DNA of 64,000 nt, taken from positions 1 through 64,000 of the forward strand of contig CATNCF010000011.1 in assembly GCA_950097145.1 (NCBI GenBank), written 5' to 3'. The notes beneath the pieces are model-generated. The model was not told where the DNA came from. It searched no databases and was given only the letters and a program-made list of their open reading frames with translations. The position numbers were made by a program, and so were the translations under genes. Shown here piece after piece: positions 1-64,000 of this stretch. The stretch's first letter is position 1. Each line of letters starts with the position of its first letter. Origin of the DNA: an uncultured Lachnospiraceae bacterium (GTDB taxonomy: Bacteria > Bacillota > Clostridia > Lachnospirales > Lachnospiraceae).

Positions 1-122
1 AATAAATTTTCATCTGCAAGGCGGAAGAATGAGTTGTAGCGAGTGCTACAACGATTGATGACAACGCGGCAGATGGAAATTTAAGCAAGTAAAAACGTCG
101 ATATTTAACCGCCGGAGTAATA
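1..122. repeat. structured palindromic repeat, copy 1 (cut by window start)
   Basis: Nearly identical to the reverse complement of the copy at 51387-51547. It has the inner stem CATCTGC...GCAGATG, the apical hairpin GTTGTAGC-GAGT-GCTACAAC and the outer arm ending ATATTTAACCGCCGGAGTAATA. The left outer arm lies beyond the window edge. It sits downstream of the terminator of the chemotaxis receptor gene and contains no supported gene. The 65-aa ORF of the track across this region is best explained as a shadow. Confidence 0.8.
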
Positions 123-176
123 TATTAACGATATAGGTTAATCTCATTATATACTGGAAAAAAATGAAATAGCAAG

Positions 177-206
177 AAAAAATCCCGCAAAACGGGATTT
201 TTTCTA
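177..206. terminator. intrinsic terminator after the MCP gene (bidirectional)
   Basis: AAAAAATCCCG-CAAAA-CGGGATTTTTT is a GC-rich stem flanked by an A-run and a T-run, so it can end transcription on either strand. It lies just past the stop codon of the minus-strand chemotaxis receptor gene. Confidence 0.85.
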
Positions 207-229
207 CAAAGAGCCGAAAGGTTCTTTCT

Positions 230-2290
230 TTATTGTGTTTCATCTAAGTGAAACTTATCAATCATACCATTTAATTCCACAGCCTGTGCTGACAACTCCT
301 GGCTGGTTGCAGAGCCTTGTTCCGCCGCCGCTGAATTTGTCTGTACCACCTCTGAGATGATTTCAATCGTCTCATTGATCTGCTGCATGGAAGCATTCTG
401 CTCATTGGAATTCTCCGCCACTGCCTCTACTGCCTTCACGATTCCCTCAATCCCATCAATCACATTTTGCAGGGCTCCTGCCATTTCACTGGCAATCTGA
501 TTACCGCTTTCCACTTCACTCAGTGCAGCTTCTATCAGTTTCCTTGTATTTTCCGCCGACTCTGCGCTCTGAATTGCCAGACGGCCAATCTCACCTGCTA
601 CCACTGCAAATCCACGGCCAGCCTCTCCAGCCCGTGCCGCTTCAATAGAAGCATTTAAAGATAAGAGATTTGTCTGATCTGCAATCTCTTCAATCGTCTG
701 GATAATATTTGAAATCTGCACAGATGCATCACTGATCTTTTCCATCGCTCTGGTCATCTCTGTAATATATGCACTGCTGGCATTTGCCTGTCCGCCAATC
801 TCCACGGCCTTCCTGCTGGTGGAAACTGCATTTTCTGTATTCTTTTGTACCTGGTCTGCAATATTATTTGCCGTTGCCAGAAGCTCTTCCACAGAAGCTG
901 CCTGGTCTGTGGCTCCTTCCGCAAGGGCCTGAGAACTTTCTGCAAGCTGCGTAGAGCCAAGCCCAACCTGATCCGCTGAATCCTTGATATGATTCAAAGT
1001 CTCGCTGAGAGAATATTTTATCTTGCGGACCGCTTCCAGAATTCCCTGAAAATCTCCCAGATACGCTTCCCGCGCCCTGGAATGGACATTAAAATTATTC
1101 TCACTCATTTCTCCTAAAATATAGTCAACGTCCCCAATAATCGTCTGCATGTCTGTTACAATATCCTGGGTTGCCTCCGCAAGAATCAGCGTCTCATCTT
1201 TGGAAGATACACTGGGCACCTCACTATGTAAATCTCCTTTTGCAAGGGCCAAAAGGCGCTGTGCACACTGATTAATCGGAGTTCCAATATTATCTGCAAG
1301 CCTTGTCACCGTAAGAACTGCTGCAATAATGGATATTACAACAATCAAAATTGTAATTATCACTCCCACAATTGTCTCTGTATTAAAATCAGAAATAGGC
1401 GCAGTAATGGCAATACTCCAGTTATTGCTGTTTTTTACGGGAGCATACGCCATAATTTTTTTCACTCCGCCATAACGGTAAGTTCCAAATCCCGATTCAC
1501 CGTTGATCATTTTCTGCTCCAGCTTTGCCAGCGCTTTCAATGCAGAATCTGTTTTTGCCGCTTCTATGCTGTTATCCCTGCTCTTTACAAGCTCAATGTT
1601 CTTATGGGCAATGACAGTTCCCTCGCCGTCCATCATATAGGCGGAACCATTGGCGCTGACGTTGGTTGCCACCATGATATCATTCAAAAAATTTTCTTCC
1701 GGCACCAGGTAAACAGCCCCCACTACCTCCGTTCCATATTTTCCATCCTTCCACAAAGGCGCTGTAATCCGAATCTCAATGGAAGACTGGTCATCACTAA
1801 TTATCGGCTCTGTCACATAGACCTCTCCCTGCATAGCCGCCTTAAAATAAGCAGTATCTGCACAATTCTCACCTGTAAAAATACTGGTTCCCTTACTGTC
1901 AAGGACATCCCCTGCCAAAAGTTCATTGACTTTCACACGTTCTTCCACAATAGATTTCTTATCTTCCAGTTTTGCCTCATTACTGGCAAGACGGGCCGTC
2001 ATCCCCAAATCTTCCACTATATTTTTGTAGGATGTAATCTCCCATTCCACCCGCTCTGCTGACACGCGTGCTGTCGCATTCATATTCCTCTCCAGGGCAG
2101 AGTTGGTACTATGATTATTCAGCAGGCTGGAAATTATCCCCAAAAGAGACAGGGAACTGATTACCAATGCTAAAACGACTACCGTAATCCTGCCCTTAAT
2201 CGTCTCATGATAGAAACGCTTCATCTCCAGTATACTTAACTTTCTTTTTTTCTGATTCTGTCCTGTGTCAATTTTCTTATTTTTTTTCAA
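230..2290 (-). CDS. methyl-accepting chemotaxis protein with Cache-type sensor domain
   Basis: A membrane receptor of 686 aa that would sense an external ligand and pass the signal to a CheA kinase. A transmembrane helix lies near residues 33-57. It is followed by an extracellular domain of about 240 residues that resembles dCache, a second membrane helix near 305-330, a HAMP linker, and a long signalling coiled coil with the conserved hairpin tip ([20 protein letters not shown]). The reading frame opens with TTG after a weak GAGAA; a downstream ATG lacks a better ribosome site. No cheA, cheW or cheR is adjacent. A CheY/CheX-like pair lies 22 kb away. The ligand cannot be told from the sequence. 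Confidence 0.93.
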
Positions 2291-2346
2291 TTCTCAACAT
2301 CCGCCCTTCTGTCCACGCTGTCTCACAATAAGCAGCTTTTATCTGA

Positions 2347-2388
2347 GCATATGTGGCATGACGGAAAACTTTCCGCCATGCCACATAT
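2347..2388. repeat. large hairpin downstream of the EF-G paralogue
   Basis: ATATGTGGCATG-aCGGAAA...TTTCCGc-CATGCCACATAT forms a long near-perfect stem between the stop of the EF-G-like gene and the start of the MCP gene. It probably ends or protects the EF-G-like transcript, but there is no clean T-run on the minus strand. Confidence 0.55.
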
Positions 2389-2401
2389 ACAACTTCTTGT
2401 C

Positions 2402-4492
2402 TTACTCTTCGTTTTTATCCAGTTTATTGCTTCTTGCCGCCACTTCCTTCTCCTGAATATCAGAAGGCGTCTGCTCATAACGGGCAAACTCATATGAAAA
2501 CAGTCCGCTTCCTCCTGTCATGGAACGAAGATCTGTCATATAACCATAAATCTCCATATAAGGCACATCGGCAACAATCTCTGTCTTACCAGTATCTACC
2601 GGGTTCATGCCCAGTACCCTGCCCCTGCGTTTATTTAAATCTCCCATAACATCGCCAGTGTATTTATCAGGCACCACAACTTTCATATTGGCAATGGGCT
2701 CTAACAATACTGGGGAAGCTTCCATAATACCCTTTTTAAACGCCTGTATCGTCGCCATCTTAAATGCCATCTCGGAAGAATCTACCGGATGATAAGAACC
2801 ATCATACAGCACTGCCTTTACCCCCATAACCGGATATGCTGCCATAGGTCCTTTCAGCACAGATTCCTGTAATCCTTTTTCCACTGCCGGAAAATAATTT
2901 TTGGGCACTGCACCGCCCACTACCTGCTGTTCAAATACATACGCCGTGTCTAAATCACCGCTGGGTTCAAAAGTCATTTTTACATGGCCGTATTGTCCAT
3001 GGCCGCCAGACTGCTTTTTATATTTATATTCTACGTCTGATTTCTTGCGTATCGTCTCCCGGAACGCAATTTTCGGTCTGCTCAATTCAAGTTCCACCTT
3101 ATAGCGTTCTGCAAGTTTGCTTACTACAACTTCCAGATGCTGATCGCCGATACCATAAATTAAAGTTTGTCCATTGGCGCTGTCATTTTCTGTCTTCAAA
3201 GTTAAATCTTCCTGCATCAGCTTCTGCAGCGCCTGGGAAATCTTATCTTCATCCCCTTTTTTCTTAGCTTTATAACGCATATATGTATAAGGTGTGGAAA
3301 TCTGCGTCTTTCCATACATTACGGGAGCTGCTTTCGTAGAAAGCGTATCCCTTGTGGTTGTTTTGGTAAGCTTAGCCAGCGCTCCCAGATCTCCCGCATG
3401 AAGTTCCGGCACTTCCATAGATTTATTTCCCTGCATCACATAGATTTTGCCAATCTTAGTCTCTGTATCTTTTTCGGCATTATATAATACATCATCTGTC
3501 TTCAGCACACCGGAATTCACTTTAATGAGAGAATATTTTCCAATAAACGGATCTGCAATGGTCTTATATACATACACGCTCTTAGGTCTGGCAATATCAT
3601 AATCGCCGTCAAATACCTCATTGGTCTTCATATTGACTCCCTTACATGGACGTTTCTCCGGGCTTGGCAGATACTTGAGAATATCATCCAGCAGGGTATA
3701 AACGCCCTGTACCAGGGTGCTGGAACCCATGGATACCGGAACGATGCTGCCATCCACTACATTGGTGCGCAATGCAGAACGAATCTCAAATTCCGAAAAC
3801 TCTTCTCCTGCAAAATAGCGGTCCATAAATTCTTCACTTGTCTCTGCAACCGCCTCCATTAACGCTTCACGGCACAGTTCCAGATTAGCCTGGGAATAAT
3901 CCGGGATCTCTGTCTCCACAACTTCTCCCTTATCATTCCAGCGGTTTCCTGTCTGAGCCACTACATTCACATATCCCACAAATTTTTCATTTTCACGGAT
4001 TGGAAGATGGAAAGGCGCAATTCTTTTGCCATACATTTCCTGCAGATCTGCTACTACCTGGCGGAAACTTGCATTGTCATCATCCATTTCCGTCACATAT
4101 ACCATTCGGGGAATCTTATATTTCTCACAGATTTCCCATGCTTTCTGGGTTCCAACCTGGATTCCGCTTTTGCCGGACACTACGATGACAGCCGCGTCTG
4201 CAACGCTCACCGCTTCCTCTACCTCTCCAACAAACCCAAAATATCCTGGTGTGTCCAGTAAATTAATCTTGGTATCTTCCCAGATTACAGGTACTACTGC
4301 TGTATTAATAGAAAAAAGACGTTTGGTTTCTTCCTTATCGTAATCGCTGATGGTATTACCGTCATTCACTTTCCCCATACGCTTGGTAATACCAGACAAA
4401 TATGCCATCGCTTCCACCAAAGTTGTCTTTCCGCTTCCGCCATGTCCCAAAAGAACTACATTTCTTATTTTGTCAGTTGTATACACGTTCAT
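2402..4492 (-). CDS. elongation factor G-like translational GTPase (paralogue)
   Basis: 696 aa with the five-domain EF-G layout: GTPase domain, domain II (about 290-380), domains III-V with the C-terminal fold. The P-loop reads GHGGSGKTTL rather than the AHIDAGKTT of canonical FusA, G3 is DTPG, and the G4 position reads TEMD instead of NKMD. This pattern fits the EF-G-2-like family found beside a canonical EF-G. The ATG at 4492 is chosen because GGAGG lies 8 nt upstream; the track start is an in-frame TTG inside that ribosome site. It is monocistronic, with a hairpin downstream. Its exact role (ribosome rescue, translocation or recycling) is unknown. Confidence 0.85.
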   Translation of the reverse strand: MNVYTTDKIRNVVLLGHGGSGKTTLVEAMAYLSGITKRMGKVNDGNTISDYDKEETKRLFSINTAVVPVIWEDTKINLLDTPGYFGFVGEVEEAVSVADAAVIVVSGKSGIQVGTQKAWEICEKYKIPRMVYVTEMDDDNASFRQVVADLQEMYGKRIAPFHLPIRENEKFVGYVNVVAQTGNRWNDKGEVVETEIPDYSQANLELCREALMEAVAETSEEFMDRYFAGEEFSEFEIRSALRTNVVDGSIVPVSMGSSTLVQGVYTLLDDILKYLPSPEKRPCKGVNMKTNEVFDGDYDIARPKSVYVYKTIADPFIGKYSLIKVNSGVLKTDDVLYNAEKDTETKIGKIYVMQGNKSMEVPELHAGDLGALAKLTKTTTRDTLSTKAAPVMYGKTQISTPYTYMRYKAKKKGDEDKISQALQKLMQEDLTLKTENDSANGQTLIYGIGDQHLEVVVSKLAERYKVELELSRPKIAFRETIRKKSDVEYKYKKQSGGHGQYGHVKMTFEPSGDLDTAYVFEQQVVGGAVPKNYFPAVEKGLQESVLKGPMAAYPVMGVKAVLYDGSYHPVDSSEMAFKMATIQAFKKGIMEASPVLLEPIANMKVVVPDKYTGDVMGDLNKRRGRVLGMNPVDTGKTEIVADVPYMEIYGYMTDLRSMTGGSGLFSYEFARYEQTPSDIQEKEVAARSNKLDKNEE

Positions 4493-4623
4493 AATGCCAT
4501 CCTCCAATACAAGTTTATTCGATGTTTATATTCTACTAAAAACCAGAAAAATTTACAACCTTTTTATTCAACTTTTACAAATAATTTCATTTTCCTAGAA
4601 GGTATTTCACAGGACAGACAGTT

Positions 4624-4652
4624 GACTTTTCCTGCTTTTTCCCTTACGATAA
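4624..4652 (+). promoter_or_regulatory. candidate promoter for tyrA-aroA
   Basis: TTGACT, 17 nt, TACGAT: a fair sigma-70/SigA-type match about 50 nt before the tyrA start codon, which itself has AGGAGGAG upstream. Confidence 0.5.
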
Positions 4653-4700
4653 GGAAAGACAAGTATACAAAATGCTTGAATACATATTCAGGAGGAGATT

Positions 4701-5795
4701 ATGAAACCTGAAAAAATTGGTTTTATCGGCCTTGGCCTCATTGGAGGCTCTATTGCCAAAACAATCCACCGGATTCACCCAGAACTCACTTTGATTGCAT
4801 ATGATACAGACACAAACGCTTTAAATCTTGCACAAAAAGAAGACGTAATTTCCGCCGGATATCAGGAATTGACAGATGATTTTGCAGAATGCCGTTATAT
4901 TTTTTTATGTGCGCCTGTACAGAAAAATGCAGAATTTCTTGCAAAACTCTCCGCCTTTGCTGGTACAGACTGCACCATTACCGATACCGGAAGTGTCAAA
5001 ACCTCCATCCACCAGGCAATTGCCCGAGCTGGGCTTTCCCCCTATTTTATTGGAGGACACCCCATGGCAGGCTCTGAAAAAAGCGGCTATGAACATGCAT
5101 CTTCCTATCTTCTGGAAAATGCATACTATATTCTCACACCTTCCCTGGAAACCCCAACAGAAACTGTCCAGGAATTTCAAGATTTTATCAGTTCCCTTGG
5201 AACCATCACAATGATAATGGATTATCAGGAACATGATTTCATCACTGCCTCCATCAGCCACCTGCCCCATATCCTGGCCTCCAGCCTGGTAAATCTGGTA
5301 AAAGATCTTGACAACGAGACAGAAACCATGAAACATATTGCGGCCGGAGGATTCCGGGATATCACAAGAATTGCCTCCTCCTCACCTGTCATGTGGCAGC
5401 AAATCTGCCTCACTAATCAGGAACAGATTGCAAAGCTGATAGAATTGTTTATTCATTCTCTGGAACAAACAAAAAAGCGCATTTCTTCCGGCAGCGGCCA
5501 GGAACTGTTTGATTTCTTCCAGACAGCGAAAGATTACAGGGATTCTATTACCATCAGCACTTCCGGCCCTCTGCCAAAAGTATTTGAAATCTACTGCGAT
5601 ATGGCAGATGAAACAGGAGGAATTGCAGCTCTTGCCACCATTTTATCCCAGGAAAATATCAGTATTAAAAATATTGGAATTATCCATAACCGGGAGTTTC
5701 AGGATGGCGTACTGCATATAGAGTTTTACGATGAAGCAGCCAGAACGAATGCCGTCAAATTGCTGCGGAACTGCCAATACACAGTACATGAATAA
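4701..5795 (+). CDS. tyrA: prephenate dehydrogenase
   Basis: 364 aa. It oxidises and decarboxylates prephenate to 4-hydroxyphenylpyruvate in tyrosine synthesis. The N-terminus has the NAD-binding motif GFIGLGLIGGSIA, the middle has the family motif GGHPMAGSEKSG and the helix around ISHLPHILASSLV, and residues about 295-364 look like an ACT regulatory domain, implying feedback control by an amino acid. No chorismate mutase domain is present. AGGAGGAGATT precedes the ATG. aroA follows 19 nt downstream, so the two are very likely one operon. Confidence 0.95.
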   Translation: MKPEKIGFIGLGLIGGSIAKTIHRIHPELTLIAYDTDTNALNLAQKEDVISAGYQELTDDFAECRYIFLCAPVQKNAEFLAKLSAFAGTDCTITDTGSVKTSIHQAIARAGLSPYFIGGHPMAGSEKSGYEHASSYLLENAYYILTPSLETPTETVQEFQDFISSLGTITMIMDYQEHDFITASISHLPHILASSLVNLVKDLDNETETMKHIAAGGFRDITRIASSSPVMWQQICLTNQEQIAKLIELFIHSLEQTKKRISSGSGQELFDFFQTAKDYRDSITISTSGPLPKVFEIYCDMADETGGIAALATILSQENISIKNIGIIHNREFQDGVLHIEFYDEAARTNAVKLLRNCQYTVHE

Positions 5796-5814
5796 AAAGA
5801 ACGAGGTAACTGCT

Positions 5815-7125
5815 ATGAAAATTACTGATCATTATACATTTCACGGGGAATTAACCGTCCCCGGTGATAAATCTATTTCTCACCGAGGAATTATGTTCGG
5901 ATCCATTTCCAATGGATTAACGGAAATTACAAATTTCCTGCAAGGCGCTGACTGTCTCTCCACTATTTCCTGTTTCCGCAAACTTGGAATCTCCATTGAA
6001 AATAACGGTTCCAGTGTCCTGATCCATGGAAAGGGGCTCCATGGGCTTACCGCCCCCACTCAGATCCTGGATGTTGGAAACAGCGGCACTACCACGCGGC
6101 TGATTTCAGGAATTCTAGCTGGACAGTCTTTTGAGAGCACTCTTGACGGCGACAACTCCATTCGAAAACGCCCCATGAAACGCATCTTTACGCCGCTTTC
6201 CCAGATGGGCGCCAGGTTTCAGTGCTGGAGTAGTGATTTCTTCCCTGACAGAACAGAACTCTCCGATTCCGGCTGTGCCCCGTTTACGATACAGGGCGGT
6301 TCTCTGGACGGCATCCATTATCAGTCTCCCGTGGCCTCCGCCCAGGTAAAATCTGCAATTCTCCTTGCAGGATTGTATGCAGAAGGTGACACCAGCGTCA
6401 CGGAGCCTGTGTTATCCAGAAATCATACGGAACTGATGCTGGCCGGCTTTGGCGCCCAGATTACATCTGCGGGCGTTACGGCTTCCATAAAGCCGGAACC
6501 TGTGCTGAATGGGCAGAAAATCCGTGTACCTGGAGATATTTCATCCGCAGCCTATTTTATTGCCCTTGGTCTGATTACTCCCCATTCGGAGATATTAATT
6601 CAAAATGTGGGAGTAAATCCCACCCGGAGCGGCATTCTTAAAACAGCCCTTGCCATGGGCGGAGCTGTCACACTTTTGAATGAACGGCTGGTTTCCGGGG
6701 AACCGGTTGCAGATATCCTGGTAAAAAGCAGCAGCCTTCATGGCACAACCATCCAAGGCAGCCTGATTCCCACTCTTATTGATGAAATTCCTGTCATTGC
6801 CGTGATTGCAGCTTTTGCAGAGGGCACCACAGTTATCCAGGATGCCCAGGAACTGAAAGTAAAGGAATCTGACCGGATTGCTGTGGTCACAGAAAACCTG
6901 CAGGCAATGGGCGGTTCCGTTGAACCCACGGAAGACGGCATGATAATTGAGGGTGGAAAAGCCCTGCACGGCGCATTTATCCATACCTGCCAGGATCACA
7001 GAATCGCCATGGCTTTTACCATTGCAGGACTGAATGCTTCTGGCGAAACGATCCTGGATGATGAAACCTGCACCGCCATTTCTTATCCATCTTTTTACAA
7101 TGACATTCTTTCTCTTACAAGATAA
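5815..7125 (+). CDS. aroA: 3-phosphoshikimate 1-carboxyvinyltransferase (EPSP synthase)
   Basis: 436 aa. It joins PEP to shikimate-3-phosphate in the shikimate pathway. The N-terminal PGDKSISHRG, the GNSGTTTRL phosphate loop, the RKRPMKR segment and the C-terminal KVKESDR and DHRIAMAF motifs are all present, so the enzyme looks intact. The ORF track begins 28 codons earlier inside tyrA. The ATG at 5815 is preferred because it follows GAGGT and matches the usual family start. Downstream lies the 240 bp palindromic element, which may act as the operon end. Confidence 0.95.
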   Translation: MKITDHYTFHGELTVPGDKSISHRGIMFGSISNGLTEITNFLQGADCLSTISCFRKLGISIENNGSSVLIHGKGLHGLTAPTQILDVGNSGTTTRLISGILAGQSFESTLDGDNSIRKRPMKRIFTPLSQMGARFQCWSSDFFPDRTELSDSGCAPFTIQGGSLDGIHYQSPVASAQVKSAILLAGLYAEGDTSVTEPVLSRNHTELMLAGFGAQITSAGVTASIKPEPVLNGQKIRVPGDISSAAYFIALGLITPHSEILIQNVGVNPTRSGILKTALAMGGAVTLLNERLVSGEPVADILVKSSSLHGTTIQGSLIPTLIDEIPVIAVIAAFAEGTTVIQDAQELKVKESDRIAVVTENLQAMGGSVEPTEDGMIIEGGKALHGAFIHTCQDHRIAMAFTIAGLNASGETILDDETCTAISYPSFYNDILSLTR

Positions 7126-7131
7126 ACAACA

Positions 7132-7371
7132 TAGAAGGGACTGTTGTGCTAAGGCGGTTAAATGTCGATGCTTTTACTTGACTAAATTTTTATCTGCTGC
7201 GTTGTCATCAATCGCTGCAGCTCAATCTTCCTCTTGCAGATAGAAACTTATTCTGTGTAAAATTCATTCGATATTTAACCGCCTTATTAATATAAATCGA
7301 GAGAGTTCTACAATATACGGTACAAATTACTATATATTGCAGAAACTCTGTATTTTCAACAGTCCCTTCTA
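7132..7371. mobile_element. MITE-like 240 bp element with 15 bp perfect terminal inverted repeats
   Basis: TAGAAGGGACTGTTG (7132-7146) is repeated exactly in inverted form as CAACAGTCCCTTCTA (7357-7371). The ends begin and finish with TA. Inside are the structured repeat copy 2 (7150-7286) and a further imperfect stem from GAGAGTTCTACAATATA to TATATTGCAGAAACTCT. It has no coding capacity. The right end touches the stop codon of the IbrB-like gene and the left end lies 6 nt after aroA. It could be a non-autonomous transposon, or a terminator that has been split by an inserted repeat. Confidence 0.6.
7150..7286. repeat. structured palindromic repeat, copy 2
   Basis: TAAGGCGGTTAAATGTCGA...TCGATATTTAACCGCCTTA, same layout as copies 1 and 3. 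It has a shortened apical hairpin (about 12 nt deleted). The inner stem is TATCTGC/GCAGATA, where copies 1 and 3 have CATCTGC/GCAGATG. The outer pair is AA/TT instead of CC/GG. Both are paired substitutions that keep base pairing. Confidence 0.8.
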
Positions 7372-7965
7372 AGTCGTTTTTATCTCTTCCGTCTCCTCGG
7401 ACAAACTCTCTTCCTTTTCTTTTTCCATCTGGACTGCCGTTTCGTCCACAGGTTTCCATGCCTGTCCAAATTTCACATCGCGGAACAGTTCTGTCAATCC
7501 GGTAATCTGTTTCAGCCGCAGAATTTCATCCCTGCTCATTCCCATATGCTTGGAAATCCAGGCGTCTGATCTTCCAATGGTATGAAGCTCCTTTACAATA
7601 TTGCTCATCAAGTCTACGTCATGGCTGCCTCTGGCCCGATTATGCCGTATGGTGCTTGCCATCCGGTTCGACAGAGGTTTATTGATGACTGTAACTGGAA
7701 GCATTCCATTTTCCCGCTGATAGATATCCTTATGGTTCAGCATAATCTGATAACGGTGAAATCCGTCCACAATTACATACACATCCTGAGGTTTTGAATA
7801 ATAACAGACTATTGGCATGGTATAGCCGTCTTCCTTGATACTGTCATATAACAGCCTCATTTCTGGCGGTGCAACTGCATTTGGATTATATGTATTTGGC
7901 ACTATTTTTTCGATAGGAACTGACAGAACCTGATAAGCAGGACTTTTGTATATTTTATCACTCAT
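7369..7965 (-). CDS. ParB-like nuclease-fold protein, IbrB-like
   Basis: 198 aa. The N-terminal two thirds form a ParB/sulfiredoxin-type domain: the NTYNPNAV segment, then DGFHRYQIM (the D-G-x-H-R signature) and HNRARGSHD. This is followed by a short helical part and an acidic tail (EKEKEESLSEETEE). IbrB of E. coli has the same architecture and is encoded beside IbrA, as here. The start ATGAGTGA overlaps the end of the upstream ibrA-like gene by 8 nt with GGAGGG inside that gene, so translation is probably coupled. The stop codon abuts the palindromic element. Biochemical function is not established; DNA or nucleotide binding is an inference from fold. Confidence 0.75.
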   Translation of the reverse strand: MSDKIYKSPAYQVLSVPIEKIVPNTYNPNAVAPPEMRLLYDSIKEDGYTMPIVCYYSKPQDVYVIVDGFHRYQIMLNHKDIYQRENGMLPVTVINKPLSNRMASTIRHNRARGSHDVDLMSNIVKELHTIGRSDAWISKHMGMSRDEILRLKQITGLTELFRDVKFGQAWKPVDETAVQMEKEKEESLSEETEEIKTT

Positions 7966-9274
7966 TTACAAACCCTCCATATTTTTTCCGTATGATATCA
8001 ATCTGCTCCTGTTCCTTTCTGGACATTCCAAATCCCATAAAACGGCATATATGGTCATTTTTCAGAATACAATAACACATCCTCTTCCAGCTTGGAATAT
8101 CTTTGGTAGATTTAATATCATCTGTATGGTCTGGAATCTTTCCCACAAAAATCACTCTAGAATTCTTGTTTACCGTATAATTTGAGATTCCATTTCTCTG
8201 AATTTTATAGCCGTGATCCAGCAGTTCCTGAATGGTCTCCTCCGGCAGGCCCCCGCCTGTCTCATGCCAGAATTTAATAGAAGTCCGAAACTTTTTGACA
8301 TAATTATTCCGAATCCGTACAGGCAGCGTATCCAGCAGAAATTTGGTATAAGATTCCCAGGTATGCCCTTCCGGCAGAGAAATATTCCGATAAGCCATGG
8401 CTTTGGTGCGGGCATAAACCGAAGTAAAATTCGCTCCCCTCACCCGTCCCACCAGTTTGGTCCACATTTCTGGATCAATGACCCGGTACAGGTTCAGGCT
8501 GTCCTTGGCATATTCATTAAAAGGCGACGCCACACGCATCTGACTGGGCGTTAATCCGGCCTTGTAATACAAATCGTACAGTTTATTATATTCATACCCA
8601 AATTTATAATATGCTGCCCAAATATCATTGTTGGTCCAATCATAAAGGGGCGATGCACACCAGACGTCTTTAAACTGTTTTGTTATCCAGCATTCTCCCT
8701 GGTAACCATATTTTTTATGTAGAAAACCGCTGTAACGCTGCATGGATTCCTCCGCGCGCATCCCCAAAAGACATACTGTTTTCCCTCTTCGGTGCTGTTC
8801 TTTATAAAATCTGCTGAACTGTTTCGCCAGATCTTCCTGAGGCATTTTATATCGGTAATGATGGAATGGATTCTTCAAAGTTATAACGTATGGATGCTTG
8901 GGCATAGGGCGGACCCAAAGTTCCTCCTTATTATCATCCCAGGGATACCAGTACATCTCATAACTGCTGAGTGCAGTCTTTGCCGCCATAGGAAGGCATA
9001 CCCAATACAAATCCATTTCCTGTTCCATCTTCAGAAATGTCTTTTCCACATATTCAGTTGTCATACTGTATTGTGCTTCAAAATCCTGATGGAACATACC
9101 GACCAGGCGATTGGGATAATGCTGCCGCTTAAAGTCCAGTAAAAGGTTCAGCAGCAGTCCGCTGTCTTTGCCTCCACTGAAAGAAACATAGATATTTTCA
9201 AATTCCTGAAACAGAAAATGAAAACGTTTTTGAAGTGCTTCATACACATTTTCTTCCTGGTATTGTCGTACCAT
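7958..9274 (-). CDS. PAPS reductase-family protein with DUF3440-type C-terminus, IbrA-like
   Basis: 438 aa. Residues about 25-45 contain the PP-loop SFSGGKDSG, typical of the ATP-pyrophosphatase/PAPS reductase superfamily. The segment LLGMRAEESMQR and the following Cys/Trp-rich region fit the same fold, and the long C-terminal half matches what is known as DUF3440. It pairs with the IbrB-like gene in an overlapping operon driven from a good promoter at 9334-9362. IbrA/IbrB were described as activators of E. coli immunoglobulin-binding genes, but none of their targets is visible here. The chemistry (adenylation, thiolation or none) is unknown. A housekeeping sulfate reductase is less likely because of the length and partner. 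Confidence 0.8.
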   Translation of the reverse strand: MVRQYQEENVYEALQKRFHFLFQEFENIYVSFSGGKDSGLLLNLLLDFKRQHYPNRLVGMFHQDFEAQYSMTTEYVEKTFLKMEQEMDLYWVCLPMAAKTALSSYEMYWYPWDDNKEELWVRPMPKHPYVITLKNPFHHYRYKMPQEDLAKQFSRFYKEQHRRGKTVCLLGMRAEESMQRYSGFLHKKYGYQGECWITKQFKDVWCASPLYDWTNNDIWAAYYKFGYEYNKLYDLYYKAGLTPSQMRVASPFNEYAKDSLNLYRVIDPEMWTKLVGRVRGANFTSVYARTKAMAYRNISLPEGHTWESYTKFLLDTLPVRIRNNYVKKFRTSIKFWHETGGGLPEETIQELLDHGYKIQRNGISNYTVNKNSRVIFVGKIPDHTDDIKSTKDIPSWKRMCYCILKNDHICRFMGFGMSRKEQEQIDIIRKKYGGFVNE

Positions 9275-9333
9275 CCTGTAGTCTCACCTTCTTGTCCTCT
9301 GTATTCTGTCCTGTATGATTGCAGTTATCATTT

Positions 9334-9362
9334 ATTATACTACTTACATGTTCCTTCCTCAA
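9334..9362 (-). promoter_or_regulatory. promoter of the ibrAB-like operon
   Basis: On the minus strand TTGAGG, 17 nt, TATAAT. The predicted transcript begins about 50 nt before the ATG of the IbrA-like gene. Confidence 0.65.
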
Positions 9363-9434
9363 TAAAATTTTACCAAAATTTTCCATTTTTTTCTTTTTCA
9401 CATTACCCGATTAACTTATTAAAGTAATAGGATA

Positions 9435-9478
9435 CAAAAATACCGCTCTTACAATCATACTGTAAGAACGGTATTTTT
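9435..9478. terminator. bidirectional terminator
   Basis: AAAAATACCG-CTCTTACA-atcatac-TGTAAGA-aCGGTATTTTT: a long stem with an A-run before and a T-run after. It ends the minus-strand GyrI/DUF3795 gene and separates it from the IbrAB-like promoter. Confidence 0.8.
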
Positions 9479-9492
9479 ACTCTTTAAAAGCT

Positions 9493-10221
9493 TTACCTCA
9501 ATGCTGCCCACTCCCTGCACTGCTGGATACGTTTCCCATTATCCCCCTGCTTCTCGTCATAGGCAAATTGCCGCAGCACATCACAGGGAAAATTTTCACA
9601 GTTCCCGCAGTGTTCCAGACGTTTTTCTTCCCCGCAGGACTTGACTGGACAGGAATCACCCCAAAACGGTTTTTGTATATGTATACATCCCTTACACCCC
9701 ATCTGTTCACGATAGGGACATGCACTGCACAAAAGCCCGCATCTGGACTCAGCCTGATTTTTTCCTTCCTCAGCCAGCCCAACATAAATATGAATCTCTG
9801 CCTGATCCATGGAATCGTTTTGATATTCTTCAAAATCACACTGGAAATTTCTGGGCAGGTCCATCTGCCAGATTTCCTGCCACGCCGCTGCAACTGCCTT
9901 CACCATGTCCCCATGAACCACAAATTTTGCATACCGGCCCCCGGGAATACGGCAGACCTTATATGTTTCTCCCTTTGGCTCTTCTGTCACCTCACATGCA
10001 GCTATGGCTGTATACTCCCCTTTTTCATCCCCGGCGTACTCGGTATAAATCCCCAAAGCTTTTCCATTTCCTTTGTTTGGAATGGATGGGTGGATTCCCT
10101 GATTGTAAAAACGGTTCCACAATCCCCCGATCACAGCGCCCATATCAGGAGAAGCATTGCTTGTCCTGGCCGATACGCCCACGGCAATTTTCTCTTTCAA
10201 CGTAACAATTTCATATTCCAT
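9493..10221 (-). CDS. GyrI-like effector-binding domain fused to a DUF3795-type cysteine cluster
   Basis: 242 aa. Residues 1-155 resemble the AraC effector-binding/GyrI-like small-molecule domain (opening EYEIVTLKEKIAVGV, and GGRYAKFVVHGD). Residues about 160-215 contain CGLLCSACPY, CKGC, CPVKSCG, CGNCENFPC: a dense cysteine array of the DUF3795 kind that probably binds metal. No DNA-binding domain is present. It lies 63 nt downstream of the WYL regulator gene on the same strand and may share its transcript. The ligand is unknown. Confidence 0.75.
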   Translation of the reverse strand: MEYEIVTLKEKIAVGVSARTSNASPDMGAVIGGLWNRFYNQGIHPSIPNKGNGKALGIYTEYAGDEKGEYTAIAACEVTEEPKGETYKVCRIPGGRYAKFVVHGDMVKAVAAAWQEIWQMDLPRNFQCDFEEYQNDSMDQAEIHIYVGLAEEGKNQAESRCGLLCSACPYREQMGCKGCIHIQKPFWGDSCPVKSCGEEKRLEHCGNCENFPCDVLRQFAYDEKQGDNGKRIQQCREWAALR

Positions 10222-10284
10222 AAAATAAGACCATCCTTTCTTTTCATAGCCTTATTCTATCACAGCAGCCACGACATCTGTATG

Positions 10285-11193
10285 TCATGATTCAAGATAT
10301 TTTTTTCGGATTTCTTCTGCAAATGCCAGGAGTTCCCTGCGAAATTCGAAAGGTTCTAAAAGCTCTGCACCGGGGCCGAAAGAAACAATCCAATTCACAA
10401 TACTTGTCTTATCTGCAAAGCCAAAGGTAAAAAGCAAAGTTCCATCGGACTGTGTGACAAAGCTTTCGGGACCATACTCCTCAATAAGCCTCCATTTATA
10501 TTCCGGCTGAATGATTGCTTTTACCTGATACAAATTGGGAAATATTCCCTTTGGGGATAAATCAGGAAGCGGGACGGCACGTTTTTCAAAGGGTTCCAGC
10601 AGTTCCAGCTCTGTCATACGCACCAGTTTAAAAAGACGGAAATCTTCTCTTTTTTCGCACCAGGCCCACAAATACCAGTTTGACCACTGAAAAATCAGAT
10701 AGTACGGCTCTGCCTTCCGCTCTGTTTCTCCCTTTGGCGCGGAATACACAAAAGAAACCTTCCTCCCAGCGAGAATCGCCTCATGCAGCAGTTCTATCCG
10801 TGCAGGCAGATAATCCTTATACCAGGAAGAAAGATCGATTAAAATGTGTGTATCTCCAGCAAGAAGTTTCGAGGAACCCGCCGACAATTTCTCCATCAAC
10901 TGGGCATATCGGCTGGTTTTGCATACGCTGTCCAGGCTTCGCAGCCCGTCTAAAACAGCCTGCATATCCGATCTGCTGAGCACGGTCCTGTCAATTGTAT
11001 AGCCCTCCATAATGGAAATTCCACCATTTTTCCCTGATTCTGTCACCAGCGGAATGCCAGCCATACAGAGGGCTTCGACATCCCGGTTGATGGTACGGCG
11101 GGAAACCTCAAATTTCTCGGCAAGATAGGGAGCTGTCACTTTTTCCTGCTGCAGCAGGATAGACAGGATTCCAATCATACGTTCAATCTTCAC
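10285..11193 (-). CDS. YafY-type transcriptional regulator (HTH + WYL domain)
   Basis: 302 aa. The N-terminal winged helix (residues about 1-60) has the pattern LAEKFEVSRRTINRDVEAL. The central part has the WYL domain (YYLIFQWSNWYLWAWC) and a C-terminal WCX-like extension (residues about 220-300). Such proteins sense a ligand through the WYL domain. The likely start is GTG at 11193 with GGGAGGAG upstream. It begins 15 nt after queA, so it may be read through from the pheST-queA transcript. Its targets are unknown; the neighbouring GyrI-like gene is a candidate. Confidence 0.85.
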   Translation of the reverse strand: MKIERMIGILSILLQQEKVTAPYLAEKFEVSRRTINRDVEALCMAGIPLVTESGKNGGISIMEGYTIDRTVLSRSDMQAVLDGLRSLDSVCKTSRYAQLMEKLSAGSSKLLAGDTHILIDLSSWYKDYLPARIELLHEAILAGRKVSFVYSAPKGETERKAEPYYLIFQWSNWYLWAWCEKREDFRLFKLVRMTELELLEPFEKRAVPLPDLSPKGIFPNLYQVKAIIQPEYKWRLIEEYGPESFVTQSDGTLLFTFGFADKTSIVNWIVSFGPGAELLEPFEFRRELLAFAEEIRKKYLES

Positions 11194-11208
11194 CTGGCTC
11201 CTCCCTGT

Positions 11209-12321
11209 TTATACGATGAGCATCGCATCCCCAAAACTAAAAAAGCGGTACTGTTCTTTCACCGCTGTCTCATACGCATTCAGAACCTGTTCTCTTCCTG
11301 CAAGGGCTGATACCAGCATAACCAATGTGGACTCTGGCAGATGAAAATTGGTAATCAATGCGTCCAATACCTGAAACTTATATCCAGGATAAATAAAGAT
11401 ATCTGTCCATCCGCTGCAGGCTTTTACCCATTGCTCTCTCTGCAGGCTTTGAGGCTGTCCAATCACCGCCTCTCCTTCCTTAAATTTTACTGGCTGGCCG
11501 CCCTCTGCGGTTTCTTCCAGAAGCTTTGCTGCTGCCGATTCTACGGTGCGGCAGCTTGTGGTTCCCACACATACTACCCTGCCGCCCCTTCTCTTTGTCT
11601 CATTAATAATTTCTGCCGCTTTCTCATCCAACTGATAAAATTCTGAGTGCATATGATGCTCCTGGACCTGCTCTGCTTTCACTGGGCGGAATGTTCCCAG
11701 ACCCACATGGAGTGTCACTTCCGCAATCTGGATTCCTCTGGCACGAATATGTTCCAGAAGCTCCGGTGTAAAATGAAGCCCTGCTGTTGGTGCCGCCGCT
11801 GAACCGTCGTATTTGGCATATACCGTCTGATAACGGTTTTTATCCTTAAGCTGGTGGGTAATATAAGGCGGCAGGGGCATCTGCCCAAGCTGGTCTAAAA
11901 TTTCTTCAAAAATCCCCTTATAAGAAAAACGAATCAGACGGTTTCCATCTTCCACCACATCCACAATCTCTCCTGTGAGAAGCCCCTCCCCGAAGAGAAT
12001 CCGGGTTCCAATTTTCGCCTTTTTGCCAGGTTTTACCAGAGTTTCCCACAAATCCTTTTCTTTTCTCTTTAACAGCAGTAATTCAATTTTTGCCTGGGTA
12101 TTCTCCCGCTCCCCAAAAAGTCTTGCCGGGATCACTCTGGTGTTATTGAGCACCAGGCAGTCTCCTGGTTTTAAATAATCTAATAGTTCTTCAAAATGAC
12201 GGTGTTCCAGCTCTCCGCTTTCCCTGTGCAGTACCAGAAGCCTGGAACTGGAACGATGGGAAAGGGGATCCTGGGCAATCAATTCTTTGGGCAGATCATA
12301 ATAAAAATCTTTTACATCCAT
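11209..12321 (-). CDS. queA: S-adenosylmethionine:tRNA ribosyltransferase-isomerase
   Basis: 370 aa, full family length. It transfers and rearranges the ribose of SAM onto 7-aminomethyl-7-deazaguanine in tRNA to give epoxyqueuosine. Family motifs are clear: [15 protein letters not shown] at the start, [33 protein letters not shown] and NFHLPESTL. It starts 8 nt after pheT, so it belongs to the T-box-controlled transcript. Confidence 0.95.
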
Positions 12322-12329
12322 ATAGTTCC

Positions 12330-14750
12330 TTACTTTCTCAGCTCAATTCCCATTCCTTCCAGAGCCTTTATAATTTTATCCATTGCAGGCGCATAGTCTG
12401 CCTCCTCCAAAGTCTTGTCCTTGGCGCGGAAGGTCAAAGAATATGCCAAAGATTTATAGCCAGACTGAATCTGGGTTCCTTCATAAATGTCAAAAAGCTC
12501 ATAACTCTCCAGATATTGGCCGCCTCTGGCGTCAAATACTTTCTCCACTTCACCGGCCAAAATATGTTTCGGTATTACCATACTGAGATCACGGCTTACT
12601 GCCGGGAATCTTGCAATTCCCTGATATTTCCGGTCAAAACTTGCAAATTCCGTGATCTTTGGCATATCAATCACTGCCACATAGACACGTTCCTTGATGG
12701 AATAATTGTCTGCTGTCTGGGGATGAATTTCTCCCAGATATCCCACCACTTGATCATGATAAATGATATTTGCCTGTCTGCCTGGGTGCAGGAACGGTTT
12801 CTCAGCATTCGGATCATAACTTGTTTTTTCTTGAAGCCCCGCTTTTTCAAAAAATTCCTCCACAACGCCCTTCATAGTGTAAAAATCGCCTTCCCCATAC
12901 ATGCCCAGAGTAAACTGCATACGCTCTTCGGGAAGTTCAGTCACCGGAACCTGTTTCGGCAGATATATATTTCCCAGCTCATAGAGACGGACGTTCTTAT
13001 TTCTCCGGTTGAAATTAGTGGACAGGGAAGTCAGCATACCGTTCAGGGAAATTGTACGCATAATGCTGAAATCTTCTCCCAGAGGATTGGATATCACCAC
13101 GGTTTTTCGAAGCTCACTGTCTTCTGGAATCAGTAATTTATCAAAAACTTTAGGGCTCTCAAAGGAATAAGTCATCCCCTGGCTGAATCCGCAGAACTCT
13201 GCCGTTTCTCTTGCCACTTCCTCTATGCGCAACTTAAAGGACAGTTTTCCAGTGGTGGCTTCTCCCTTGGGAAGAGAAGCAGGAATATTGTCATATCCAT
13301 AGAATCTCGCTGCTTCCTCCGCCAGATCAGCCAGACATTCCAGATCCTGCCTCCAGGAAGGTACAATAACTTCACCTTTTTCAGAATCATAATCCAAATC
13401 AATCATTTTAAAATAGCCGAGCATGGTTTCTTTCTCAATCTCTGTTCCCAGCAATTGGTTTACTTTGTGGGGATCAAATGGGATCCTTCTGCCTTCTTTC
13501 ACCCTTCCATAGACGTCCACAACGCCTCCCACTACTTCCCCAGCTCCCAACTCTTCAATTAACTGGCAGGCACGGTTGATGGCATCTATGGCATTATTGG
13601 GATCCAGCCCTTTTTCAAATTTACCAGAGGCGTCTGTCCTAAGGCCAATCTTTTTGCTGGAAAGGCGGATATTGGTTCCGTCAAAACATGCCGCCTCAAA
13701 AAGCATGGTCTGTACACTGTCCGTAATCATAGAATTTTCTCCACCCATAATACCTGCAATGCCTACAGCTTTTTCCCCATCACAGATCATCAATATGGAA
13801 TCATCCATAAGGCGTTCCTGGCCATCTAAGGTCACAAATTTCTCATCTTTGCCCGCACGGCGTACCACAATTTCCCTTCCTGCAATGGTATCAAGGTCAT
13901 ACGCATGCATGGGCTGGCCATATTCTTCCATCACGTAATTGGTAATATCCACAATATTATTAATGGGGCGGATTCCCTGTGATGCCAGACGGCGCTGCAT
14001 CCATTTTGGAGACGGCGCAATTTTAATATTTTTCACCACTCTTGCACAATATCTGGGACAGAGTTCTGTATCTTCCACACGAATTTTCACATAATCATTT
14101 ACATCTTCTGTATTGCCCGTAACTGTCACGACTGGAGGCTTGAATTCCTTGCGGAACGTTGCCGCCGCTTCTCTTGCCAGCCCCAGCACTCCAAAACAGT
14201 CCACACGGTTGGAAGTAATCTCGTATTCAAATACCACATCATCCAGCCCCAGCGCCTTTACAGCGCTCTCTCCAACTACTGCATCCTCTTCAAAAATATA
14301 AATACCTTCCTGGGGCGCCTCTGGATACATCTCTCTGTCAGAACCCAGTTCTTCAATGGAGCACATCATGCCGTTGGATGGTACGCCCCGGAGCTTTCCT
14401 TTTTTTATTTTAATTCCTCCTGGTGTTTTCTTGCCGTCATGGCCGCCGGCTACTCGCCCGCCGTCCAATACCACTGGAACTTTATCATTCTCTTTTACAT
14501 TGGAGGCTCCTGTCACAATCTGGATATTCTCACCCGTTCCAACATCCACCTGGCACACAATCAGCTTATCTGCATCAGGATGCTTTTCTATTTTTGTAAT
14601 TTGTCCAATCACTATTTTATCTAAATCAGCGTCCAAACTTACAAATCCTTCTACCTTTGATCCAGAAAGGGTCATTGCATCTGTATATTCCTGTGCCGTC
14701 ACATCCAAATCTGGTACATAGGCCTTTATCCATGATAATGATGTATTCAT
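12330..14750 (-). CDS. pheT: phenylalanyl-tRNA synthetase beta subunit
   Basis: 806 aa, the usual bacterial length. It carries the N-terminal tRNA-binding (EMAP-like) domain at about residues 40-150, the B3/B4 editing region, the B5 domain and the C-terminal anticodon-binding FDX-ACB domain (ending near [17 protein letters not shown]). It pairs with PheS as an alpha2-beta2 enzyme. It follows pheS by 37 nt on the same strand. Confidence 0.96.
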
Positions 14751-14787
14751 AATTCACTGTTCCTTTCTTCTTTTCATTCTATAAGGG

Positions 14788-15807
14788 TTAAAACTGTTTT
14801 AAGAAACGATGGTCATTTTCATACAAAAGACGCATATCGTCAATTTCGTATTTTAGAAGTGCAATTCGTTCCAGTCCCACTCCAAAGGCAAATCCCGAAT
14901 ATTCCTCCGGATCAATGCCACTCATTTTGAGCACCCTTGGATGTACCATCCCGCAGCCTAATATCTCAATCCATCCGGCTCCTTTACAGAATCTGCATCC
15001 CTTGCCTTTGCATTTAAAACAGGTCACGTCTACTTCCGCACTTGGCTCCGTAAATGGGAAATGATGGGGACGGAATTTTACTTTCGTATCTTCTCCAAAC
15101 AGTTCTTTTGCAAATTCTGCAAGCGTTCCCTTCAAATCAGCAAAGGTAATGTCTTTATCTACCACCAGTCCTTCGATCTGATGGAACGATGGTGAATGGG
15201 TAGCGTCCACTTCATCGGAACGAAACACTCTTCCAGGGGCAATCATACGGATCGGCAGCTTCCCTTTTTCCATCTCACGCACCTGTACTGGCGACGTCTG
15301 GGTACGCAGCACAATTTTGTCATTGATATAGAACGTATCCTGTTCATCCTTTGCCGGATGATTGGCCGGAATATTCAGAGCTTCAAAGTTATAATAGTCA
15401 TACTCTACTTCGGGTCCTTCCACCACCTCATAGCCCATTCCCACAAAAATACGCTCAACTTCTTCTAAAGCAATGGTATTGGGATGGCGGTGCCCCACCC
15501 GGTTCTTCTTGGCCGGAAGAGTCACATCAATTACTTCCTGCTTTAACTTCAAATCCCGTTCGGCTGCCTCCAGTTTCGTTTTTGTCTGCTCTATGAGACG
15601 CTCAATACTCTGTCTTGTCTCATTCACCAATTGTCCTACCACAGGACGCTCTTCCGGGAGTACATCCTTCATACTTTTAAGTACTGCAGTCAATTCACCC
15701 TTTTTGCCAAGAAATGCAACTCTTACATCATTTAATTTCGCAAGTCCGTCAGAATTCTGGATTTCACGGATTGCTTCTGCTTTGATCTGTTCCAGTTTTT
15801 CTTTCAT
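14788..15807 (-). CDS. pheS: phenylalanyl-tRNA synthetase alpha subunit
   Basis: 339 aa. It charges tRNA-Phe. It has an N-terminal coiled coil and class II synthetase motifs, including [14 protein letters not shown], the [10 protein letters not shown] motif 2 region and [16 protein letters not shown] (motif 3). It also has a Cys-rich insertion ([16 protein letters not shown]) of the type found in many PheS proteins. The ORF track starts 7 codons upstream at a TTG. The ATG at 15807 is preferred because GGAGGG lies 5 nt upstream. It is controlled by the T-box leader directly before it. Confidence 0.96.
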
Positions 15808-15832
15808 AGTTCCCTCCATATCTTTCAATTGT

Positions 15833-15862
15833 AAAAAAAATCCCTATGCTTCTGCATAGGGA
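15833..15862 (-). terminator. T-box regulated terminator
   Basis: TCCCTATGC-AGAA-GCATAGGGA followed by TTTTTTT on the minus strand, directly after the T-box core and about 25 nt before the pheS start. Confidence 0.93.
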
Positions 15863-16106
15863 CGAAAACTCCGCGGTACCACCCTGATTCCTGGAATAAT
15901 TTATTCCCAGGCACTCACATTTGCGTAACGTGCAATCACGTCATATCCTACTTTGAATCCCGAAATAGCATTCACTGTTCAGACATGCGGCTCCAGTGGG
16001 AAATTCGATCTCTGCCTTTTCTTAAGAGGACTTACAGCCGATGATCCTCTCTCTCTGGAAGCAGTGCAGGTCTCTAATAAACACCTTCCTTGCCTTTTCA
16101 TTATCG
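15833..16106 (-). promoter_or_regulatory. T-box leader of pheST-queA
   Basis: The minus strand carries the T-box core AGGGTGGTACCGCGG, a preceding stem with CGTGATTGCACG, and upstream stem I sequence with TTC triplets that would suit a Phe specifier (which triplet is used was not determined). A terminator hairpin follows. Uncharged tRNA-Phe would bind and favour the antiterminator, so pheST would be induced by phenylalanine starvation. Confidence 0.92.
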
Positions 16107-16112
16107 GGTACT

Positions 16113-16141
16113 ATTCTAACACTTGAACTGCAAAACTGCAA
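16113..16141 (-). promoter_or_regulatory. promoter of the T-box/pheST transcript
   Basis: TTGCAG, 17 nt, TAGAAT on the minus strand, placed just after the yihY stop and before the leader. Confidence 0.6.
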
Positions 16142-16154
16142 GTACTTTTTACAT

Positions 16155-16964
16155 TTATTCATGACTCTCTTCATACATATCATTAATTTCTGCACATACC
16201 AGTAAAATATAGATTCCAAAATACAGCCACAGCATCACCAAAATAATAGTAGTCAGACTGCCATACATAGAGAAGCCATGAAAATAATCTACATAAACAG
16301 AAATTCCAAAGGACAGAAGCGACCAGCCTACCGCCCCCATAATGCTGCCTGGAATCTGGCTTCTAAACGCAGCTTTCCTATTGGGCAGCATCTTAAACAA
16401 CATACAGAAAAACAGCATCAGCACTGCCATCAGAATCAAAGAACGCATACGCAAAATCCCCTGGGTAATCTGTGCTGCAATAGGAAGATATTGGACAATT
16501 AAATTCTGCAGACTGTTCCCGAATACCATCAACACCAGGGAAAATACAATGGCAATGATCAGCATCAGCGTATATAAAATTGCACGAAACCGCAGAAAAA
16601 TCCAGTTTCTCGTCTCTTCGATATCATATACACGATTCAATCCATTGGTCAGATACTGAATTCCTTTTGCCGCTGACCAGACGGCGGCCACTGCCGCCGC
16701 CGACACCAGTCCAATAGAATTCTGATACATTTCATTGATAATCCCAATGAGAAAAGGCGAAATATATGTTGGCATAACACGATTAATGGTGTCCATAATC
16801 ATACTCTTTGTCACCGGTGTATACTGTACCAGGGAAATAAACAACATGATAAAAGGTATCAGTGAGAGCACAATAAAAAATGCTGACTGCGCTGCAAAGG
16901 CACTGATGTTATCCTCTCTGCATTTTTCCATAAAAGCTTTCATCTTAGCTATGGTTTTCCACAT
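16155..16964 (-). CDS. YihY/BrkB-family inner-membrane protein
   Basis: 269 aa with about six predicted membrane helices. The family start (AFAAQSAFFIVLSLIPFIMLF) and the central AAAVAAVWSAAKGIQYL segment match YihY/BrkB proteins. These were once misnamed ribonuclease BN, and their real function is still unclear. GAGGAA precedes the ATG. It starts 5 nt after the SpoIID-like gene, so the two probably form an operon, though a shared envelope role is only an inference. Confidence 0.88.
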   Translation of the reverse strand: MWKTIAKMKAFMEKCREDNISAFAAQSAFFIVLSLIPFIMLFISLVQYTPVTKSMIMDTINRVMPTYISPFLIGIINEMYQNSIGLVSAAAVAAVWSAAKGIQYLTNGLNRVYDIEETRNWIFLRFRAILYTLMLIIAIVFSLVLMVFGNSLQNLIVQYLPIAAQITQGILRMRSLILMAVLMLFFCMLFKMLPNRKAAFRSQIPGSIMGAVGWSLLSFGISVYVDYFHGFSMYGSLTTIILVMLWLYFGIYILLVCAEINDMYEESHE

Positions 16965-16969
16965 AATCG

Positions 16970-19222
16970 TTATTCCTCATTATATACATTTTCAATGGTA
17001 ATATTATGGTAAAATTTCATCAGAATATCCATATATTTCATCCCTGCCTTAGCCATGCCATTCGCACCATTCTGGCTCATACCGATTCCATGCCCATATC
17101 CCCCTCCATACACCACAAAACCATTTTCCACAGGCACAACCGTTATGCAGGCGCTTGGAAGAAGCTGCATATCTACCTGTTTTCCTTCCTTGTCTGTAAG
17201 CTGTGCAACTGCAGCTCCCAGCACACTGCGTACATTATATTCTGTAAGAAGCCTTACGCTCCCATTCTCATAAGTCAGCAGCAATTTTCCCACTGCCCCT
17301 CCTTCTTTCCTCTCCTCTATGGAAATATTCTGCAGTGCGCCAAATCCTGCCAAATCTGCATCTGTCCCCGGTGTACCGTCTGCTTTGAGAATCTGGACAT
17401 TCTGTGCGCTTGCATGAAAACGTGCTGAAACTGCCCCGTTGACCGCCTCTATCTTCTCTGAAACAGCCAGTTCTGCCCTCCATCGAAAATAAGGGCTTTC
17501 ACTGTCATAGGCTGCGATATTCTGATTCTTAATAAACTCTGCAAATTTATCCTCATCCGAAATATCCGATTCTTTGTGATCCATGAGCAGGCTGCTGCTC
17601 TTAAGATACGCATAAGCTTCTCCCGGTTCTGTATTCCATACTCTCATATCTCCTGTAAAACCACAGGAAGTGGAAAAGAAATAAGTCTCGGCAATTTCTC
17701 CCTGGTATTTCACCACTTCTCCCACCGTATCATCTACCGCAAGATTTGTATTGGGATCTTCCGCCTGTTTGTTATATACCTGATAATTGGTACTGTCGTC
17801 CACATGGGCGCCAAGGGCCGCATAATCTCCCCGCATAAGCTGAATGCAGGCATAACTCCTGGCACACACTGCCTGCGTGCAAAGAGCATCCCGCTCATAA
17901 GAGGCTGGCATTTCACTGGGAACAACCCCGTAAAGATACTGTTCTAAAGGAAGTTCATTTACCACTCCATACCCTTCCGGGTACTTCCGTGCTTCCAACA
18001 CCCCCCGATATCCTAAAGACTTACGATTTCCATTTTCATCTGAAAAATAAATCCTTCCATTCCCATCTTCCAGAGAAACTTTTACATAGTCTGCCTTTTT
18101 GCCCAGGAGTTTTTTCAATTTTATGGCCTTCCCCGGCTGAATCTTCTTCTCTTTCTTTCCAACTGTCACGGTGGCTTCTGTATCCGCTGTCAAAACAGGT
18201 TCTGCATGGTAAGGGCTGTTTTCCTCATTCAGCAGCAGAACCCTGATATTCTCTATAGCTGCCGGCTCCTGCAGAATGATGCCGCATACCTGCTTTTCTG
18301 CCACTACAAAATCCGCCTTAAGATTTCCAATAACCAGTTTCGATTCATCCAGCTCTTCCACTGTACCATAAGTCTTGTAAATCCGCAGTTTCCCTTTATA
18401 CTTTAAGGTCCCATAGCCAGATATCTCAATCTGTTTATCATCAAATCTCAAAACTTTTCCAGAGATTTTGTCTTCTTTTTTATATATGGCCGTCACTTTG
18501 CGATCCTTCCATTCCATATCGCAAATGGTATCTTTTATCTCTTCGTTCAATCCTTCTATGTCTAAAGAGATCTTCTGATTCTCATAGAGAATCTCCGCTT
18601 TCTCATCCTGTGTACTATGTATAAAAACATTTTTCAGCATAAGTTTGGCCTGACATTCACTGCTGACTCCAATAATTCTGTCATCTTTTATATACACCTG
18701 ATACATATCATAATAGTGGAAATAATCCACTCCATCTGCCACTTGGAAATATCCTTTCTGCGTCAGCCGATTTCCTTCCGGATCTCCTTCTTCGGTAAGA
18801 AAAACAAAATTTACATTTTTCACTAAATGCTCTGTATCCAGCAGATCCAGAATCTGTTCATAAATGCCATTCCAGACAGACCGGGACACTGTTTTCCAAA
18901 AAAAAGCATCCTGATACGTTATGTAATCACGGACAGAAAGCTGTTCTAACATAAGTTCTAATTTTCCATATGTGAGCTTCCCGTTCAAATTCTTCTCATG
19001 GAACACCTCTTTCAGCTTTTCTTCCCACTCATCTTCTTCATAATAAGTAAAACTCAACTGAGATGGCAATTCTGCAACTGCCACATATTCACTGCTGTAT
19101 TCATTTATCACCTGTTTTGTATTTACAGCCAGAATAAACCAAACTGCAAGAATTACCAACAGCATAAGAAGAATGCCTGCCAAATAATTTTTTCTGTTCT
19201 TACCGGAATATTTTCTATTCAT
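16970..19222 (-). CDS. SpoIID/LytB-domain protein, membrane-anchored
   Basis: 750 aa, much longer than classical SpoIID. An N-terminal signal anchor (about residues 14-34) is followed by a long, unassigned extracellular region. The SpoIID domain lies at about residues 400-700 (motifs LEQYLYGVVPSEMPASY, AVCARSYA, and GYGHGIGMSQNGANGMA near the end). SpoIID-type domains act on denuded or amidase-processed peptidoglycan. The size and anchor suggest a vegetative wall enzyme of the lytic-transglycosylase type rather than the sporulation protein itself. It is followed by yihY. Confidence 0.85.
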   Translation of the reverse strand: MNRKYSGKNRKNYLAGILLMLLVILAVWFILAVNTKQVINEYSSEYVAVAELPSQLSFTYYEEDEWEEKLKEVFHEKNLNGKLTYGKLELMLEQLSVRDYITYQDAFFWKTVSRSVWNGIYEQILDLLDTEHLVKNVNFVFLTEEGDPEGNRLTQKGYFQVADGVDYFHYYDMYQVYIKDDRIIGVSSECQAKLMLKNVFIHSTQDEKAEILYENQKISLDIEGLNEEIKDTICDMEWKDRKVTAIYKKEDKISGKVLRFDDKQIEISGYGTLKYKGKLRIYKTYGTVEELDESKLVIGNLKADFVVAEKQVCGIILQEPAAIENIRVLLLNEENSPYHAEPVLTADTEATVTVGKKEKKIQPGKAIKLKKLLGKKADYVKVSLEDGNGRIYFSDENGNRKSLGYRGVLEARKYPEGYGVVNELPLEQYLYGVVPSEMPASYERDALCTQAVCARSYACIQLMRGDYAALGAHVDDSTNYQVYNKQAEDPNTNLAVDDTVGEVVKYQGEIAETYFFSTSCGFTGDMRVWNTEPGEAYAYLKSSSLLMDHKESDISDEDKFAEFIKNQNIAAYDSESPYFRWRAELAVSEKIEAVNGAVSARFHASAQNVQILKADGTPGTDADLAGFGALQNISIEERKEGGAVGKLLLTYENGSVRLLTEYNVRSVLGAAVAQLTDKEGKQVDMQLLPSACITVVPVENGFVVYGGGYGHGIGMSQNGANGMAKAGMKYMDILMKFYHNITIENVYNEE

Positions 19223-19266
19223 GCAACTAGTTCCTGTTCTTTCACTTTAATATTTCTGTAAATGAC

Positions 19267-19298
19267 TTAAGAAAGGCTGCCTTTCTCCAAAGCAGCCT
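19267..19298. terminator. hairpin terminator between the 6S region and the SpoIID-like gene
   Basis: GAAAGGCTGC-ctttctccaaa-GCAGCCTTTC is a strong stem. The plus strand has CTCTTTT after it and the minus strand has TTAAGTCATTT. It is the first convincing hairpin downstream of the 6S-like gene and may end its primary transcript. Confidence 0.65.
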
Positions 19299-19303
19299 TT
19301 CCT

Positions 19304-19425
19304 CTTTTGTAAATTTATCCTTTGTACCTCAAAAATCTTTTGTACATAATATCCTTCGTATCTTAAAAATCTTTTGAAACTTATGCGCAAGTTCTCTTTT
19401 GTAAAGCTCTTTTGTATCTTGTTCT
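19304..19425 (-). repeat. A-rich region with degenerate ACAAAAGA repeats
   Basis: Minus-strand reading shows several units of TACAAAAGA and a tandem pair of about 33 bp (CAAAAGATTTTTAAGATACGAAGGATA and CAAAAGATTTTTGAGGTACAAAGGATA). It lies between the 6S-like RNA and the hairpin at 19267-19298. The 112-aa and 78-aa ORFs here overlap the RNA and show no coding features, so the region is left as a non-coding repeat. Confidence 0.6.
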
Positions 19426-19431
19426 TTTTTT

Positions 19432-19626
19432 CTGGAAAGTACCCCAAAATGCCGTTTCCTGCAATTTTGACTCCTAGCCATGCTAGGTGGGTAACCGCAG
19501 CCTCTCTTCTGCCTTCCGCTGCGTAATGACGGCTTGACATCCAATCGGCAATATAAGAATCCCATGAAAATAAATGTAGGTTCAAAATAACAGGGTATCG
19601 AACATCCCAGGAATACTTTCTAGCAT
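19432..19626 (-). ncRNA. ssrS: probable 6S RNA
   Basis: About 195 nt downstream of a strong promoter. The ends pair as GAAAGTA...TACTTTC (extended by CT/AG and CC/GG). A second helix forms from TTTTGA and TCAAAA, bounding an internal loop that contains the ACCTACAT segment, and a distal arm ends in CCTAGC-atg-GCTAGG. A long rod with a closing stem, central bubble and terminal stem at this length is the 6S RNA plan, and the TTTTGAACCTACAT stretch resembles clostridial 6S RNAs from memory. If so, it would bind the housekeeping RNA polymerase by mimicking an open promoter. No database comparison was possible. Confidence 0.65.
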
Positions 19627-19632
19627 AAATTG

Positions 19633-19661
19633 ATTATACTCTATTATGCCCCAAACCGCAA
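19633..19661 (-). promoter_or_regulatory. promoter of the 6S-like RNA
   Basis: TTGCGG, 17 nt, TATAAT on the minus strand, with a predicted start about 7 nt downstream at the base of the closing stem. Confidence 0.7.
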
Positions 19662-19696
19662 CCAAAAATTAATGTTAATTTCATGTTTAAGTCACA

Positions 19697-21712
19697 TTAA
19701 TTACCAGTCTTAGGCTCTGCTGCCTCCTGGCCGTCCTGTGGGGAAACCTGCTGGCCGCTCACCGTTACCGTCAGAACCGCCTGTGTCTCTGCGCCGCTGT
19801 CTGGATTTACCACTGTATAAGTTATGGTATAAATACCTTGCTGCGTGAACACATATTTCTCCTGCTCTTTCCATTCTTCTGCTGTTTTATCCGGAGCTTC
19901 CACTTTAATCTTAATCTGATCTGTCAAATCTGTTCCAGACAAAAGCTCTGCTTTCACACCTTCCCGTAAATCAAGGCTCTCTCCTGCAAGAACCTGCTGC
20001 TGTTCCTTCACACCAGTAACAACGGGCGCTTTGGTGTCTTTTACAGTAACTGTCATAGTCTTTACTTCTGTTGCATTCTGGTTCTCAGGATTCGTTACAG
20101 AATATTCCACGGTATAGATTCCAACCGCATCAAAACAATACTTCGTATAAGCAGAAGATCCTAACGTCTGGAATTCTTTTGCACCTGGCGTCTTCACCTT
20201 AATGACAATTTTAGAGGTCATACTTTTACCTGAAACCAGTTTCGCTGTCACACCAGATTTCAAATTGAGAATGTCATTAAATTCCAGTGTTTTTTTAGAA
20301 GAAACACCTGTAAGCTTTGGCTTCTTGGTATCCTTCACGGTAATCACAGTCTCTTTCTTAGCCACTGCTTTCTTATTGTACGGATTCGCAACGGAATACT
20401 GTACGCGATAAGTGCCCAGCTTACTGAATTTATACTTTTTATATGATTTCTCTGAGAGTTTTTTGTAACTCTTACTTCCTGGCGCCTTCACTTTAATGAT
20501 AACTTTAGACGTCATATTTTTACCTGAAACCAATTTTGCTTTTACGCCAGATTTCAAATTCTTAACTGCATTATATTCTATTGTCTTTTTGGAAGTAACG
20601 CCTGTTAATTTCGGCTTCTTTGTATCTTTTACAGTAACTTTGGAAGTAACTTTTGTTACCAGGCCATTATTGGGATTGGTAACATAATAATTAATTTTAT
20701 AAGTTCCCAGCTTGTTCAGCTTAATGGTACTCTTCTTGTATAGCTTTTCCGTTTTGCTCTTAGGATAAACGATTTTTATCTTAATCTTTTTTGTCAAATT
20801 TTTCTTATCAGCCGTATAAGCTTTTATTTTTGAACGCAGCTTCAGTTTAGAATTATATTCTTTCTTCTGGGTCTTTTTCACTCCCTTTATTACTGCCGGC
20901 TGTGTATCTGCAACCGTATACACTACATCTGCAGACGCACTTCTTCCCAGCGCATCCGTAACCATATATGTAACCCGGTAATTGCCGCCTCTGCGGGTAT
21001 TCACGGTCCCGCTGCTGGTCAGTTTATGGGTAATATCATTTCCAAGAGAATCTCTGGCGCTGATGCCAGCATATGTATTAAAAGCAGAACCATATGTAAC
21101 CTTTGTCTGCGCCCCTGACACATCAATAGAAGGGCGAAGGCTGCTGTAAGGATTTCCTGACATAGGATCAGTAGGATCCCATCCTCTGCTTCCATATCTT
21201 GCCGGTATCTTAATGGCTTCCGGCTTGCCCAAAGGATCATTTGCTGACGAACCGTAGAGAATTGTCACCTTTGTACCCAATCCGCAGTTATCATAAATCC
21301 ATTTAGCGTCTGCCACTGTCAATCGCACACAGCCGTGGCTTGCTGTAGTTCCAAGCTTATTATACTGCACATAAGACTGGGAGGCATAATCCCCATTTGT
21401 ATAATACCATACAGAGTGAAATAAAAATCCTCCTGTTATCCTGGTACAATACTGCCCGTAAGAAGGACCGTCCAGTACCCACCAGCGATACTTCGCCGGA
21501 GTATAAAATGTCCCCACTGGCGTAGCTGATCCTACAGAACATACAAACGCTTTATATGGCGCACCGCCCCGGAACACTGTCACCACATTTGTTCCCTTAT
21601 TTACCTGAATCGTATAACTCCCTGCTGCCTGTGCTTCTCCTTTATTCATCAAGATAGCTGACATCAAAAGAAAACAACATAAAAATAAAACCGCTACTTT
21701 TCTCTTTTTCAT
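19697..21712 (-). CDS. L,D-transpeptidase (YkuD) with five Ig-like repeats
   Basis: 671 aa secreted protein. A signal peptide (MKKRKVAVLFLCCFLL, cleavage after AQA) is followed by the YkuD catalytic domain at about residues 30-165 with the active-site motif SHGCVRL. The rest is a chain of about five domains of about 85 residues separated by TVKDTKKPKLTGV-type linkers, strongly basic (many KK/KS) and probably wall-binding. The enzyme would form 3-3 peptidoglycan cross-links or attach proteins. The ATG at 21712 has GGAGGAG upstream; the track start is 11 codons earlier. Confidence 0.9.
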   Translation of the reverse strand: MKKRKVAVLFLCCFLLMSAILMNKGEAQAAGSYTIQVNKGTNVVTVFRGGAPYKAFVCSVGSATPVGTFYTPAKYRWWVLDGPSYGQYCTRITGGFLFHSVWYYTNGDYASQSYVQYNKLGTTASHGCVRLTVADAKWIYDNCGLGTKVTILYGSSANDPLGKPEAIKIPARYGSRGWDPTDPMSGNPYSSLRPSIDVSGAQTKVTYGSAFNTYAGISARDSLGNDITHKLTSSGTVNTRRGGNYRVTYMVTDALGRSASADVVYTVADTQPAVIKGVKKTQKKEYNSKLKLRSKIKAYTADKKNLTKKIKIKIVYPKSKTEKLYKKSTIKLNKLGTYKINYYVTNPNNGLVTKVTSKVTVKDTKKPKLTGVTSKKTIEYNAVKNLKSGVKAKLVSGKNMTSKVIIKVKAPGSKSYKKLSEKSYKKYKFSKLGTYRVQYSVANPYNKKAVAKKETVITVKDTKKPKLTGVSSKKTLEFNDILNLKSGVTAKLVSGKSMTSKIVIKVKTPGAKEFQTLGSSAYTKYCFDAVGIYTVEYSVTNPENQNATEVKTMTVTVKDTKAPVVTGVKEQQQVLAGESLDLREGVKAELLSGTDLTDQIKIKVEAPDKTAEEWKEQEKYVFTQQGIYTITYTVVNPDSGAETQAVLTVTVSGQQVSPQDGQEAAEPKTGN

Positions 21713-21864
21713 ATTCTCCTCCATTCTGTGCGCCTTTCTGCACAAAAAGGCAGTTAACTGTAATTCTTAAAACAAAAATTACTAAAATTTACCTAATTCT
21801 CAAATATACACACTCCCACAGAATACAAATATTCTGTGGGAGCAAAATAAAACTTTTCTTAATT

Positions 21865-23544
21865 TTACAATGAATTTGCCTGATCAACAACTGTCTTAAT
21901 CGCTGCCGCAGCATCTTCTGGAAGCTTGTTAAAGCCGCCTTCTGCTTCGTCCAGATTTGTTACATAATTTAATCTGTCCTGCATACGTGCCTTTAACTGG
22001 TCAACATAGCTCTTGTCAGACAAGTCTGGAACAAATCCTTCCCATTCAAAGATTTCAATATCTGTGAAAGGTCCCCACTGTTTGAAGTCAGCTTTCTTCT
22101 CAACAATGGCCTCCAATACGCCCAGAGTATCTTTGGGCTGAACTTTTTTGCCCATGAAATCCCCGGTATTGATGATATAACAGTCTACATTCTTAGATTC
22201 CACCAGTGTTTTAAACTTCTCGTAGTCATTTACCAGCGGATAGGTTCTGAATGGGTTTGCATAAGGCTCTACCACAAGCGCATTCGGGTCTACACCTGCC
22301 GCAAGTCTTTCAGCAGTGGAACGCTTGGTTGCAAGAGTAGCTCCCATAACAGAAGCAAGGGATGCACCTTTTAATTTTACTACAGGCGGAATGGTAGGAT
22401 CTTTCATAATCCAGAAGATTGCATTCACAGGAGCATTAATCTTGTCCACACGGTTCGGTGACCATAATTTAGACTTAATCGCACGGCCATTGCCATTACG
22501 CACATCTTCTGTTACCAGCACAACCTTACCATCTTCGTCCAAAGTTGCAGAACAGTTCTGAGCGGTAAGAAGATACTTATTGTCCTCACATGCAGTAGGA
22601 TAATCTGCTGTCTTGTCAAAATATGTGGGTTCCAATGCCACAGACGCACATGTCTCCGCATTGATTACAAATGCGTCGTCATGCAGTACTTTAATCGCAG
22701 AATATTTATTGTTATGTTTTGCATGCGTAAGAGTGGATTTACCAGATCCGGATAATCCAAATACGGCTGCAACATACTTAGAACCGTCATCCAGAGTATA
22801 CTCTTTTTGTCCGCCATGACAAGAAGCATAACCGTTTCTGTTTGCAAGCGCCCACGCAAGCGTAAGGGTTCCTTTCTTATGCTCGCCGAAATATCTCATA
22901 CCCAAAATACCTGCACAGTTGGTGTCTGTATTAAAATAGCACAGGCAGTTCGGATCAGAGATGTCTGTCTTGTCTGTTCCAGTCCACTGAGGATCAGAGA
23001 AAATGTAAATATCTGGTTCATTATCATACAGCTTTGATTCCTTGTACATCTTCACATATTGATCAGACATATACTGGAAGTTCAGCATCCAGGAATACAG
23101 AATGTTCTCTTCTCCTTCTGGAATTAACAGATGTGCTTTTACCATGAACTCAGGATCAAGTCCGATAAATACTTCTGCATGGTACATTGTCTTCCATCTG
23201 GAATCATATACAGCGTCCATCAGAATCTTGTCTAACTCTGTGGTATTTACACCTGGTTTGCCTGTAATTCTTCTGGCTGGAGCATAACGCCCGGTAATAG
23301 AACCATCATTGAATAACAGTACCTTTGTATCAGCGTCTAAACCGAATTCTTCTCCTCTATAAACAGGCATATCTGTTACAACTGTTCCCGGAGAATTTTT
23401 TGCAAGTTCATATGCCTCTCTCAATGTGTTTACTTTTACTACATTGTTTCCATAGAAAGCAGCTTCGATGATGGAACGCGTCTTTGCAAAACCAACTTTA
23501 TCTGGTCCGATTTCTGTTCTTGGATAATAAGCCTTTGTTGCCAT
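21865..23544 (-). CDS. pckA: phosphoenolpyruvate carboxykinase (ATP)
   Basis: 559 aa. It interconverts oxaloacetate and PEP using ADP/ATP. In anaerobes it often works in the PEP-carboxylating, ATP-forming direction. The nucleotide-binding P-loop GLSGSGKSTLTH, the upstream CHGG segment and the metal-binding HDDAFV segment are present, so it is likely active. AGGAGG precedes the ATG and a strong promoter lies upstream. It is monocistronic. Confidence 0.94.
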   Translation of the reverse strand: MATKAYYPRTEIGPDKVGFAKTRSIIEAAFYGNNVVKVNTLREAYELAKNSPGTVVTDMPVYRGEEFGLDADTKVLLFNDGSITGRYAPARRITGKPGVNTTELDKILMDAVYDSRWKTMYHAEVFIGLDPEFMVKAHLLIPEGEENILYSWMLNFQYMSDQYVKMYKESKLYDNEPDIYIFSDPQWTGTDKTDISDPNCLCYFNTDTNCAGILGMRYFGEHKKGTLTLAWALANRNGYASCHGGQKEYTLDDGSKYVAAVFGLSGSGKSTLTHAKHNNKYSAIKVLHDDAFVINAETCASVALEPTYFDKTADYPTACEDNKYLLTAQNCSATLDEDGKVVLVTEDVRNGNGRAIKSKLWSPNRVDKINAPVNAIFWIMKDPTIPPVVKLKGASLASVMGATLATKRSTAERLAAGVDPNALVVEPYANPFRTYPLVNDYEKFKTLVESKNVDCYIINTGDFMGKKVQPKDTLGVLEAIVEKKADFKQWGPFTDIEIFEWEGFVPDLSDKSYVDQLKARMQDRLNYVTNLDEAEGGFNKLPEDAAAAIKTVVDQANSL

Positions 23545-23582
23545 GTTTCCTTGTCCTCCTTAAGTTTTACTTACTACTACAT

Positions 23583-23611
23583 AGAATATCCTTTTGTTAT
23601 TTTTTTGTCAA
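23583..23611 (-). promoter_or_regulatory. promoter of pckA
   Basis: TTGACA, 17 nt, TATTCT on the minus strand about 40 nt before the pckA ATG. Confidence 0.7.
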
Positions 23612-23799
23612 TATTTTTTTGCCATTCTCTGTCAAAAAAGTCCTGGTTTCAGGTTTTCTGGCTGAAAGATTCTTGGGAAGCGCAAAAATACATCATATAA
23701 CTGTACTTCCCTCTCCCGCTGCTGCGGTCAGTCTTATTCTAAACGATTCTCAAAGAAAAATCTATAGAAATCCTGTGAAATTCATAAACTTTTTATAAA

Positions 23800-24126
23800 C
23801 TACCAATATTGCCGCTTTGCTCTCCTTATGGAGATTGCAAACCAGACAATAGCCGTCAAAAACAACAGCATCAGCGCTTTCATAATGACAGGAACAGGCG
23901 TGAAATAATCGTTGACAAAGCCAACGCCGCCATAGACTGCCGCCACTGCACCCATAAGAATGGTTTTTCCATAAACTGCTTCTATATACCCACGCTTGTC
24001 GCGGACAGGGGAATTATCTCCCCCTGTAAAAAAGCTTGTAAGTTCCTGTTTCTTTTTCAGCCTAATGGCAGCATAAATTGCATAAGCCCCATAAGCAAAA
24101 ATAACAACATCAAATAAAATTATCAT
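23800..24126 (-). CDS. small membrane protein, unrecognised
   Basis: 108 aa. I do not recognise a family. It opens with a hydrophobic segment (MIILFDVVIFAYGAYAIYAAI), then a short charged stretch (RLKKKQEL), and two more hydrophobic helices near residues 55-75 and 80-98, ending in RRAKRQYW. The ATG at 24126 has GGGAAGGA upstream. The longer track ORF would add a non-membrane-like N-terminus without a ribosome site. It sits alone between pckA and the CheY-like gene, which is divergent. Confidence 0.65.
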   Translation of the reverse strand: MIILFDVVIFAYGAYAIYAAIRLKKKQELTSFFTGGDNSPVRDKRGYIEAVYGKTILMGAVAAVYGGVGFVNDYFTPVPVIMKALMLLFLTAIVWFAISIRRAKRQYW

Positions 24127-24241
24127 AATTCCTTCCCTTTCTAGAGTATTTTTTTCTATAATATGTTTATTATACTTGCTGTTCCAGTAGTTTGCAATGA
24201 AAAAGCTTACAGATGAAACATAAAAAAAAGCAAAGAAACAA

Positions 24242-24270
24242 TTGAAACTTTTGTCCAATTAGTGTAAAAT
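24242..24270 (+). promoter_or_regulatory. promoter of the cheY-cheX-like pair
   Basis: TTGAAA, 17 nt, TAAAAT about 45 nt before the CheY-like ATG. Confidence 0.65.
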
Positions 24271-24315
24271 TAGATATAGTTTAATAAATTTAGTATTCAG
24301 CAAGGAGCGATTCGA

Positions 24316-24687
24316 ATGGAAAATGTAAAAATACTAATTTGCGATGATTCTATTTTAGCACGCAAACAGTTAAAGGATGCCATTAAAAAATGCGGTTATG
24401 ATAATTTTCTTGAGGCTTCCAACGGACAGGAAGCAATTGACACATATAAAGAGCATAAGCCGGAACTGGTTTTTGTTGATATTGTTATGCCCATTAAAGA
24501 TGGTGTTGAAGCTATTCACGAGATTCGGGAATTCGACCCTACCGCCCATGTGATTGTGGTTTCCTCCGTCGGTACACAGACGCAGTTAAAAAACGCTATT
24601 ATGGAAGGAGCACGGGATTTCATTCAGAAGCCTTTTTCCATTTCCGCCATTAATGATATAATACGTGCGCGTTTTGAAGGGAGATAA
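24316..24687 (+). CDS. CheY-like single-domain response regulator
   Basis: 123 aa, a lone receiver domain. The acidic pocket (ICDDS), the phospho-acceptor Asp in FVDIVMP, the Thr/Ser position in VIVVSSVG and the Lys in IQKPF are all present, so it should be phosphorylated. There is no output domain. It is followed 5 nt later by a gene with a CheX-like phosphatase domain, suggesting a local chemotaxis-like or type IV pilus-like relay. Confidence 0.88.
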   Translation: MENVKILICDDSILARKQLKDAIKKCGYDNFLEASNGQEAIDTYKEHKPELVFVDIVMPIKDGVEAIHEIREFDPTAHVIVVSSVGTQTQLKNAIMEGARDFIQKPFSISAINDIIRARFEGR

Positions 24688-24692
24688 TCGTT

Positions 24693-25589
24693 ATGCATAC
24701 GCAGTTTTTCGGCAATTTTTTGCTCAATAAGGGTGTCATTACTCCTGAGCAGCTAATTGACATACTAAAGATTCAGTCTACTGCCCATAAAAAGCTCGGT
24801 ACACTTGCCATTCATGCAGGATATATGTCCGCAAGCGAGGTGGAAGACGTTTTCATTACCCAGACTCATTATGACAAACTTTTTGGGGAACTGGCTGTGG
24901 AACTTGGCTATCTGACAGAAGATCAGGTAACTGAACTTCTGGCGCTTCAGCTTCCCAACTATATGTTGCTTGGGCAGATTTTAATTGACCAGAACATTAT
25001 TAACCATACGGATCTGGAGAATTTAATTACAGAATATCAGTCTGTCTATGAAATTTATGATCTCGAATTAATCGAAGAACAGAAGCATATGGTAGATAAA
25101 CTCCTGGCAGATTTTTATCTCCCGGAGGATCTTCCTCATGCAGAATATATTCTTTCCTATCTCACGCTCCTTTTTAATGACCTGGTGCGTTTTATAGGTG
25201 AAGATTTTTCCACGCTGAATATTATGGCTCTTCCAGAAGTTCCCACCAACTTCTGTATTTATCAGGAAGTGGAAGGTTCTTTCTCATTTATTTCTGCTTT
25301 GGATATGGAGCGTGAAACAGCCATAACCTTTGCCAGCCGTTACATAAAGGAAGAACTGAACGAATTTGACGAATATGTCACAGCTTCCATGGAGGATTTT
25401 TTGAACCTGCACAATGGTTTATACTCTGTAAATATGTCCAATGATCATTCTATGGAACTGCATTTACAGCCTCCTATGGAACAGGAGGGAGATCTTTTGT
25501 CTACCGGTTGCCCTTCCTATCTTCTGCCAATCATTTTCTCTTTTGGAACTGTGAATTTTATATTTTCCGTTGAGAAAATTGAGGAATAA
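24693..25589 (+). CDS. CheX-like protein with N-terminal MshEN/GspE-type helical repeats
   Basis: 298 aa. Residues 1-110 show two or three repeated helical units (GNFLLNKGVITPEQLIDIL and GQILIDQNIINHTDLENLI) like the N-terminal domains of GspE/MshE ATPases, some of which bind cyclic di-GMP. Residues about 150-298 resemble CheX (AITFASRYIKEELNEFDEYVTASMEDFLN), a CheY-P phosphatase fold. It sits in an operon with the CheY-like gene. Whether it dephosphorylates that partner or binds a nucleotide is inferred. Confidence 0.65.
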   Translation: MHTQFFGNFLLNKGVITPEQLIDILKIQSTAHKKLGTLAIHAGYMSASEVEDVFITQTHYDKLFGELAVELGYLTEDQVTELLALQLPNYMLLGQILIDQNIINHTDLENLITEYQSVYEIYDLELIEEQKHMVDKLLADFYLPEDLPHAEYILSYLTLLFNDLVRFIGEDFSTLNIMALPEVPTNFCIYQEVEGSFSFISALDMERETAITFASRYIKEELNEFDEYVTASMEDFLNLHNGLYSVNMSNDHSMELHLQPPMEQEGDLLSTGCPSYLLPIIFSFGTVNFIFSVEKIEE

Positions 25590-25675
25590 GATAGTGGAAA
25601 CCTTATGGTGCGATAACCATTTCTATAAAGATTAGAGTGTCCAAGGAACGGAGACATATCTTCCTTGGATCAGAG

Positions 25676-25705
25676 ACCCCGCGGCTTACTGCCACGGGGA
25701 TTTTC
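25676..25705 (+). terminator. terminator after the CheX-like gene
   Basis: CCCCG-cggcttactgcca-CGGGG followed by ATTTTCTTACTTT on the plus strand. It lies between two convergent genes. Confidence 0.7.
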
Positions 25706-27193
25706 TTACTTTATTTTCAAAAATTCTTTTACCACGGACTGCATCTCGTCCACTTCACACACTGTTTTGTGTATGACTGGAGCCGTACGGATCTCTTCGA
25801 CTGCCTTTGGTACCTTCACCTTGGACAATGCTTCCAGCTCATCTACTAATTCGAAGTCTGGCTTTTTGTCATATTTGTCATCAATGGCTTTCATTACACT
25901 TCTGGTAAATTTATAAGGACTTGCCGTAGAGGCAATCACTGTTTTCGCCCCATCTTTTGTCTCGTTCCGGTATTTCTTATAAACCGCTGCCGCAACTGCC
26001 GTGTGGGTATCCATAATATATCCGTCGTTCTGGTAAACTTCACGGATTACTGCCGCCGTCTCTTCTTCACTGGCATAATTGCCATAGAATGATGCAAGCT
26101 GTTCTTTCATTTCTTCCGTAATTGTATAAGCGCCTGTCTCCTGGAGAGATTTCATTAATTCCTGATTTTTCTGTGCGCTGTTCCCTGCAATACGGTAAAT
26201 TAACCGCTCCAGATTGCTGGAAATCAAAATATCCATAGATGGAGAAGATGTCAGGATAAATTCTCTGTTCTTGTTATATGTACCAGTGGTAAAGAAATCA
26301 TACAGCACCTTATTTTCATTTGAGGCACAAATAAGTTTTCCTATGGGAAGTCCCATATTCTTTGCATAAAACGCAGCAAGAATATTTCCGAAATTGCCGG
26401 TAGGCACTACCACATTAATTTTTTCACCGCCTTGAATATCACCGGATTTCACCATTTGTGCATAAGCATACACGTAATATACGATCTGCGGAACCAAACG
26501 GCCGATATTAATAGAATTAGCGGAAGAAAACTGGTATCCATTTGCCTTCATCAAACTTGCCAGCGCTGGATCTGAAAACATCTGCTTTACCCCGGTCTGC
26601 GCCTGATCAAAATTTCCATTAATCCCTACCACAAATGTATTATCCCCCTTCTGGGTAACCATCTGTTTCTGCTGGATTGGGCTGACCCCGTCCTTGGGAT
26701 AAAACACGATAATTTTCGTTCCTTTCACCTCTGCAAACCCTGCCAATGCCGCTTTTCCAGTATCTCCAGATGTTGCTGTCAGGATCACAATGTCATTTTT
26801 CACTTCATTCTTCCTGGCTGCCGTAATCAGAAGGTGTGGAAGAATAGAGAGGGCCATATCCTTAAACGCAATGGTAGCGCCATGAAACAGTTCCAGATGA
26901 TAAGCATCCTTTACCTTCACCAGCGGAGCAATTTCACTGGTATCGAACTTCTCATCGTAAGCATTCCTGATACACGCTTTAAGTTCCTCCTCCGTATAGT
27001 CCGTAAGGAACAGCTTCATCACCTCATATGCCATCTCCTGATAAGTCATATCTTTCAGCTTGTCCATCGGAACATCCAATGCTGGGATCTGTTCTGGAAC
27101 AAACAAGCCTCCCTCTTCTGCCAGGCCTTTCAATACTGCCTGGGAAGCTGTTACTTTTTCATCTGCATTTCTTGTACTTACATATAACATCAT
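25706..27193 (-). CDS. thrC: threonine synthase
   Basis: 495 aa. A PLP enzyme that converts O-phosphohomoserine to threonine. The family N-terminus (LYVSTRNADEKV), the PLP lysine in HGATIAFKDMALS, and TATSGDTGKAAL are present. Length fits the longer thrC class. The ATG at 27193 is chosen because AAAGGA lies 8 nt upstream, whereas the track ATG overlaps that site. No hom or thrB is adjacent. Confidence 0.94.
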   Translation of the reverse strand: MMLYVSTRNADEKVTASQAVLKGLAEEGGLFVPEQIPALDVPMDKLKDMTYQEMAYEVMKLFLTDYTEEELKACIRNAYDEKFDTSEIAPLVKVKDAYHLELFHGATIAFKDMALSILPHLLITAARKNEVKNDIVILTATSGDTGKAALAGFAEVKGTKIIVFYPKDGVSPIQQKQMVTQKGDNTFVVGINGNFDQAQTGVKQMFSDPALASLMKANGYQFSSANSINIGRLVPQIVYYVYAYAQMVKSGDIQGGEKINVVVPTGNFGNILAAFYAKNMGLPIGKLICASNENKVLYDFFTTGTYNKNREFILTSSPSMDILISSNLERLIYRIAGNSAQKNQELMKSLQETGAYTITEEMKEQLASFYGNYASEEETAAVIREVYQNDGYIMDTHTAVAAAVYKKYRNETKDGAKTVIASTASPYKFTRSVMKAIDDKYDKKPDFELVDELEALSKVKVPKAVEEIRTAPVIHKTVCEVDEMQSVVKEFLKIK

Positions 27194-27228
27194 CAAATCC
27201 ATCCTTTGCTTCTATCATTATTTCAAAT

Positions 27229-27255
27229 AAACAGGGTGTCCTAAGACACCCCTCA
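27229..27255 (-). terminator. terminator of the SleB-like gene
   Basis: AGGGGTGTC-TTAG-GACACCCTGTTTATTT on the minus strand, between the SleB-like stop and the thrC start. Confidence 0.7.
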
Positions 27256-27303
27256 TTATAAAAGTTTTCTTTTTTTCTGTCAACAAGCGTCTATATAAAA
27301 TTT

Positions 27304-28101
27304 TCAGGGAAGCGTATAAAATTCATGCCCTCCATGCTGAAACAGCCATTTCAGATTCCGGTCAAACCATGCCATATCATAAGGATTCGCCTTTCTCCTT
27401 GCAGAAAAAAACAGCGCTCCCTGGGAGAAATCTTTCTCATGCAGCGCCTGCTCCACCGCCGCTACTGTCTCCGGCATAATTGTAACTGAAAAATATCTCC
27501 CATCAACAGTAGGAGAAAATTGAGGGCTGCCCCCGCTTCTCTCAAAAATAACATCGTACACGGTAGATGCAAATTTATTGCAAAGCACACGGTTCAGAAT
27601 CACTTCTGCCACCAGTATTTTGCCCTGGATATCCTCTCCGCCTGCCTCTGCCTGTACAATCCGGCACAAAGCGTTATAATCCTCTTCTGTAACAATAATA
27701 TCTCCATATGGGTTCAGCGGCTCTTTCTGCATTTCATTGCGCGACGCCTCAATACTGGCGCACACCGCTGTCACTTCCCGCTTTGAAATCCCCACCTTTA
27801 TTTGATCTCTGACCTGCCCCTGGTCTTCCTCCAGTATATCCTGGCATGCGATTGTAAAACTTCCTTCCAGCGGAGAACTCTCTTCAAAACTCTCCTCCTT
27901 TGATTCTTCTGCATCCTGTACCATTTTACTTTTTGCTGAAACCTGATTCTTTCCAGCGCTAAGAAAATTCTGGTCTTTCAGCATAATCATTGCAAAAACA
28001 GTGAATCCAAACACAAGGACCGCACAACTTCTGTATAATTTCTTTGATATGCTTTTTATAGAAAAAAATGCGTTTCGAAACAGGTTTTGAATTGTCAACA
28101 T
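27304..28101 (-). CDS. SleB/CwlJ-type cell wall hydrolase
   Basis: 265 aa. One N-terminal membrane segment or signal (about residues 20-40), then a low-complexity Ser/Glu linker and a C-terminal Hydrolase_2 domain (about 145-265) with EEDYNALCRIVQAEAGGE and the NPYDMAWF stretch. The catalytic Glu of the family fits the first motif. Members cleave spore cortex or vegetative peptidoglycan. The ATG at 28101 has AAGAGG 7 nt upstream; the track ORF extends 53 codons further with no ribosome site. Confidence 0.85.
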   Translation of the reverse strand: MLTIQNLFRNAFFSIKSISKKLYRSCAVLVFGFTVFAMIMLKDQNFLSAGKNQVSAKSKMVQDAEESKEESFEESSPLEGSFTIACQDILEEDQGQVRDQIKVGISKREVTAVCASIEASRNEMQKEPLNPYGDIIVTEEDYNALCRIVQAEAGGEDIQGKILVAEVILNRVLCNKFASTVYDVIFERSGGSPQFSPTVDGRYFSVTIMPETVAAVEQALHEKDFSQGALFFSARRKANPYDMAWFDRNLKWLFQHGGHEFYTLP

Positions 28102-28190
28102 AGTCATTCCTCTTTTCCCTTTAAGATTTCGCGTCTGACTGATGTAATCTTTCCCATTATTTACCATTATATTCTTACAAACTGCAAAAC

Positions 28191-28218
28191 TTGCGTTTCC
28201 CAATTTTTGTGATATACT
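28191..28218 (+). promoter_or_regulatory. candidate promoter of the AP2-domain gene
   Basis: TTGCGT, 16 nt, TATACT; the ATG follows about 55 nt later behind AAAGGAGG. Confidence 0.55.
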
Positions 28219-28274
28219 TATTTTGTAGATTTTCCCCGAAAAAATACATGGGATGAACACGAAAGGAGGATCTT

Positions 28275-29096
28275 ATGCTGCCAGGTGTCTATCTTGCCCG
28301 CAAAAAAGACGGAACTTCTTACTACCGTTCCAGCATAACTTTCCAAAACAAACACATATCCCTGGGCAGTTTTGCCTCGGAACAAACGGCCCACGAAGCA
28401 TACCAGGAAGCGGCATGTCTGCTCTTTGATTCCTCCACAGCCTTTGACGACGTTTTTTCACTCCCCACTATTCTAAATTTTGACAAGGTGATTTCTTTGC
28501 TGAATTTTCGGGATAACCATATTTATTTTAAAAATCCTATTTATTTGCGGAATAATTATTTTGTCTATTATCTTTCCCAGACAGAAGAATTAAAATTCGA
28601 TATCGATGATCTTTTTTATTACTCCAGCCATAAAATTATGCGCCGCCAGGGACATCTTTTTGTCAGTGATTACGGAATGCAGGTCAGCATCCTGTCCAGA
28701 TATGGCATTAAAAGCCATGCAGTGGCCGGACGGGACTACTACTTTGCCAACGAAGACCCTCTGGATCTCCGCTATTCCAACATTATTGTCATTAACCGCT
28801 ATTATGGAGTGACAAAAATCAGTTCTCCTGGTTCTGACAGTTACAAAGTTCAGATTCATATCAATGGAAATTATACGGTAGGAACCTACCAAAAAGAAGA
28901 AAAAGCAGCCATTGCTTATAATAAAGCTGTTGATCTTGCAAAAACACACGGTGTCCAAAAGAATTTCCAGACCAATTATCTGGAGGGGTATTCTCCCAGG
29001 GAATATGCCGAACTATACAGCCAAATCAAACTCTCAAAAAAATATCTGCATTATCTGCAGACTATATCAGACAATTCAGGAGCGGCAAAAAGTTAA
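28275..29096 (+). CDS. protein with two AP2-like domains and a degenerate HNH-like centre
   Basis: 273 aa. Residues 1-52 (GVYLARKKDGTSYYRSSI...LGSFASEQTAHEAYQEAA) and about 175-235 (YGVTKI...GTYQKEEKAAIAYNKAVDLA) each follow the AP2/integrase-like DNA-binding pattern. Between them, RRQGHLFVSDYGMQ and NEDPLDLRYSNIIVIN resemble the shell of HNH homing endonucleases with an AP2 tail, but the catalytic histidine pair is not recognisable. It therefore looks like a domesticated DNA-binding relative rather than an active nuclease. AAAGGAGG precedes the ATG. The gene has its own promoter and terminator. Transcriptional regulation is the simplest guess; there is no direct evidence. Confidence 0.6.
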   Translation: MLPGVYLARKKDGTSYYRSSITFQNKHISLGSFASEQTAHEAYQEAACLLFDSSTAFDDVFSLPTILNFDKVISLLNFRDNHIYFKNPIYLRNNYFVYYLSQTEELKFDIDDLFYYSSHKIMRRQGHLFVSDYGMQVSILSRYGIKSHAVAGRDYYFANEDPLDLRYSNIIVINRYYGVTKISSPGSDSYKVQIHINGNYTVGTYQKEEKAAIAYNKAVDLAKTHGVQKNFQTNYLEGYSPREYAELYSQIKLSKKYLHYLQTISDNSGAAKS

Positions 29097-29117
29097 TTAC
29101 TTTTACCGCTCCTTTTT
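29079..29117. terminator. bidirectional terminator between the AP2 gene and leuD
   Basis: AGGAGCGG-caaaaagttaattactttta-CCGCTCCTTTTTG. The stem overlaps the last codons of the AP2-domain gene and serves both convergent genes. Confidence 0.75.
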
Positions 29118-29120
29118 GCA

Positions 29121-29606
29121 CTATTTCTGATTAATATAATTTATCAATCCTTCGGATTTGATAATTTTCTGCATAAATTCAGGAAATGCCTGCCCCTGGA
29201 AGGTTGTTCCCTTTGTCATATTTGTAATGATTCCGCTGTCGAAATCCACTTCCACCTGATCTCCCGCTTCAATCCCTTTTGCAGCCTCAGGACATTCAAT
29301 AATGGGAAGTCCGATATTGATGGCATTGCGGTAAAATATTCTCGCAAAGGTTTCTGCAATAACACAGCTTACTCCTGCCGCTTTGATTGCAATGGGCGCG
29401 TGCTCTCTGGAAGAACCGCAGCCAAAATTCTTATCTGCAACGATCAAATCCCCTGTCTTCACCCGATTCACAAATTCTTTATCAATATCTTCCATGCAAT
29501 GTGTGGCCAATTCTTTTGGATCTGATGAATTCAGGTATCTTGCTGGAATAATTACATCTGTATCCACGTTATCTCCATATTTAAAAACTGTTCCGCTGGC
29601 TTTCAT
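29121..29606 (-). CDS. leuD: 3-isopropylmalate dehydratase small subunit
   Basis: 161 aa, the short form typical of the LeuCD2/HACN-like class. With LeuC it isomerises 2- to 3-isopropylmalate in leucine synthesis. The swivelling-domain pattern [15 protein letters not shown] and [14 protein letters not shown] is clear. It starts just after the leuC stop, with AGGAGG in the gap. leuA and leuB are not in the window. Confidence 0.95.
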
Positions 29607-29616
29607 TTTCTTCCTC

Positions 29617-30873
29617 CTATTCTTCTGGTGCAGAAATCTTACCAGTAATGGCGCTTGCCGCGGCTACTGCCGGGCTTGCAAGATAGATCTCTGATTCTAC
29701 ATGTCCCATACGTCCTACAAAATTACGGTTCGTTGTGGAAACGCATCTCTCTCCTTCTGCCAAAATCCCCATATAGCCGCCCAGACATGGGCCGCAGGTA
29801 GGCGTGCTTACAATCGCTCCTGCTTCGATAAAAATCCGGTTCAGCCCTTCTTCCATAGCCTCCAGATAGATTCTCTGGGTTGCAGGAATTACAATGCAGC
29901 GGACTCCCTTAGCTACTTTTTTGCCTTTGAGTACCTGGGCCGCCGTGCGGAGATCATCCAGCCGGCCGTTGGTACAGGAACCAATCACCACCTGGTCAAT
30001 CTTAACATCGCCTGCCTCGTCAACCGTTCTTGTATTTTCTGGCAGATGCGGAAATGCAACCGTTGGCTTTAAAGTACTTAAGTCAATGGTATATGTTTCC
30101 TCATACTCTGCATCTTCGTCCGCTTCATAAATCTTGTATTCTCTTGTGGAATGTTCTTTCATATATGCAATTGCAGTATCATCTACCGGGAAAATACCAT
30201 TTTTTCCGCCTGCCTCAATTGCCATATTGGCGATGGTAAATCTGTCGTCCATAGAGAGATTAGAGATGCCTTCCCCTGTAAACTCCATAGATTTATACAA
30301 TGCTCCGTCTACGCCAATCATTCCAATGATATGTAGAATCACATCTTTTCCGCTCACCCATTTCGAAGGTTTCCCTACAATATCAAACTTAATGGCAGAG
30401 GGCACTTTAAACCATGCCTTTCCAGTGGCCATGCCTGCCGCCATATCGGTGCTTCCAACACCCGTAGAGAACGCTCCCAGGGCCCCATAAGTACAAGTAT
30501 GCGAATCTGCGCCGATGATTACATCTCCTGCAACCGTCAATCCTTTCTCTGGAAGCAGCGCATGTTCAATTCCCATCTCTCCCACATCAAAGTAATTTGT
30601 GATATCGTGCTTACAAGCAAATTCCCGGACACATTTACAATGCTGTGCCGACTTAATATCCTTATTCGGCACAAAATGATCCATAACTAACGCAATTTTA
30701 TCTTTATGGAAAATTCCCTCTGTAGTAAATTTATCCATCTCATGGATGGCTACTGGTGAGGTAATATCATTTCCCAAAACCAGATCCAGTTCTGCTTCAA
30801 TCAACTGTCCTGCTTTTACTTCAGGAAGTCCAGCCGCCGCTGCCAGAATCTTCTGTGTCATTGTCATTCCCAT
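29617..30873 (-). CDS. leuC: 3-isopropylmalate dehydratase large subunit
   Basis: 418 aa, aconitase-family catalytic subunit with a 4Fe-4S cluster. The cluster cysteines are seen in VIGSCTNGR and [24 protein letters not shown] is the other hallmark. The ATG at 30873 has AGGAGG 7 nt upstream. A promoter lies at 30906-30934, and a LysR gene is divergently transcribed from the same 155 bp gap. Confidence 0.95.
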
Positions 30874-30905
30874 ATATAATCCTCCTGTTCTTTTGATCCT
30901 TGATC

Positions 30906-30934
30906 ATCATAATCTAAAAAGCATAAAACTTCAA
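30906..30934 (-). promoter_or_regulatory. promoter of leuCD
   Basis: TTGAAG, 17 nt, TATGAT on the minus strand, in the leuC/lysR divergent gap that also holds an AT-rich ATAATTATCATAATTTA dyad near 31000 suited to LysR binding. Confidence 0.6.
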
Positions 30935-31028
30935 TACTTTTTCTGCTTGCTATTTTAGCACATCAAATAGTATAATAGAAATACATATTAAATATAATTA
31001 TCATAATTTACAGTTATGGAGAAAGCTT

Positions 31029-31925
31029 ATGAACCAGAACCTATCCTCTTACCGCATTTTTTACGCCGTTGCTAATACTGGAAATATTTCTAAAACAGCA
31101 AAGGAACTTTATATCAGCCAGCCGGCTATCAGTAAATCTATCCAAAAACTGGAAGAAAACCTGGGGGTAAAACTTTTTGACCGAAGCTCCCGGGGAGTCA
31201 CGCTTACACAAGAAGGGGAGTTACTGTATACGCATGTAAAATCTGCCTTTGAAACACTTACCATCGGGGAGGACAAACTCCGCCGCTCAGCAGCCCTTGG
31301 TATGGGAAGCCTGGCCATTGGAGCCAGTTCCACCTTGTGCAAATACATCCTGCTTCCTTATTTAAAGGATTTCATCAAACAATACCCTCATATCAGCATT
31401 TCCATTGCCTGCCATTCCACAAATCATACATTAAGGCTGCTGGAAGACGGAAAGCTGGACATTGGATTAATCGGAAAACCAGAAAACTGCAAAAGCATTA
31501 ACTTTTATTCGTTGAAAGAAATTAAAGACATTTTTGCTGCCACCCGTGATTATCTCCACAATCTCAGCGTCCGCGGGATAAACCGCAGACATATTCTGCA
31601 GAGTTCAACCCTTTTACTGCTGGATCGGGAAAATATGACCCGGCAGTATATTAACAATTACTTTCAGGAGCACCATATTTTTCTGCAGGACGCCATAGAA
31701 GTTTCCAATATGGATCTGCTCATCGAGATGACCAAAATAAGCCTGGGCGCCGGCTGTGTTATCCAGGATTTTGTCCAGGCAGAATTAAAATCCGGCGCCT
31801 TGATTGAGATTCCTCTTGAACATCCCATTCAAAAACGTGAAATTGGCTTTGCCCACAATAAAACCAGCAAAATTTCCAAGTCTCTGGAACAATTTATCGA
31901 ATTTTATGAAAAATATAAACTTTAA
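31029..31925 (+). CDS. LysR-family transcriptional regulator
   Basis: 298 aa. The N-terminal winged helix (FYAVANTGNISKTAKELYISQPAISKSI) and a type 2 periplasmic-binding-like effector domain follow the LysR plan. It is transcribed away from leuCD. LysR proteins usually control the divergent neighbour in response to a pathway metabolite, so control of leuCD is a reasonable inference. The stop codon is followed at once by a 175 bp palindromic element. Confidence 0.9.
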   Translation: MNQNLSSYRIFYAVANTGNISKTAKELYISQPAISKSIQKLEENLGVKLFDRSSRGVTLTQEGELLYTHVKSAFETLTIGEDKLRRSAALGMGSLAIGASSTLCKYILLPYLKDFIKQYPHISISIACHSTNHTLRLLEDGKLDIGLIGKPENCKSINFYSLKEIKDIFAATRDYLHNLSVRGINRRHILQSSTLLLLDRENMTRQYINNYFQEHHIFLQDAIEVSNMDLLIEMTKISLGAGCVIQDFVQAELKSGALIEIPLEHPIQKREIGFAHNKTSKISKSLEQFIEFYEKYKL

Positions 31926-32100
31926 GTAACAGTTCAGCCATAACTGACTGGATGGACGAATCATGCTTGCATGAGTGAGCACATCCAGTCAGTTATGAGC
32001 GGAGCGCCTTTTAAGCCTCAGACAAAAGCTGCGTAGCAGCGGATAGCCTGCTTTGCAGGCGGTCTGTGGCTTATTATAAAGGTGCGGTCTGAACTGTTAC
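31926..32100. repeat. 175 bp multibranched palindromic element
   Basis: Outer arms GTAACAGTTCAG (31926-31937) and CTGAACTGTTAC (32089-32100) are perfect inverted repeats. One inner arm is ATAACTGACTGGATG paired with CATCCAGTCAGTTAT (15 bp perfect). A second arm is AAGCCTCAGAC with GTCTGTGGCTT and carries two small hairpins (GCTGC-GTA-GCAGC, GCCTGC-TTT-GCAGGC). The whole folds as a three-way junction. It has no coding capacity and no second copy in the window. A MITE or an excised-cassette scar are the main alternatives. Confidence 0.75.
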
Positions 32101-32107
32101 ACTTTAA

Positions 32108-32138
32108 AACCCCCAGACAGCTTATCCTGTCTGAGGGC
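32108..32138 (-). terminator. terminator of ilvC
   Basis: CCCTCAGACAG-gataag-CTGTCTGGGGGTTTTAAA on the minus strand just past the ilvC stop. Confidence 0.8.
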
Positions 32139-32153
32139 AGCGCTTTCATAAAT

Positions 32154-33185
<1,032 letters not shown>

Positions 33186-33308
33186 CTAAAATATTTATGA
33201 TTTCTCTGACAATCCCATTAGAAACCATCAGAACAATGGAAAAATGTCAAACACTCTTCCATCAAACATCCATTATTTAGCCGCTTTCCGCCTGTTTAGG
33301 GACGAATA

Positions 33309-33809
33309 TCAATCAAACATTTTAACATCTGACGATCCCCTGGTCAAACCTGTTATTCCGGTTCTGGCAAGCTCCAGTATTTCATATCCCTCCAATAATT
33401 CCAAAAATGCGTCCAGTTTATTCTGGCTTCCAATCAGCTCAATCATCATAGAATCATTGGTCACATCCACAATCTTGGTCTTAAATATCTCTGCCAGAGA
33501 TATGACTGCCTGCCGTTCCGTATTTTTTACTCTGATTTTAATGAGGATCAGCTCTCTGCATACAGAACTTCCATACTCCAGCTTCTTAATATCAACTACG
33601 TCTTCCAGCTTTGCAAGCTGCTTTTCAATCTGTTCCAGAATCAGTTCATCCCCGCTTGAAACAATGGTAATTCTGGTAAATCTGGGATCTGCTGTCACTC
33701 CTGCTGATATGCTGTCAATATTATATCCTCTCCGGCTAAACAGACCGGAAACATGACTGAGCACATTGGGGGTATTTTCAACCAAAATCGATAGTGCCTG
33801 TCTCTCCAT
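33309..33809 (-). CDS. ilvN: acetolactate synthase small (regulatory) subunit
   Basis: 166 aa. The N-terminal ACT domain (LSILVENTPNVLSHVSGLFSRRGYNIDSI) senses valine and modulates the catalytic IlvB subunit; the C-terminal ALS_ss_C domain follows (LIKIRVKNTERQAV). The ATG at 33809 has AGG 8 nt upstream; the track start is a TTG two codons earlier. The catalytic ilvB gene is not in the window, so the partner must be encoded elsewhere. Confidence 0.93.
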   Translation of the reverse strand: MERQALSILVENTPNVLSHVSGLFSRRGYNIDSISAGVTADPRFTRITIVSSGDELILEQIEKQLAKLEDVVDIKKLEYGSSVCRELILIKIRVKNTERQAVISLAEIFKTKIVDVTNDSMMIELIGSQNKLDAFLELLEGYEILELARTGITGLTRGSSDVKMFD

Positions 33810-33878
33810 GTGCAAAACCTGCCTTTTCTATTTACCTACATCATTGGTACACCGGGTATCTCCCCGCGATCACTAATT

Positions 33879-33906
33879 AGTTTAGCACATTAACTCGGTT
33901 TGTCAA
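33879..33906 (-). promoter_or_regulatory. promoter of ilvN-ilvC
   Basis: TTGACA, 16 nt, TAAACT on the minus strand about 70 nt before the ilvN ATG. The short leader holds a GGGGAGATACCCGG stretch but no recognisable T-box or leader peptide. Confidence 0.6.
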
Positions 33907-33938
33907 TAGTTTCCTTTATTTGTTTTAAGGATTTGCTA

Positions 33939-34820
33939 TTAAGGAGAATGCCAGATTTCATCAATGCCGTCCGCTTTCCACCGGTTCCGTTCCTCCTCAT
34001 ATCCTGTCACTGCCAGATACTGAAAAGAGCTTGCCGTTTTCAATGCATTATAAACATACCGCAGCGGAATTCTCCTGCGGTTATTTTCCGGGCTTCCAGG
34101 TTCCGCTAAGAACACCGTATCATCTTCCCTGCGGTACATCCAGATATTTACATAATGTCCCAGCGTACTTAGCCAGAAGGTATTGTCCTCTCTGCTGCTG
34201 ACCAGAACGATCGCTGACTGCATCTGTTCCACCTGATTCTGGAATTCAGCATAAGTTCCCGGTTTATGAAACAAGTAGCAGGTTATCCCGCAGGACTGCA
34301 GCACTGACTTCATGTTTTTCCAGCTAATGGCTCCCGATTCCCCGCTGGGTCCGTAATTAGAAACACGTTTGGCATATTCAAACATGTCCCAGGGAGAAAC
34401 TTCATAAGGAGACAGAGTATCATATACATTCGCCATGCAGCACAGCCCGCAGCCAAAACTTCCAAAGGTATTTCCTTCCACGCTAAAACCACACCATTCC
34501 CCAGACCAGGAAATCCCTGTCTGATAGGATCTGGGTCCCTGTAAAAATGAATAAATCCCGCTCTCTTCAAGCTCAGGATAACTCTCTTGTTCCTGCACGC
34601 CGAAGGTATTAACCAGGGCCTCTTCGTTCTGCAGTGACAGCAGTTCCTTCAAATAGCCATCCGAACCAAGATAAGTCTTATTCTTTTCTTCCACCTGTAC
34701 TTCAATATCCTCTTCCTGAATATCCTTTCGGCCAATCCTGTTCCACTCCGTTACATCCATATGCAAAAGCAGCAGCAAAAACATCAGGTTCCAGCACGCA
34801 GACAGATATTTTTTCATCAT
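33939..34820 (-). CDS. secreted C39-like (papain-fold) protein
   Basis: 293 aa. A signal peptide or anchor (MMKKYLSACWNLMFLLLLL) is followed by a linker and, at about residues 110-270, a papain-like domain. It has a Cys-rich FGSFGCGLCCMANVY segment, a later GHYVNIWMY that would hold the catalytic His, and AEPGSPENN. This is the order of Peptidase_C39-like proteins. Enzymatic activity is unproven. The ATG at 34820 has AAAGGAA upstream; the track ORF adds 51 codons. No bacteriocin or ABC exporter gene adjoins it, so precursor processing is not indicated. Confidence 0.6.
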   Translation of the reverse strand: MMKKYLSACWNLMFLLLLLHMDVTEWNRIGRKDIQEEDIEVQVEEKNKTYLGSDGYLKELLSLQNEEALVNTFGVQEQESYPELEESGIYSFLQGPRSYQTGISWSGEWCGFSVEGNTFGSFGCGLCCMANVYDTLSPYEVSPWDMFEYAKRVSNYGPSGESGAISWKNMKSVLQSCGITCYLFHKPGTYAEFQNQVEQMQSAIVLVSSREDNTFWLSTLGHYVNIWMYRREDDTVFLAEPGSPENNRRRIPLRYVYNALKTASSFQYLAVTGYEEERNRWKADGIDEIWHSP

Positions 34821-34926
34821 GTCTATTCCTTTCTGGTTCTGCAGTTCATAACAGTTCTCATTTATTTTACTCTCCCTGGAATCCAATGTCAATATGTACA
34901 AAAATACTGATATTCCCAGAAAGTAC

Positions 34927-34955
34927 TTGACTTTTTCGACAAAAGGGCATATTGT
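34927..34955 (+). promoter_or_regulatory. promoter of the GntR-ABC operon
   Basis: TTGACT, 17 nt, TATTGT on the plus strand, with the -10 inside the inverted repeat described next. Confidence 0.65.
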
Positions 34956-34975
34956 ATTATTAATATAGTACAATA
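34950..34975. promoter_or_regulatory. candidate operator of the GntR regulator
   Basis: TATTGTA-N12-TACAATA, a perfect inverted repeat overlapping the -10 box and start of the operon. Its geometry resembles YtrA-family operators, so autorepression is likely. Confidence 0.6.
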
Positions 34976-35001
34976 ATACATATAGAAAGCGAGGTGATTA
35001 G

Positions 35002-35388
35002 ATGCCATGGAATTTAAATTCCGACCGGCCTATCTTTATCCAGATTATCGAAAAAATTCAGATGGATATTATCTCCGGACTTTATCATCCAGGCGATAAA
35101 CTGCCTTCTGTTCGGGATCTCGCACAAGAAGCATCTGTAAATCCCAACACCATGCAGAAGGCTCTTTCTGAACTGGAGAGGACTGGGCTTGTCTATTCAC
35201 AAAGAACCAGCGGACGATTTATTACGGAGGATACTGTTATGATTGATAATTTAAAATCAGAACTTGCCAGAGAAATTATCACACAATTTCTGGATAATAT
35301 GGAAAAACTTGGCATAGAAAAAGAAGAAGCTATATCACTAATCTCTGAAATCAGCAAAGGAGACGGTCATGACACTGTTAAAATGTAA
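35002..35388 (+). CDS. GntR-family regulator, YtrA subfamily
   Basis: 128 aa. Winged helix at residues about 8-75 (GDKLPSVRDLAQEASVNPNTMQKALSEL) with a short C-terminal tail typical of YtrA rather than a large ligand domain. It is the first gene of a three-gene operon with an ABC ATPase and permease, the classical YtrA arrangement, and overlaps the ATPase gene by 20 nt. It probably represses its own operon from the dyad at 34950-34975. The inducing signal is unknown; cell-envelope antibiotics are typical for relatives. Confidence 0.9.
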   Translation: MPWNLNSDRPIFIQIIEKIQMDIISGLYHPGDKLPSVRDLAQEASVNPNTMQKALSELERTGLVYSQRTSGRFITEDTVMIDNLKSELAREIITQFLDNMEKLGIEKEEAISLISEISKGDGHDTVKM

Positions 35389-36064
35389 GGAGCTAACGAA
35401 AAAATATGGAAACCACACTGCCCTTTCCGGTATTAATCTCCAGATTGAAAGCGGTCATATCATTGGACTTCTGGGCCCAAATGGAAGCGGTAAAACCACA
35501 TTGATTAAAATGATTACAGGAGTGCTAGCCCCAACTTCCGGAACAGTCTGTATCAACGATAAGCCAGTGGGGCCTGAGAGCAAAAGCCAGATATCCTATC
35601 TCCCTGACCACACATACCTGAATCCTTCCATGCGTGTACGGGATATTATGGATTTTTTTGAGGATTTCTATGAAGATTTTGATTCCATGCGTGCCTATGA
35701 CATGCTTGCAAAACTTCAGATTAATCCCAACTGCAAATTAAAAACTCTCTCCAAAGGAACTCAGGAAAAAGTTCAGCTCATTCTGGTCATGAGCCGCCGG
35801 GCAAAATTGTATATTCTGGACGAACCAATTGCCAGGGTAGATCCTGCCGCCAGAGATTACATATTGGATACCATCCTGTCCAATTACGATGAAACTGCAT
35901 CCATCCTGATTTCCACCCACCTTATCTCTGATATTGAAAATATACTGGATGAAGTGATTTTTATTCAAAACGGCATACTGCACACCCACGCAGGGGTTGA
36001 TGATCTCCGCCAAAAAGAGCATAAATCCATTGACACTATATTCCGGGAGGTATTCAAATGCTAA
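35369..36064 (+). CDS. ABC transporter ATP-binding protein
   Basis: 231 aa. Walker A GPNGSGKTT, a signature region that is degenerate (LSKGTQEKVQL instead of LSGGQ) and Walker B LYILDEPIARVDP are present. This fits export or efflux ATPases of the YtrB/YtrE-like or BcrA-like kind. It overlaps both neighbours, pointing to translational coupling with the permease (7 nt overlap). Confidence 0.9.
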   Translation: MTLLKCKELTKKYGNHTALSGINLQIESGHIIGLLGPNGSGKTTLIKMITGVLAPTSGTVCINDKPVGPESKSQISYLPDHTYLNPSMRVRDIMDFFEDFYEDFDSMRAYDMLAKLQINPNCKLKTLSKGTQEKVQLILVMSRRAKLYILDEPIARVDPAARDYILDTILSNYDETASILISTHLISDIENILDEVIFIQNGILHTHAGVDDLRQKEHKSIDTIFREVFKC

Positions 36065-36918
36065 AAAAATTATTAAAATATGAATGGAAATCCGTCAGCA
36101 GAATTCTGCTTCCCCTCAATCTGGGAATCGTACTTCTGACCATCATTGGATGCGTCATATTAAGTACTGACATATTTGACTCGGAGCAGGCTCTGCCCCT
36201 GGCTCTGCTTCTTTTCCTTTTTTACACCCTTTCGGTCATAACTTTTACTGGAATCACACTGATCTATATTTATGTCCATTTTTACAAAAACCTGTTTACT
36301 GCCGAAGGCTATCTCTTTCATACCCTTCCGGTAACCAGAACCCAGTTATTCCATTCAAAACTGTTTGTTGGGAGCTTCTGGTGTTCCATCAACAGTCTGC
36401 TCACCGTATTATCAGCCGCAGCCCTGGGGTTTGCCGCCGGGTTCCATGCCGCTGCCGTAGATAACATAGACAGTATGCAGGGCCTGCTTATGGACGGTTC
36501 TATAGCAAAAACTGCAGACAGGACTTCCGCAGACTTTATTTTTTCTGAAATTTTCGGTTTTTCCCCTGTAGTATTTGTCATTGTGCTGGTACTTATGCTG
36601 GTGACAAGCTGTATCAGTTCCGTACTGATGGGCTATTTAAGCATTCTCCTTGGACAGTTAATAGAAAAATTCCGGCTGGCAGCCTCCATTGGATTTTATA
36701 TGGCTATTTACATCGTCACCCAAGTCCTGGCTTCTATCGTTATGATCGTTCCAAACCTGCATTTGTTCTTAGACAACAGTGACGAATCATCCAAATATTT
36801 TCTCAGCAGCTTTTTCTGTTCCATGCTGCCTGCAGCAATCATCACACAATTGATTTTAATTCTGATTTTCTATGCGGCTTCCATTTTTTTGATACGGCGA
36901 AGCGTCAATCTGGAATAA
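36058..36918 (+). CDS. ABC transporter permease
   Basis: 286 aa with about six hydrophobic segments. It begins with the MLKKLLKYEWKSVSR pattern common in ABC-2-type export permeases. It pairs with the ATPase encoded just upstream. The substrate is not evident. GGGAGG precedes the ATG inside the ATPase gene. Confidence 0.85.
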   Translation: MLKKLLKYEWKSVSRILLPLNLGIVLLTIIGCVILSTDIFDSEQALPLALLLFLFYTLSVITFTGITLIYIYVHFYKNLFTAEGYLFHTLPVTRTQLFHSKLFVGSFWCSINSLLTVLSAAALGFAAGFHAAAVDNIDSMQGLLMDGSIAKTADRTSADFIFSEIFGFSPVVFVIVLVLMLVTSCISSVLMGYLSILLGQLIEKFRLAASIGFYMAIYIVTQVLASIVMIVPNLHLFLDNSDESSKYFLSSFFCSMLPAAIITQLILILIFYAASIFLIRRSVNLE

Positions 36919-36929
36919 ACATCTAAGCC

Positions 36930-36974
36930 ATGCGTTTTGGCGCAAGAAAAAATATGCAAAAGAACGCATGGCAA
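36930..36974. terminator. hairpin after the GntR-ABC operon
   Basis: GCCATGCGTT...AACGCATGGC, a 10 bp stem with a long A-rich loop, between the permease gene and the convergent HTH gene. No good T-run follows, so function as a terminator is uncertain. Confidence 0.45.
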
Positions 36975-37027
36975 TTAGCATTCCCCTGAGCTATCATGTT
37001 ACATGAGAGGGGAGGTGCAATACTTCT

Positions 37028-37945
37028 TTATATCATATAATTCCTGGCATACTCTTTTACTTGCTCAGCAGATTCCTGCTGTCCAACTGTTTCGAACAAA
37101 ACAATACTCTGTAAAAAAATCTTTTTTGACATTTCAATTTGCCCAAGCTCTGCCAAAGCACATGCCTTATTGCATAACAGCATAGGAAATGTATGCATTT
37201 TCCCGTATTCAATACAAAAATCAATTCCCTTTTGGCAGAGTTCCAGGGCGTCACTGTAATACCCTTCCTGTTCCATCCATGCAGAAAGGTTTTGAAGAAT
37301 CATCGGATATTTCTCTGAAATCATTTGTCCATTCATGTTTCCTTTCTCTATATATTCTTTTAAATCAAATAAAATCCGCAGGGCTTCCCACAGATTTCCC
37401 ATGGCGTGATGGACACACCCTATACTGTTCAGAATACTGATTTCCTGATAAGTCAGAAGCCTTGTCCGGATATGCATCCCGTCAAAATCCGGAATTGTCA
37501 TGCAGATTGTCTCCAGAAGCTTTTCTAACACATATTCCAGTTTTTCTCCCTGATCTTTTCGCATCATAATCCTGACAAAGGACAAATACTGTTTCTCCAT
37601 GAGCAGATTCGATTCTTTGCTCACTCCTTCGTTCATCATCTTCTCCAAATCATCCGCCAGTTTCTGTGTTTTCTCATATTCCTTCCTTCCAAAACAGCGG
37701 ATAAGTTCCTGCTCCAGCTCATATTTTTCTGCCTCTTTTGGGTTTATTCCCACATCAAATATCCAGTCTTTCAGTCCCAGTCTCTGCATCAGGCCTTCCA
37801 ATATTTTCTTTCCGGGCGCCTGCTGTCCATTTTCAATTCTTGACAGCGTAGAAGGTGTGCATATTCCATAGCACACTTCCTCTTGAGAATATTTCTGTCT
37901 CTCTCTGGCATCCCGCAGCAGCTCGCCAATAATATAATACCCCAT
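37028..37945 (-). CDS. HTH regulator with TPR-like C-terminal domain
   Basis: 305 aa. The N-terminal Xre-type helix-turn-helix (residues 5-60: LLRDARERQKYSQEEVCYGICTPSTLSRIENGQ) is followed by about 230 residues of helical hairpins like TPR repeats, the plan of peptide-responsive regulators (Rgg/PlcR-like). No signal-peptide gene is visible nearby. The ATG at 37945 follows AAGAGG. It sits just downstream of a two-component system on the same strand. Confidence 0.8.
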   Translation of the reverse strand: MGYYIIGELLRDARERQKYSQEEVCYGICTPSTLSRIENGQQAPGKKILEGLMQRLGLKDWIFDVGINPKEAEKYELEQELIRCFGRKEYEKTQKLADDLEKMMNEGVSKESNLLMEKQYLSFVRIMMRKDQGEKLEYVLEKLLETICMTIPDFDGMHIRTRLLTYQEISILNSIGCVHHAMGNLWEALRILFDLKEYIEKGNMNGQMISEKYPMILQNLSAWMEQEGYYSDALELCQKGIDFCIEYGKMHTFPMLLCNKACALAELGQIEMSKKIFLQSIVLFETVGQQESAEQVKEYARNYMI

Positions 37946-38049
37946 AACATATAACCTCTTTTGCTTTTTTGATTCTCTTCCTTCATCATACAAAGCAAAC
38001 CATGGTTATTTAAAAAAATATGATATTTGCGGTGTCTCCCGTATTTTTT

Positions 38050-39234
38050 TCATAATGTAAAGCGTATCACAAAGGCTTTGCTGTATTCTTTTGCCTGGTA
38101 CTGATCCAGGGTAAGACTTCCTCCATGCATGGCAATAATCTTATCGGCAATGCTTAACCCCAGACCGCTGCCTCCTCTGCCAGCCCTGGATTCATCTCCC
38201 AGTACAAAAGGTTCAAAAATATATTTTGCAGTACCCTCTGGAATTAACATGCCATCATCACAAATCCGAATCACAAGTTCTTCATCCTCCCGCTCTGCCA
38301 TAATCCATACGCGTGTCCCTTTGGGGTTATGTTTTAATGCATTGTTCAAAAGATTATTGATGACCCGCTGAAACTGTACGCGGTCAACCTCCATTTCACA
38401 TGGTTCTTCTGGAATCTGTGGGATCATTTCCAGTCCCTTTTCTTCGAAATCCATATAAAGCCCTGCTCCGCAGTCTCTCAGCAGTTCCCACAAATCTTCC
38501 TTTTTCTTCTTAAGCCGGAACCCTTCGCTGTCCAGTTTTACATACTCAAACAACAGATTCAGCAGTCCGCTCATCTGCATGGATTTATTGTAAATTGTCT
38601 CCAGATACTCTTGTTTCTTTTCCTGAGAGATTGCTGGTTCTTCATGAGGAAGCAGCGCCCTTGCATATCCAGCCACCGTGGTCATGGGGGTTTTCAAGTC
38701 ATGGGCCACATCAGACAGCAGAAGGTTCCTCCTTTTGTCATATTCTTCTTTTTGCTGCCGTTCCTGTTCTTCCATTTTTTGAATCTGTTTCTCCACCATC
38801 CGGCTGAAGGAAAACGCTGCAATCACATAAGGTATCACCATGAGCAAAAGAATCAATAAAGTCAAAGCCGCCGTCCCCCAGAGATAAATCCTGGTCTGGT
38901 GCGGATTCAAATATTTAATCTGATGCGCAATACGTCCTGTGAGTACGCTGCCCGCCCATTGTTCGCTGACTGTGCGCAGACTGGCGCCTATTACATCCGA
39001 AAACTGGCTGCAGATCCCGCTGACGGCAAGATACAGTCCTCCTCTCACCAATACGCCAATACTCATTCCTTCTTCGAGATCTGCCAAAAAAAACTCAAAA
39101 TGCAGGGTATCAGACAGCCATGGAAATAATACCTTATCAAAAAATCCGTTTATCAGCCATTCACTGACGCTCACAAAAACTAAAATCAACAGAAAGCGTT
39201 TGACTAAAAACCCTTTCCACTCTTTATGCTTCAT
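38050..39234 (-). CDS. sensor histidine kinase
   Basis: 394 aa membrane kinase. Two transmembrane helices flank an extracellular loop of about 90 residues. The H-box is DVAHDLKTPMTTVAGYARAL, and the N, G1 and G2 boxes follow (NNLLNNALKHNPKGT; GGSGLGLSIADKI). It would phosphorylate the regulator encoded 2 nt upstream. The signal is unknown. Confidence 0.93.
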   Translation of the reverse strand: MKHKEWKGFLVKRFLLILVFVSVSEWLINGFFDKVLFPWLSDTLHFEFFLADLEEGMSIGVLVRGGLYLAVSGICSQFSDVIGASLRTVSEQWAGSVLTGRIAHQIKYLNPHQTRIYLWGTAALTLLILLLMVIPYVIAAFSFSRMVEKQIQKMEEQERQQKEEYDKRRNLLLSDVAHDLKTPMTTVAGYARALLPHEEPAISQEKKQEYLETIYNKSMQMSGLLNLLFEYVKLDSEGFRLKKKKEDLWELLRDCGAGLYMDFEEKGLEMIPQIPEEPCEMEVDRVQFQRVINNLLNNALKHNPKGTRVWIMAEREDEELVIRICDDGMLIPEGTAKYIFEPFVLGDESRAGRGGSGLGLSIADKIIAMHGGSLTLDQYQAKEYSKAFVIRFTL

Positions 39235-39236
39235 CT

Positions 39237-39923
39237 CTATTCTTTCTCCATCCGGTAGCCCAGTCCGCGGATCGTTTTGATATAAGCGCCGCTGTCTTCA
39301 GATAATTTCGCCCGCAGCCTGCTGATGCATACCATAATATTATTATCTGCAATAGCATATTCTTCTCCCCAGACATTTTCGTATACCTGCTGTTTGGTAA
39401 ATACTTTGCCGGGATGCTCCATAAACAGCCTCAGAAGCTTATACTCTACAGAAGTCAGAGCAATAGGCTGCTCCCGCTGATATACCACGCACGCTTCTGT
39501 GTCCAGCCTGAGATCCTTTACCTGAAGCTGCTTTAATTCCCTGCTCTTCGCCCCAAGAGAATAGAATCTGCGGATATTCGAATTAATCCGTGCCATAGCT
39601 TCCATGGGATTAAAGGGCTTTGCCAGATAATCGTCCGCCCCAAGATCCAATCCCAGTATTTTATCTGTATCCTGATCTTTTGCTGATAATATCATTACTG
39701 GAATATTACTATTCTCCCGCAGTTTTTTCAAAACCCGGTAACCGTCCAGTTCCGGCATCATAATATCCAGCAGCGTCATGTCAACTTCTTCTTTTTCTAA
39801 AAGAGCCAGCGCCATGCGCCCATCTTCTGCCTCCAGCACCCGGTATCCATCCTTTTCCAGATAAAGGCGGAGCAGCTCCCGAATCTCCGCCTCATCATCT
39901 GCAACCAGAATTGTATATGCCAT
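39237..39923 (-). CDS. OmpR/PhoB-family response regulator
   Basis: 228 aa. Receiver domain with DDEAE, phosphorylatable Asp in TLLDIMMPELDG and KPFNP; winged-helix DNA-binding domain at about 130-228 (LTSVEYKLLRLFMEHPGKVFT). It is co-transcribed with the kinase gene just downstream. The DUF975 gene lies 21 nt before it and is probably part of the same operon. Confidence 0.94.
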   Translation of the reverse strand: MAYTILVADDEAEIRELLRLYLEKDGYRVLEAEDGRMALALLEKEEVDMTLLDIMMPELDGYRVLKKLRENSNIPVMILSAKDQDTDKILGLDLGADDYLAKPFNPMEAMARINSNIRRFYSLGAKSRELKQLQVKDLRLDTEACVVYQREQPIALTSVEYKLLRLFMEHPGKVFTKQQVYENVWGEEYAIADNNIMVCISRLRAKLSEDSGAYIKTIRGLGYRMEKE

Positions 39924-39944
39924 AAAATTCCCTCTTTTCTTGTG

Positions 39945-40850
39945 TTAATACTGAAATTTTTCAAACTGCTCTTCCTGTTTTGTTTCTTTCAACTTCTGAT
40001 AAAGAGCCGCTCTGGTCTGGGCAGCATAAGGATTTACATAGAAAATTCCTAAAATCCCCAAGGTCAGCCCACTTAAAATATACCATCCCAGAAAAGATAA
40101 GTCCAGCACAAAGGCCTTCCAGCGGTTTCCTGACATCATGGTCCGGCTCCTTGCAAATGCTTCTTCCTTATCGATACCAGGATTTTCTTCCAGAATGTAA
40201 GGAATCATCCGGTATTCATAAGCTTTGATGATACCGGGAATCAGTAATAAAAGGCTCCACAAGAACACATACAATCCGCGGAAAAACATAATTTTCACTG
40301 TATTTTTATAATGGTGGTCAAAAGCGTAACATACTTCCCGGAAATTCGCTGTTTCTGATAAATTTTTGCGAAAAAAACGGCAGATTCCAACTTCAAGAGG
40401 ATTTACAATAAATATAGCCAGGGGAAGCACAATCACCAAAACTACCACAAGCACAATGAATAATATCATAACCGTCATAAGAATGAGAAACATCACTGCA
40501 ATGCCTTTCCCAGCATCAAATTCTCCATTTGGCAGGGTACCTGCCCACATTCCCAGTGAGCTGAAAAATTCATCCAGATCGACGTCGTATTCTTCATTCT
40601 CTAAATATTCTTCATTCTCCAGGTAATCCTCATAATCCCCTTCATCCTTATCCTCATAAACAGTATTGTAGTCATAATTAATCTCGTCTTTGGAAGAACC
40701 TCCCTGCATACTGGAATACAATCGGCTGGAACTTCCCGCACCCACGCCGACGCCCAGAACTGACAGCAGCAATGCCGCCAGCACACATTTCCAGTAGTTT
40801 ATCTTAAACGCCTCTTTTGCCTTTTCTTTTAACTCTCTTCTAGTCCACAT
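39945..40850 (-). CDS. DUF975-family membrane protein
   Basis: 301 aa. It begins with the family signature MWTRRELKEKAKEAFKINYWK, then several hydrophobic helices and an acidic, Tyr/Glu-rich loop (EDYLENEEYLENEEYD) that contains an imperfect duplication. The family function is unknown. AAGGAGGAG precedes the ATG, and it precedes the regulator/kinase pair in the same direction. Confidence 0.85.
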   Translation of the reverse strand: MWTRRELKEKAKEAFKINYWKCVLAALLLSVLGVGVGAGSSSRLYSSMQGGSSKDEINYDYNTVYEDKDEGDYEDYLENEEYLENEEYDVDLDEFFSSLGMWAGTLPNGEFDAGKGIAVMFLILMTVMILFIVLVVVLVIVLPLAIFIVNPLEVGICRFFRKNLSETANFREVCYAFDHHYKNTVKIMFFRGLYVFLWSLLLLIPGIIKAYEYRMIPYILEENPGIDKEEAFARSRTMMSGNRWKAFVLDLSFLGWYILSGLTLGILGIFYVNPYAAQTRAALYQKLKETKQEEQFEKFQY

Positions 40851-41025
40851 ATTTATCTCCTCCTTGTCGAAATTTCTTTCTTAAAAGTTAATCTTATTTT
40901 AACGCGCCTTTCTTAACAAGAAACTCTTATTTTCTTACAATAACCTTACAAACTCCTTCTTGCGAATTATGAAAATGGATGGTAATATGAAGAAAGATCA
41001 TTATTTTTATAATAGGAGTACATTT

Positions 41026-42288
41026 ATGAAAGAAGAACTTGAATATTATATCCGGCATTTTGCCAGCCGATTTTACATATTCCTGAAATGGCTGGTTTTT
41101 TCTTTGTTGTCCGGCGTCTTGATTGGCGGTGCAGGCACTGTATTCCACTACTGTATGGCATGGGCAAACCATACGCGCGCTCTTTATCCCTTCCTGATTT
41201 TTCTGCTGCCTTTTGCCGGACTTCTGATTGTGGGAGCCTACCATGTCATGCATGACGAGAAAGACACCGGAACCAATCTGGTGCTTGCCGCCATACATTC
41301 CGGGAAACATATCCCCTTAAAAATGGCTCCCCTAATTTTTATTTCCACTGTAATGACCCACCTCTTCGGCGGTTCTGCCGGACGGGAAGGGGCCGCCCTG
41401 CAGCTTGGAGGCAGCATCGGCAATTCCCTGGGACGGCTGCTGAAATTTGATGAAAAAGACCAGCATATTATGATTATGTGCGGTATGAGCGCCGCATTTT
41501 CCGCATTATTCGGCACCCCCATGGCGGCCTCTATTTTCTCTATGGAAGTGGTAAGCGTGGGAATTATGCACTACGCCGCCTTGGTTCCCTGCGTGGTTGC
41601 CTCCCTGACAGCCAAAGGCATCGCCGCATATTTTCAGGTAATGCCGGAACAATTTCTGCTGTCAGATCTGCCGGAATTTACCTTATCCACGGGAACAGTT
41701 CTTGCTGTCCTGGCCGTTTTATGCGCTGGAATCAGCACCCTTTTCTGTGTGATGCTCCATAACGGGGAAAAATTATATAAAAAATATCTCCCAAATCCCT
41801 ATCACCGGATCTTTGTGGGAGGAAGTATTATCGTGCTCCTTACTCTGCTGGTTCAAAATCAGGATTACAACGGCGCGGGAATGCCTGTCATTGCCCGCTG
41901 TTTTGAAAACGACTATGTGCCTTATGCCTTTCTGATGAAAATGATTTTCACAGCGGCAACCCTTGGCGCAGGATTCAAGGGAGGCGAAATCGTTCCCTCC
42001 TTTGTAATTGGAGGCTCCTTCGGCTGTCTCTTTGGAAATTTCGTGGGTTTTTCCCCCGCCTTATGCACAGCGGCCGGGATGGGGGCAGTATTCTGCGGAG
42101 TCACCAACTGCCCCATCACCTCCCTGCTGATCTGTTTTGAATTGTTTGGCTATGCAGGCATGCCTTATTATCTCCTGTCTGTGGCCTTAAGCTACATGCT
42201 GTCCGGCTATTACGGCCTATACCACAGCCAGAAAATCATATATTCAAAATATAAAACGGAATTTATCAACCGGAAAACACATAAGTGA
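41026..42288 (+). CDS. CLC-family chloride channel or transporter
   Basis: 420 aa, about ten or more membrane helices. The GREGAALQLGGSIGNS motif supplies the gating glutamate typical of CLC antiporters. The GSGIP filter motif is not recognisable and the YNGAGMP and NCPITSLLI segments differ from the canonical type, so ion specificity is open (chloride or fluoride). No fluoride riboswitch is seen upstream. AGGAG precedes the ATG at 41026; the track ORF adds 22 codons. Thirteen nt downstream begins a two-component system, likely the same operon. Confidence 0.85.
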   Translation: MKEELEYYIRHFASRFYIFLKWLVFSLLSGVLIGGAGTVFHYCMAWANHTRALYPFLIFLLPFAGLLIVGAYHVMHDEKDTGTNLVLAAIHSGKHIPLKMAPLIFISTVMTHLFGGSAGREGAALQLGGSIGNSLGRLLKFDEKDQHIMIMCGMSAAFSALFGTPMAASIFSMEVVSVGIMHYAALVPCVVASLTAKGIAAYFQVMPEQFLLSDLPEFTLSTGTVLAVLAVLCAGISTLFCVMLHNGEKLYKKYLPNPYHRIFVGGSIIVLLTLLVQNQDYNGAGMPVIARCFENDYVPYAFLMKMIFTAATLGAGFKGGEIVPSFVIGGSFGCLFGNFVGFSPALCTAAGMGAVFCGVTNCPITSLLICFELFGYAGMPYYLLSVALSYMLSGYYGLYHSQKIIYSKYKTEFINRKTHK

Positions 42289-42301
42289 AAGGCGGAATTG
42301 T

Positions 42302-42976
42302 ATGAGACTGCTGCTTGCAGAAGACGAAAAAGACTTGTCCCGGGCGCTGACTGCTATTTTACAGCGCAGCAACTATTCTGTAGATGCTGTTTACGACGGA
42401 GAAGAAGCGCTGGCATACGTAAACAGCAATAATTATGACGGGCTGATTCTGGACATTATGATGCCAAAACTGGACGGGCTTACTGTACTGAAAACACTTC
42501 GGAACCAGGGAAATCCCATTCCAATTCTCTTATTAACTGCAAAATCAGAAATTGATGACAAGGTAACCGGACTGGACGCGGGAGCCAATGATTACCTAAC
42601 CAAACCCTTTGCCGCCAAAGAACTTCTTGCAAGAATACGGGCCATGACAAGGGAACATACCCAGGCGGTCAGCGCAAGCCTGCATACGGGAAACCTTACC
42701 CTGGATCTGGCCTCATTTACACTTTCCTCCCCCACTGGCAGTTTCCGGCTCACCAACAAAGAATTTCAGATGCTGGAACTTTTGATGCGCAACCCTGGAC
42801 AGCTTATTTCCAGCCAGCGCTTTTTGGAACGGATCTGGGGTTATGACAGCGAGGTAGAAATCAATGTGGTCTGGGTTTACATTTCCTACCTGCGCAAAAA
42901 ATTCACGGCCCTCCATGCAGATGTTCAGCTCAAGGCTGCACGGAATGCCGGATATTTTCTGGAGGAACTGCCATGA
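42302..42976 (+). CDS. OmpR/PhoB-family response regulator
   Basis: 224 aa. Receiver domain with EDE, the phosphorylatable Asp in LILDIMMPKLDG and the KPFAAKELLARI segment; C-terminal winged helix with RLTNKEFQMLELLMRNPGQLIS. It overlaps the kinase gene by 4 nt (ATGA), so translation is coupled. It may control the CLC gene just upstream, but no binding site was identified. Confidence 0.94.
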   Translation: MRLLLAEDEKDLSRALTAILQRSNYSVDAVYDGEEALAYVNSNNYDGLILDIMMPKLDGLTVLKTLRNQGNPIPILLLTAKSEIDDKVTGLDAGANDYLTKPFAAKELLARIRAMTREHTQAVSASLHTGNLTLDLASFTLSSPTGSFRLTNKEFQMLELLMRNPGQLISSQRFLERIWGYDSEVEINVVWVYISYLRKKFTALHADVQLKAARNAGYFLEELP

Positions 42977-44229
42977 TCAAAAAATTACAGAACCGTTTTA
43001 TCTTGATCTCTATGCTCTCTGTATTTCTGGTACTGGCCGTTATTATGGGCGCCATTAATTTTTTGAATTATCAGAGAGTGGTAAGAGATGCCGATCAGCT
43101 TCTCCAATATCTTTCTGCAAACCGGGGCAGTTTTCCACAACCTCCGTCCTCTGGGGATACTAGAGGACAGCATAAAAAGCCTCCGGAACCAAAGCACAAT
43201 CCCTTTTCCATGATGCCGGAACTTCCTTATGAAACCCGCTATTTCTCTGTTACCCTTACAAAAGAAGGAGAAATAGAGTTTGTCAACACCAAAAAAATTG
43301 CTGCCATTGACGCCCAGACTGCGTCTGATTATGCCATTTGCATTTGGTCAGAAAAAAAGACCTCCGGCTTTCTCTCCTGTTACCGCTATTTACAGGAATC
43401 TTCCTCTGGCAAAATCCAGATCACATTTTTAGACTGCAGCAGAAACCTTGATAATTTCCGCTCTTTTTTACTGACCAGCGTTTTGGTATCTCTGCTTGGC
43501 CTGTGTTCCGTACTGGTTCTAGTGGCAATTTTTTCAAAAATTATAATGAGGCCAATTTCTGAAAGTTATCGAAAACAGCGTCAGTTCATCACTGACGCCG
43601 GACATGAAATTAAAACTCCTCTTACAATTATTGATGCCAACAGAGAAATTCTGGAGATGGAATACGGCGAAAATGAGTGGAGCCAGGGAATTCAAAAGCA
43701 GACTGCAAGACTGGCGAACCTGACAAATCAGCTTATCTGCCTGTCCCGGATGGAAGAACCAGATAATTATCTGCAAAAAATTGATTTCTGTATCTCAGAT
43801 CTGGTGGAAGAAACAGTGCACTCCTTCCAGGCGCCTGCAAATGCCCAGCAGAAAGTATTATTAAGCCATATTACGCCCCTGCTGTCTTATTGCGGCGATG
43901 AAGCTTCCATCCGGCAGCTCCTCTCCATCCTCTTGGACAATGCAATAAAATATTCCCCGCCCCAGGGTATGATTAAAACCACCCTGGAAAAACGGGGAAA
44001 AAATATTTATTTTACAATACGCAACACAGCAGAACCCATTGCAGCAGAGAATCTCTCCCGCCTGTTTGACCGGTTCTACCGGACTGACAAATCCCGGAAT
44101 TCTGAGACGGGGGGATATGGTATCGGGCTGTCCATTGCCCGGGCTATTACCGACGCTCATAAAGGAAAAATTTCTGTGGAAAATAAGGATGGGACTTCAC
44201 TTCTGATAACTGTATCTTTGCCGCTTTAA
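42973..44229 (+). CDS. sensor histidine kinase
   Basis: 418 aa. Two transmembrane helices flank an extracellular region with a Pro/His/Lys-rich stretch (PSSGDTRGQHKKPPEPKHNP), followed by the H-box (FITDAGHEIKTPLTIIDANREIL) and a complete ATPase domain (LDNAIKYSPPQG; GGYGIGLSIARAI). It pairs with the regulator upstream. The 3' end overlaps the convergent sigma-like gene by 83 nt. Confidence 0.93.
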   Translation: MIKKLQNRFILISMLSVFLVLAVIMGAINFLNYQRVVRDADQLLQYLSANRGSFPQPPSSGDTRGQHKKPPEPKHNPFSMMPELPYETRYFSVTLTKEGEIEFVNTKKIAAIDAQTASDYAICIWSEKKTSGFLSCYRYLQESSSGKIQITFLDCSRNLDNFRSFLLTSVLVSLLGLCSVLVLVAIFSKIIMRPISESYRKQRQFITDAGHEIKTPLTIIDANREILEMEYGENEWSQGIQKQTARLANLTNQLICLSRMEEPDNYLQKIDFCISDLVEETVHSFQAPANAQQKVLLSHITPLLSYCGDEASIRQLLSILLDNAIKYSPPQGMIKTTLEKRGKNIYFTIRNTAEPIAAENLSRLFDRFYRTDKSRNSETGGYGIGLSIARAITDAHKGKISVENKDGTSLLITVSLPL

Positions 44230-44806
44230 AAAAACGCCGCAGTGATAACCAATGCTTTTTTTCTTTTTTTCCAAAATGAATGCTTTGAAGGACTTCCTGC
44301 CGTTCCTGTAAAGACAGGGGTTCTTTTTCATATTCAAAAATATCTGTTTCGACACAGTTCAAAAGCTCATATATATTCCGATACGTTCTTACGGTTCCAG
44401 AATCTCCAGAAAAAACAGCCTCTCCCCTATAAAACCGGACAAACAATTCCTGTTCTTCCGGTCTCAGACAGCTAATCATCATTTCCTCTTCTTCTGCAAT
44501 TTCTTTCTCAATGAGCCAGGCAATGGTGGCTTCTTCCCTGTGGTTCTGTAGAAATTCCAGACAGCAGTACCTGGCCACAGATCCGATCCAGTTCTCAAAT
44601 TCGTTCTCTTCCTGAAAAAATTCTACATAATCCCATATGTCCTTAACGGTACGCTTCAGGCACTCCTGCTGTAAATGAGGCAGGGTAAACAAGTGCTTGC
44701 GGATAATGGAAATCAGACGCTCTCCATGCTCTAGTACCAGATATTCCAGCGCCTTCTCATTGTGAAGTTGTAACTGCACCACCAGATTTTCTTTTCCCAT
44801 TTTCAT
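44147..44806 (-). CDS. sigma-70-like (ECF-type) protein with an unclear region 4
   Basis: 219 aa. Residues about 10-95 resemble sigma region 2 (NEKALEYLVLEHGERLISIIRKH...CLKRTVKDIWDYVEFF...FENWIGSVARYCCLEFLQNHRE). A short segment near 120 (LRPEEQELFVRFYRGEA) looks like the start of region 4, but the usual helix-turn-helix is not recognisable and the C-terminus is basic and unusual. No anti-sigma gene is adjacent. The 3' end runs 83 nt into the convergent histidine kinase gene. Its role as a working sigma factor is uncertain. Confidence 0.6.
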   Translation of the reverse strand: MKMGKENLVVQLQLHNEKALEYLVLEHGERLISIIRKHLFTLPHLQQECLKRTVKDIWDYVEFFQEENEFENWIGSVARYCCLEFLQNHREEATIAWLIEKEIAEEEEMMISCLRPEEQELFVRFYRGEAVFSGDSGTVRTYRNIYELLNCVETDIFEYEKEPLSLQERQEVLQSIHFGKKEKKHWLSLRRFFKAAKIQLSEVKSHPYFPQKFFLYERR

Positions 44807-44957
44807 AACAACACCTGACCTTCCTTCTGCCGTCCTATTTTATATTTTAAGTGTAGCAGAAAATACCTTTCTTTTTCCTTCGAACTTTCTTAATTTTTTC
44901 TTATCTTTTTCTCTATATTATTAGATGCATTTCACCTGTAAAAAGTTGCATTTTATT

Positions 44958-45857
44958 TCACTTTTTTCGAACATACTCTTCCAGTGGCGTTGGGCCCTCC
45001 AACACCTCTCTTCCAATATAAAGAATGTTATCTTCCCGGACCCTGGTGCACCATTTCACTAGAGAAATGGCTCCGCATTCCAATTCCAGGGCTGTAATGC
45101 ATCTTGGATGGACGCAGCTTCCATCATTGAAATAATAACCCTCTCCCGGTTTTGGGAAAAATGCCCTGTGGGTGTGCCCGGCAACCAAAATTGTTTCATG
45201 CTTATTGGCCCAGTCCGCCAGCCTTTTCTCCGTTTTTTCCTTTCTGGTATAATTTTTCGCCGCACTAGTGGGATCGTTGCACCCTGCCAGTTCCAAGGGA
45301 CGCCAGAGATAGCGTACCAGAAATCTGGTCAATTTCCACATAATGTCATTCCAAAAATCTCCCTGGTGTCCGTGTACCAAAAGGAGTTCCACACCGCTGC
45401 AGGTTTCTTGCAGTCGGATGGATTCCTGCACTTTCATATCTGGAAACAAGTTTTTCATCTGTGCTTCTGTCTCACAGTAATAATTTCCGCAATTGGATTT
45501 AAAATACTTTTCACATTCCTTCTTTCTGTCATGGTTTCCAAACAGCATGTAGAAACGTCCCCTTTTGTACATCTCGCCCATCAGCCAGAATTGATTACTG
45601 TGTATCCTCACGATTTCTCCCAGATTCCGGTTTTCCCAGAGTTCATCTCCATCTCCCAGCTCAATATAGGTAAAATTCTTCCGGCTATAATACTGCAGCG
45701 CTGCAAAAAACAGGTTTTGATTGGGCTGGAAATTATCACCCCAGTTCCCCACTCCCCGATGGCAGTCGCTCATCAGCACAATACGGCTTCTCTTATCAAT
45801 GGGAAGGCAAAGAGCCTTTTCATACGCCTGGTCTAACTTTTTTCCGGTACAATTCAT
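44958..45857 (-). CDS. calcineurin-like metallophosphoesterase
   Basis: 299 aa. The dimetal motifs appear in order: DCHRG, GDGDELWE, GNHD, HGHQ and GHTH. This layout (GDGDELW) is close to the UDP-2,3-diacylglucosamine hydrolase/ser-thr phosphatase branch, but a Gram-positive lipid A substrate is not expected, so the substrate is unknown. The ATG at 45857 is chosen over an in-frame TTG. It overlaps the DUF4474 gene by 38 nt, so the two are probably coupled. Confidence 0.85.
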   Translation of the reverse strand: MNCTGKKLDQAYEKALCLPIDKRSRIVLMSDCHRGVGNWGDNFQPNQNLFFAALQYYSRKNFTYIELGDGDELWENRNLGEIVRIHSNQFWLMGEMYKRGRFYMLFGNHDRKKECEKYFKSNCGNYYCETEAQMKNLFPDMKVQESIRLQETCSGVELLLVHGHQGDFWNDIMWKLTRFLVRYLWRPLELAGCNDPTSAAKNYTRKEKTEKRLADWANKHETILVAGHTHRAFFPKPGEGYYFNDGSCVHPRCITALELECGAISLVKWCTRVREDNILYIGREVLEGPTPLEEYVRKK

Positions 45858-46764
45858 GGTTCTTCTTTCCCCAGGCAATTCTGCCTGTCTTTATAATAAT
45901 TCTGAAAATTCTGGGATATGCCTGCATGAGATAGTCTAATTTATCTATGGTTCTGCTAAAGTCTTTGGTCACTCTCTGATAAAGCCTGCAGTTGTGCTGA
46001 TTCTGCCATTGGATCCATCTTCTGAAAATCTTTCCGTATTTCTTTGGCTGTTCTGTCTTAGGCTGATAGAGACGGAAGGACACTCGCTTATACCAGACAT
46101 GCAGATCTTCCTTGCTGTATCCTGCAAGGTAACAGCCCTCAAGGAAGGATTCCATCATTTCCAAATCTGGAAAATTCAGGGACACTTCCAGCATCAGTTC
46201 TCCTGGCCAGGAAAACTCTCCCAAAGAAAATCCTGTCAGCCACCAATGCCGTTTGTCCCGCTGGAACAAACGCTTTCCATTTTTACAAAGTACCATTCCT
46301 ATGGGAATCTCTTCTTCCTCAGGGACACACTGATAAAAAATTTTGCGGGGATCTTCTTCCCTTCCGGGTTTCTTCTCTACATAAATTCCAACTTCTGCCC
46401 CAGTGGTAATGCCATATTGGCCTTTCCAGAATTCAATCATCCAGCGCCTGCCTCCATATTCAAAATAAATGGGCTCGCTTTGAATGATCATGTTCATAGC
46501 CGGGGCCATTTCATCATATAATTTCCCATATCCAAACGTTCTCTGCCACGCATGTTCCAGTGAATAGAAGATATCTTTTCTGAAATGATAGGCAAAGCCA
46601 AAAGGTTCCAGGGCCTGATTAATATCCCGGATTTTTTCCTGGTCACTGCGCTGCCTGACCCGGCATTTTGCACGCTTATGACAGTGATATCTATGACAGA
46701 AAAAGATGATAAGAAACAGCAGGATTGCCGCTGCAATTCCAAAAACAATCCAATTAATATGCAA
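45820..46764 (-). CDS. DUF4474-domain membrane protein
   Basis: 314 aa. One N-terminal transmembrane helix (WIVFGIAAAILLFLIIFFC) followed by a cytoplasmic domain with the DUF4474 pattern (INQALEPFGFAYHFRKDIFYS; EPIYFEYGGRRWMIEFWKGQYG). Function is unknown. The start appears to be TTG behind GGAAGGAG and GGAG; no closer ATG exists. It is followed by the overlapping phosphoesterase gene. A 44 bp inverted repeat lies just upstream. Confidence 0.75.
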   Translation of the reverse strand: MHINWIVFGIAAAILLFLIIFFCHRYHCHKRAKCRVRQRSDQEKIRDINQALEPFGFAYHFRKDIFYSLEHAWQRTFGYGKLYDEMAPAMNMIIQSEPIYFEYGGRRWMIEFWKGQYGITTGAEVGIYVEKKPGREEDPRKIFYQCVPEEEEIPIGMVLCKNGKRLFQRDKRHWWLTGFSLGEFSWPGELMLEVSLNFPDLEMMESFLEGCYLAGYSKEDLHVWYKRVSFRLYQPKTEQPKKYGKIFRRWIQWQNQHNCRLYQRVTKDFSRTIDKLDYLMQAYPRIFRIIIKTGRIAWGKKNHELYRKKVRPGV

Positions 46765-46787
46765 AATTCTCCAACTCCTTCCTTTTT

Positions 46788-46831
46788 TATTAATAACAGA
46801 ATTAAGGCAAATCTTAATCCTGTTATTAATA
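46788..46831. repeat. AT-rich inverted repeat between metH and the DUF4474 gene
   Basis: TATTAATAACAG-a-ATTAAG-gcaaat-CTTAAT-c-CTGTTATTAATA: an almost perfect 19 bp stem. It may end the metH transcript or be an operator for the DUF4474 gene, which starts about 24 nt further on. No T-run follows on the minus strand. Confidence 0.6.
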
Positions 46832-46878
46832 TATTCAGAAAGAATTGGAGAGTTCTGACAAACTTAATATCCGTGTAC

Positions 46879-49263
46879 TTAGGAACTAAATAATTCATTG
46901 GCATACCGTATAGAACCCATCGCGTCCTTAGAATAGAAATCTGCTCCGATCATATCTGCATACGTCTGGGTCAGCACAGCGCCTCCCACCATCACTTTGC
47001 AGTCTGGAAGTTCTTTCTTAAGCATCTGAATGGTAAGTTCCATATTTGCCACTGTGGTAGTCATCAGGGCGCTTAAGCCTACCAATTTCACCTTATGTTC
47101 TTTTGCTGCCTCTACCACAAGCTCCGGAGCCACGTCCTTTCCCAGATCAATCACCTGAAAGCCGTAATTTTCCAAAAGTACTTTTACAATATTTTTTCCT
47201 ATATCATGGATATCTCCTTTGACTGTGGCAATCACAATCGTTCCCTTAGACTCGGAAGCTGCTCCTTCTGCCTGCAGATGTTCCTTAATGGCGTCAAAAC
47301 CAGCCTTTGCCGCGTCCGCACTCATAAGAAGCTGGGGAAGAAATACCGTTTTGTTCTCAAATCCCTGTCCCACTTGATCCAACGCCGGAATTAAATCTTC
47401 ATCAATGATTTCCAGCGGTTTTTTGGTTTCCAGTTCCTTTTTTGCCGCCTGGCTTGCGCTTTCTGCAAGTCCTCGGACTACTGCATCAAAAAGGCTGACA
47501 AATCCTGATTGTTCATGGGAGGTCTTGGGCTGAGCGTCCTGTTCAGAATAAAGCCCAATATAATCCTGGCACTGGCTGTCACTGCCATTTAAGGCACAAT
47601 AGGAATGGTATGCAGCCATCATGGCCTGGCTGTTGGGATTAATAATGCCAGCGCTTAATCCCTGTGACAATGCAATAGTGAAAAATGCCGTATTTACCTG
47701 CTCCCGCTGAGGCAGCCCAAAGGAAATATTGGATACCCCCAGGGTAGTATGCACGCCCAGTACATGGCGCACATAATGAAGGGCGTCCAAAGTAATCTTG
47801 GCATTTTCCTGTCCAGTACTAATGGTCATAGTCAATGTATCAATCAAAAGATCTTTTTTGCCAATACCGTATTTCGCCGCTTCTGCAATGATTTTCTCCG
47901 CTATTTTGATACGCCCATGCGCTGTGCCTGGAATTCCGTCCTCATCCAGGGTAAGGCACACAACCATCGCTCCGTATTTGGCCGCCAGAGGAAATACCGC
48001 ATCCATAGATTCCTGCTTGCCGTTCACGGAATTTAAAAGGGGCTTGCCGTTGTAGAGGCGCATGGCTGTTTCCATTGCCTCTGGGTCAGAGGTATCAATC
48101 TGCAGGGGAAGATCTGTAATGCCCTGTAAGCCGGTAACTACGGAACGCATCATTTCTACTTCATCAATCTCTGGAAGCCCTACGTTCACATCCAGAATAT
48201 GGGCCCCCCGATCCTGCTGTGCCAGAGCTTCCTTGTAAATATATTCTAAATCATGATCCCGCAGCGCCTGTTTGAATCGGGATTTTCCCGTGGGATTAAT
48301 CCGTTCCCCGATAATCTTAGGGCGCCCATTCAGTTCTACTGCATGGGTATAAGATGAAACAACCGATCGGTTCTTATCTGTAAGGGGCATGGGCGTAAGT
48401 TCCCGGCATGACTCAATCAGTGCGCGCAAATGCGCTGGGGTGGTGCCGCAGCATCCGCCCATCACCGAAATTCCATCACCTGCAATCTTTTTCATAACGC
48501 CTGCAAATTCTTCTGGCCCGACCTGGAAGCAGGTTCTGCCGTCCACTACCACTGGAAGCCCCGCATTGGGATTTACTACAATGGGAAGCGACGTAATCTC
48601 TCTGAGTCTTGGCAGAAAGCCCTGCATGACGTCCGGCCCGAAGCCACAGTTCAGTCCCAGGGCATCCACTCTAAGCCCTTCTAACATTGCCACTGCCGCT
48701 TCCATGTCAGCCCCAGTCAGCAGTTTTCCACTCTCGTCAAATACCATGGTCACCACCACAGGCAGGCTGGTATGTTCCTTTGCGGCAAGCACCGCCGCTT
48801 TTATCTCATAGGTATCGTTCATAGTCTCAATCAGGCACAAATCCGCCCCTGCCTGTTCTCCTGCCGTACACATTGGCACAAACGCCTGATATGCCTCCTC
48901 AAAGGACAAGTCTCCCAAAGGTTCCAGCAATTTTCCCAGAGAGCCGATATCCAGGGCTGCATACGCTTTTCTTCCGGACTGTGCAATGGCGTGTTTCACA
49001 ATTTCAATTCCTTTTTTCACCAGTTCTTCACAGGTATAACCTGTCCCTTTTATCTTAAAAGGATTTGCGCCGAATGTATTGGCCTTAATAATGTCACAGC
49101 CAGCATCTAAGTACTGTTTATGGATGTCAAAAATCACTTCTTCCCGGACCGCATTCCAGATCTCAGGCAGCTCCCCGGACTTCAGTCCCCGTTCCTGAAG
49201 CAAGGTGCCCATGGCGCCGTCAAAAAATAATAGTTCTGTTCCTAACCGCTCTTTAAAACTCAT
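46879..49263 (-). CDS. metH: cobalamin-dependent methionine synthase, lacking activation domain
   Basis: 794 aa. It transfers a methyl group from methyltetrahydrofolate to homocysteine. The homocysteine domain (zinc site ending GGCCGTTPAH), pterin-binding domain (about residues 300-580; HILDVNVGLPEIDE) and B12 domains (GDIHDIGKNIV, with the cobalt-ligating His) are all present. The reactivation domain of E. coli-type MetH is absent and is supplied by the gene just upstream, which it overlaps by 4 nt (ATGA). Confidence 0.95.
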   Translation of the reverse strand: MSFKERLGTELLFFDGAMGTLLQERGLKSGELPEIWNAVREEVIFDIHKQYLDAGCDIIKANTFGANPFKIKGTGYTCEELVKKGIEIVKHAIAQSGRKAYAALDIGSLGKLLEPLGDLSFEEAYQAFVPMCTAGEQAGADLCLIETMNDTYEIKAAVLAAKEHTSLPVVVTMVFDESGKLLTGADMEAAVAMLEGLRVDALGLNCGFGPDVMQGFLPRLREITSLPIVVNPNAGLPVVVDGRTCFQVGPEEFAGVMKKIAGDGISVMGGCCGTTPAHLRALIESCRELTPMPLTDKNRSVVSSYTHAVELNGRPKIIGERINPTGKSRFKQALRDHDLEYIYKEALAQQDRGAHILDVNVGLPEIDEVEMMRSVVTGLQGITDLPLQIDTSDPEAMETAMRLYNGKPLLNSVNGKQESMDAVFPLAAKYGAMVVCLTLDEDGIPGTAHGRIKIAEKIIAEAAKYGIGKKDLLIDTLTMTISTGQENAKITLDALHYVRHVLGVHTTLGVSNISFGLPQREQVNTAFFTIALSQGLSAGIINPNSQAMMAAYHSYCALNGSDSQCQDYIGLYSEQDAQPKTSHEQSGFVSLFDAVVRGLAESASQAAKKELETKKPLEIIDEDLIPALDQVGQGFENKTVFLPQLLMSADAAKAGFDAIKEHLQAEGAASESKGTIVIATVKGDIHDIGKNIVKVLLENYGFQVIDLGKDVAPELVVEAAKEHKVKLVGLSALMTTTVANMELTIQMLKKELPDCKVMVGGAVLTQTYADMIGADFYSKDAMGSIRYANELFSS

Positions 49264-49916
49264 AAATCTACTCCTTCCTGCCGGAATTCACAATCTGTCT
49301 TGGCGCAAAGGCTGCATGTTTCCATTTGACAGGATTCCCGTTCTAAAACAGTAAGCCCAATCACTGCCGTCACAGATTTCGAGGGCATCATTAAATTTCC
49401 TTCTGTGAGTGTCAGACCAATCCGTTTGCTGCACTCCAGCATCTGGAACAGATCTCTTTGATGTTCCAATGCAAAATCGCCATACCCCGGACTGAACCTG
49501 GGCCGCAGATACAATCCGCGATTCCTGGCATTCTTTCGTATTTCTTCTTCCACTTCATCCACATAACTCTCAATACACGCCGCTCCTGCCGCCTGTACCA
49601 CTGCGGCCTTGGCCATATTGGTAATGGAATATTTCCGAATCAGGAAATCTGCTGTCCTTCCAATGGTTGCCGCCAGCAGCACAGCCCGCTCACAGCCTTT
49701 CAGGTTTACCGCAAGATTACGGCTTTGAATCTCAAGTCCCCCAATCTTTACCAGTTCTCCCAAAACCTTACAATCATATTCCCGGTAAATACTTTTGGGG
49801 CTGCTGCCCCCCTCCAGCTCTTTTGCCGCCTCTTCGATGAGCCGGACTGTCTGGGGATCTGCTTCCTGTCCGCGGTAACCTAAATACCGCATGGTTTCTT
49901 TTCTGTCTGCTTTCAT
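49260..49916 (-). CDS. methionine synthase activation-domain protein
   Basis: 218 aa. A stand-alone version of the MetH SAM-binding reactivation domain: RPRFSPGYGDFALEHQRDLF and SKSVTAVIGL are its conserved segments, and a Cys-containing tail (CSLCAKTDCEF) follows. It would help reduce inactive cob(II)alamin using SAM. It lies between metF and metH in one operon, with 15 nt and 4 nt junctions, supporting this partnership. Confidence 0.88.
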   Translation of the reverse strand: MKADRKETMRYLGYRGQEADPQTVRLIEEAAKELEGGSSPKSIYREYDCKVLGELVKIGGLEIQSRNLAVNLKGCERAVLLAATIGRTADFLIRKYSITNMAKAAVVQAAGAACIESYVDEVEEEIRKNARNRGLYLRPRFSPGYGDFALEHQRDLFQMLECSKRIGLTLTEGNLMMPSKSVTAVIGLTVLERESCQMETCSLCAKTDCEFRQEGVDL

Positions 49917-49931
49917 TAAAGTTACACTTCC

Positions 49932-50804
49932 CTATTCTGCATGATATATTTCAGAAAGATTTTTTAAAATAGCGCCCGCTACGTCCGGTTTGTTCATGGT
50001 ATAAATATGCACATGATTGACGCCGTTGGCAATTAAATCAATAATCTGATCTGTGGCATAGGCAATCCCAGCCTGTTTTAAAGCTGCCGGCTGATCTGCA
50101 AACCGCTCAACAATGGCTCGGAACCGCTGTGGCAGAATCGTTCCAGACAGGGATGTGATCCGCTTTATCTGATTTACATTTGTCACTGGCATAATCCCCG
50201 CGATCACAGGAACCTGGATATTCTTTTTTAACGTCCTGTATAAGAAATTATACAGAATATTATTGTCAAAAAACATCTGGGTGGTGAGAAATTCACAGCC
50301 TGCCTCCACTTTGCGCTTGAGATGATCCAGATCTGCGTCAATGGATTCTGCTTCTGGATGTCCCTCCGGGTAACAGGCGCCGCCAATACAAAAATCTCCA
50401 AAAGCTTTAATTTCCTGTATCAGCTCACTTGCATAATGATACTGGTTCGGCAGGGGAAAATCCAGATGTTCCGGAATATCTCCCCGGAGGGCTAGAATAT
50501 TTTCAATCTTCTTTTCCTGCAATTCTCCTAATACCTGCTGAATTTTCTCTTTTCCAGAAGACGCGCAGGTCAGATGGGCAAGGGCTGTAATGCCGTTCAC
50601 ATTCTGCACCTGGTCCGCCAGATCTACGGTATGCTCGCTGATCCCGCCGCTTGCCCCATAGGTGACACTGATAAAGGCCGGTTTTAGTTCCGCCATTTTT
50701 CTTACCACTTCATGGGCTTTCTTAAGCTCTGAGCCTTTCTTAGGCGGGAACAGCTCGCAGCTTATGGTTACTTCGTTATTTTTTAATAATTCTGATATCT
50801 TCAT
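49932..50804 (-). CDS. metF: methylenetetrahydrofolate reductase
   Basis: 290 aa. It reduces methylene-THF to methyl-THF, the methyl donor for MetH. The TIM barrel and family motifs are clear (SCELFPPKKGSELKK; SVTYGASGG; the flavin-site segment FFDNNILYNFLYR). AAAGAGGAAGG precedes the ATG and a strong promoter lies at 50854-50882. First gene of the metF-activator-metH operon. Confidence 0.94.
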   Translation of the reverse strand: MKISELLKNNEVTISCELFPPKKGSELKKAHEVVRKMAELKPAFISVTYGASGGISEHTVDLADQVQNVNGITALAHLTCASSGKEKIQQVLGELQEKKIENILALRGDIPEHLDFPLPNQYHYASELIQEIKAFGDFCIGGACYPEGHPEAESIDADLDHLKRKVEAGCEFLTTQMFFDNNILYNFLYRTLKKNIQVPVIAGIMPVTNVNQIKRITSLSGTILPQRFRAIVERFADQPAALKQAGIAYATDQIIDLIANGVNHVHIYTMNKPDVAGAILKNLSEIYHAE

Positions 50805-50853
50805 ATCCTTCCTCTTTCTCTAAATGCACAAGACTGATTTTTCACTTTCACCC

Positions 50854-50882
50854 ATTATAATGATTTCAGATATAAAAGTCAA
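50854..50882 (-). promoter_or_regulatory. promoter of the metF-metH operon
   Basis: TTGACT, 17 nt, TATAAT on the minus strand, about 45 nt before the metF ATG. No SAM riboswitch or S-box pattern was recognised in the leader. Confidence 0.7.
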
Positions 50883-50974
50883 ATATTGCTATTAATATCT
50901 ATCGTTTTCTTGTATAGACTGCCCAATCCAGCAAATACTATCAATAAAATTTATCAAAGAAAAAGAGGTATGAT

Positions 50975-51226
50975 ATGAATAGCGAATATACAAAAAAAGA
51001 CACCCATCCAGTGCCCGATCTCAAAGACAATTACGATTATTTAAAAGCAAGCTCCGCTACGGACTGTACCGGAGCTGTGCCAAGGCCGCCCCAGGACAGC
51101 GCAGAACTGGATTCTTATCTGGAAGTATATAACTTCCTTCCCCAGAGCGCGTTCACCAATCCCAATCCAGTGGAGATTGACATGCTCCATGGAGATCAAG
51201 GGAGCAGCAAACATTCAGAACCATAA
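50975..51226 (+). CDS. small acidic hypothetical protein
   Basis: 83 aa, acidic and Pro/Asp-rich, with no membrane segment or recognised motif. The start ATG has AAAGAGG 6 nt upstream, which supports expression. The YNFLPQSAFTNPNPVEIDM segment looks ordered. It stands alone, divergent from metF, with a hairpin 80 nt downstream. Function unknown. Confidence 0.55.
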   Translation: MNSEYTKKDTHPVPDLKDNYDYLKASSATDCTGAVPRPPQDSAELDSYLEVYNFLPQSAFTNPNPVEIDMLHGDQGSSKHSEP

Positions 51227-51300
51227 CATCTCATGACAAAGTGTGCAATATATTCCTCTTGTGGGAGTGCGCATATTATTTTTATTCTATAGAATAAAAA

Positions 51301-51345
51301 ATACATCCCCGGAAGAATCCGTTACAGATTCCTGCGGGGATATTT
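51301..51345 (+). terminator. terminator after the small hypothetical gene
   Basis: ATCCCCGGAAGAATC-cgttaca-GATTCCTGCGGGGATATTTTCT: a strong stem with a short T-run on the plus strand. Confidence 0.65.
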
Positions 51346-51386
51346 TCTATACATTATTAATACCAATTCTCGTCTGAACATAATCT

Positions 51387-51547
51387 TATTACTCCGGCGG
51401 TTAAATATCGACGTTTTTACTTGCTTAAATTTCCATCTGCCACGTTGTCATCAATCGTTGCAGCACTCGCTACAACTCATTCTTCCGCCTTGCAGATGAA
51501 AATTTATTCTTCGTAAAATTCGTCGACATTTAACCGCCGGAGTAATA
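51387..51547. repeat. structured palindromic repeat, copy 3 (complete)
   Basis: 161 bp with outer arms TATTACTCCGGCGGTTAAATATCGACG and CGTCGACATTTAACCGCCGGAGTAATA, an inner stem CATCTGC/GCAGATG and an apical hairpin GTTGCAGC-GCTACAAC. It adjoins the C-terminal end of a gene remnant on the minus strand and probably truncated it. Confidence 0.85.
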
Positions 51548-51890
51548 TTAACTAACCAGACATTCAGAGTACAATTCTTAATAAATTCATCAATTCTATT
51601 AATTCCATTGATTTCTTTTAATGTAACTACAACGCCAAAACGAATTTCCATTCCTTCTTTAGGGTCTAAGCGGTTATTCGTTTTTATTTCCATTTCCCAG
51701 TTTTTATTATTAAAAATTTCTTCAGCATCATTTTATTATTTGGTCTTTCTGCAATATATTTTACATTATCCCATTTTCTAAACCGTTCTCTTGCTTCACC
51801 TTCCAAAAGAAAATATTTTTCATTATCTAATATAACATCCTGATTTTGTTTATCGCCTTTAATATCCTCTATCTTCCCTTTATTATTGAT
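51548..51890 (-). pseudogene. frameshifted gene remnant, cut by the repeat
   Basis: Reading on the minus strand gives an open stretch (NEKYFLLEGEARERFRKWDNVKYIAERPN) that ends in stops. The adjacent frame continues as NDAEEIFNNKNWEMEIKTNNRLDPKEGMEIRFGVVVTLKEINGINRIDEFIKNCTLNVWLVNI up to the repeat. A single-base slip in an AATAATAAAATGATG run joins the two. The 5' end is missing and the 3' end runs into the repeat. I do not recognise the parent family with certainty. Confidence 0.6.
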
Positions 51891-51963
51891 TCAGCCAAAA
51901 TGTAAATTAAGTTCTGTATTTGTATAATATTGTAAAAAAACACCTCACCCAATTTAAAGGCAG

Positions 51964-53067
51964 CTATTGTAAGTTATCTAATTCCTCCATGTCCTCCTCT
52001 TTTTTCATCAATGCCTTATACTCAGAAATCAGCTCCTTATATTCCGTGCAATTTTGAAGAAAAGAATACGCAGAATCTCTTTCCAGTTCAGACAGAATTG
52101 CCGACAGCATTTGTTTCCAATCGAAAGTCCTTGCGTTGACACGGTAAAACAATGGAGAACTGCTCATATCCCATGATGTGCACAGAGCGGCAAGCATGTT
52201 CCGCAAAAGGCACACACATTCCCTGGCATTCTTCTCTGCATACGCTACCTGCAAAGGAGCTATAAATGCATTATATTCCCATAAATCAAAAAGCGCTGTC
52301 ATTTGGCTTGCTTTATCCGCAATACTTTTTGCAGTCTGCATCCTGCCATCTGCCAATTCCCCGTCAATCATTTTGTAGAGCAGCATTTGAACCTTATTAA
52401 GAGCTATAAGCAAGGCATTCTGCAATTCTTTCACAGCCTTTTCTGTCTCGCCCTTGCACAGATACATATTAACTTGCAGCATTCGTTTATCCGCCATACT
52501 GCTAATTACATCTTCCCTATCCGGCATGACATCCAAAATCTCCTGGGCTATATCATATTTGCCATCCCGGATAAACCTGCTTACCATCATATAGTTCGCA
52601 CTATTGCTAATTTTGCTGTCACTGCTCTCTGCAAGACGGCGGTACCATTTCACCAGCAAAACGTCGTATTGGTGCTTTTCATCATCCGACAGTCCAGACA
52701 TGGCAAGCAAACCGTCAAGCTGAAAAGTAAGGCACTGCAGCAAGCTCTCATTATGCGGATATTCGTGGATTTTTTGTTCTGCCGCTTCAAATCCAGACCC
52801 AATTCCCCTTGTCTGGGCAATCACTGCAGCTTCTTTGCAAAAATCCTCAATCTCCTGATTTGACAGTTCTTTCTGAAAACAAAAGAGCGTATTTAAATCA
52901 ATTTTGAGCAAACGGGCTAACGGCGCCAGAAGTGAAAGTTCCGGACTTGTAGAACCTTTCTCCCATTTGCAGACGGCAGGAATTGATACATTGAGATATT
53001 CAGCTACTTGTTCCTGTGTAAGCCCCAATTCCTTTCGCTTTTCCTGAATTACCAAATTCATCGGCAT
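51964..53067 (-). CDS. Xre-family HTH regulator with helical C-terminal domain
   Basis: 367 aa. An N-terminal helix-turn-helix (KRKELGLTQEQVAEYLNVSIPAVCKWEKGSTSPEL) is followed by about 290 residues of mostly helical sequence without a named domain. This type is common in Clostridia and usually regulates a nearby transporter. Here the neighbours are only a broken gene and an Uma2-like fragment, so its target is unclear. AAGGAGG precedes the ATG. Confidence 0.8.
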   Translation of the reverse strand: MPMNLVIQEKRKELGLTQEQVAEYLNVSIPAVCKWEKGSTSPELSLLAPLARLLKIDLNTLFCFQKELSNQEIEDFCKEAAVIAQTRGIGSGFEAAEQKIHEYPHNESLLQCLTFQLDGLLAMSGLSDDEKHQYDVLLVKWYRRLAESSDSKISNSANYMMVSRFIRDGKYDIAQEILDVMPDREDVISSMADKRMLQVNMYLCKGETEKAVKELQNALLIALNKVQMLLYKMIDGELADGRMQTAKSIADKASQMTALFDLWEYNAFIAPLQVAYAEKNARECVCLLRNMLAALCTSWDMSSSPLFYRVNARTFDWKQMLSAILSELERDSAYSFLQNCTEYKELISEYKALMKKEEDMEELDNLQ

Positions 53068-53186
53068 AACGCTGCCTCCTTAGTCTAAATGATACAAAAG
53101 CTTTTGTTGTCTTCATTATATCACCAGGCATTATTTGCAGCAATTGAATGATTGTTAACTTTCAAGGAAATTTTTTAAGCGCCGGT

Positions 53187-53276
53187 TAAATGTTAAACAG
53201 AGCAGCAATTTTTAAACAGTTTTGTGTAAATATCATCAATAGTATATCTCTTCTCTTGTGCTAATGCTGGCTCCAT
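53187..53276 (-). pseudogene. Uma2-like endonuclease N-terminal remnant
   Basis: A 29-codon ORF behind AAGGAAGTGATTTT starts MEPALAQEKRYTIDDIYT, the opening typical of Uma2-family (DUF820) proteins. It then loses the family sequence and stops. The rest of the gene is absent. Too short for the ORF track. Confidence 0.4.
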
Positions 53277-53297
53277 AAAATCACTTCCTTGAAATTC

Positions 53298-54038
53298 TTA
53301 GATTGTATAATCAAACTGCTGGCCTACCATGGTCTCCGCCGCAGTCTGTACCATGTCGCTGCGCCCCATGGCAACTGTTTCCGTAATCTTCTGCAGCAGC
53401 TCATCCCAGGAGGAAGCTTCTACTGTCACCAGATCCTCCGGCCTGCCCTGATGCTCTTTAATCCTCTCTTGTTTATCCTTAGCAGCCTCTTTCTTCTCTG
53501 CGTTTTTCTTATCTTCTGCCCGCTGTTCCCGTTTATTTTGGATCCGCTCCCGCTGTGCTGACAGCGACTTATCAATTACCGCAAAGAATGAAGCATTCCC
53601 ATGGTCGTCAAACTTCATGCCATAAGCCTTTACGCTGTCTGCATTTTTGCCCAGGCTTGTCTTCATCTGTGCAAACTTACTGGTTGCATGATCCAATATG
53701 CCCTCATATTTCTTACGGTATGACTCATCTTCCGCCATTTTCTCTATTTTCTCATCATCAATCAGGACAATCAGACTCTTATTGCTGGCATATTTTCCAG
53801 CATTGGCTTCTGCCTCTTCCTTCATATCTGCACTGACCAGGATAAATTCCATATTGGAATATTTCTTTTTTAGCTTATCATAATATTTCTGTGCTTTTTC
53901 ACTTAGTTTGGGATTTCCAATTTCTTTCTGCCCAAAAGGCTTATTGGCTTTCCCTGCTGCGTTCGTCTTATTACTTGCCGCAGACTGTACCGCTGTCTCT
54001 TTCGCTGCATATGAATTTCCTATTCCGTTAGTATTCAT
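53298..54038 (-). CDS. DUF6033-family protein
   Basis: 246 aa. A Ser/Ala/Asn-rich N-terminus, then a domain with LSEKAQKYYDKLKKKYSNMEFILVSADMK and SLIVLIDDEKIEKMAEDESYRKKYEGIL, and a highly charged coiled-coil-like tail (ERIQNKREQRAEDKKNAEKKEAAKDK). No signal peptide or membrane helix. This matches what is known as DUF6033, function unknown. The ATG at 54038 is preferred since GGAGG lies 8 nt upstream; the track ATG two codons earlier is too close to it. Confidence 0.75.
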   Translation of the reverse strand: MNTNGIGNSYAAKETAVQSAASNKTNAAGKANKPFGQKEIGNPKLSEKAQKYYDKLKKKYSNMEFILVSADMKEEAEANAGKYASNKSLIVLIDDEKIEKMAEDESYRKKYEGILDHATSKFAQMKTSLGKNADSVKAYGMKFDDHGNASFFAVIDKSLSAQRERIQNKREQRAEDKKNAEKKEAAKDKQERIKEHQGRPEDLVTVEASSWDELLQKITETVAMGRSDMVQTAAETMVGQQFDYTI

Positions 54039-54116
54039 CTTCATTTCCTCCTTGAAATCAAATTCTTTGCTATCGTATCTATGTTTTATATCGGATAATT
54101 TTGGAAAATGGTTACC

Positions 54117-55445
54117 TTAATATTGATATCTTTTTCGATATCTGCCAAACATAGCAATGGACAGAATAAGAGCCATAAGCTCCGCTGCCGGAGTGGCAAG
54201 CCAGATTCCATTCACCCCCAGAAGCGCCGGAAGTACAAGCATAGTAATTAACATAAACACAAAAGACCGGGAAAAAGCAAGGACAGCGGAAACCACTCCG
54301 TTGGACAACGCTGTAAACATTCCACTGGCAAAAATATTAAAACCAATAAAAAGCAAAGCAATGGTGCAAATATGGTTTCCGGTTACAGCAAGACCGTATA
54401 CCGGATGTCCCGGCTGAGCAAACACGGATACCAGAGAATCGGTAAGGAGGAAGGAGCCAGCAGCCGTTCCCAGGGAAATCACCCCGATTACTTTGAGACT
54501 GACAGCAATCAATTTTTTCAGCTTTTCATGATTCTGTTCCCCATAATAAAAACTGATCATTGGCGCAACCCCATAAGAATATCCTGTATACAGAGAACTT
54601 GCAAACATCAGTACATACATGATAATCGTAACGGCGGCAACGCCATCTTCCCCCACAAACTTTAGCATGGTCCAATTGAACATCATGGTAATAATCCCTG
54701 TGACAAGGGCTGTCGCCATCTCAGAGCATCCATTGGAAGCTGCATTTGCAAGCACCTTGAGCCGGAACACCGGTCTGGTAAAATGCAGAAGGTTCTTTTT
54801 CCTTCCAAACACAAACAGGCCCACAACTGCCGTTACAGAATATCCCATCCCAGTCGCTGCCGCCGCGCCACTGATTCCCATATCAAATACCGCGATAAAC
54901 ACGTAATCAAGGAGCATATTCAGCACGCCCCCTGCCACGGAACAAATCAGGGAAAGGGACGCCTTCTCACTGGCAATCATATAAAGTGTAAAATTATTCA
55001 TCAGCAGGATGGGAACTGTAAACAGCAGGTAACGGCTTAAATATGCCACACAATATCCTTCCACATCTGCGGAAAGCCCCATACCTGCAAAAACAGGATT
55101 CATCACCTGATATCCCAGGCCGCACATAGCAACTCCTGCCAAAACATTTACCAGAATCAGAAAGGTAAAATCTTCTTTCGCTTCCTGTTCTTTATGCGCC
55201 CCCATTTTTTTCATAATCACTGCGCTGCCTCCTGTGGCAAGCATGGTAGAAACAGCCGTAACAAGCTGAATAACCGGCGCCGTCAAATTAATTGCAGATA
55301 ACGCGTCTGTGCCAATAAGATTTGACACAAACAGACCGTCCACCATGGTATAAAATGACATGAATACTGTCATGACTATGGTAGGAACAGCGAATTTCAA
55401 GATATTTTTCAGAGTTACTGGTTTCTCGTATGCATTTTTTTCCAT
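54117..55445 (-). CDS. MATE-family efflux transporter
   Basis: 442 aa, twelve predicted membrane helices in two homologous halves. The N-terminal FAVPTIVMTVFMSFYTMVDGLFVSNLIG is the MATE hallmark. It exports drugs or metabolites with a Na+ or H+ gradient. The ATG at 55445 follows GAGAGGAG; the track ORF adds 39 codons. It is divergent from a MerR gene that very likely activates it. Confidence 0.92.
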   Translation of the reverse strand: MEKNAYEKPVTLKNILKFAVPTIVMTVFMSFYTMVDGLFVSNLIGTDALSAINLTAPVIQLVTAVSTMLATGGSAVIMKKMGAHKEQEAKEDFTFLILVNVLAGVAMCGLGYQVMNPVFAGMGLSADVEGYCVAYLSRYLLFTVPILLMNNFTLYMIASEKASLSLICSVAGGVLNMLLDYVFIAVFDMGISGAAAATGMGYSVTAVVGLFVFGRKKNLLHFTRPVFRLKVLANAASNGCSEMATALVTGIITMMFNWTMLKFVGEDGVAAVTIIMYVLMFASSLYTGYSYGVAPMISFYYGEQNHEKLKKLIAVSLKVIGVISLGTAAGSFLLTDSLVSVFAQPGHPVYGLAVTGNHICTIALLFIGFNIFASGMFTALSNGVVSAVLAFSRSFVFMLITMLVLPALLGVNGIWLATPAAELMALILSIAMFGRYRKRYQY

Positions 55446-55464
55446 AGATTTTTCTCCTCTCGTA

Positions 55465-55493
55465 TTGATTTTCGTTTCTATGTATAGTACTAT
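55465..55493 (+). promoter_or_regulatory. promoter of the MerR-family gene
   Basis: TTGATT, 17 nt, TACTAT on the plus strand. Its -10 overlaps the -10 of the minus-strand MATE promoter, so regulation of the two is tied. Confidence 0.55.
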
Positions 55494-55519
55494 AAACCAT
55501 ACAGTAACTGTACGGTCAA
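55489..55519 (-). promoter_or_regulatory. MerR-type promoter of the MATE gene (19 bp spacer with dyad)
   Basis: TTGACC, 19 nt, TATAGT on the minus strand. The spacer contains the near-perfect palindrome CCGTACAGT-T-ACTGTATGG (55497-55515). A 19 bp spacer with a central dyad is the signature of promoters activated by MerR-family proteins. Confidence 0.8.
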
Positions 55520-55533
55520 GAGAGGATTTAAAA

Positions 55534-56397
55534 ATGGACGAAAGAAATAAACTGCTCACCATTGGCCAGTTTGCAGCCCTTCATGGGATCAATAAAAAAA
55601 CTTTAATGTGGTATGACGAAATTGGACTGTTTAAACCCGCCGCTGTCAATTCAGAAAACGGATACCGCTGTTACAATTACCGCCAGAGTTCTATCCTGGA
55701 AACCATTCTTCTGCTGCGTGAGCTTGATGTGTCTGTCAATGAAATTCAATCCTTTATGAAGAACCGCTCTGCCACCAGTCTCAAATGCCTTCTGGATGAG
55801 AAAATAGCCGATTTAGACCGCAATATTGCACATTTAAAAGGACTTCGAAAGACTTTATGCAGCCAGCGCCAGAACATGGTGACTCTCCTCACCATGGATC
55901 TGTCTGACATCACTCTGGTGGAAAAAGAAGAACGCTGTCTGATCACAGTAGAGACAAATGAAAAAACTTCCTTTGACAAGGAAGTCGAACTGATCACTGC
56001 CGAAACCCGCAAGTACCAGCTCCGACGCCTCCATGATGCTTCTTATGGCACCATGATTCCCACAGAAGATCTATATCATGGAAACTTTAATCATTACACA
56101 AAGCTTTTTATTCAGATACCTGTTCCCATAGAACAGAATGAACCGGACCTAATGCAAAAATCCGGGCTGCATATACAGCCCGGCGGAACTTATCTGAGAG
56201 CCTTCCACAAAGGAGACTGGGAAGGCGTTTCATTAAAATATCAGGATATTTTGGCTTATGCCGGGAAACGCGGCCTTACACTGTCAGGATATTCTTACGA
56301 GATGGGTATTAATGAAACGGTAATTGACCGGATGGAAGATTATATTACACAAATCGAAATTCCCGTTTGTTCCTTACCTGTTCCTCACAGACATTAG
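55534..56397 (+). CDS. MerR-family multidrug-type regulator
   Basis: 287 aa. A MerR winged helix (LLTIGQFAALHGINKKTLMWYDEIGLFKPA) and dimerisation helix (about 75-120) precede a GyrI/AraC-effector-like ligand domain (about 130-280), the BmrR plan. It would bind drugs and unwind the MATE promoter. The ATG at 55534 follows GAGAGGA; the track ORF runs 58 codons further into the MATE gene. The stop overlaps the convergent kinase gene by 24 nt. Confidence 0.9.
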   Translation: MDERNKLLTIGQFAALHGINKKTLMWYDEIGLFKPAAVNSENGYRCYNYRQSSILETILLLRELDVSVNEIQSFMKNRSATSLKCLLDEKIADLDRNIAHLKGLRKTLCSQRQNMVTLLTMDLSDITLVEKEERCLITVETNEKTSFDKEVELITAETRKYQLRRLHDASYGTMIPTEDLYHGNFNHYTKLFIQIPVPIEQNEPDLMQKSGLHIQPGGTYLRAFHKGDWEGVSLKYQDILAYAGKRGLTLSGYSYEMGINETVIDRMEDYITQIEIPVCSLPVPHRH

Positions 56398-57798
56398 TAC
56401 CGTCAGGATAAATTCCCCCTCCTGTACCTCAATATCCACTGCCCCGCAATACTTCTCAGCAACCCTCTGGATATTCTGAATACCCATTCCATGAAATGCG
56501 CCCTCTGCTTTCGTAGTGATGGGAAATCCGCTCTCTCTGTCCCATTTCAGTTCCCCGTTAAAGGAATTGGAAACCTCTGTCAAAAACGCCCGCTTCTGCC
56601 ACCCGGAAGACACCCGGATATATCCGCCTTCCATTTTTGACGCCGCTTCCAAAGCATTTTCCAGAGCATTGTTCAAAATCACGCTGATATCAAATACATC
56701 AATTTCACTCTGCAGGGGAAATTGAAATTCTGAGTTAAAAGAAATCCCAAGCCCTCTGGACTGCTTATATTTCTCCTGAATAATTACGTCTGTCACTGGA
56801 TTTCCAGTTTTATAAACATAATCCAGCGTTTCCACTGCGCGGCCCATAGGTTCTAAATATGCCTTTGCCTCCTGAAAACGCTTCTGGGCGATCAGCTCTT
56901 CCATCACAGCAATATGGTTCTTCACATCATGCTTCATACCCTGAATGCCGCTATACACCCGCTCCATCTCCTGCACATGATCCCGAAGCTCCTGAATCTG
57001 CCTCTTTTGCACCGCCTGTCTTTTTTCTTCTTCCCTTTTCTTCTCCAAATCTGCAAAAAGACTTAAAATCACCAGAGTGGACAATATCACCAGAAAATTC
57101 ATGCAGACTATCATACTGTTAAAATAAGGATATTCATTAAAAATCCCCCTCTTGTCCACCAAATCATATTTGTCAATCATCCACTTAACCATAAAGAAAC
57201 TAGCAGAGCCGGAAAACCCAGGCGTCAGCAAAAACATTTTCTCCCTTGCAGAAAGTTTTCTATTCTGAATCGAACATTTCGCTGTAAGCCATTTTGCAAG
57301 CAATGTGAATATCAATACGTCAAGCACAATATTCAGCAGGCTATTTATAAAAATATGTACCATATTCCATTGCCAGACCAGCGCGAACTCTCCCTCTGTT
57401 ATATAGTTAAGCGTGTTTACAGTAAAATTGAAAATCTCTATGGAAATCCTGCCTGTAACAGACATTGTCTGCCAGCGCAGAGAAAAGAAGGTAACTGCAA
57501 GAAACAGGCTCCAATACCGTTCCCCCCCGCATACAATCATTGCCAGAACAGCGGCTGCAGTCCCCAGCAGATACGCTGTAAAAGACGGCAGTACCAGCGG
57601 AATAGCATACAGAATTATCATAACAGTAAAATAACAAACCGCTGGAACATACCTGCGCTGTTCCCAGCTTCCGCCCCTTGTTCCCGCCGGCAGCCTGCGG
57701 CAAAGGCATCCCAGGAAGCCTGCGGCCACAATATGTCCGAAAATCATCTCTACAAATTCAATGAGCTCATAAAGCAAACCTCCCCTAGGCGTTGTCAT
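56374..57798 (-). CDS. GHKL-type sensor histidine kinase (AgrC-like)
   Basis: 474 aa. About six N-terminal membrane helices, then a linker coiled coil and the H-box region GMKHDVKNHIAVMEELI, and an atypical ATPase domain (ILNNALENALEA; GMGIQNI). This is the architecture of AgrC/ComD-like peptide sensors. No agrB, agrD or other peptide gene is visible. It overlaps the LytTR regulator gene by 4 nt. Confidence 0.9.
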   Translation of the reverse strand: MTTPRGGLLYELIEFVEMIFGHIVAAGFLGCLCRRLPAGTRGGSWEQRRYVPAVCYFTVMIILYAIPLVLPSFTAYLLGTAAAVLAMIVCGGERYWSLFLAVTFFSLRWQTMSVTGRISIEIFNFTVNTLNYITEGEFALVWQWNMVHIFINSLLNIVLDVLIFTLLAKWLTAKCSIQNRKLSAREKMFLLTPGFSGSASFFMVKWMIDKYDLVDKRGIFNEYPYFNSMIVCMNFLVILSTLVILSLFADLEKKREEEKRQAVQKRQIQELRDHVQEMERVYSGIQGMKHDVKNHIAVMEELIAQKRFQEAKAYLEPMGRAVETLDYVYKTGNPVTDVIIQEKYKQSRGLGISFNSEFQFPLQSEIDVFDISVILNNALENALEAASKMEGGYIRVSSGWQKRAFLTEVSNSFNGELKWDRESGFPITTKAEGAFHGMGIQNIQRVAEKYCGAVDIEVQEGEFILTVLMSVRNR

Positions 57799-58538
57799 TT
57801 CTTCTCTGTCTCCTTTCCTTCCAGTGCAAGATGTCTTTTCTGCCGTTTGATATACTGCAGGTACTGCTGCACAAAGGTTTTATATCTCTGCTTAGCCAGA
57901 AAAATCTCTGTGCCGTTATCCAAGGTAATACTTGTGGCACAATAACTGGATACATAAGAAAAATTCACCAGATAGCTTCTGTGCGGACTAATAAAATTTT
58001 CTCCCAGTTCTTTTAGAAGCTCTGAGAGTTTTCCATAATATTCCAGGCTCCCATCTGCCGTATGTACTGTCACTTTCCGATTTTGAACCTCTGCATAAAT
58101 AATAGTATCAATATTTATTTTACGGGTCACTGCTCCGGCTTTTATCACAATGCTTCTCTGCCCTCTGTTCTCTGACAGTCCATCTTCCGCTTTCTTTACC
58201 GCAAGTTCCATAACCCGAAAAAATTTCTCTTTCTTGAAAGGTTTTAGAAGATAATGAAATGCCTCCACATCAAATGCCTGAAATACATATTCCTCTAAAG
58301 CAGTGAGAAAAATCAACACTGCTTTAGAACTGTTCTTCCGTATCTGTCTGGCTGTCTCCATTCCATTCATACCACCCAGACGTATATCTAGAAAAATAAT
58401 CTGAAACTGCGCGGCGTCTCTCAGCAGTTCTTCCCCGCTAAAATATTCCTGTACCTGAAAAGAGGGATATACACACTGAATCTGCTCTGCAATCTGCCTG
58501 CACACCACGGATTCATCATCACAAACTGCAATCTTCAA
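57795..58538 (-). CDS. LytTR-family response regulator
   Basis: 247 aa. Receiver domain (CDDES; IFLDIRLGGMNG; LLKPFKKEKF) and a C-terminal LytTR DNA-binding domain (about 135-235; SPHRSYLVNFSYV). The start is taken as TTG at 58538 with GGAGG 9 nt upstream, since the longer track ORF begins inside hemW. It overlaps the end of hemW by 20 nt and the kinase gene by 4 nt, so all three are likely coupled. Confidence 0.9.
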   Translation of the reverse strand: MKIAVCDDESVVCRQIAEQIQCVYPSFQVQEYFSGEELLRDAAQFQIIFLDIRLGGMNGMETARQIRKNSSKAVLIFLTALEEYVFQAFDVEAFHYLLKPFKKEKFFRVMELAVKKAEDGLSENRGQRSIVIKAGAVTRKINIDTIIYAEVQNRKVTVHTADGSLEYYGKLSELLKELGENFISPHRSYLVNFSYVSSYCATSITLDNGTEIFLAKQRYKTFVQQYLQYIKRQKRHLALEGKETEKK

Positions 58539-59766
58539 TCTCTTCCACCTCCAACAAAAATTCACTGAGCACATAATTACTCACTGAAATACCCTCTTCC
58601 GTTAAAAATACTCTGCCCTCCCTCTGTTTTAATAATTCCTGCTGCTGCAGTTTCTGTATCACATTCCCATAAATGCTCTCCAATTCCACCCCAAAAGCCT
58701 GCTGGAACCTCTTTCTTTCAATTCCTGCTGTCATCCGAAGCCCCAAAAACATAAATTCTTCCATCTGGCGGCTCTTTGTCAAATGAACTATCTGGGTTTC
58801 TTCACGATGTTCCCTGGTTCCCGCTGCCTTCTCTCTCTCAGCCTGCTGTAAAATCTCTGTCAGATTACAATATCTGCCTTCCAGATATGTTTCCAGATTC
58901 CTTGTGTTAGAAAATCTGGCCTGTTCCAGGTAAGAAGAACTCCCCAGTCCCAGTCCCAGATAAGACTTCATTTGCCAGTAGCCTATATTGTGCCGGCATT
59001 CCCTGCCTGGCTGGGCATAATTGGATATTTCGTAGCGCTGATATCCCTTATCTGCCAAAGCTTCTCTGGTAAACTCATACATCTGACGTTCTGTTTCCTC
59101 TGTGGGAAGATGCAGAGGAATTTCTCCCCGCTGCCTGCGCAGTTCGTCTTCCCCATATGCTTCATAAAACGGCGTCCCCTCCTCCACAATCAGACTGTAG
59201 GCTGAAATATGCTCTGGACGCACTTCTAACACCTTTTTCAAAGTAAATTGCCAATCCTCTAAAATCTGTTCTGGAAGCGCGCACATTACATCCACATTAA
59301 TATTTGAAAATCCCGCTTTCCGCGCTAAGTCAAAGCTCTCCAAAAATTCTTCAAAGGTGTGGATTCTTCCAATCTTCTGCAGTTCCCGGTTCTTGGCAGA
59401 CTGCAGCCCCAGGCTCAAACGGTTAATGCCTGCCAGTTTGTAAAAAGCCAGTTTCTGTCTGGTCAGCGTACCTGGATTACATTCCAATGTAATTTCTGCC
59501 TCCTGCCCTATATTGAAATTCTGCCGCAGCTCCTCTATAATCTCTGCGATCTGAACTCCTGGAAGAACAGAGGGCGTACCTCCTCCCAAAAATATGGAAG
59601 AAACCTGATATTGACTGCAGTCAGGGGCATTCTGCCTGATTTCTTCTATCAACTTATCTACATAATGCCTGCGGATCTCATCATCCGCAGGCATCGACAA
59701 AAAATCACAATAATAACACTTTTTCACACAAAAAGGGATATGCACATACAATTCCAAATCTCTCAT
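58519..59766 (-). CDS. hemW: HemW-like radical SAM protein (coproporphyrinogen oxidase homologue)
   Basis: 415 aa. Near the N-terminus the 4Fe-4S radical SAM motif appears as CVKKCYYCDF (CxxxCxxC), followed by FLGGGTPSVL and the family segments TLECNPGT and RLSLGLQS. The C-terminal HemN-like domain is present. HemW is thought to act as a heme chaperone rather than an oxidase. It follows lepA by 42 nt, the usual order. Confidence 0.92.
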   Translation of the reverse strand: MRDLELYVHIPFCVKKCYYCDFLSMPADDEIRRHYVDKLIEEIRQNAPDCSQYQVSSIFLGGGTPSVLPGVQIAEIIEELRQNFNIGQEAEITLECNPGTLTRQKLAFYKLAGINRLSLGLQSAKNRELQKIGRIHTFEEFLESFDLARKAGFSNINVDVMCALPEQILEDWQFTLKKVLEVRPEHISAYSLIVEEGTPFYEAYGEDELRRQRGEIPLHLPTEETERQMYEFTREALADKGYQRYEISNYAQPGRECRHNIGYWQMKSYLGLGLGSSSYLEQARFSNTRNLETYLEGRYCNLTEILQQAEREKAAGTREHREETQIVHLTKSRQMEEFMFLGLRMTAGIERKRFQQAFGVELESIYGNVIQKLQQQELLKQREGRVFLTEEGISVSNYVLSEFLLEVEEIEDCSL

Positions 59767-59808
59767 GGCTTACTCATTTCCTTCTCTTACGAAATCTGTT
59801 TCTGCATC

Positions 59809-61620
59809 CTATTTATCGTCCAGTTTCAGTACGCTCATAAATGCCTTTTGTGGAATTTCCACATTTCCAATCTGCCGCATCCGCTTCTTGCCTTCTTTCT
59901 GTTTCTCTAACAGCTTCCGCTTTCTGGAAATATCACCGCCATAACATTTTGCCAGCACATCTTTGCGCATGGCTTTGACGGTTTCTCTTGCAATGACTTT
60001 GCTGCCCACTGCTGCCTGAATAGGTATCTCAAAAAGATGCCTGGGAATTTCTTCCTTCAGCTTCTCACACATTTTCCGGCCCCTCTCATAAGCAGTGCCG
60101 CTGTGGACGATAAAGGACAAGGCGTCTACTTCCTCCTTATTGATAAGGATATCCAGCTTCACCAGTTCTGAGCGTGCATAGCCCTTCATTTCATAATCAA
60201 AGGAAGCATAACCTCTGGAACGTGATTTCAAAGCGTCAAAGAAATCATAGATGATCTCATTTAAAGGCAGTTCATATTTCAAAAGCGCACGGGTTTCCTC
60301 CATATATTCCATACTGATATAAGTTCCCCGCCGTTCCTGGCACAAATCCATAATAGCTCCGATAAACTCACTGGTCACCATGATCTCCGCGCTGACCACA
60401 GGCTCTTCCATATATTCAATCTCCGCAGGATCCGGCAGGTTGGAGGGATTCGTTAATTCGATGACTTCTCCATTTGTCTTGTGTACTTTATAGATTACGC
60501 CTGGAGCTGTCGTCACCAGATCCAGATTATATTCCCGCTCCAGACGCTCCTGTACAATCTCCAAATGCAGCAGTCCCAAGAATCCGCAACGGAAACCAAA
60601 GCCCAAGGCAATAGAAGTCTCCGGTTCAAACTGCAAAGCTGCGTCATTGAGCTGGAGTTTCTCTAAGGCGTCCCGCAGATCTGGATATTTTGCTCCGTCA
60701 GCCGGGTACATGCCGCAGTACACCATGGGGTTTACTTTCTTATATCCTGGCAGCGGCTCGCTGCAGGGCCGTTTGGCATCTGTCACAGTATCGCCCACCT
60801 GGGTATCCCTGACATTTTTCAGACTGGCTGTGATATACCCTACCATTCCTGCGGACAATTCTTCACAGGGAATAAACTGCCCTGCTCCAAAATACCCCAC
60901 TTCTACCACATCAGCCACCGCCCCTGTGGCCATCATCTGAATGCTGGTCCCCACCTTGACGGTTCCTTCTTTGATCCGGCAGAACACAATCACTCCCTTA
61001 TAAGAATCATACAGAGAATCAAAAATTAGAGCTTTCAGTGGATTGTCCGGGCTTCCCTGGGGGGCGGGGATTTTTTCCACAATCTGTTCCAACACTTCTT
61101 CAATATTCAGTCCCGTCTTAGCTGAAATCTGCGGGGCATCCCCCGCCTCCAATCCAATCACATCTTCAATTTCCTCGATCACCCGTTCCGGCTCTGCGCT
61201 GGGGAGATCAATTTTATTGATAACCGGGAGCACATCTAAATCATGGTCCAGAGCAAGGTACACATTGGCCAGTGTCTGTGCTTCAATGCCCTGCGCCGCA
61301 TCCACCACAAGAATCGCCCCGTCACACGCCGCAAGGCTTCTGGATACCTCATAATTAAAATCTACATGTCCCGGCGTATCAATAAGATTAAAAATGTATT
61401 CCTCTCCATTTTTCGCCTGATAGACAATTCGCACAGTCTGGGCCTTAATCGTGATGCCCCGTTCCCGTTCCAGTTCCATATTATCCAGCACCTGCGCCTG
61501 CATTTCCCGGCTGGTTAGCAGCCCTGTTTTCTCAATAATACGGTCTGCCAGCGTGGACTTTCCATGATCTATATGTGCAATGATACAAAAATTTCTGATA
61601 TTTTTTTGGTCAATTACTGC
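59809..61620 (-). CDS. lepA: elongation factor 4
   Basis: 603 aa. A ribosomal GTPase that acts during stress on stalled or mistranslocated ribosomes. G1 ([14 protein letters not shown]), G3 (DTPGHVDF) and G4 (NKID) are canonical, with the LepA-specific C-terminal domain ([22 protein letters not shown]). The ATG at 61620 follows GGAGGAG; the track start is 12 codons earlier. It precedes hemW in one run of genes. Confidence 0.97.
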
Positions 61621-61698
61621 CATACTGCTCCTCCAGATTTCTGATGTTTTTTCCATTTTAGCATAAATGCTTTTGGGTTGTCTATGAAGTTCTTACAT

Positions 61699-62676
61699 TT
61701 ATCCGCTGTACTTCACGATCAGCAATTCTACCCCCATCCGGTCATTAAGGTTTCCTGTTTTTACGTCTTCCTCCGTCTGCACACAGTCCTCTAAGGCTTC
61801 CCGGAGCTGTTCCAGGGAAAATGCTTCTGACTGGACAAGATTTTTTCTGACTGCAAATTCCGGAATTCCTGCCTTAGAAGCAATGAATTTATTATCATAT
61901 CCCTGCATCCTTAACTCTTTTGCCAATCGTAAAATTTTAAACTGCCGGGCAATCAAAAACAAAATCCGCATAGGCGGTTCCTTCATGGCAAGCAGATCAT
62001 AATACAGCTCTAACGCCAGTTTCTGCTGTTTCTCTGCAATCTTATTTACCATTTCAAAAATTTTCCCCGTTGTCTGGACGACGCAGACTGCCGCCACATC
62101 TTCCGCTGTAATCACTTCCCTCCCTAAGGTATAGCAAAACAGTTTTTCCAGCTCCCTGTCAATATTTTCCATATCATCTCCCGTTTTTTCCAGGAATAAA
62201 TGCATATCTGCCTGTGTGATCTTTTTCTGTTCCCGCTTCATCCTGGATAAGATCCACCGGGTCAGTACCTGTTCTGGCTGACGGGCAAATTCCACTGCCC
62301 GCCCTGCTTTGTTCACAGCCTTATACATCCTGCCACGCTTGTCCACTTCTTCTTCCACAAAGACGAAACAAACAGTTTTAGGAATCTGTTTCATATAATC
62401 TGCAAGTTCTTCACAGGATTTTTTGAACACGCCGCTGTCTTCCATCAGAATCAATCTGCGGTCTGCAAAAAATGGAAGTGTCTCTGCCAGATCTATGATT
62501 TCCCCGGGATTGATATTTCTTCCCTGAAACACAGTTACATTCATGGTATCACCCTCCTGTGCCATAGCCATACGAAGTTTTTGTTTATACTGGCGTTTCA
62601 GATACGCTTCCTCACCATACAAGAGATATACCGGACGGAAATTTCCTGTTTCAATATCTTCCTGGATGCTCTTCAT
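61699..62676 (-). CDS. holA: DNA polymerase III delta subunit
   Basis: 325 aa. It opens the sliding clamp as part of the clamp loader. The N-terminal RPVYLLYGEEAYLKRQYKQKL and the central helical region match HolA, and the C-terminal domain has the expected length. AAGGAG precedes the ATG. It lies 50 nt after comEC and 78 nt before lepA; rpsT, often placed here in Clostridia, is absent. Confidence 0.93.
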   Translation of the reverse strand: MKSIQEDIETGNFRPVYLLYGEEAYLKRQYKQKLRMAMAQEGDTMNVTVFQGRNINPGEIIDLAETLPFFADRRLILMEDSGVFKKSCEELADYMKQIPKTVCFVFVEEEVDKRGRMYKAVNKAGRAVEFARQPEQVLTRWILSRMKREQKKITQADMHLFLEKTGDDMENIDRELEKLFCYTLGREVITAEDVAAVCVVQTTGKIFEMVNKIAEKQQKLALELYYDLLAMKEPPMRILFLIARQFKILRLAKELRMQGYDNKFIASKAGIPEFAVRKNLVQSEAFSLEQLREALEDCVQTEEDVKTGNLNDRMGVELLIVKYSG

Positions 62677-62726
62677 TTATTATTTCTCCTTTTTCAGCCA
62701 CTGTCTTTTCTCCTATCATACACTAT

Positions 62727-64000
62727 TTAGGGGAGAACTGTCCATACCTGCACGGCCCCGCTCTTTGCTCTCACCCGAATCTGTCCCTGTCTCATAGTAT
62801 AAAATATCCTGCTTCCAGACGATTCTATCCGCTCTACTGCCTCTGCTCCCGGATGTCCATAAGAATTGTTAATTCCACAGGATATCACTGTCATCTTAGG
62901 CGCTAATACGCTCATAAATTCCTCACTGCTGGAGCCATTCGAGCCATGGTGCGCCGCCTTATAAAAATCTACGGAGGATATTCCATACTGTTTCCTGAAA
63001 TCCTGTTCCAGCAGTTTCTGTTCCTGCTCAATTCCCATATCTCCGGTAAAAATCCCGGTAAACGTTCCGTGCCTTACTGCAACTGCCAGAGATGCTGCAT
63101 TCCGGTCTGCTTCACTGTTTTCGGAAGGCTTTGTTCCAGGATCTGGCGCAAGCACTGTAAATCTTGTGTCTTTTGTCCCAAATTCCATCCCCGGTGTAAC
63201 ATACAGAATCCGGCATCCTGCTTCTTTGGCAAGAATCTCTAATTCTTCTGCGGCTTCATCTCTCACCATACCATCTGCCAATATCAGATATTCTACCGGA
63301 TACCCCTGCTGCAGTATTTCCTTAAAGCCACTGATGTGATCGTAATCTGCATGACTCACAATCCAGCCTTTGACAGAGCGGATTCCCCGGCACTTCAGGA
63401 ACGGAAGAATCCGGTATGTACCCAGTTTCTTCACATCGCTGCTGCCTCCATCCACAAAAAAATGCTCTCCTGATTCTGTCTGAATGAAAGTTCCGTCTCC
63501 CTGCCCCACATCCAGCACATTAACTTCAAATTGAGGCTTCTGCCGGATAAATATCAGGCAGAACAAGGCAATTCCTATTCCAGCATACCAACGCCGCTCT
63601 TTCCTATTCCACACCAGAACAAGGCAAAGGACCAATAGGCTGTAATAAGCAGCTATAAGCCCTGGCTCCGGCCTTCCTGTGATATATTCGGATGCAGGAA
63701 AACTTAAAAATATCCGGCAGATTCCCTGGTTCATCCCAAGAATCCAGCCTGCGGGCTTTAGAACCGCCTTTCCCAAAAGAGGAAAAAAACTTCCTGAAAT
63801 TCCTCCAAAAACACCCAAAAATAACAGGACTCCCAAAAATGGAAGGACACAGGCATTTACTAAAATACTATAATTTGACATTTCGTAATGATAATACAAA
63901 GACAGCGGCAATACCGTTAACTGAATGCAGAGGCTCACCAGTATGGTATCCTTTACCTTCGATACTGCCTTTTCCAATCTTCCAAAACAGATTTTCTCTC
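62727..64000 (-). CDS. ComEC/Rec2-family DNA uptake protein, C-terminal part (cut by window end)
   Basis: At least 424 codons; the frame is open to the window end, so the start is missing. It shows the last membrane helices of the competence domain and a C-terminal metallo-beta-lactamase domain with VGQGDGTFIQ, SHADYDHISG and AAHHGSNGSS, the metal-site motifs of ComEC. It would form the inner-membrane channel for transforming DNA. The track ATG is a TTG inside this frame, not a real start. Confidence 0.9.
   Translation of the reverse strand, partial: EKICFGRLEKAVSKVKDTILVSLCIQLTVLPLSLYYHYEMSNYSILVNACVLPFLGVLLFLGVFGGISGSFFPLLGKAVLKPAGWILGMNQGICRIFLSFPASEYITGRPEPGLIAAYYSLLVLCLVLVWNRKERRWYAGIGIALFCLIFIRQKPQFEVNVLDVGQGDGTFIQTESGEHFFVDGGSSDVKKLGTYRILPFLKCRGIRSVKGWIVSHADYDHISGFKEILQQGYPVEYLILADGMVRDEAAEELEILAKEAGCRILYVTPGMEFGTKDTRFTVLAPDPGTKPSENSEADRNAASLAVAVRHGTFTGIFTGDMGIEQEQKLLEQDFRKQYGISSVDFYKAAHHGSNGSSSEEFMSVLAPKMTVISCGINNSYGHPGAEAVERIESSGSRIFYTMRQGQIRVRAKSGAVQVWTVLP

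Follow-up and report, generated by a model that had tools for sequence, protein, structure and literature searches.

An IbrA/IbrB gene pair with phage relatives in the core genome of a Lachnospiraceae genus

Introduction

Gene pairs of the IbrA (DUF3440/COG3969) and IbrB (ParB-like) families are found in Escherichia coli K-12 (ybdN/ybdM), in Listeria (lmo1310/lmo1309; PMC5736727, PMC7020466), on hundreds of plasmids, and in many phages, and the family has been described before. Published phenotypes of IbrA/IbrB are regulatory only and concern eib expression in E. coli (cited in PMC7649339). The E. coli ybdNM operon is under CitR repression, and deleting citR raises ybdN about 45-fold (PMC9068703). 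In the literature searched, function is given only as co-activation of prophage genes, a link to virulence, or a predicted toxin-antitoxin role, and openly accessible papers yielded no worked-out mechanism for DUF3440/COG3969.

Other described systems have parts in common with these pairs. DndB/DndC of DNA phosphorothioation likewise comprise a ParB-superfamily protein and a PP-loop protein; CysH, CysD, and eukaryotic FAD synthase share the PP-loop fold and the GxR/DW region with IbrA; and ParB, KorB, Noc, SerK, and SbnI share with IbrB a ParB-fold pocket for nucleotides that bears GxTxP and DGxHR boxes. Here, we report an IbrA/IbrB pair from an uncultured Lachnospiraceae bacterium, located in a 64,000-nucleotide stretch of DNA (the window; contig CATNCF010000011.1), and compare it with these systems.

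Results

The pair lies on the minus strand and consists of an ibrA-like gene (7958..9274; 438 amino acids [aa]) encoding a PP-loop ATP pyrophosphatase domain followed by DUF3440 and an ibrB-like gene (7369..7965; 198 aa) encoding a minimal ParB-fold NTPase domain with a helix-turn-helix (HTH). The 3' end of ibrA overlaps the ibrB start by 8 nt (7958..7965, minus strand), an arrangement suggestive of coupling. IbrA carries SGGKDS (residues 33 to 38), GMRAEES, and PLYDW, and IbrB carries DGFHR (residues 67 to 71); the SGGKDS and DGFHR positions were read directly. Coordinates, motifs, and family models agree with the preliminary description of an SGGKDS PP-loop protein and a D-G-x-H-R ParB-fold protein encoded by overlapping genes.

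The Pfam model DUF3440 (PF11922) matched IbrA over its full length, after the PP-loop domain and above the gathering score (292.8 bits against a cut-off of 25; E, 1.2e-87; profile positions 1 to 181 of 182), and PAPS_reduct matched with 38 bits (E, 2e-9). IbrA was assigned to PHROG 2302 (E, 3.6e-95), and IbrB, encoded directly 3' of ibrA, matched PHROG 2159 (ParB-like) over its full length (E, 1.1e-77). Chance matches are ruled out by the E values of PF11922 (1.2e-87) and PHROG 2159 (1e-77), and by these sequence matches the window pair is a clear member of the IbrA/IbrB family, as first proposed. Both families, the ibrA-ibrB order, and the overlapping frames are shared with E. coli IbrA/IbrB and YbdN/YbdM (identity to the latter, 32% for IbrA and 47% for IbrB); unlike YbdN/YbdM, the window pair has no adjacent LysR (CitR) gene, belongs to another clade, and sits next to aroA in the core of a Lachnospiraceae genus.

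Over its first ~240 residues, the AlphaFold model of IbrA (pLDDT, 84.5) matched PP-loop enzymes, among them CysH, human FAD synthase, and CysD, and structure comparison gave no solved counterpart for the DUF3440 half; by profile, the best solved relatives were CysD and FAD synthase, then CysH. Across 78 sequences, S33, G35-S38, D64, E66, R173, E176, S177, R180, D212, and D217 were invariant, and the SGGKDS, DxE, GxRxxES, and DW columns were invariant or nearly so. No cysteine was invariant across IbrA relatives (C93 and C410 occur in 94% of one clade and are missing from several relatives). The pyrophosphate loop is of the ATP-splitting SGGKDS type, and the catalytic ECGLH of CysH is absent. 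At the level of predicted fold and motif, IbrA resembles PP-loop enzymes that transfer AMP; the SGGKDS loop, the missing ECGLH, and the lack of an invariant cysteine point to adenylate transfer from ATP rather than to sulfate reduction or cluster-based thiolation. In contrast to CysH, CysD, and FAD synthase, IbrA has a DUF3440 half with no solved match and a different partner.

Assignment of IbrA as a PAPS reductase was rejected (TIGR00434, 16.4 bits against a cut-off of 165.1). Neither CysH nor CysD was found in the window genome (83% complete), in which the three PAPS_reduct matches are IbrA and two prophage-region proteins, and sulfur genes are not adjacent to the pair, so a role in sulfur assimilation was also set aside. 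Clustering with CysH or a place in a sulfur operon would have spoken against the module first proposed; IbrA shows no such clustering, and its locus is no sulfur operon.

The IbrB model (pLDDT, 81.7) had its best PDB matches in Noc, KorB, and ParB, HTH included, followed by sulfiredoxin and SbnI; SerK and SbnI are among its solved sequence relatives, and Noc/ParB score better. Invariant in IbrB are NPN and three nucleotide boxes, GxTxP, DGxHR (the ParB-fold box that binds phosphate), and RHNxARGxH. In chromosomal and phage sequences taken together, the third HTH helix (recognition helix; entropy, 0.62 bits) is as conserved as the phosphate box (0.63 bits), which suggests that the HTH makes a fixed contact with a partner or substrate rather than binding specific promoters. 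IbrB differs from ParB, KorB, and Noc in having RHNRARGxH instead of the ParB ENxQR box and in lacking ParA and a C-terminal dimer domain. A ParB partition protein was rejected (TIGR00180, 17.8 bits against 58.45; the neighbors are ibrA and aroA, with no adjacent parA), as was the free serine kinase SerK (model NF053625 scored 16.5 bits with a cut-off of 380 and covered residues 28 to 73 only).

The preliminary description had also likened the pair to DndB/DndC, and this analogy failed. IbrB matched no DndB/DGQHR model in Pfam, NCBIfam, or PADLOC at E values up to 1, IbrA scored far below the DndC cut-off (TIGR03183, 23.3 bits against 290.4) and its relatives have no invariant cysteine, and no protein above the DndC cut-off was found in the window genome.

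Three flanking elements had been ascribed to the cassette. A candidate sigma-70 promoter (TTGAGG-N17-TATAAT; 9334..9362, minus strand) belongs to a pattern whose count was not above that in shuffled sequence, but a similar AAGTA..ATA element occurs at a similar place 5' of ibrA in many congeners. The upstream-side terminator is real (9440..9480, minus strand; hairpin then T run; z, -6.7) but lies outside the pair, at its boundary, and ends the neighboring GyrI-like/DUF3795 gene (9493-10221, minus strand), whose end is 218 bp from ibrA. The downstream palindrome (7133..7370; z, -10.9) is likewise real and is a boundary feature between ibrB and the convergent aroA (5731-7125, plus strand); it is nested, and its outer arms, a 14-bp inverted repeat (7133-7146/7357-7370), flank a ~145-bp hairpin repeat together with other sequence. 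Because genome comparison placed this repeat at about 35 to 40 sites, the palindrome is not specific to the cassette and was rejected as one of its elements. It had no Rfam match. The repeat is MITE-like with TAAGGCGGTTAAAT-type ends, falls into two identity classes (~87% and ~77%), and has copies at 7149-7294, 51396-51551, and 1-113 of the window; it probably breaks the assembly, since several contigs (C11, C14, C16, C46, and C60) start inside a copy.

DUF3440 gave a single match per genome in 27 of the 29 genomes available for the genus, one of these matches being a fragment where a contig ends; it was present in 24 of 150 genera sampled from Lachnospiraceae and in 3 of 300 genomes drawn from across the phylum. 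Pairing is obligate: IbrB was never without IbrA within the family sample (23 of 23 genomes with IbrB also had DUF3440), and the single genome with DUF3440 only held a fragment broken by stops. In most congeners, the pair is inherited vertically, together with its neighbors. Of 26 congeners, 21 share the window arrangement, with a convergent aroA on the downstream side, and in the remaining five, either the contig ends first (three) or the copy is elsewhere (two, L052 and L067). The two congeners without the pair have an MCP-like gene directly after aroA. Three congeners (L064, L065, and L068) have ATGAGAGTACGG in place of the usual ATGGTACGG at the ibrA start, a small N-terminal difference. 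The L052 pair, away from aroA, shares just 72% identity with that of the window and resembles copies outside the genus, possibly a replacement by transfer.

Median dN/dS over 22 loci was 0.050 for ibrA and 0.049 for ibrB; aroA and tyrA both stood at 0.097 and an EF-G-like gene at 0.022, so purifying selection on the pair is stronger than on aroA or tyrA. The dN of the EF-G-like gene correlated with that of ibrA (r, 0.79) and similarly with that of aroA (0.77). IbrA and IbrB distances were correlated (r, 0.69), exceeding all 1,000 permutations. Of 22 congener loci, 18 have overlapping frames, as do 45 of 54 other Lachnospiraceae loci; overlap or near contact as the rule in the family is in keeping with a stoichiometric IbrA-IbrB complex. 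The neighbor table showed no consistent operon partner in Lachnospiraceae outside the genus, and since chromosomal neighbors there are not conserved, the context does not fix the substrate.

A phage link, also proposed beforehand, was borne out. IbrA matched 216 phage and 590 plasmid records, and IbrB matched 220 phage records with nearly the same host counts. In a quick, unrooted tree, all Lachnospiraceae chromosomal copies formed one clade (support, 100) nested among phage copies and adjoining two viral contigs (L219 and L191; 57 to 61% identical), and the larger clade around them held phage and plasmid copies from Firmicutes and Bacteroides and also Listeria. A single acquisition of the pair from a phage-borne source, with vertical inheritance within the genus thereafter, fits these data and is probable; given a quick, unrooted tree, the direction of transfer is one that we infer.

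Among 79 viral loci, a SNF2-cluster gene was present in 28, in most cases immediately 5' of ibrA and on its strand, and a superfamily 2 helicase (ResIII-type included) lay within six genes of ibrA in 39; about half had no helicase in the stretch read, and 46 had at least two ParB-like genes. The nearest viral relatives carry genes for a 360- to 390-aa protein, a SNF2 helicase, ibrA, and, where detected, ibrB. The protein directly 5' of SNF2 in the nearest cassettes (about 360 to 450 aa; L219 3541-4629, L190 3454-4602, L191 2584-3756, L192 3266-4630) has no Pfam match and an N-terminal C-x(n)-CPxC (also given as CxH...CPxC) pattern. In Listeria and in Streptococcus, Lactobacillus, and Fusobacterium phages, a small ORF, a helicase, ibrA, and ibrB occur in varying order; the Listeria lmo1309-lmo1310-lmo1311 and Streptococcus/Lactobacillus phage cassettes belong to the same larger clade (IbrA identity, 42 to 44%); upstream they have a SNF2 helicase and, as a rule, a small ORF, whereas the window pair has neither. 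GNAT, methyltransferase, and glycosyltransferase genes are among the phage neighbors, and in actinophages, Faecalibacterium phage Taranis, and the window genome's own prophage, a distant ibrAB pair stands beside terminase. The proximity of helicases and terminases to the pair in phages may be a matter of gene order alone.

No specific SNF2 homologue or partner helicase was found in the window genome; the one candidate for a hidden partner, a general SNF2-type ORF of 1,017 aa with a weak match (E, 2e-5), was rejected. The genome's second, distant ibrA-ibrB pair, with another ParB-like gene (L300 13098-15476; C1, about 31.1 to 33.5 kb), adjoins terminase, portal, and head genes and is akin to that of Taranis, and a further PP-loop/PAPS_reduct protein is encoded in the same prophage region (C1:33663-34130). 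In Fusobacterium phage phiFN37, a ParB-like gene beside a queuine tRNA-ribosyltransferase (DpdA-like) gene (L176 9745-11030) lies ~3 kb from the phage's own ibrAB-helicase cassette, possibly two DNA modification systems side by side.

Discussion

Our preferred reading, held tentatively with a probability of about 0.4, is that the pair makes up a two-protein enzyme of phage origin, in which IbrA transfers AMP to a substrate held by IbrB, that it came into Lachnospiraceae a single time, and that it is now a vertically inherited part of the genus core. It draws on the obligate pairing, the inheritance and selection data, the phage affinity and phage gene neighbors, the fold and motifs of IbrA, the fold and boxes of IbrB, the conservation of the IbrB HTH, and the frame overlap. 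IbrB would bind an NTP in its ParB-fold pocket, and its highly conserved HTH would hold either IbrA or the substrate, the latter most likely nucleic acid. IbrA would use ATP, release pyrophosphate, and place AMP on a substrate group, thereby activating it, as FAD synthase or ATP sulfurylase does, to yield nucleic acid or a nucleotide in modified form. The SNF2 helicase of phages probably opens or remodels DNA, and the chromosomal pair would act without it. This scheme, in which we infer nucleotide binding and AMP transfer as well as the substrate and the physiological role, is unlike that of any characterized system that was found. Against it count the purely regulatory published phenotypes, the viral loci (about half) with no helicase in the stretch read, and the unconserved chromosomal neighbors outside the genus. 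From the phage context, nucleic-acid modification is plausible; we know of no modified base in any IbrAB carrier. A bolder version seems unlikely: sulfur-independent two-protein nucleic-acid modification that originated in a phage helicase cassette and was domesticated by a gut Lachnospiraceae genus, the E. coli and Listeria pairs being separate chromosomal versions of the same chemistry.

The pair could instead be a regulator, with IbrB an NTP-gated DNA clamp or transcription factor of the KorB/Noc/VirB type whose nucleotide signal is made or removed by IbrA. We judge this possible, if somewhat doubtful, and keep it because regulation is the sole phenotype on record and IbrB has the fold of CTP switches. 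Higher Eib expression has been reported as an effect of ibrB (PMC7649339), Ibr abbreviates immunoglobulin-binding regulator, the related VirB is a CTP-switch activator (PMC10770331), ParB-fold proteins bind CTP, ATP, or GTP (PMC12704722), and the likeness of the IbrB model to Noc, KorB, and ParB extends to the HTH. A recognition helix that varies no more than the phosphate box, in phages and across phyla alike, is nevertheless unusual for a factor with host-specific targets, and the pair has neither a ParB-type C-terminal dimer domain nor a conserved neighbor as target. Abundance in phages and plasmids, together with the recurrence of SNF2 and ParB domains in conflict systems (PMC12839542, PMC10853773), would suit a phage-phage or host-phage conflict module (superinfection exclusion, defense, or counter-defense) retained by the host against phages, but PADLOC matches were weak and partial only, and steady vertical inheritance with slow evolution at one locus is atypical of defense genes; we regard such a module as unlikely.

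Small-molecule metabolism is slightly less probable still. A free-serine-kinase-like IbrB whose product IbrA adenylates or reduces in cysteine or sulfur metabolism would agree with SerK and SbnI as solved relatives, with the domain that IbrA has in common with CysD/CysH, and with the rise of cys genes alongside ybdNM in an E. coli citR mutant (PMC9068703), in which flagellar and other genes change too. Against it stand an HTH typical of ParB/KorB, the better Noc/ParB scores, a genome with no CysH or CysD found and no PAPS_reduct matches beyond IbrA and the two prophage-region proteins, and phage pairs that accompany helicases, not metabolic genes. The toxin-antitoxin role proposed by TASmania for Listeria lmo1309/lmo1310, a guilt-by-association listing (PMC7020466), is very improbable here: two small overlapping genes would fit, but IbrA has a complete PP-loop active site, dN/dS is 0.05, the pair is cleanly absent from two congeners, and no toxin family matched in Pfam, NCBIfam, PHROGs, or PADLOC.

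New for the IbrA/IbrB family, whatever its chemistry, are the genus-core status, the strength of selection, the likely origin from a phage cassette without its helicase, and the presence of a core and a distant prophage pair in one genome. The usual labels, PAPS reductase and partition protein, are misleading for these proteins. Since the pair is nearly fixed, slow-evolving, and partner-free in the genus, the core function must reside in just these two proteins, and the window locus is a minimal, clean system for a biochemical test of it.
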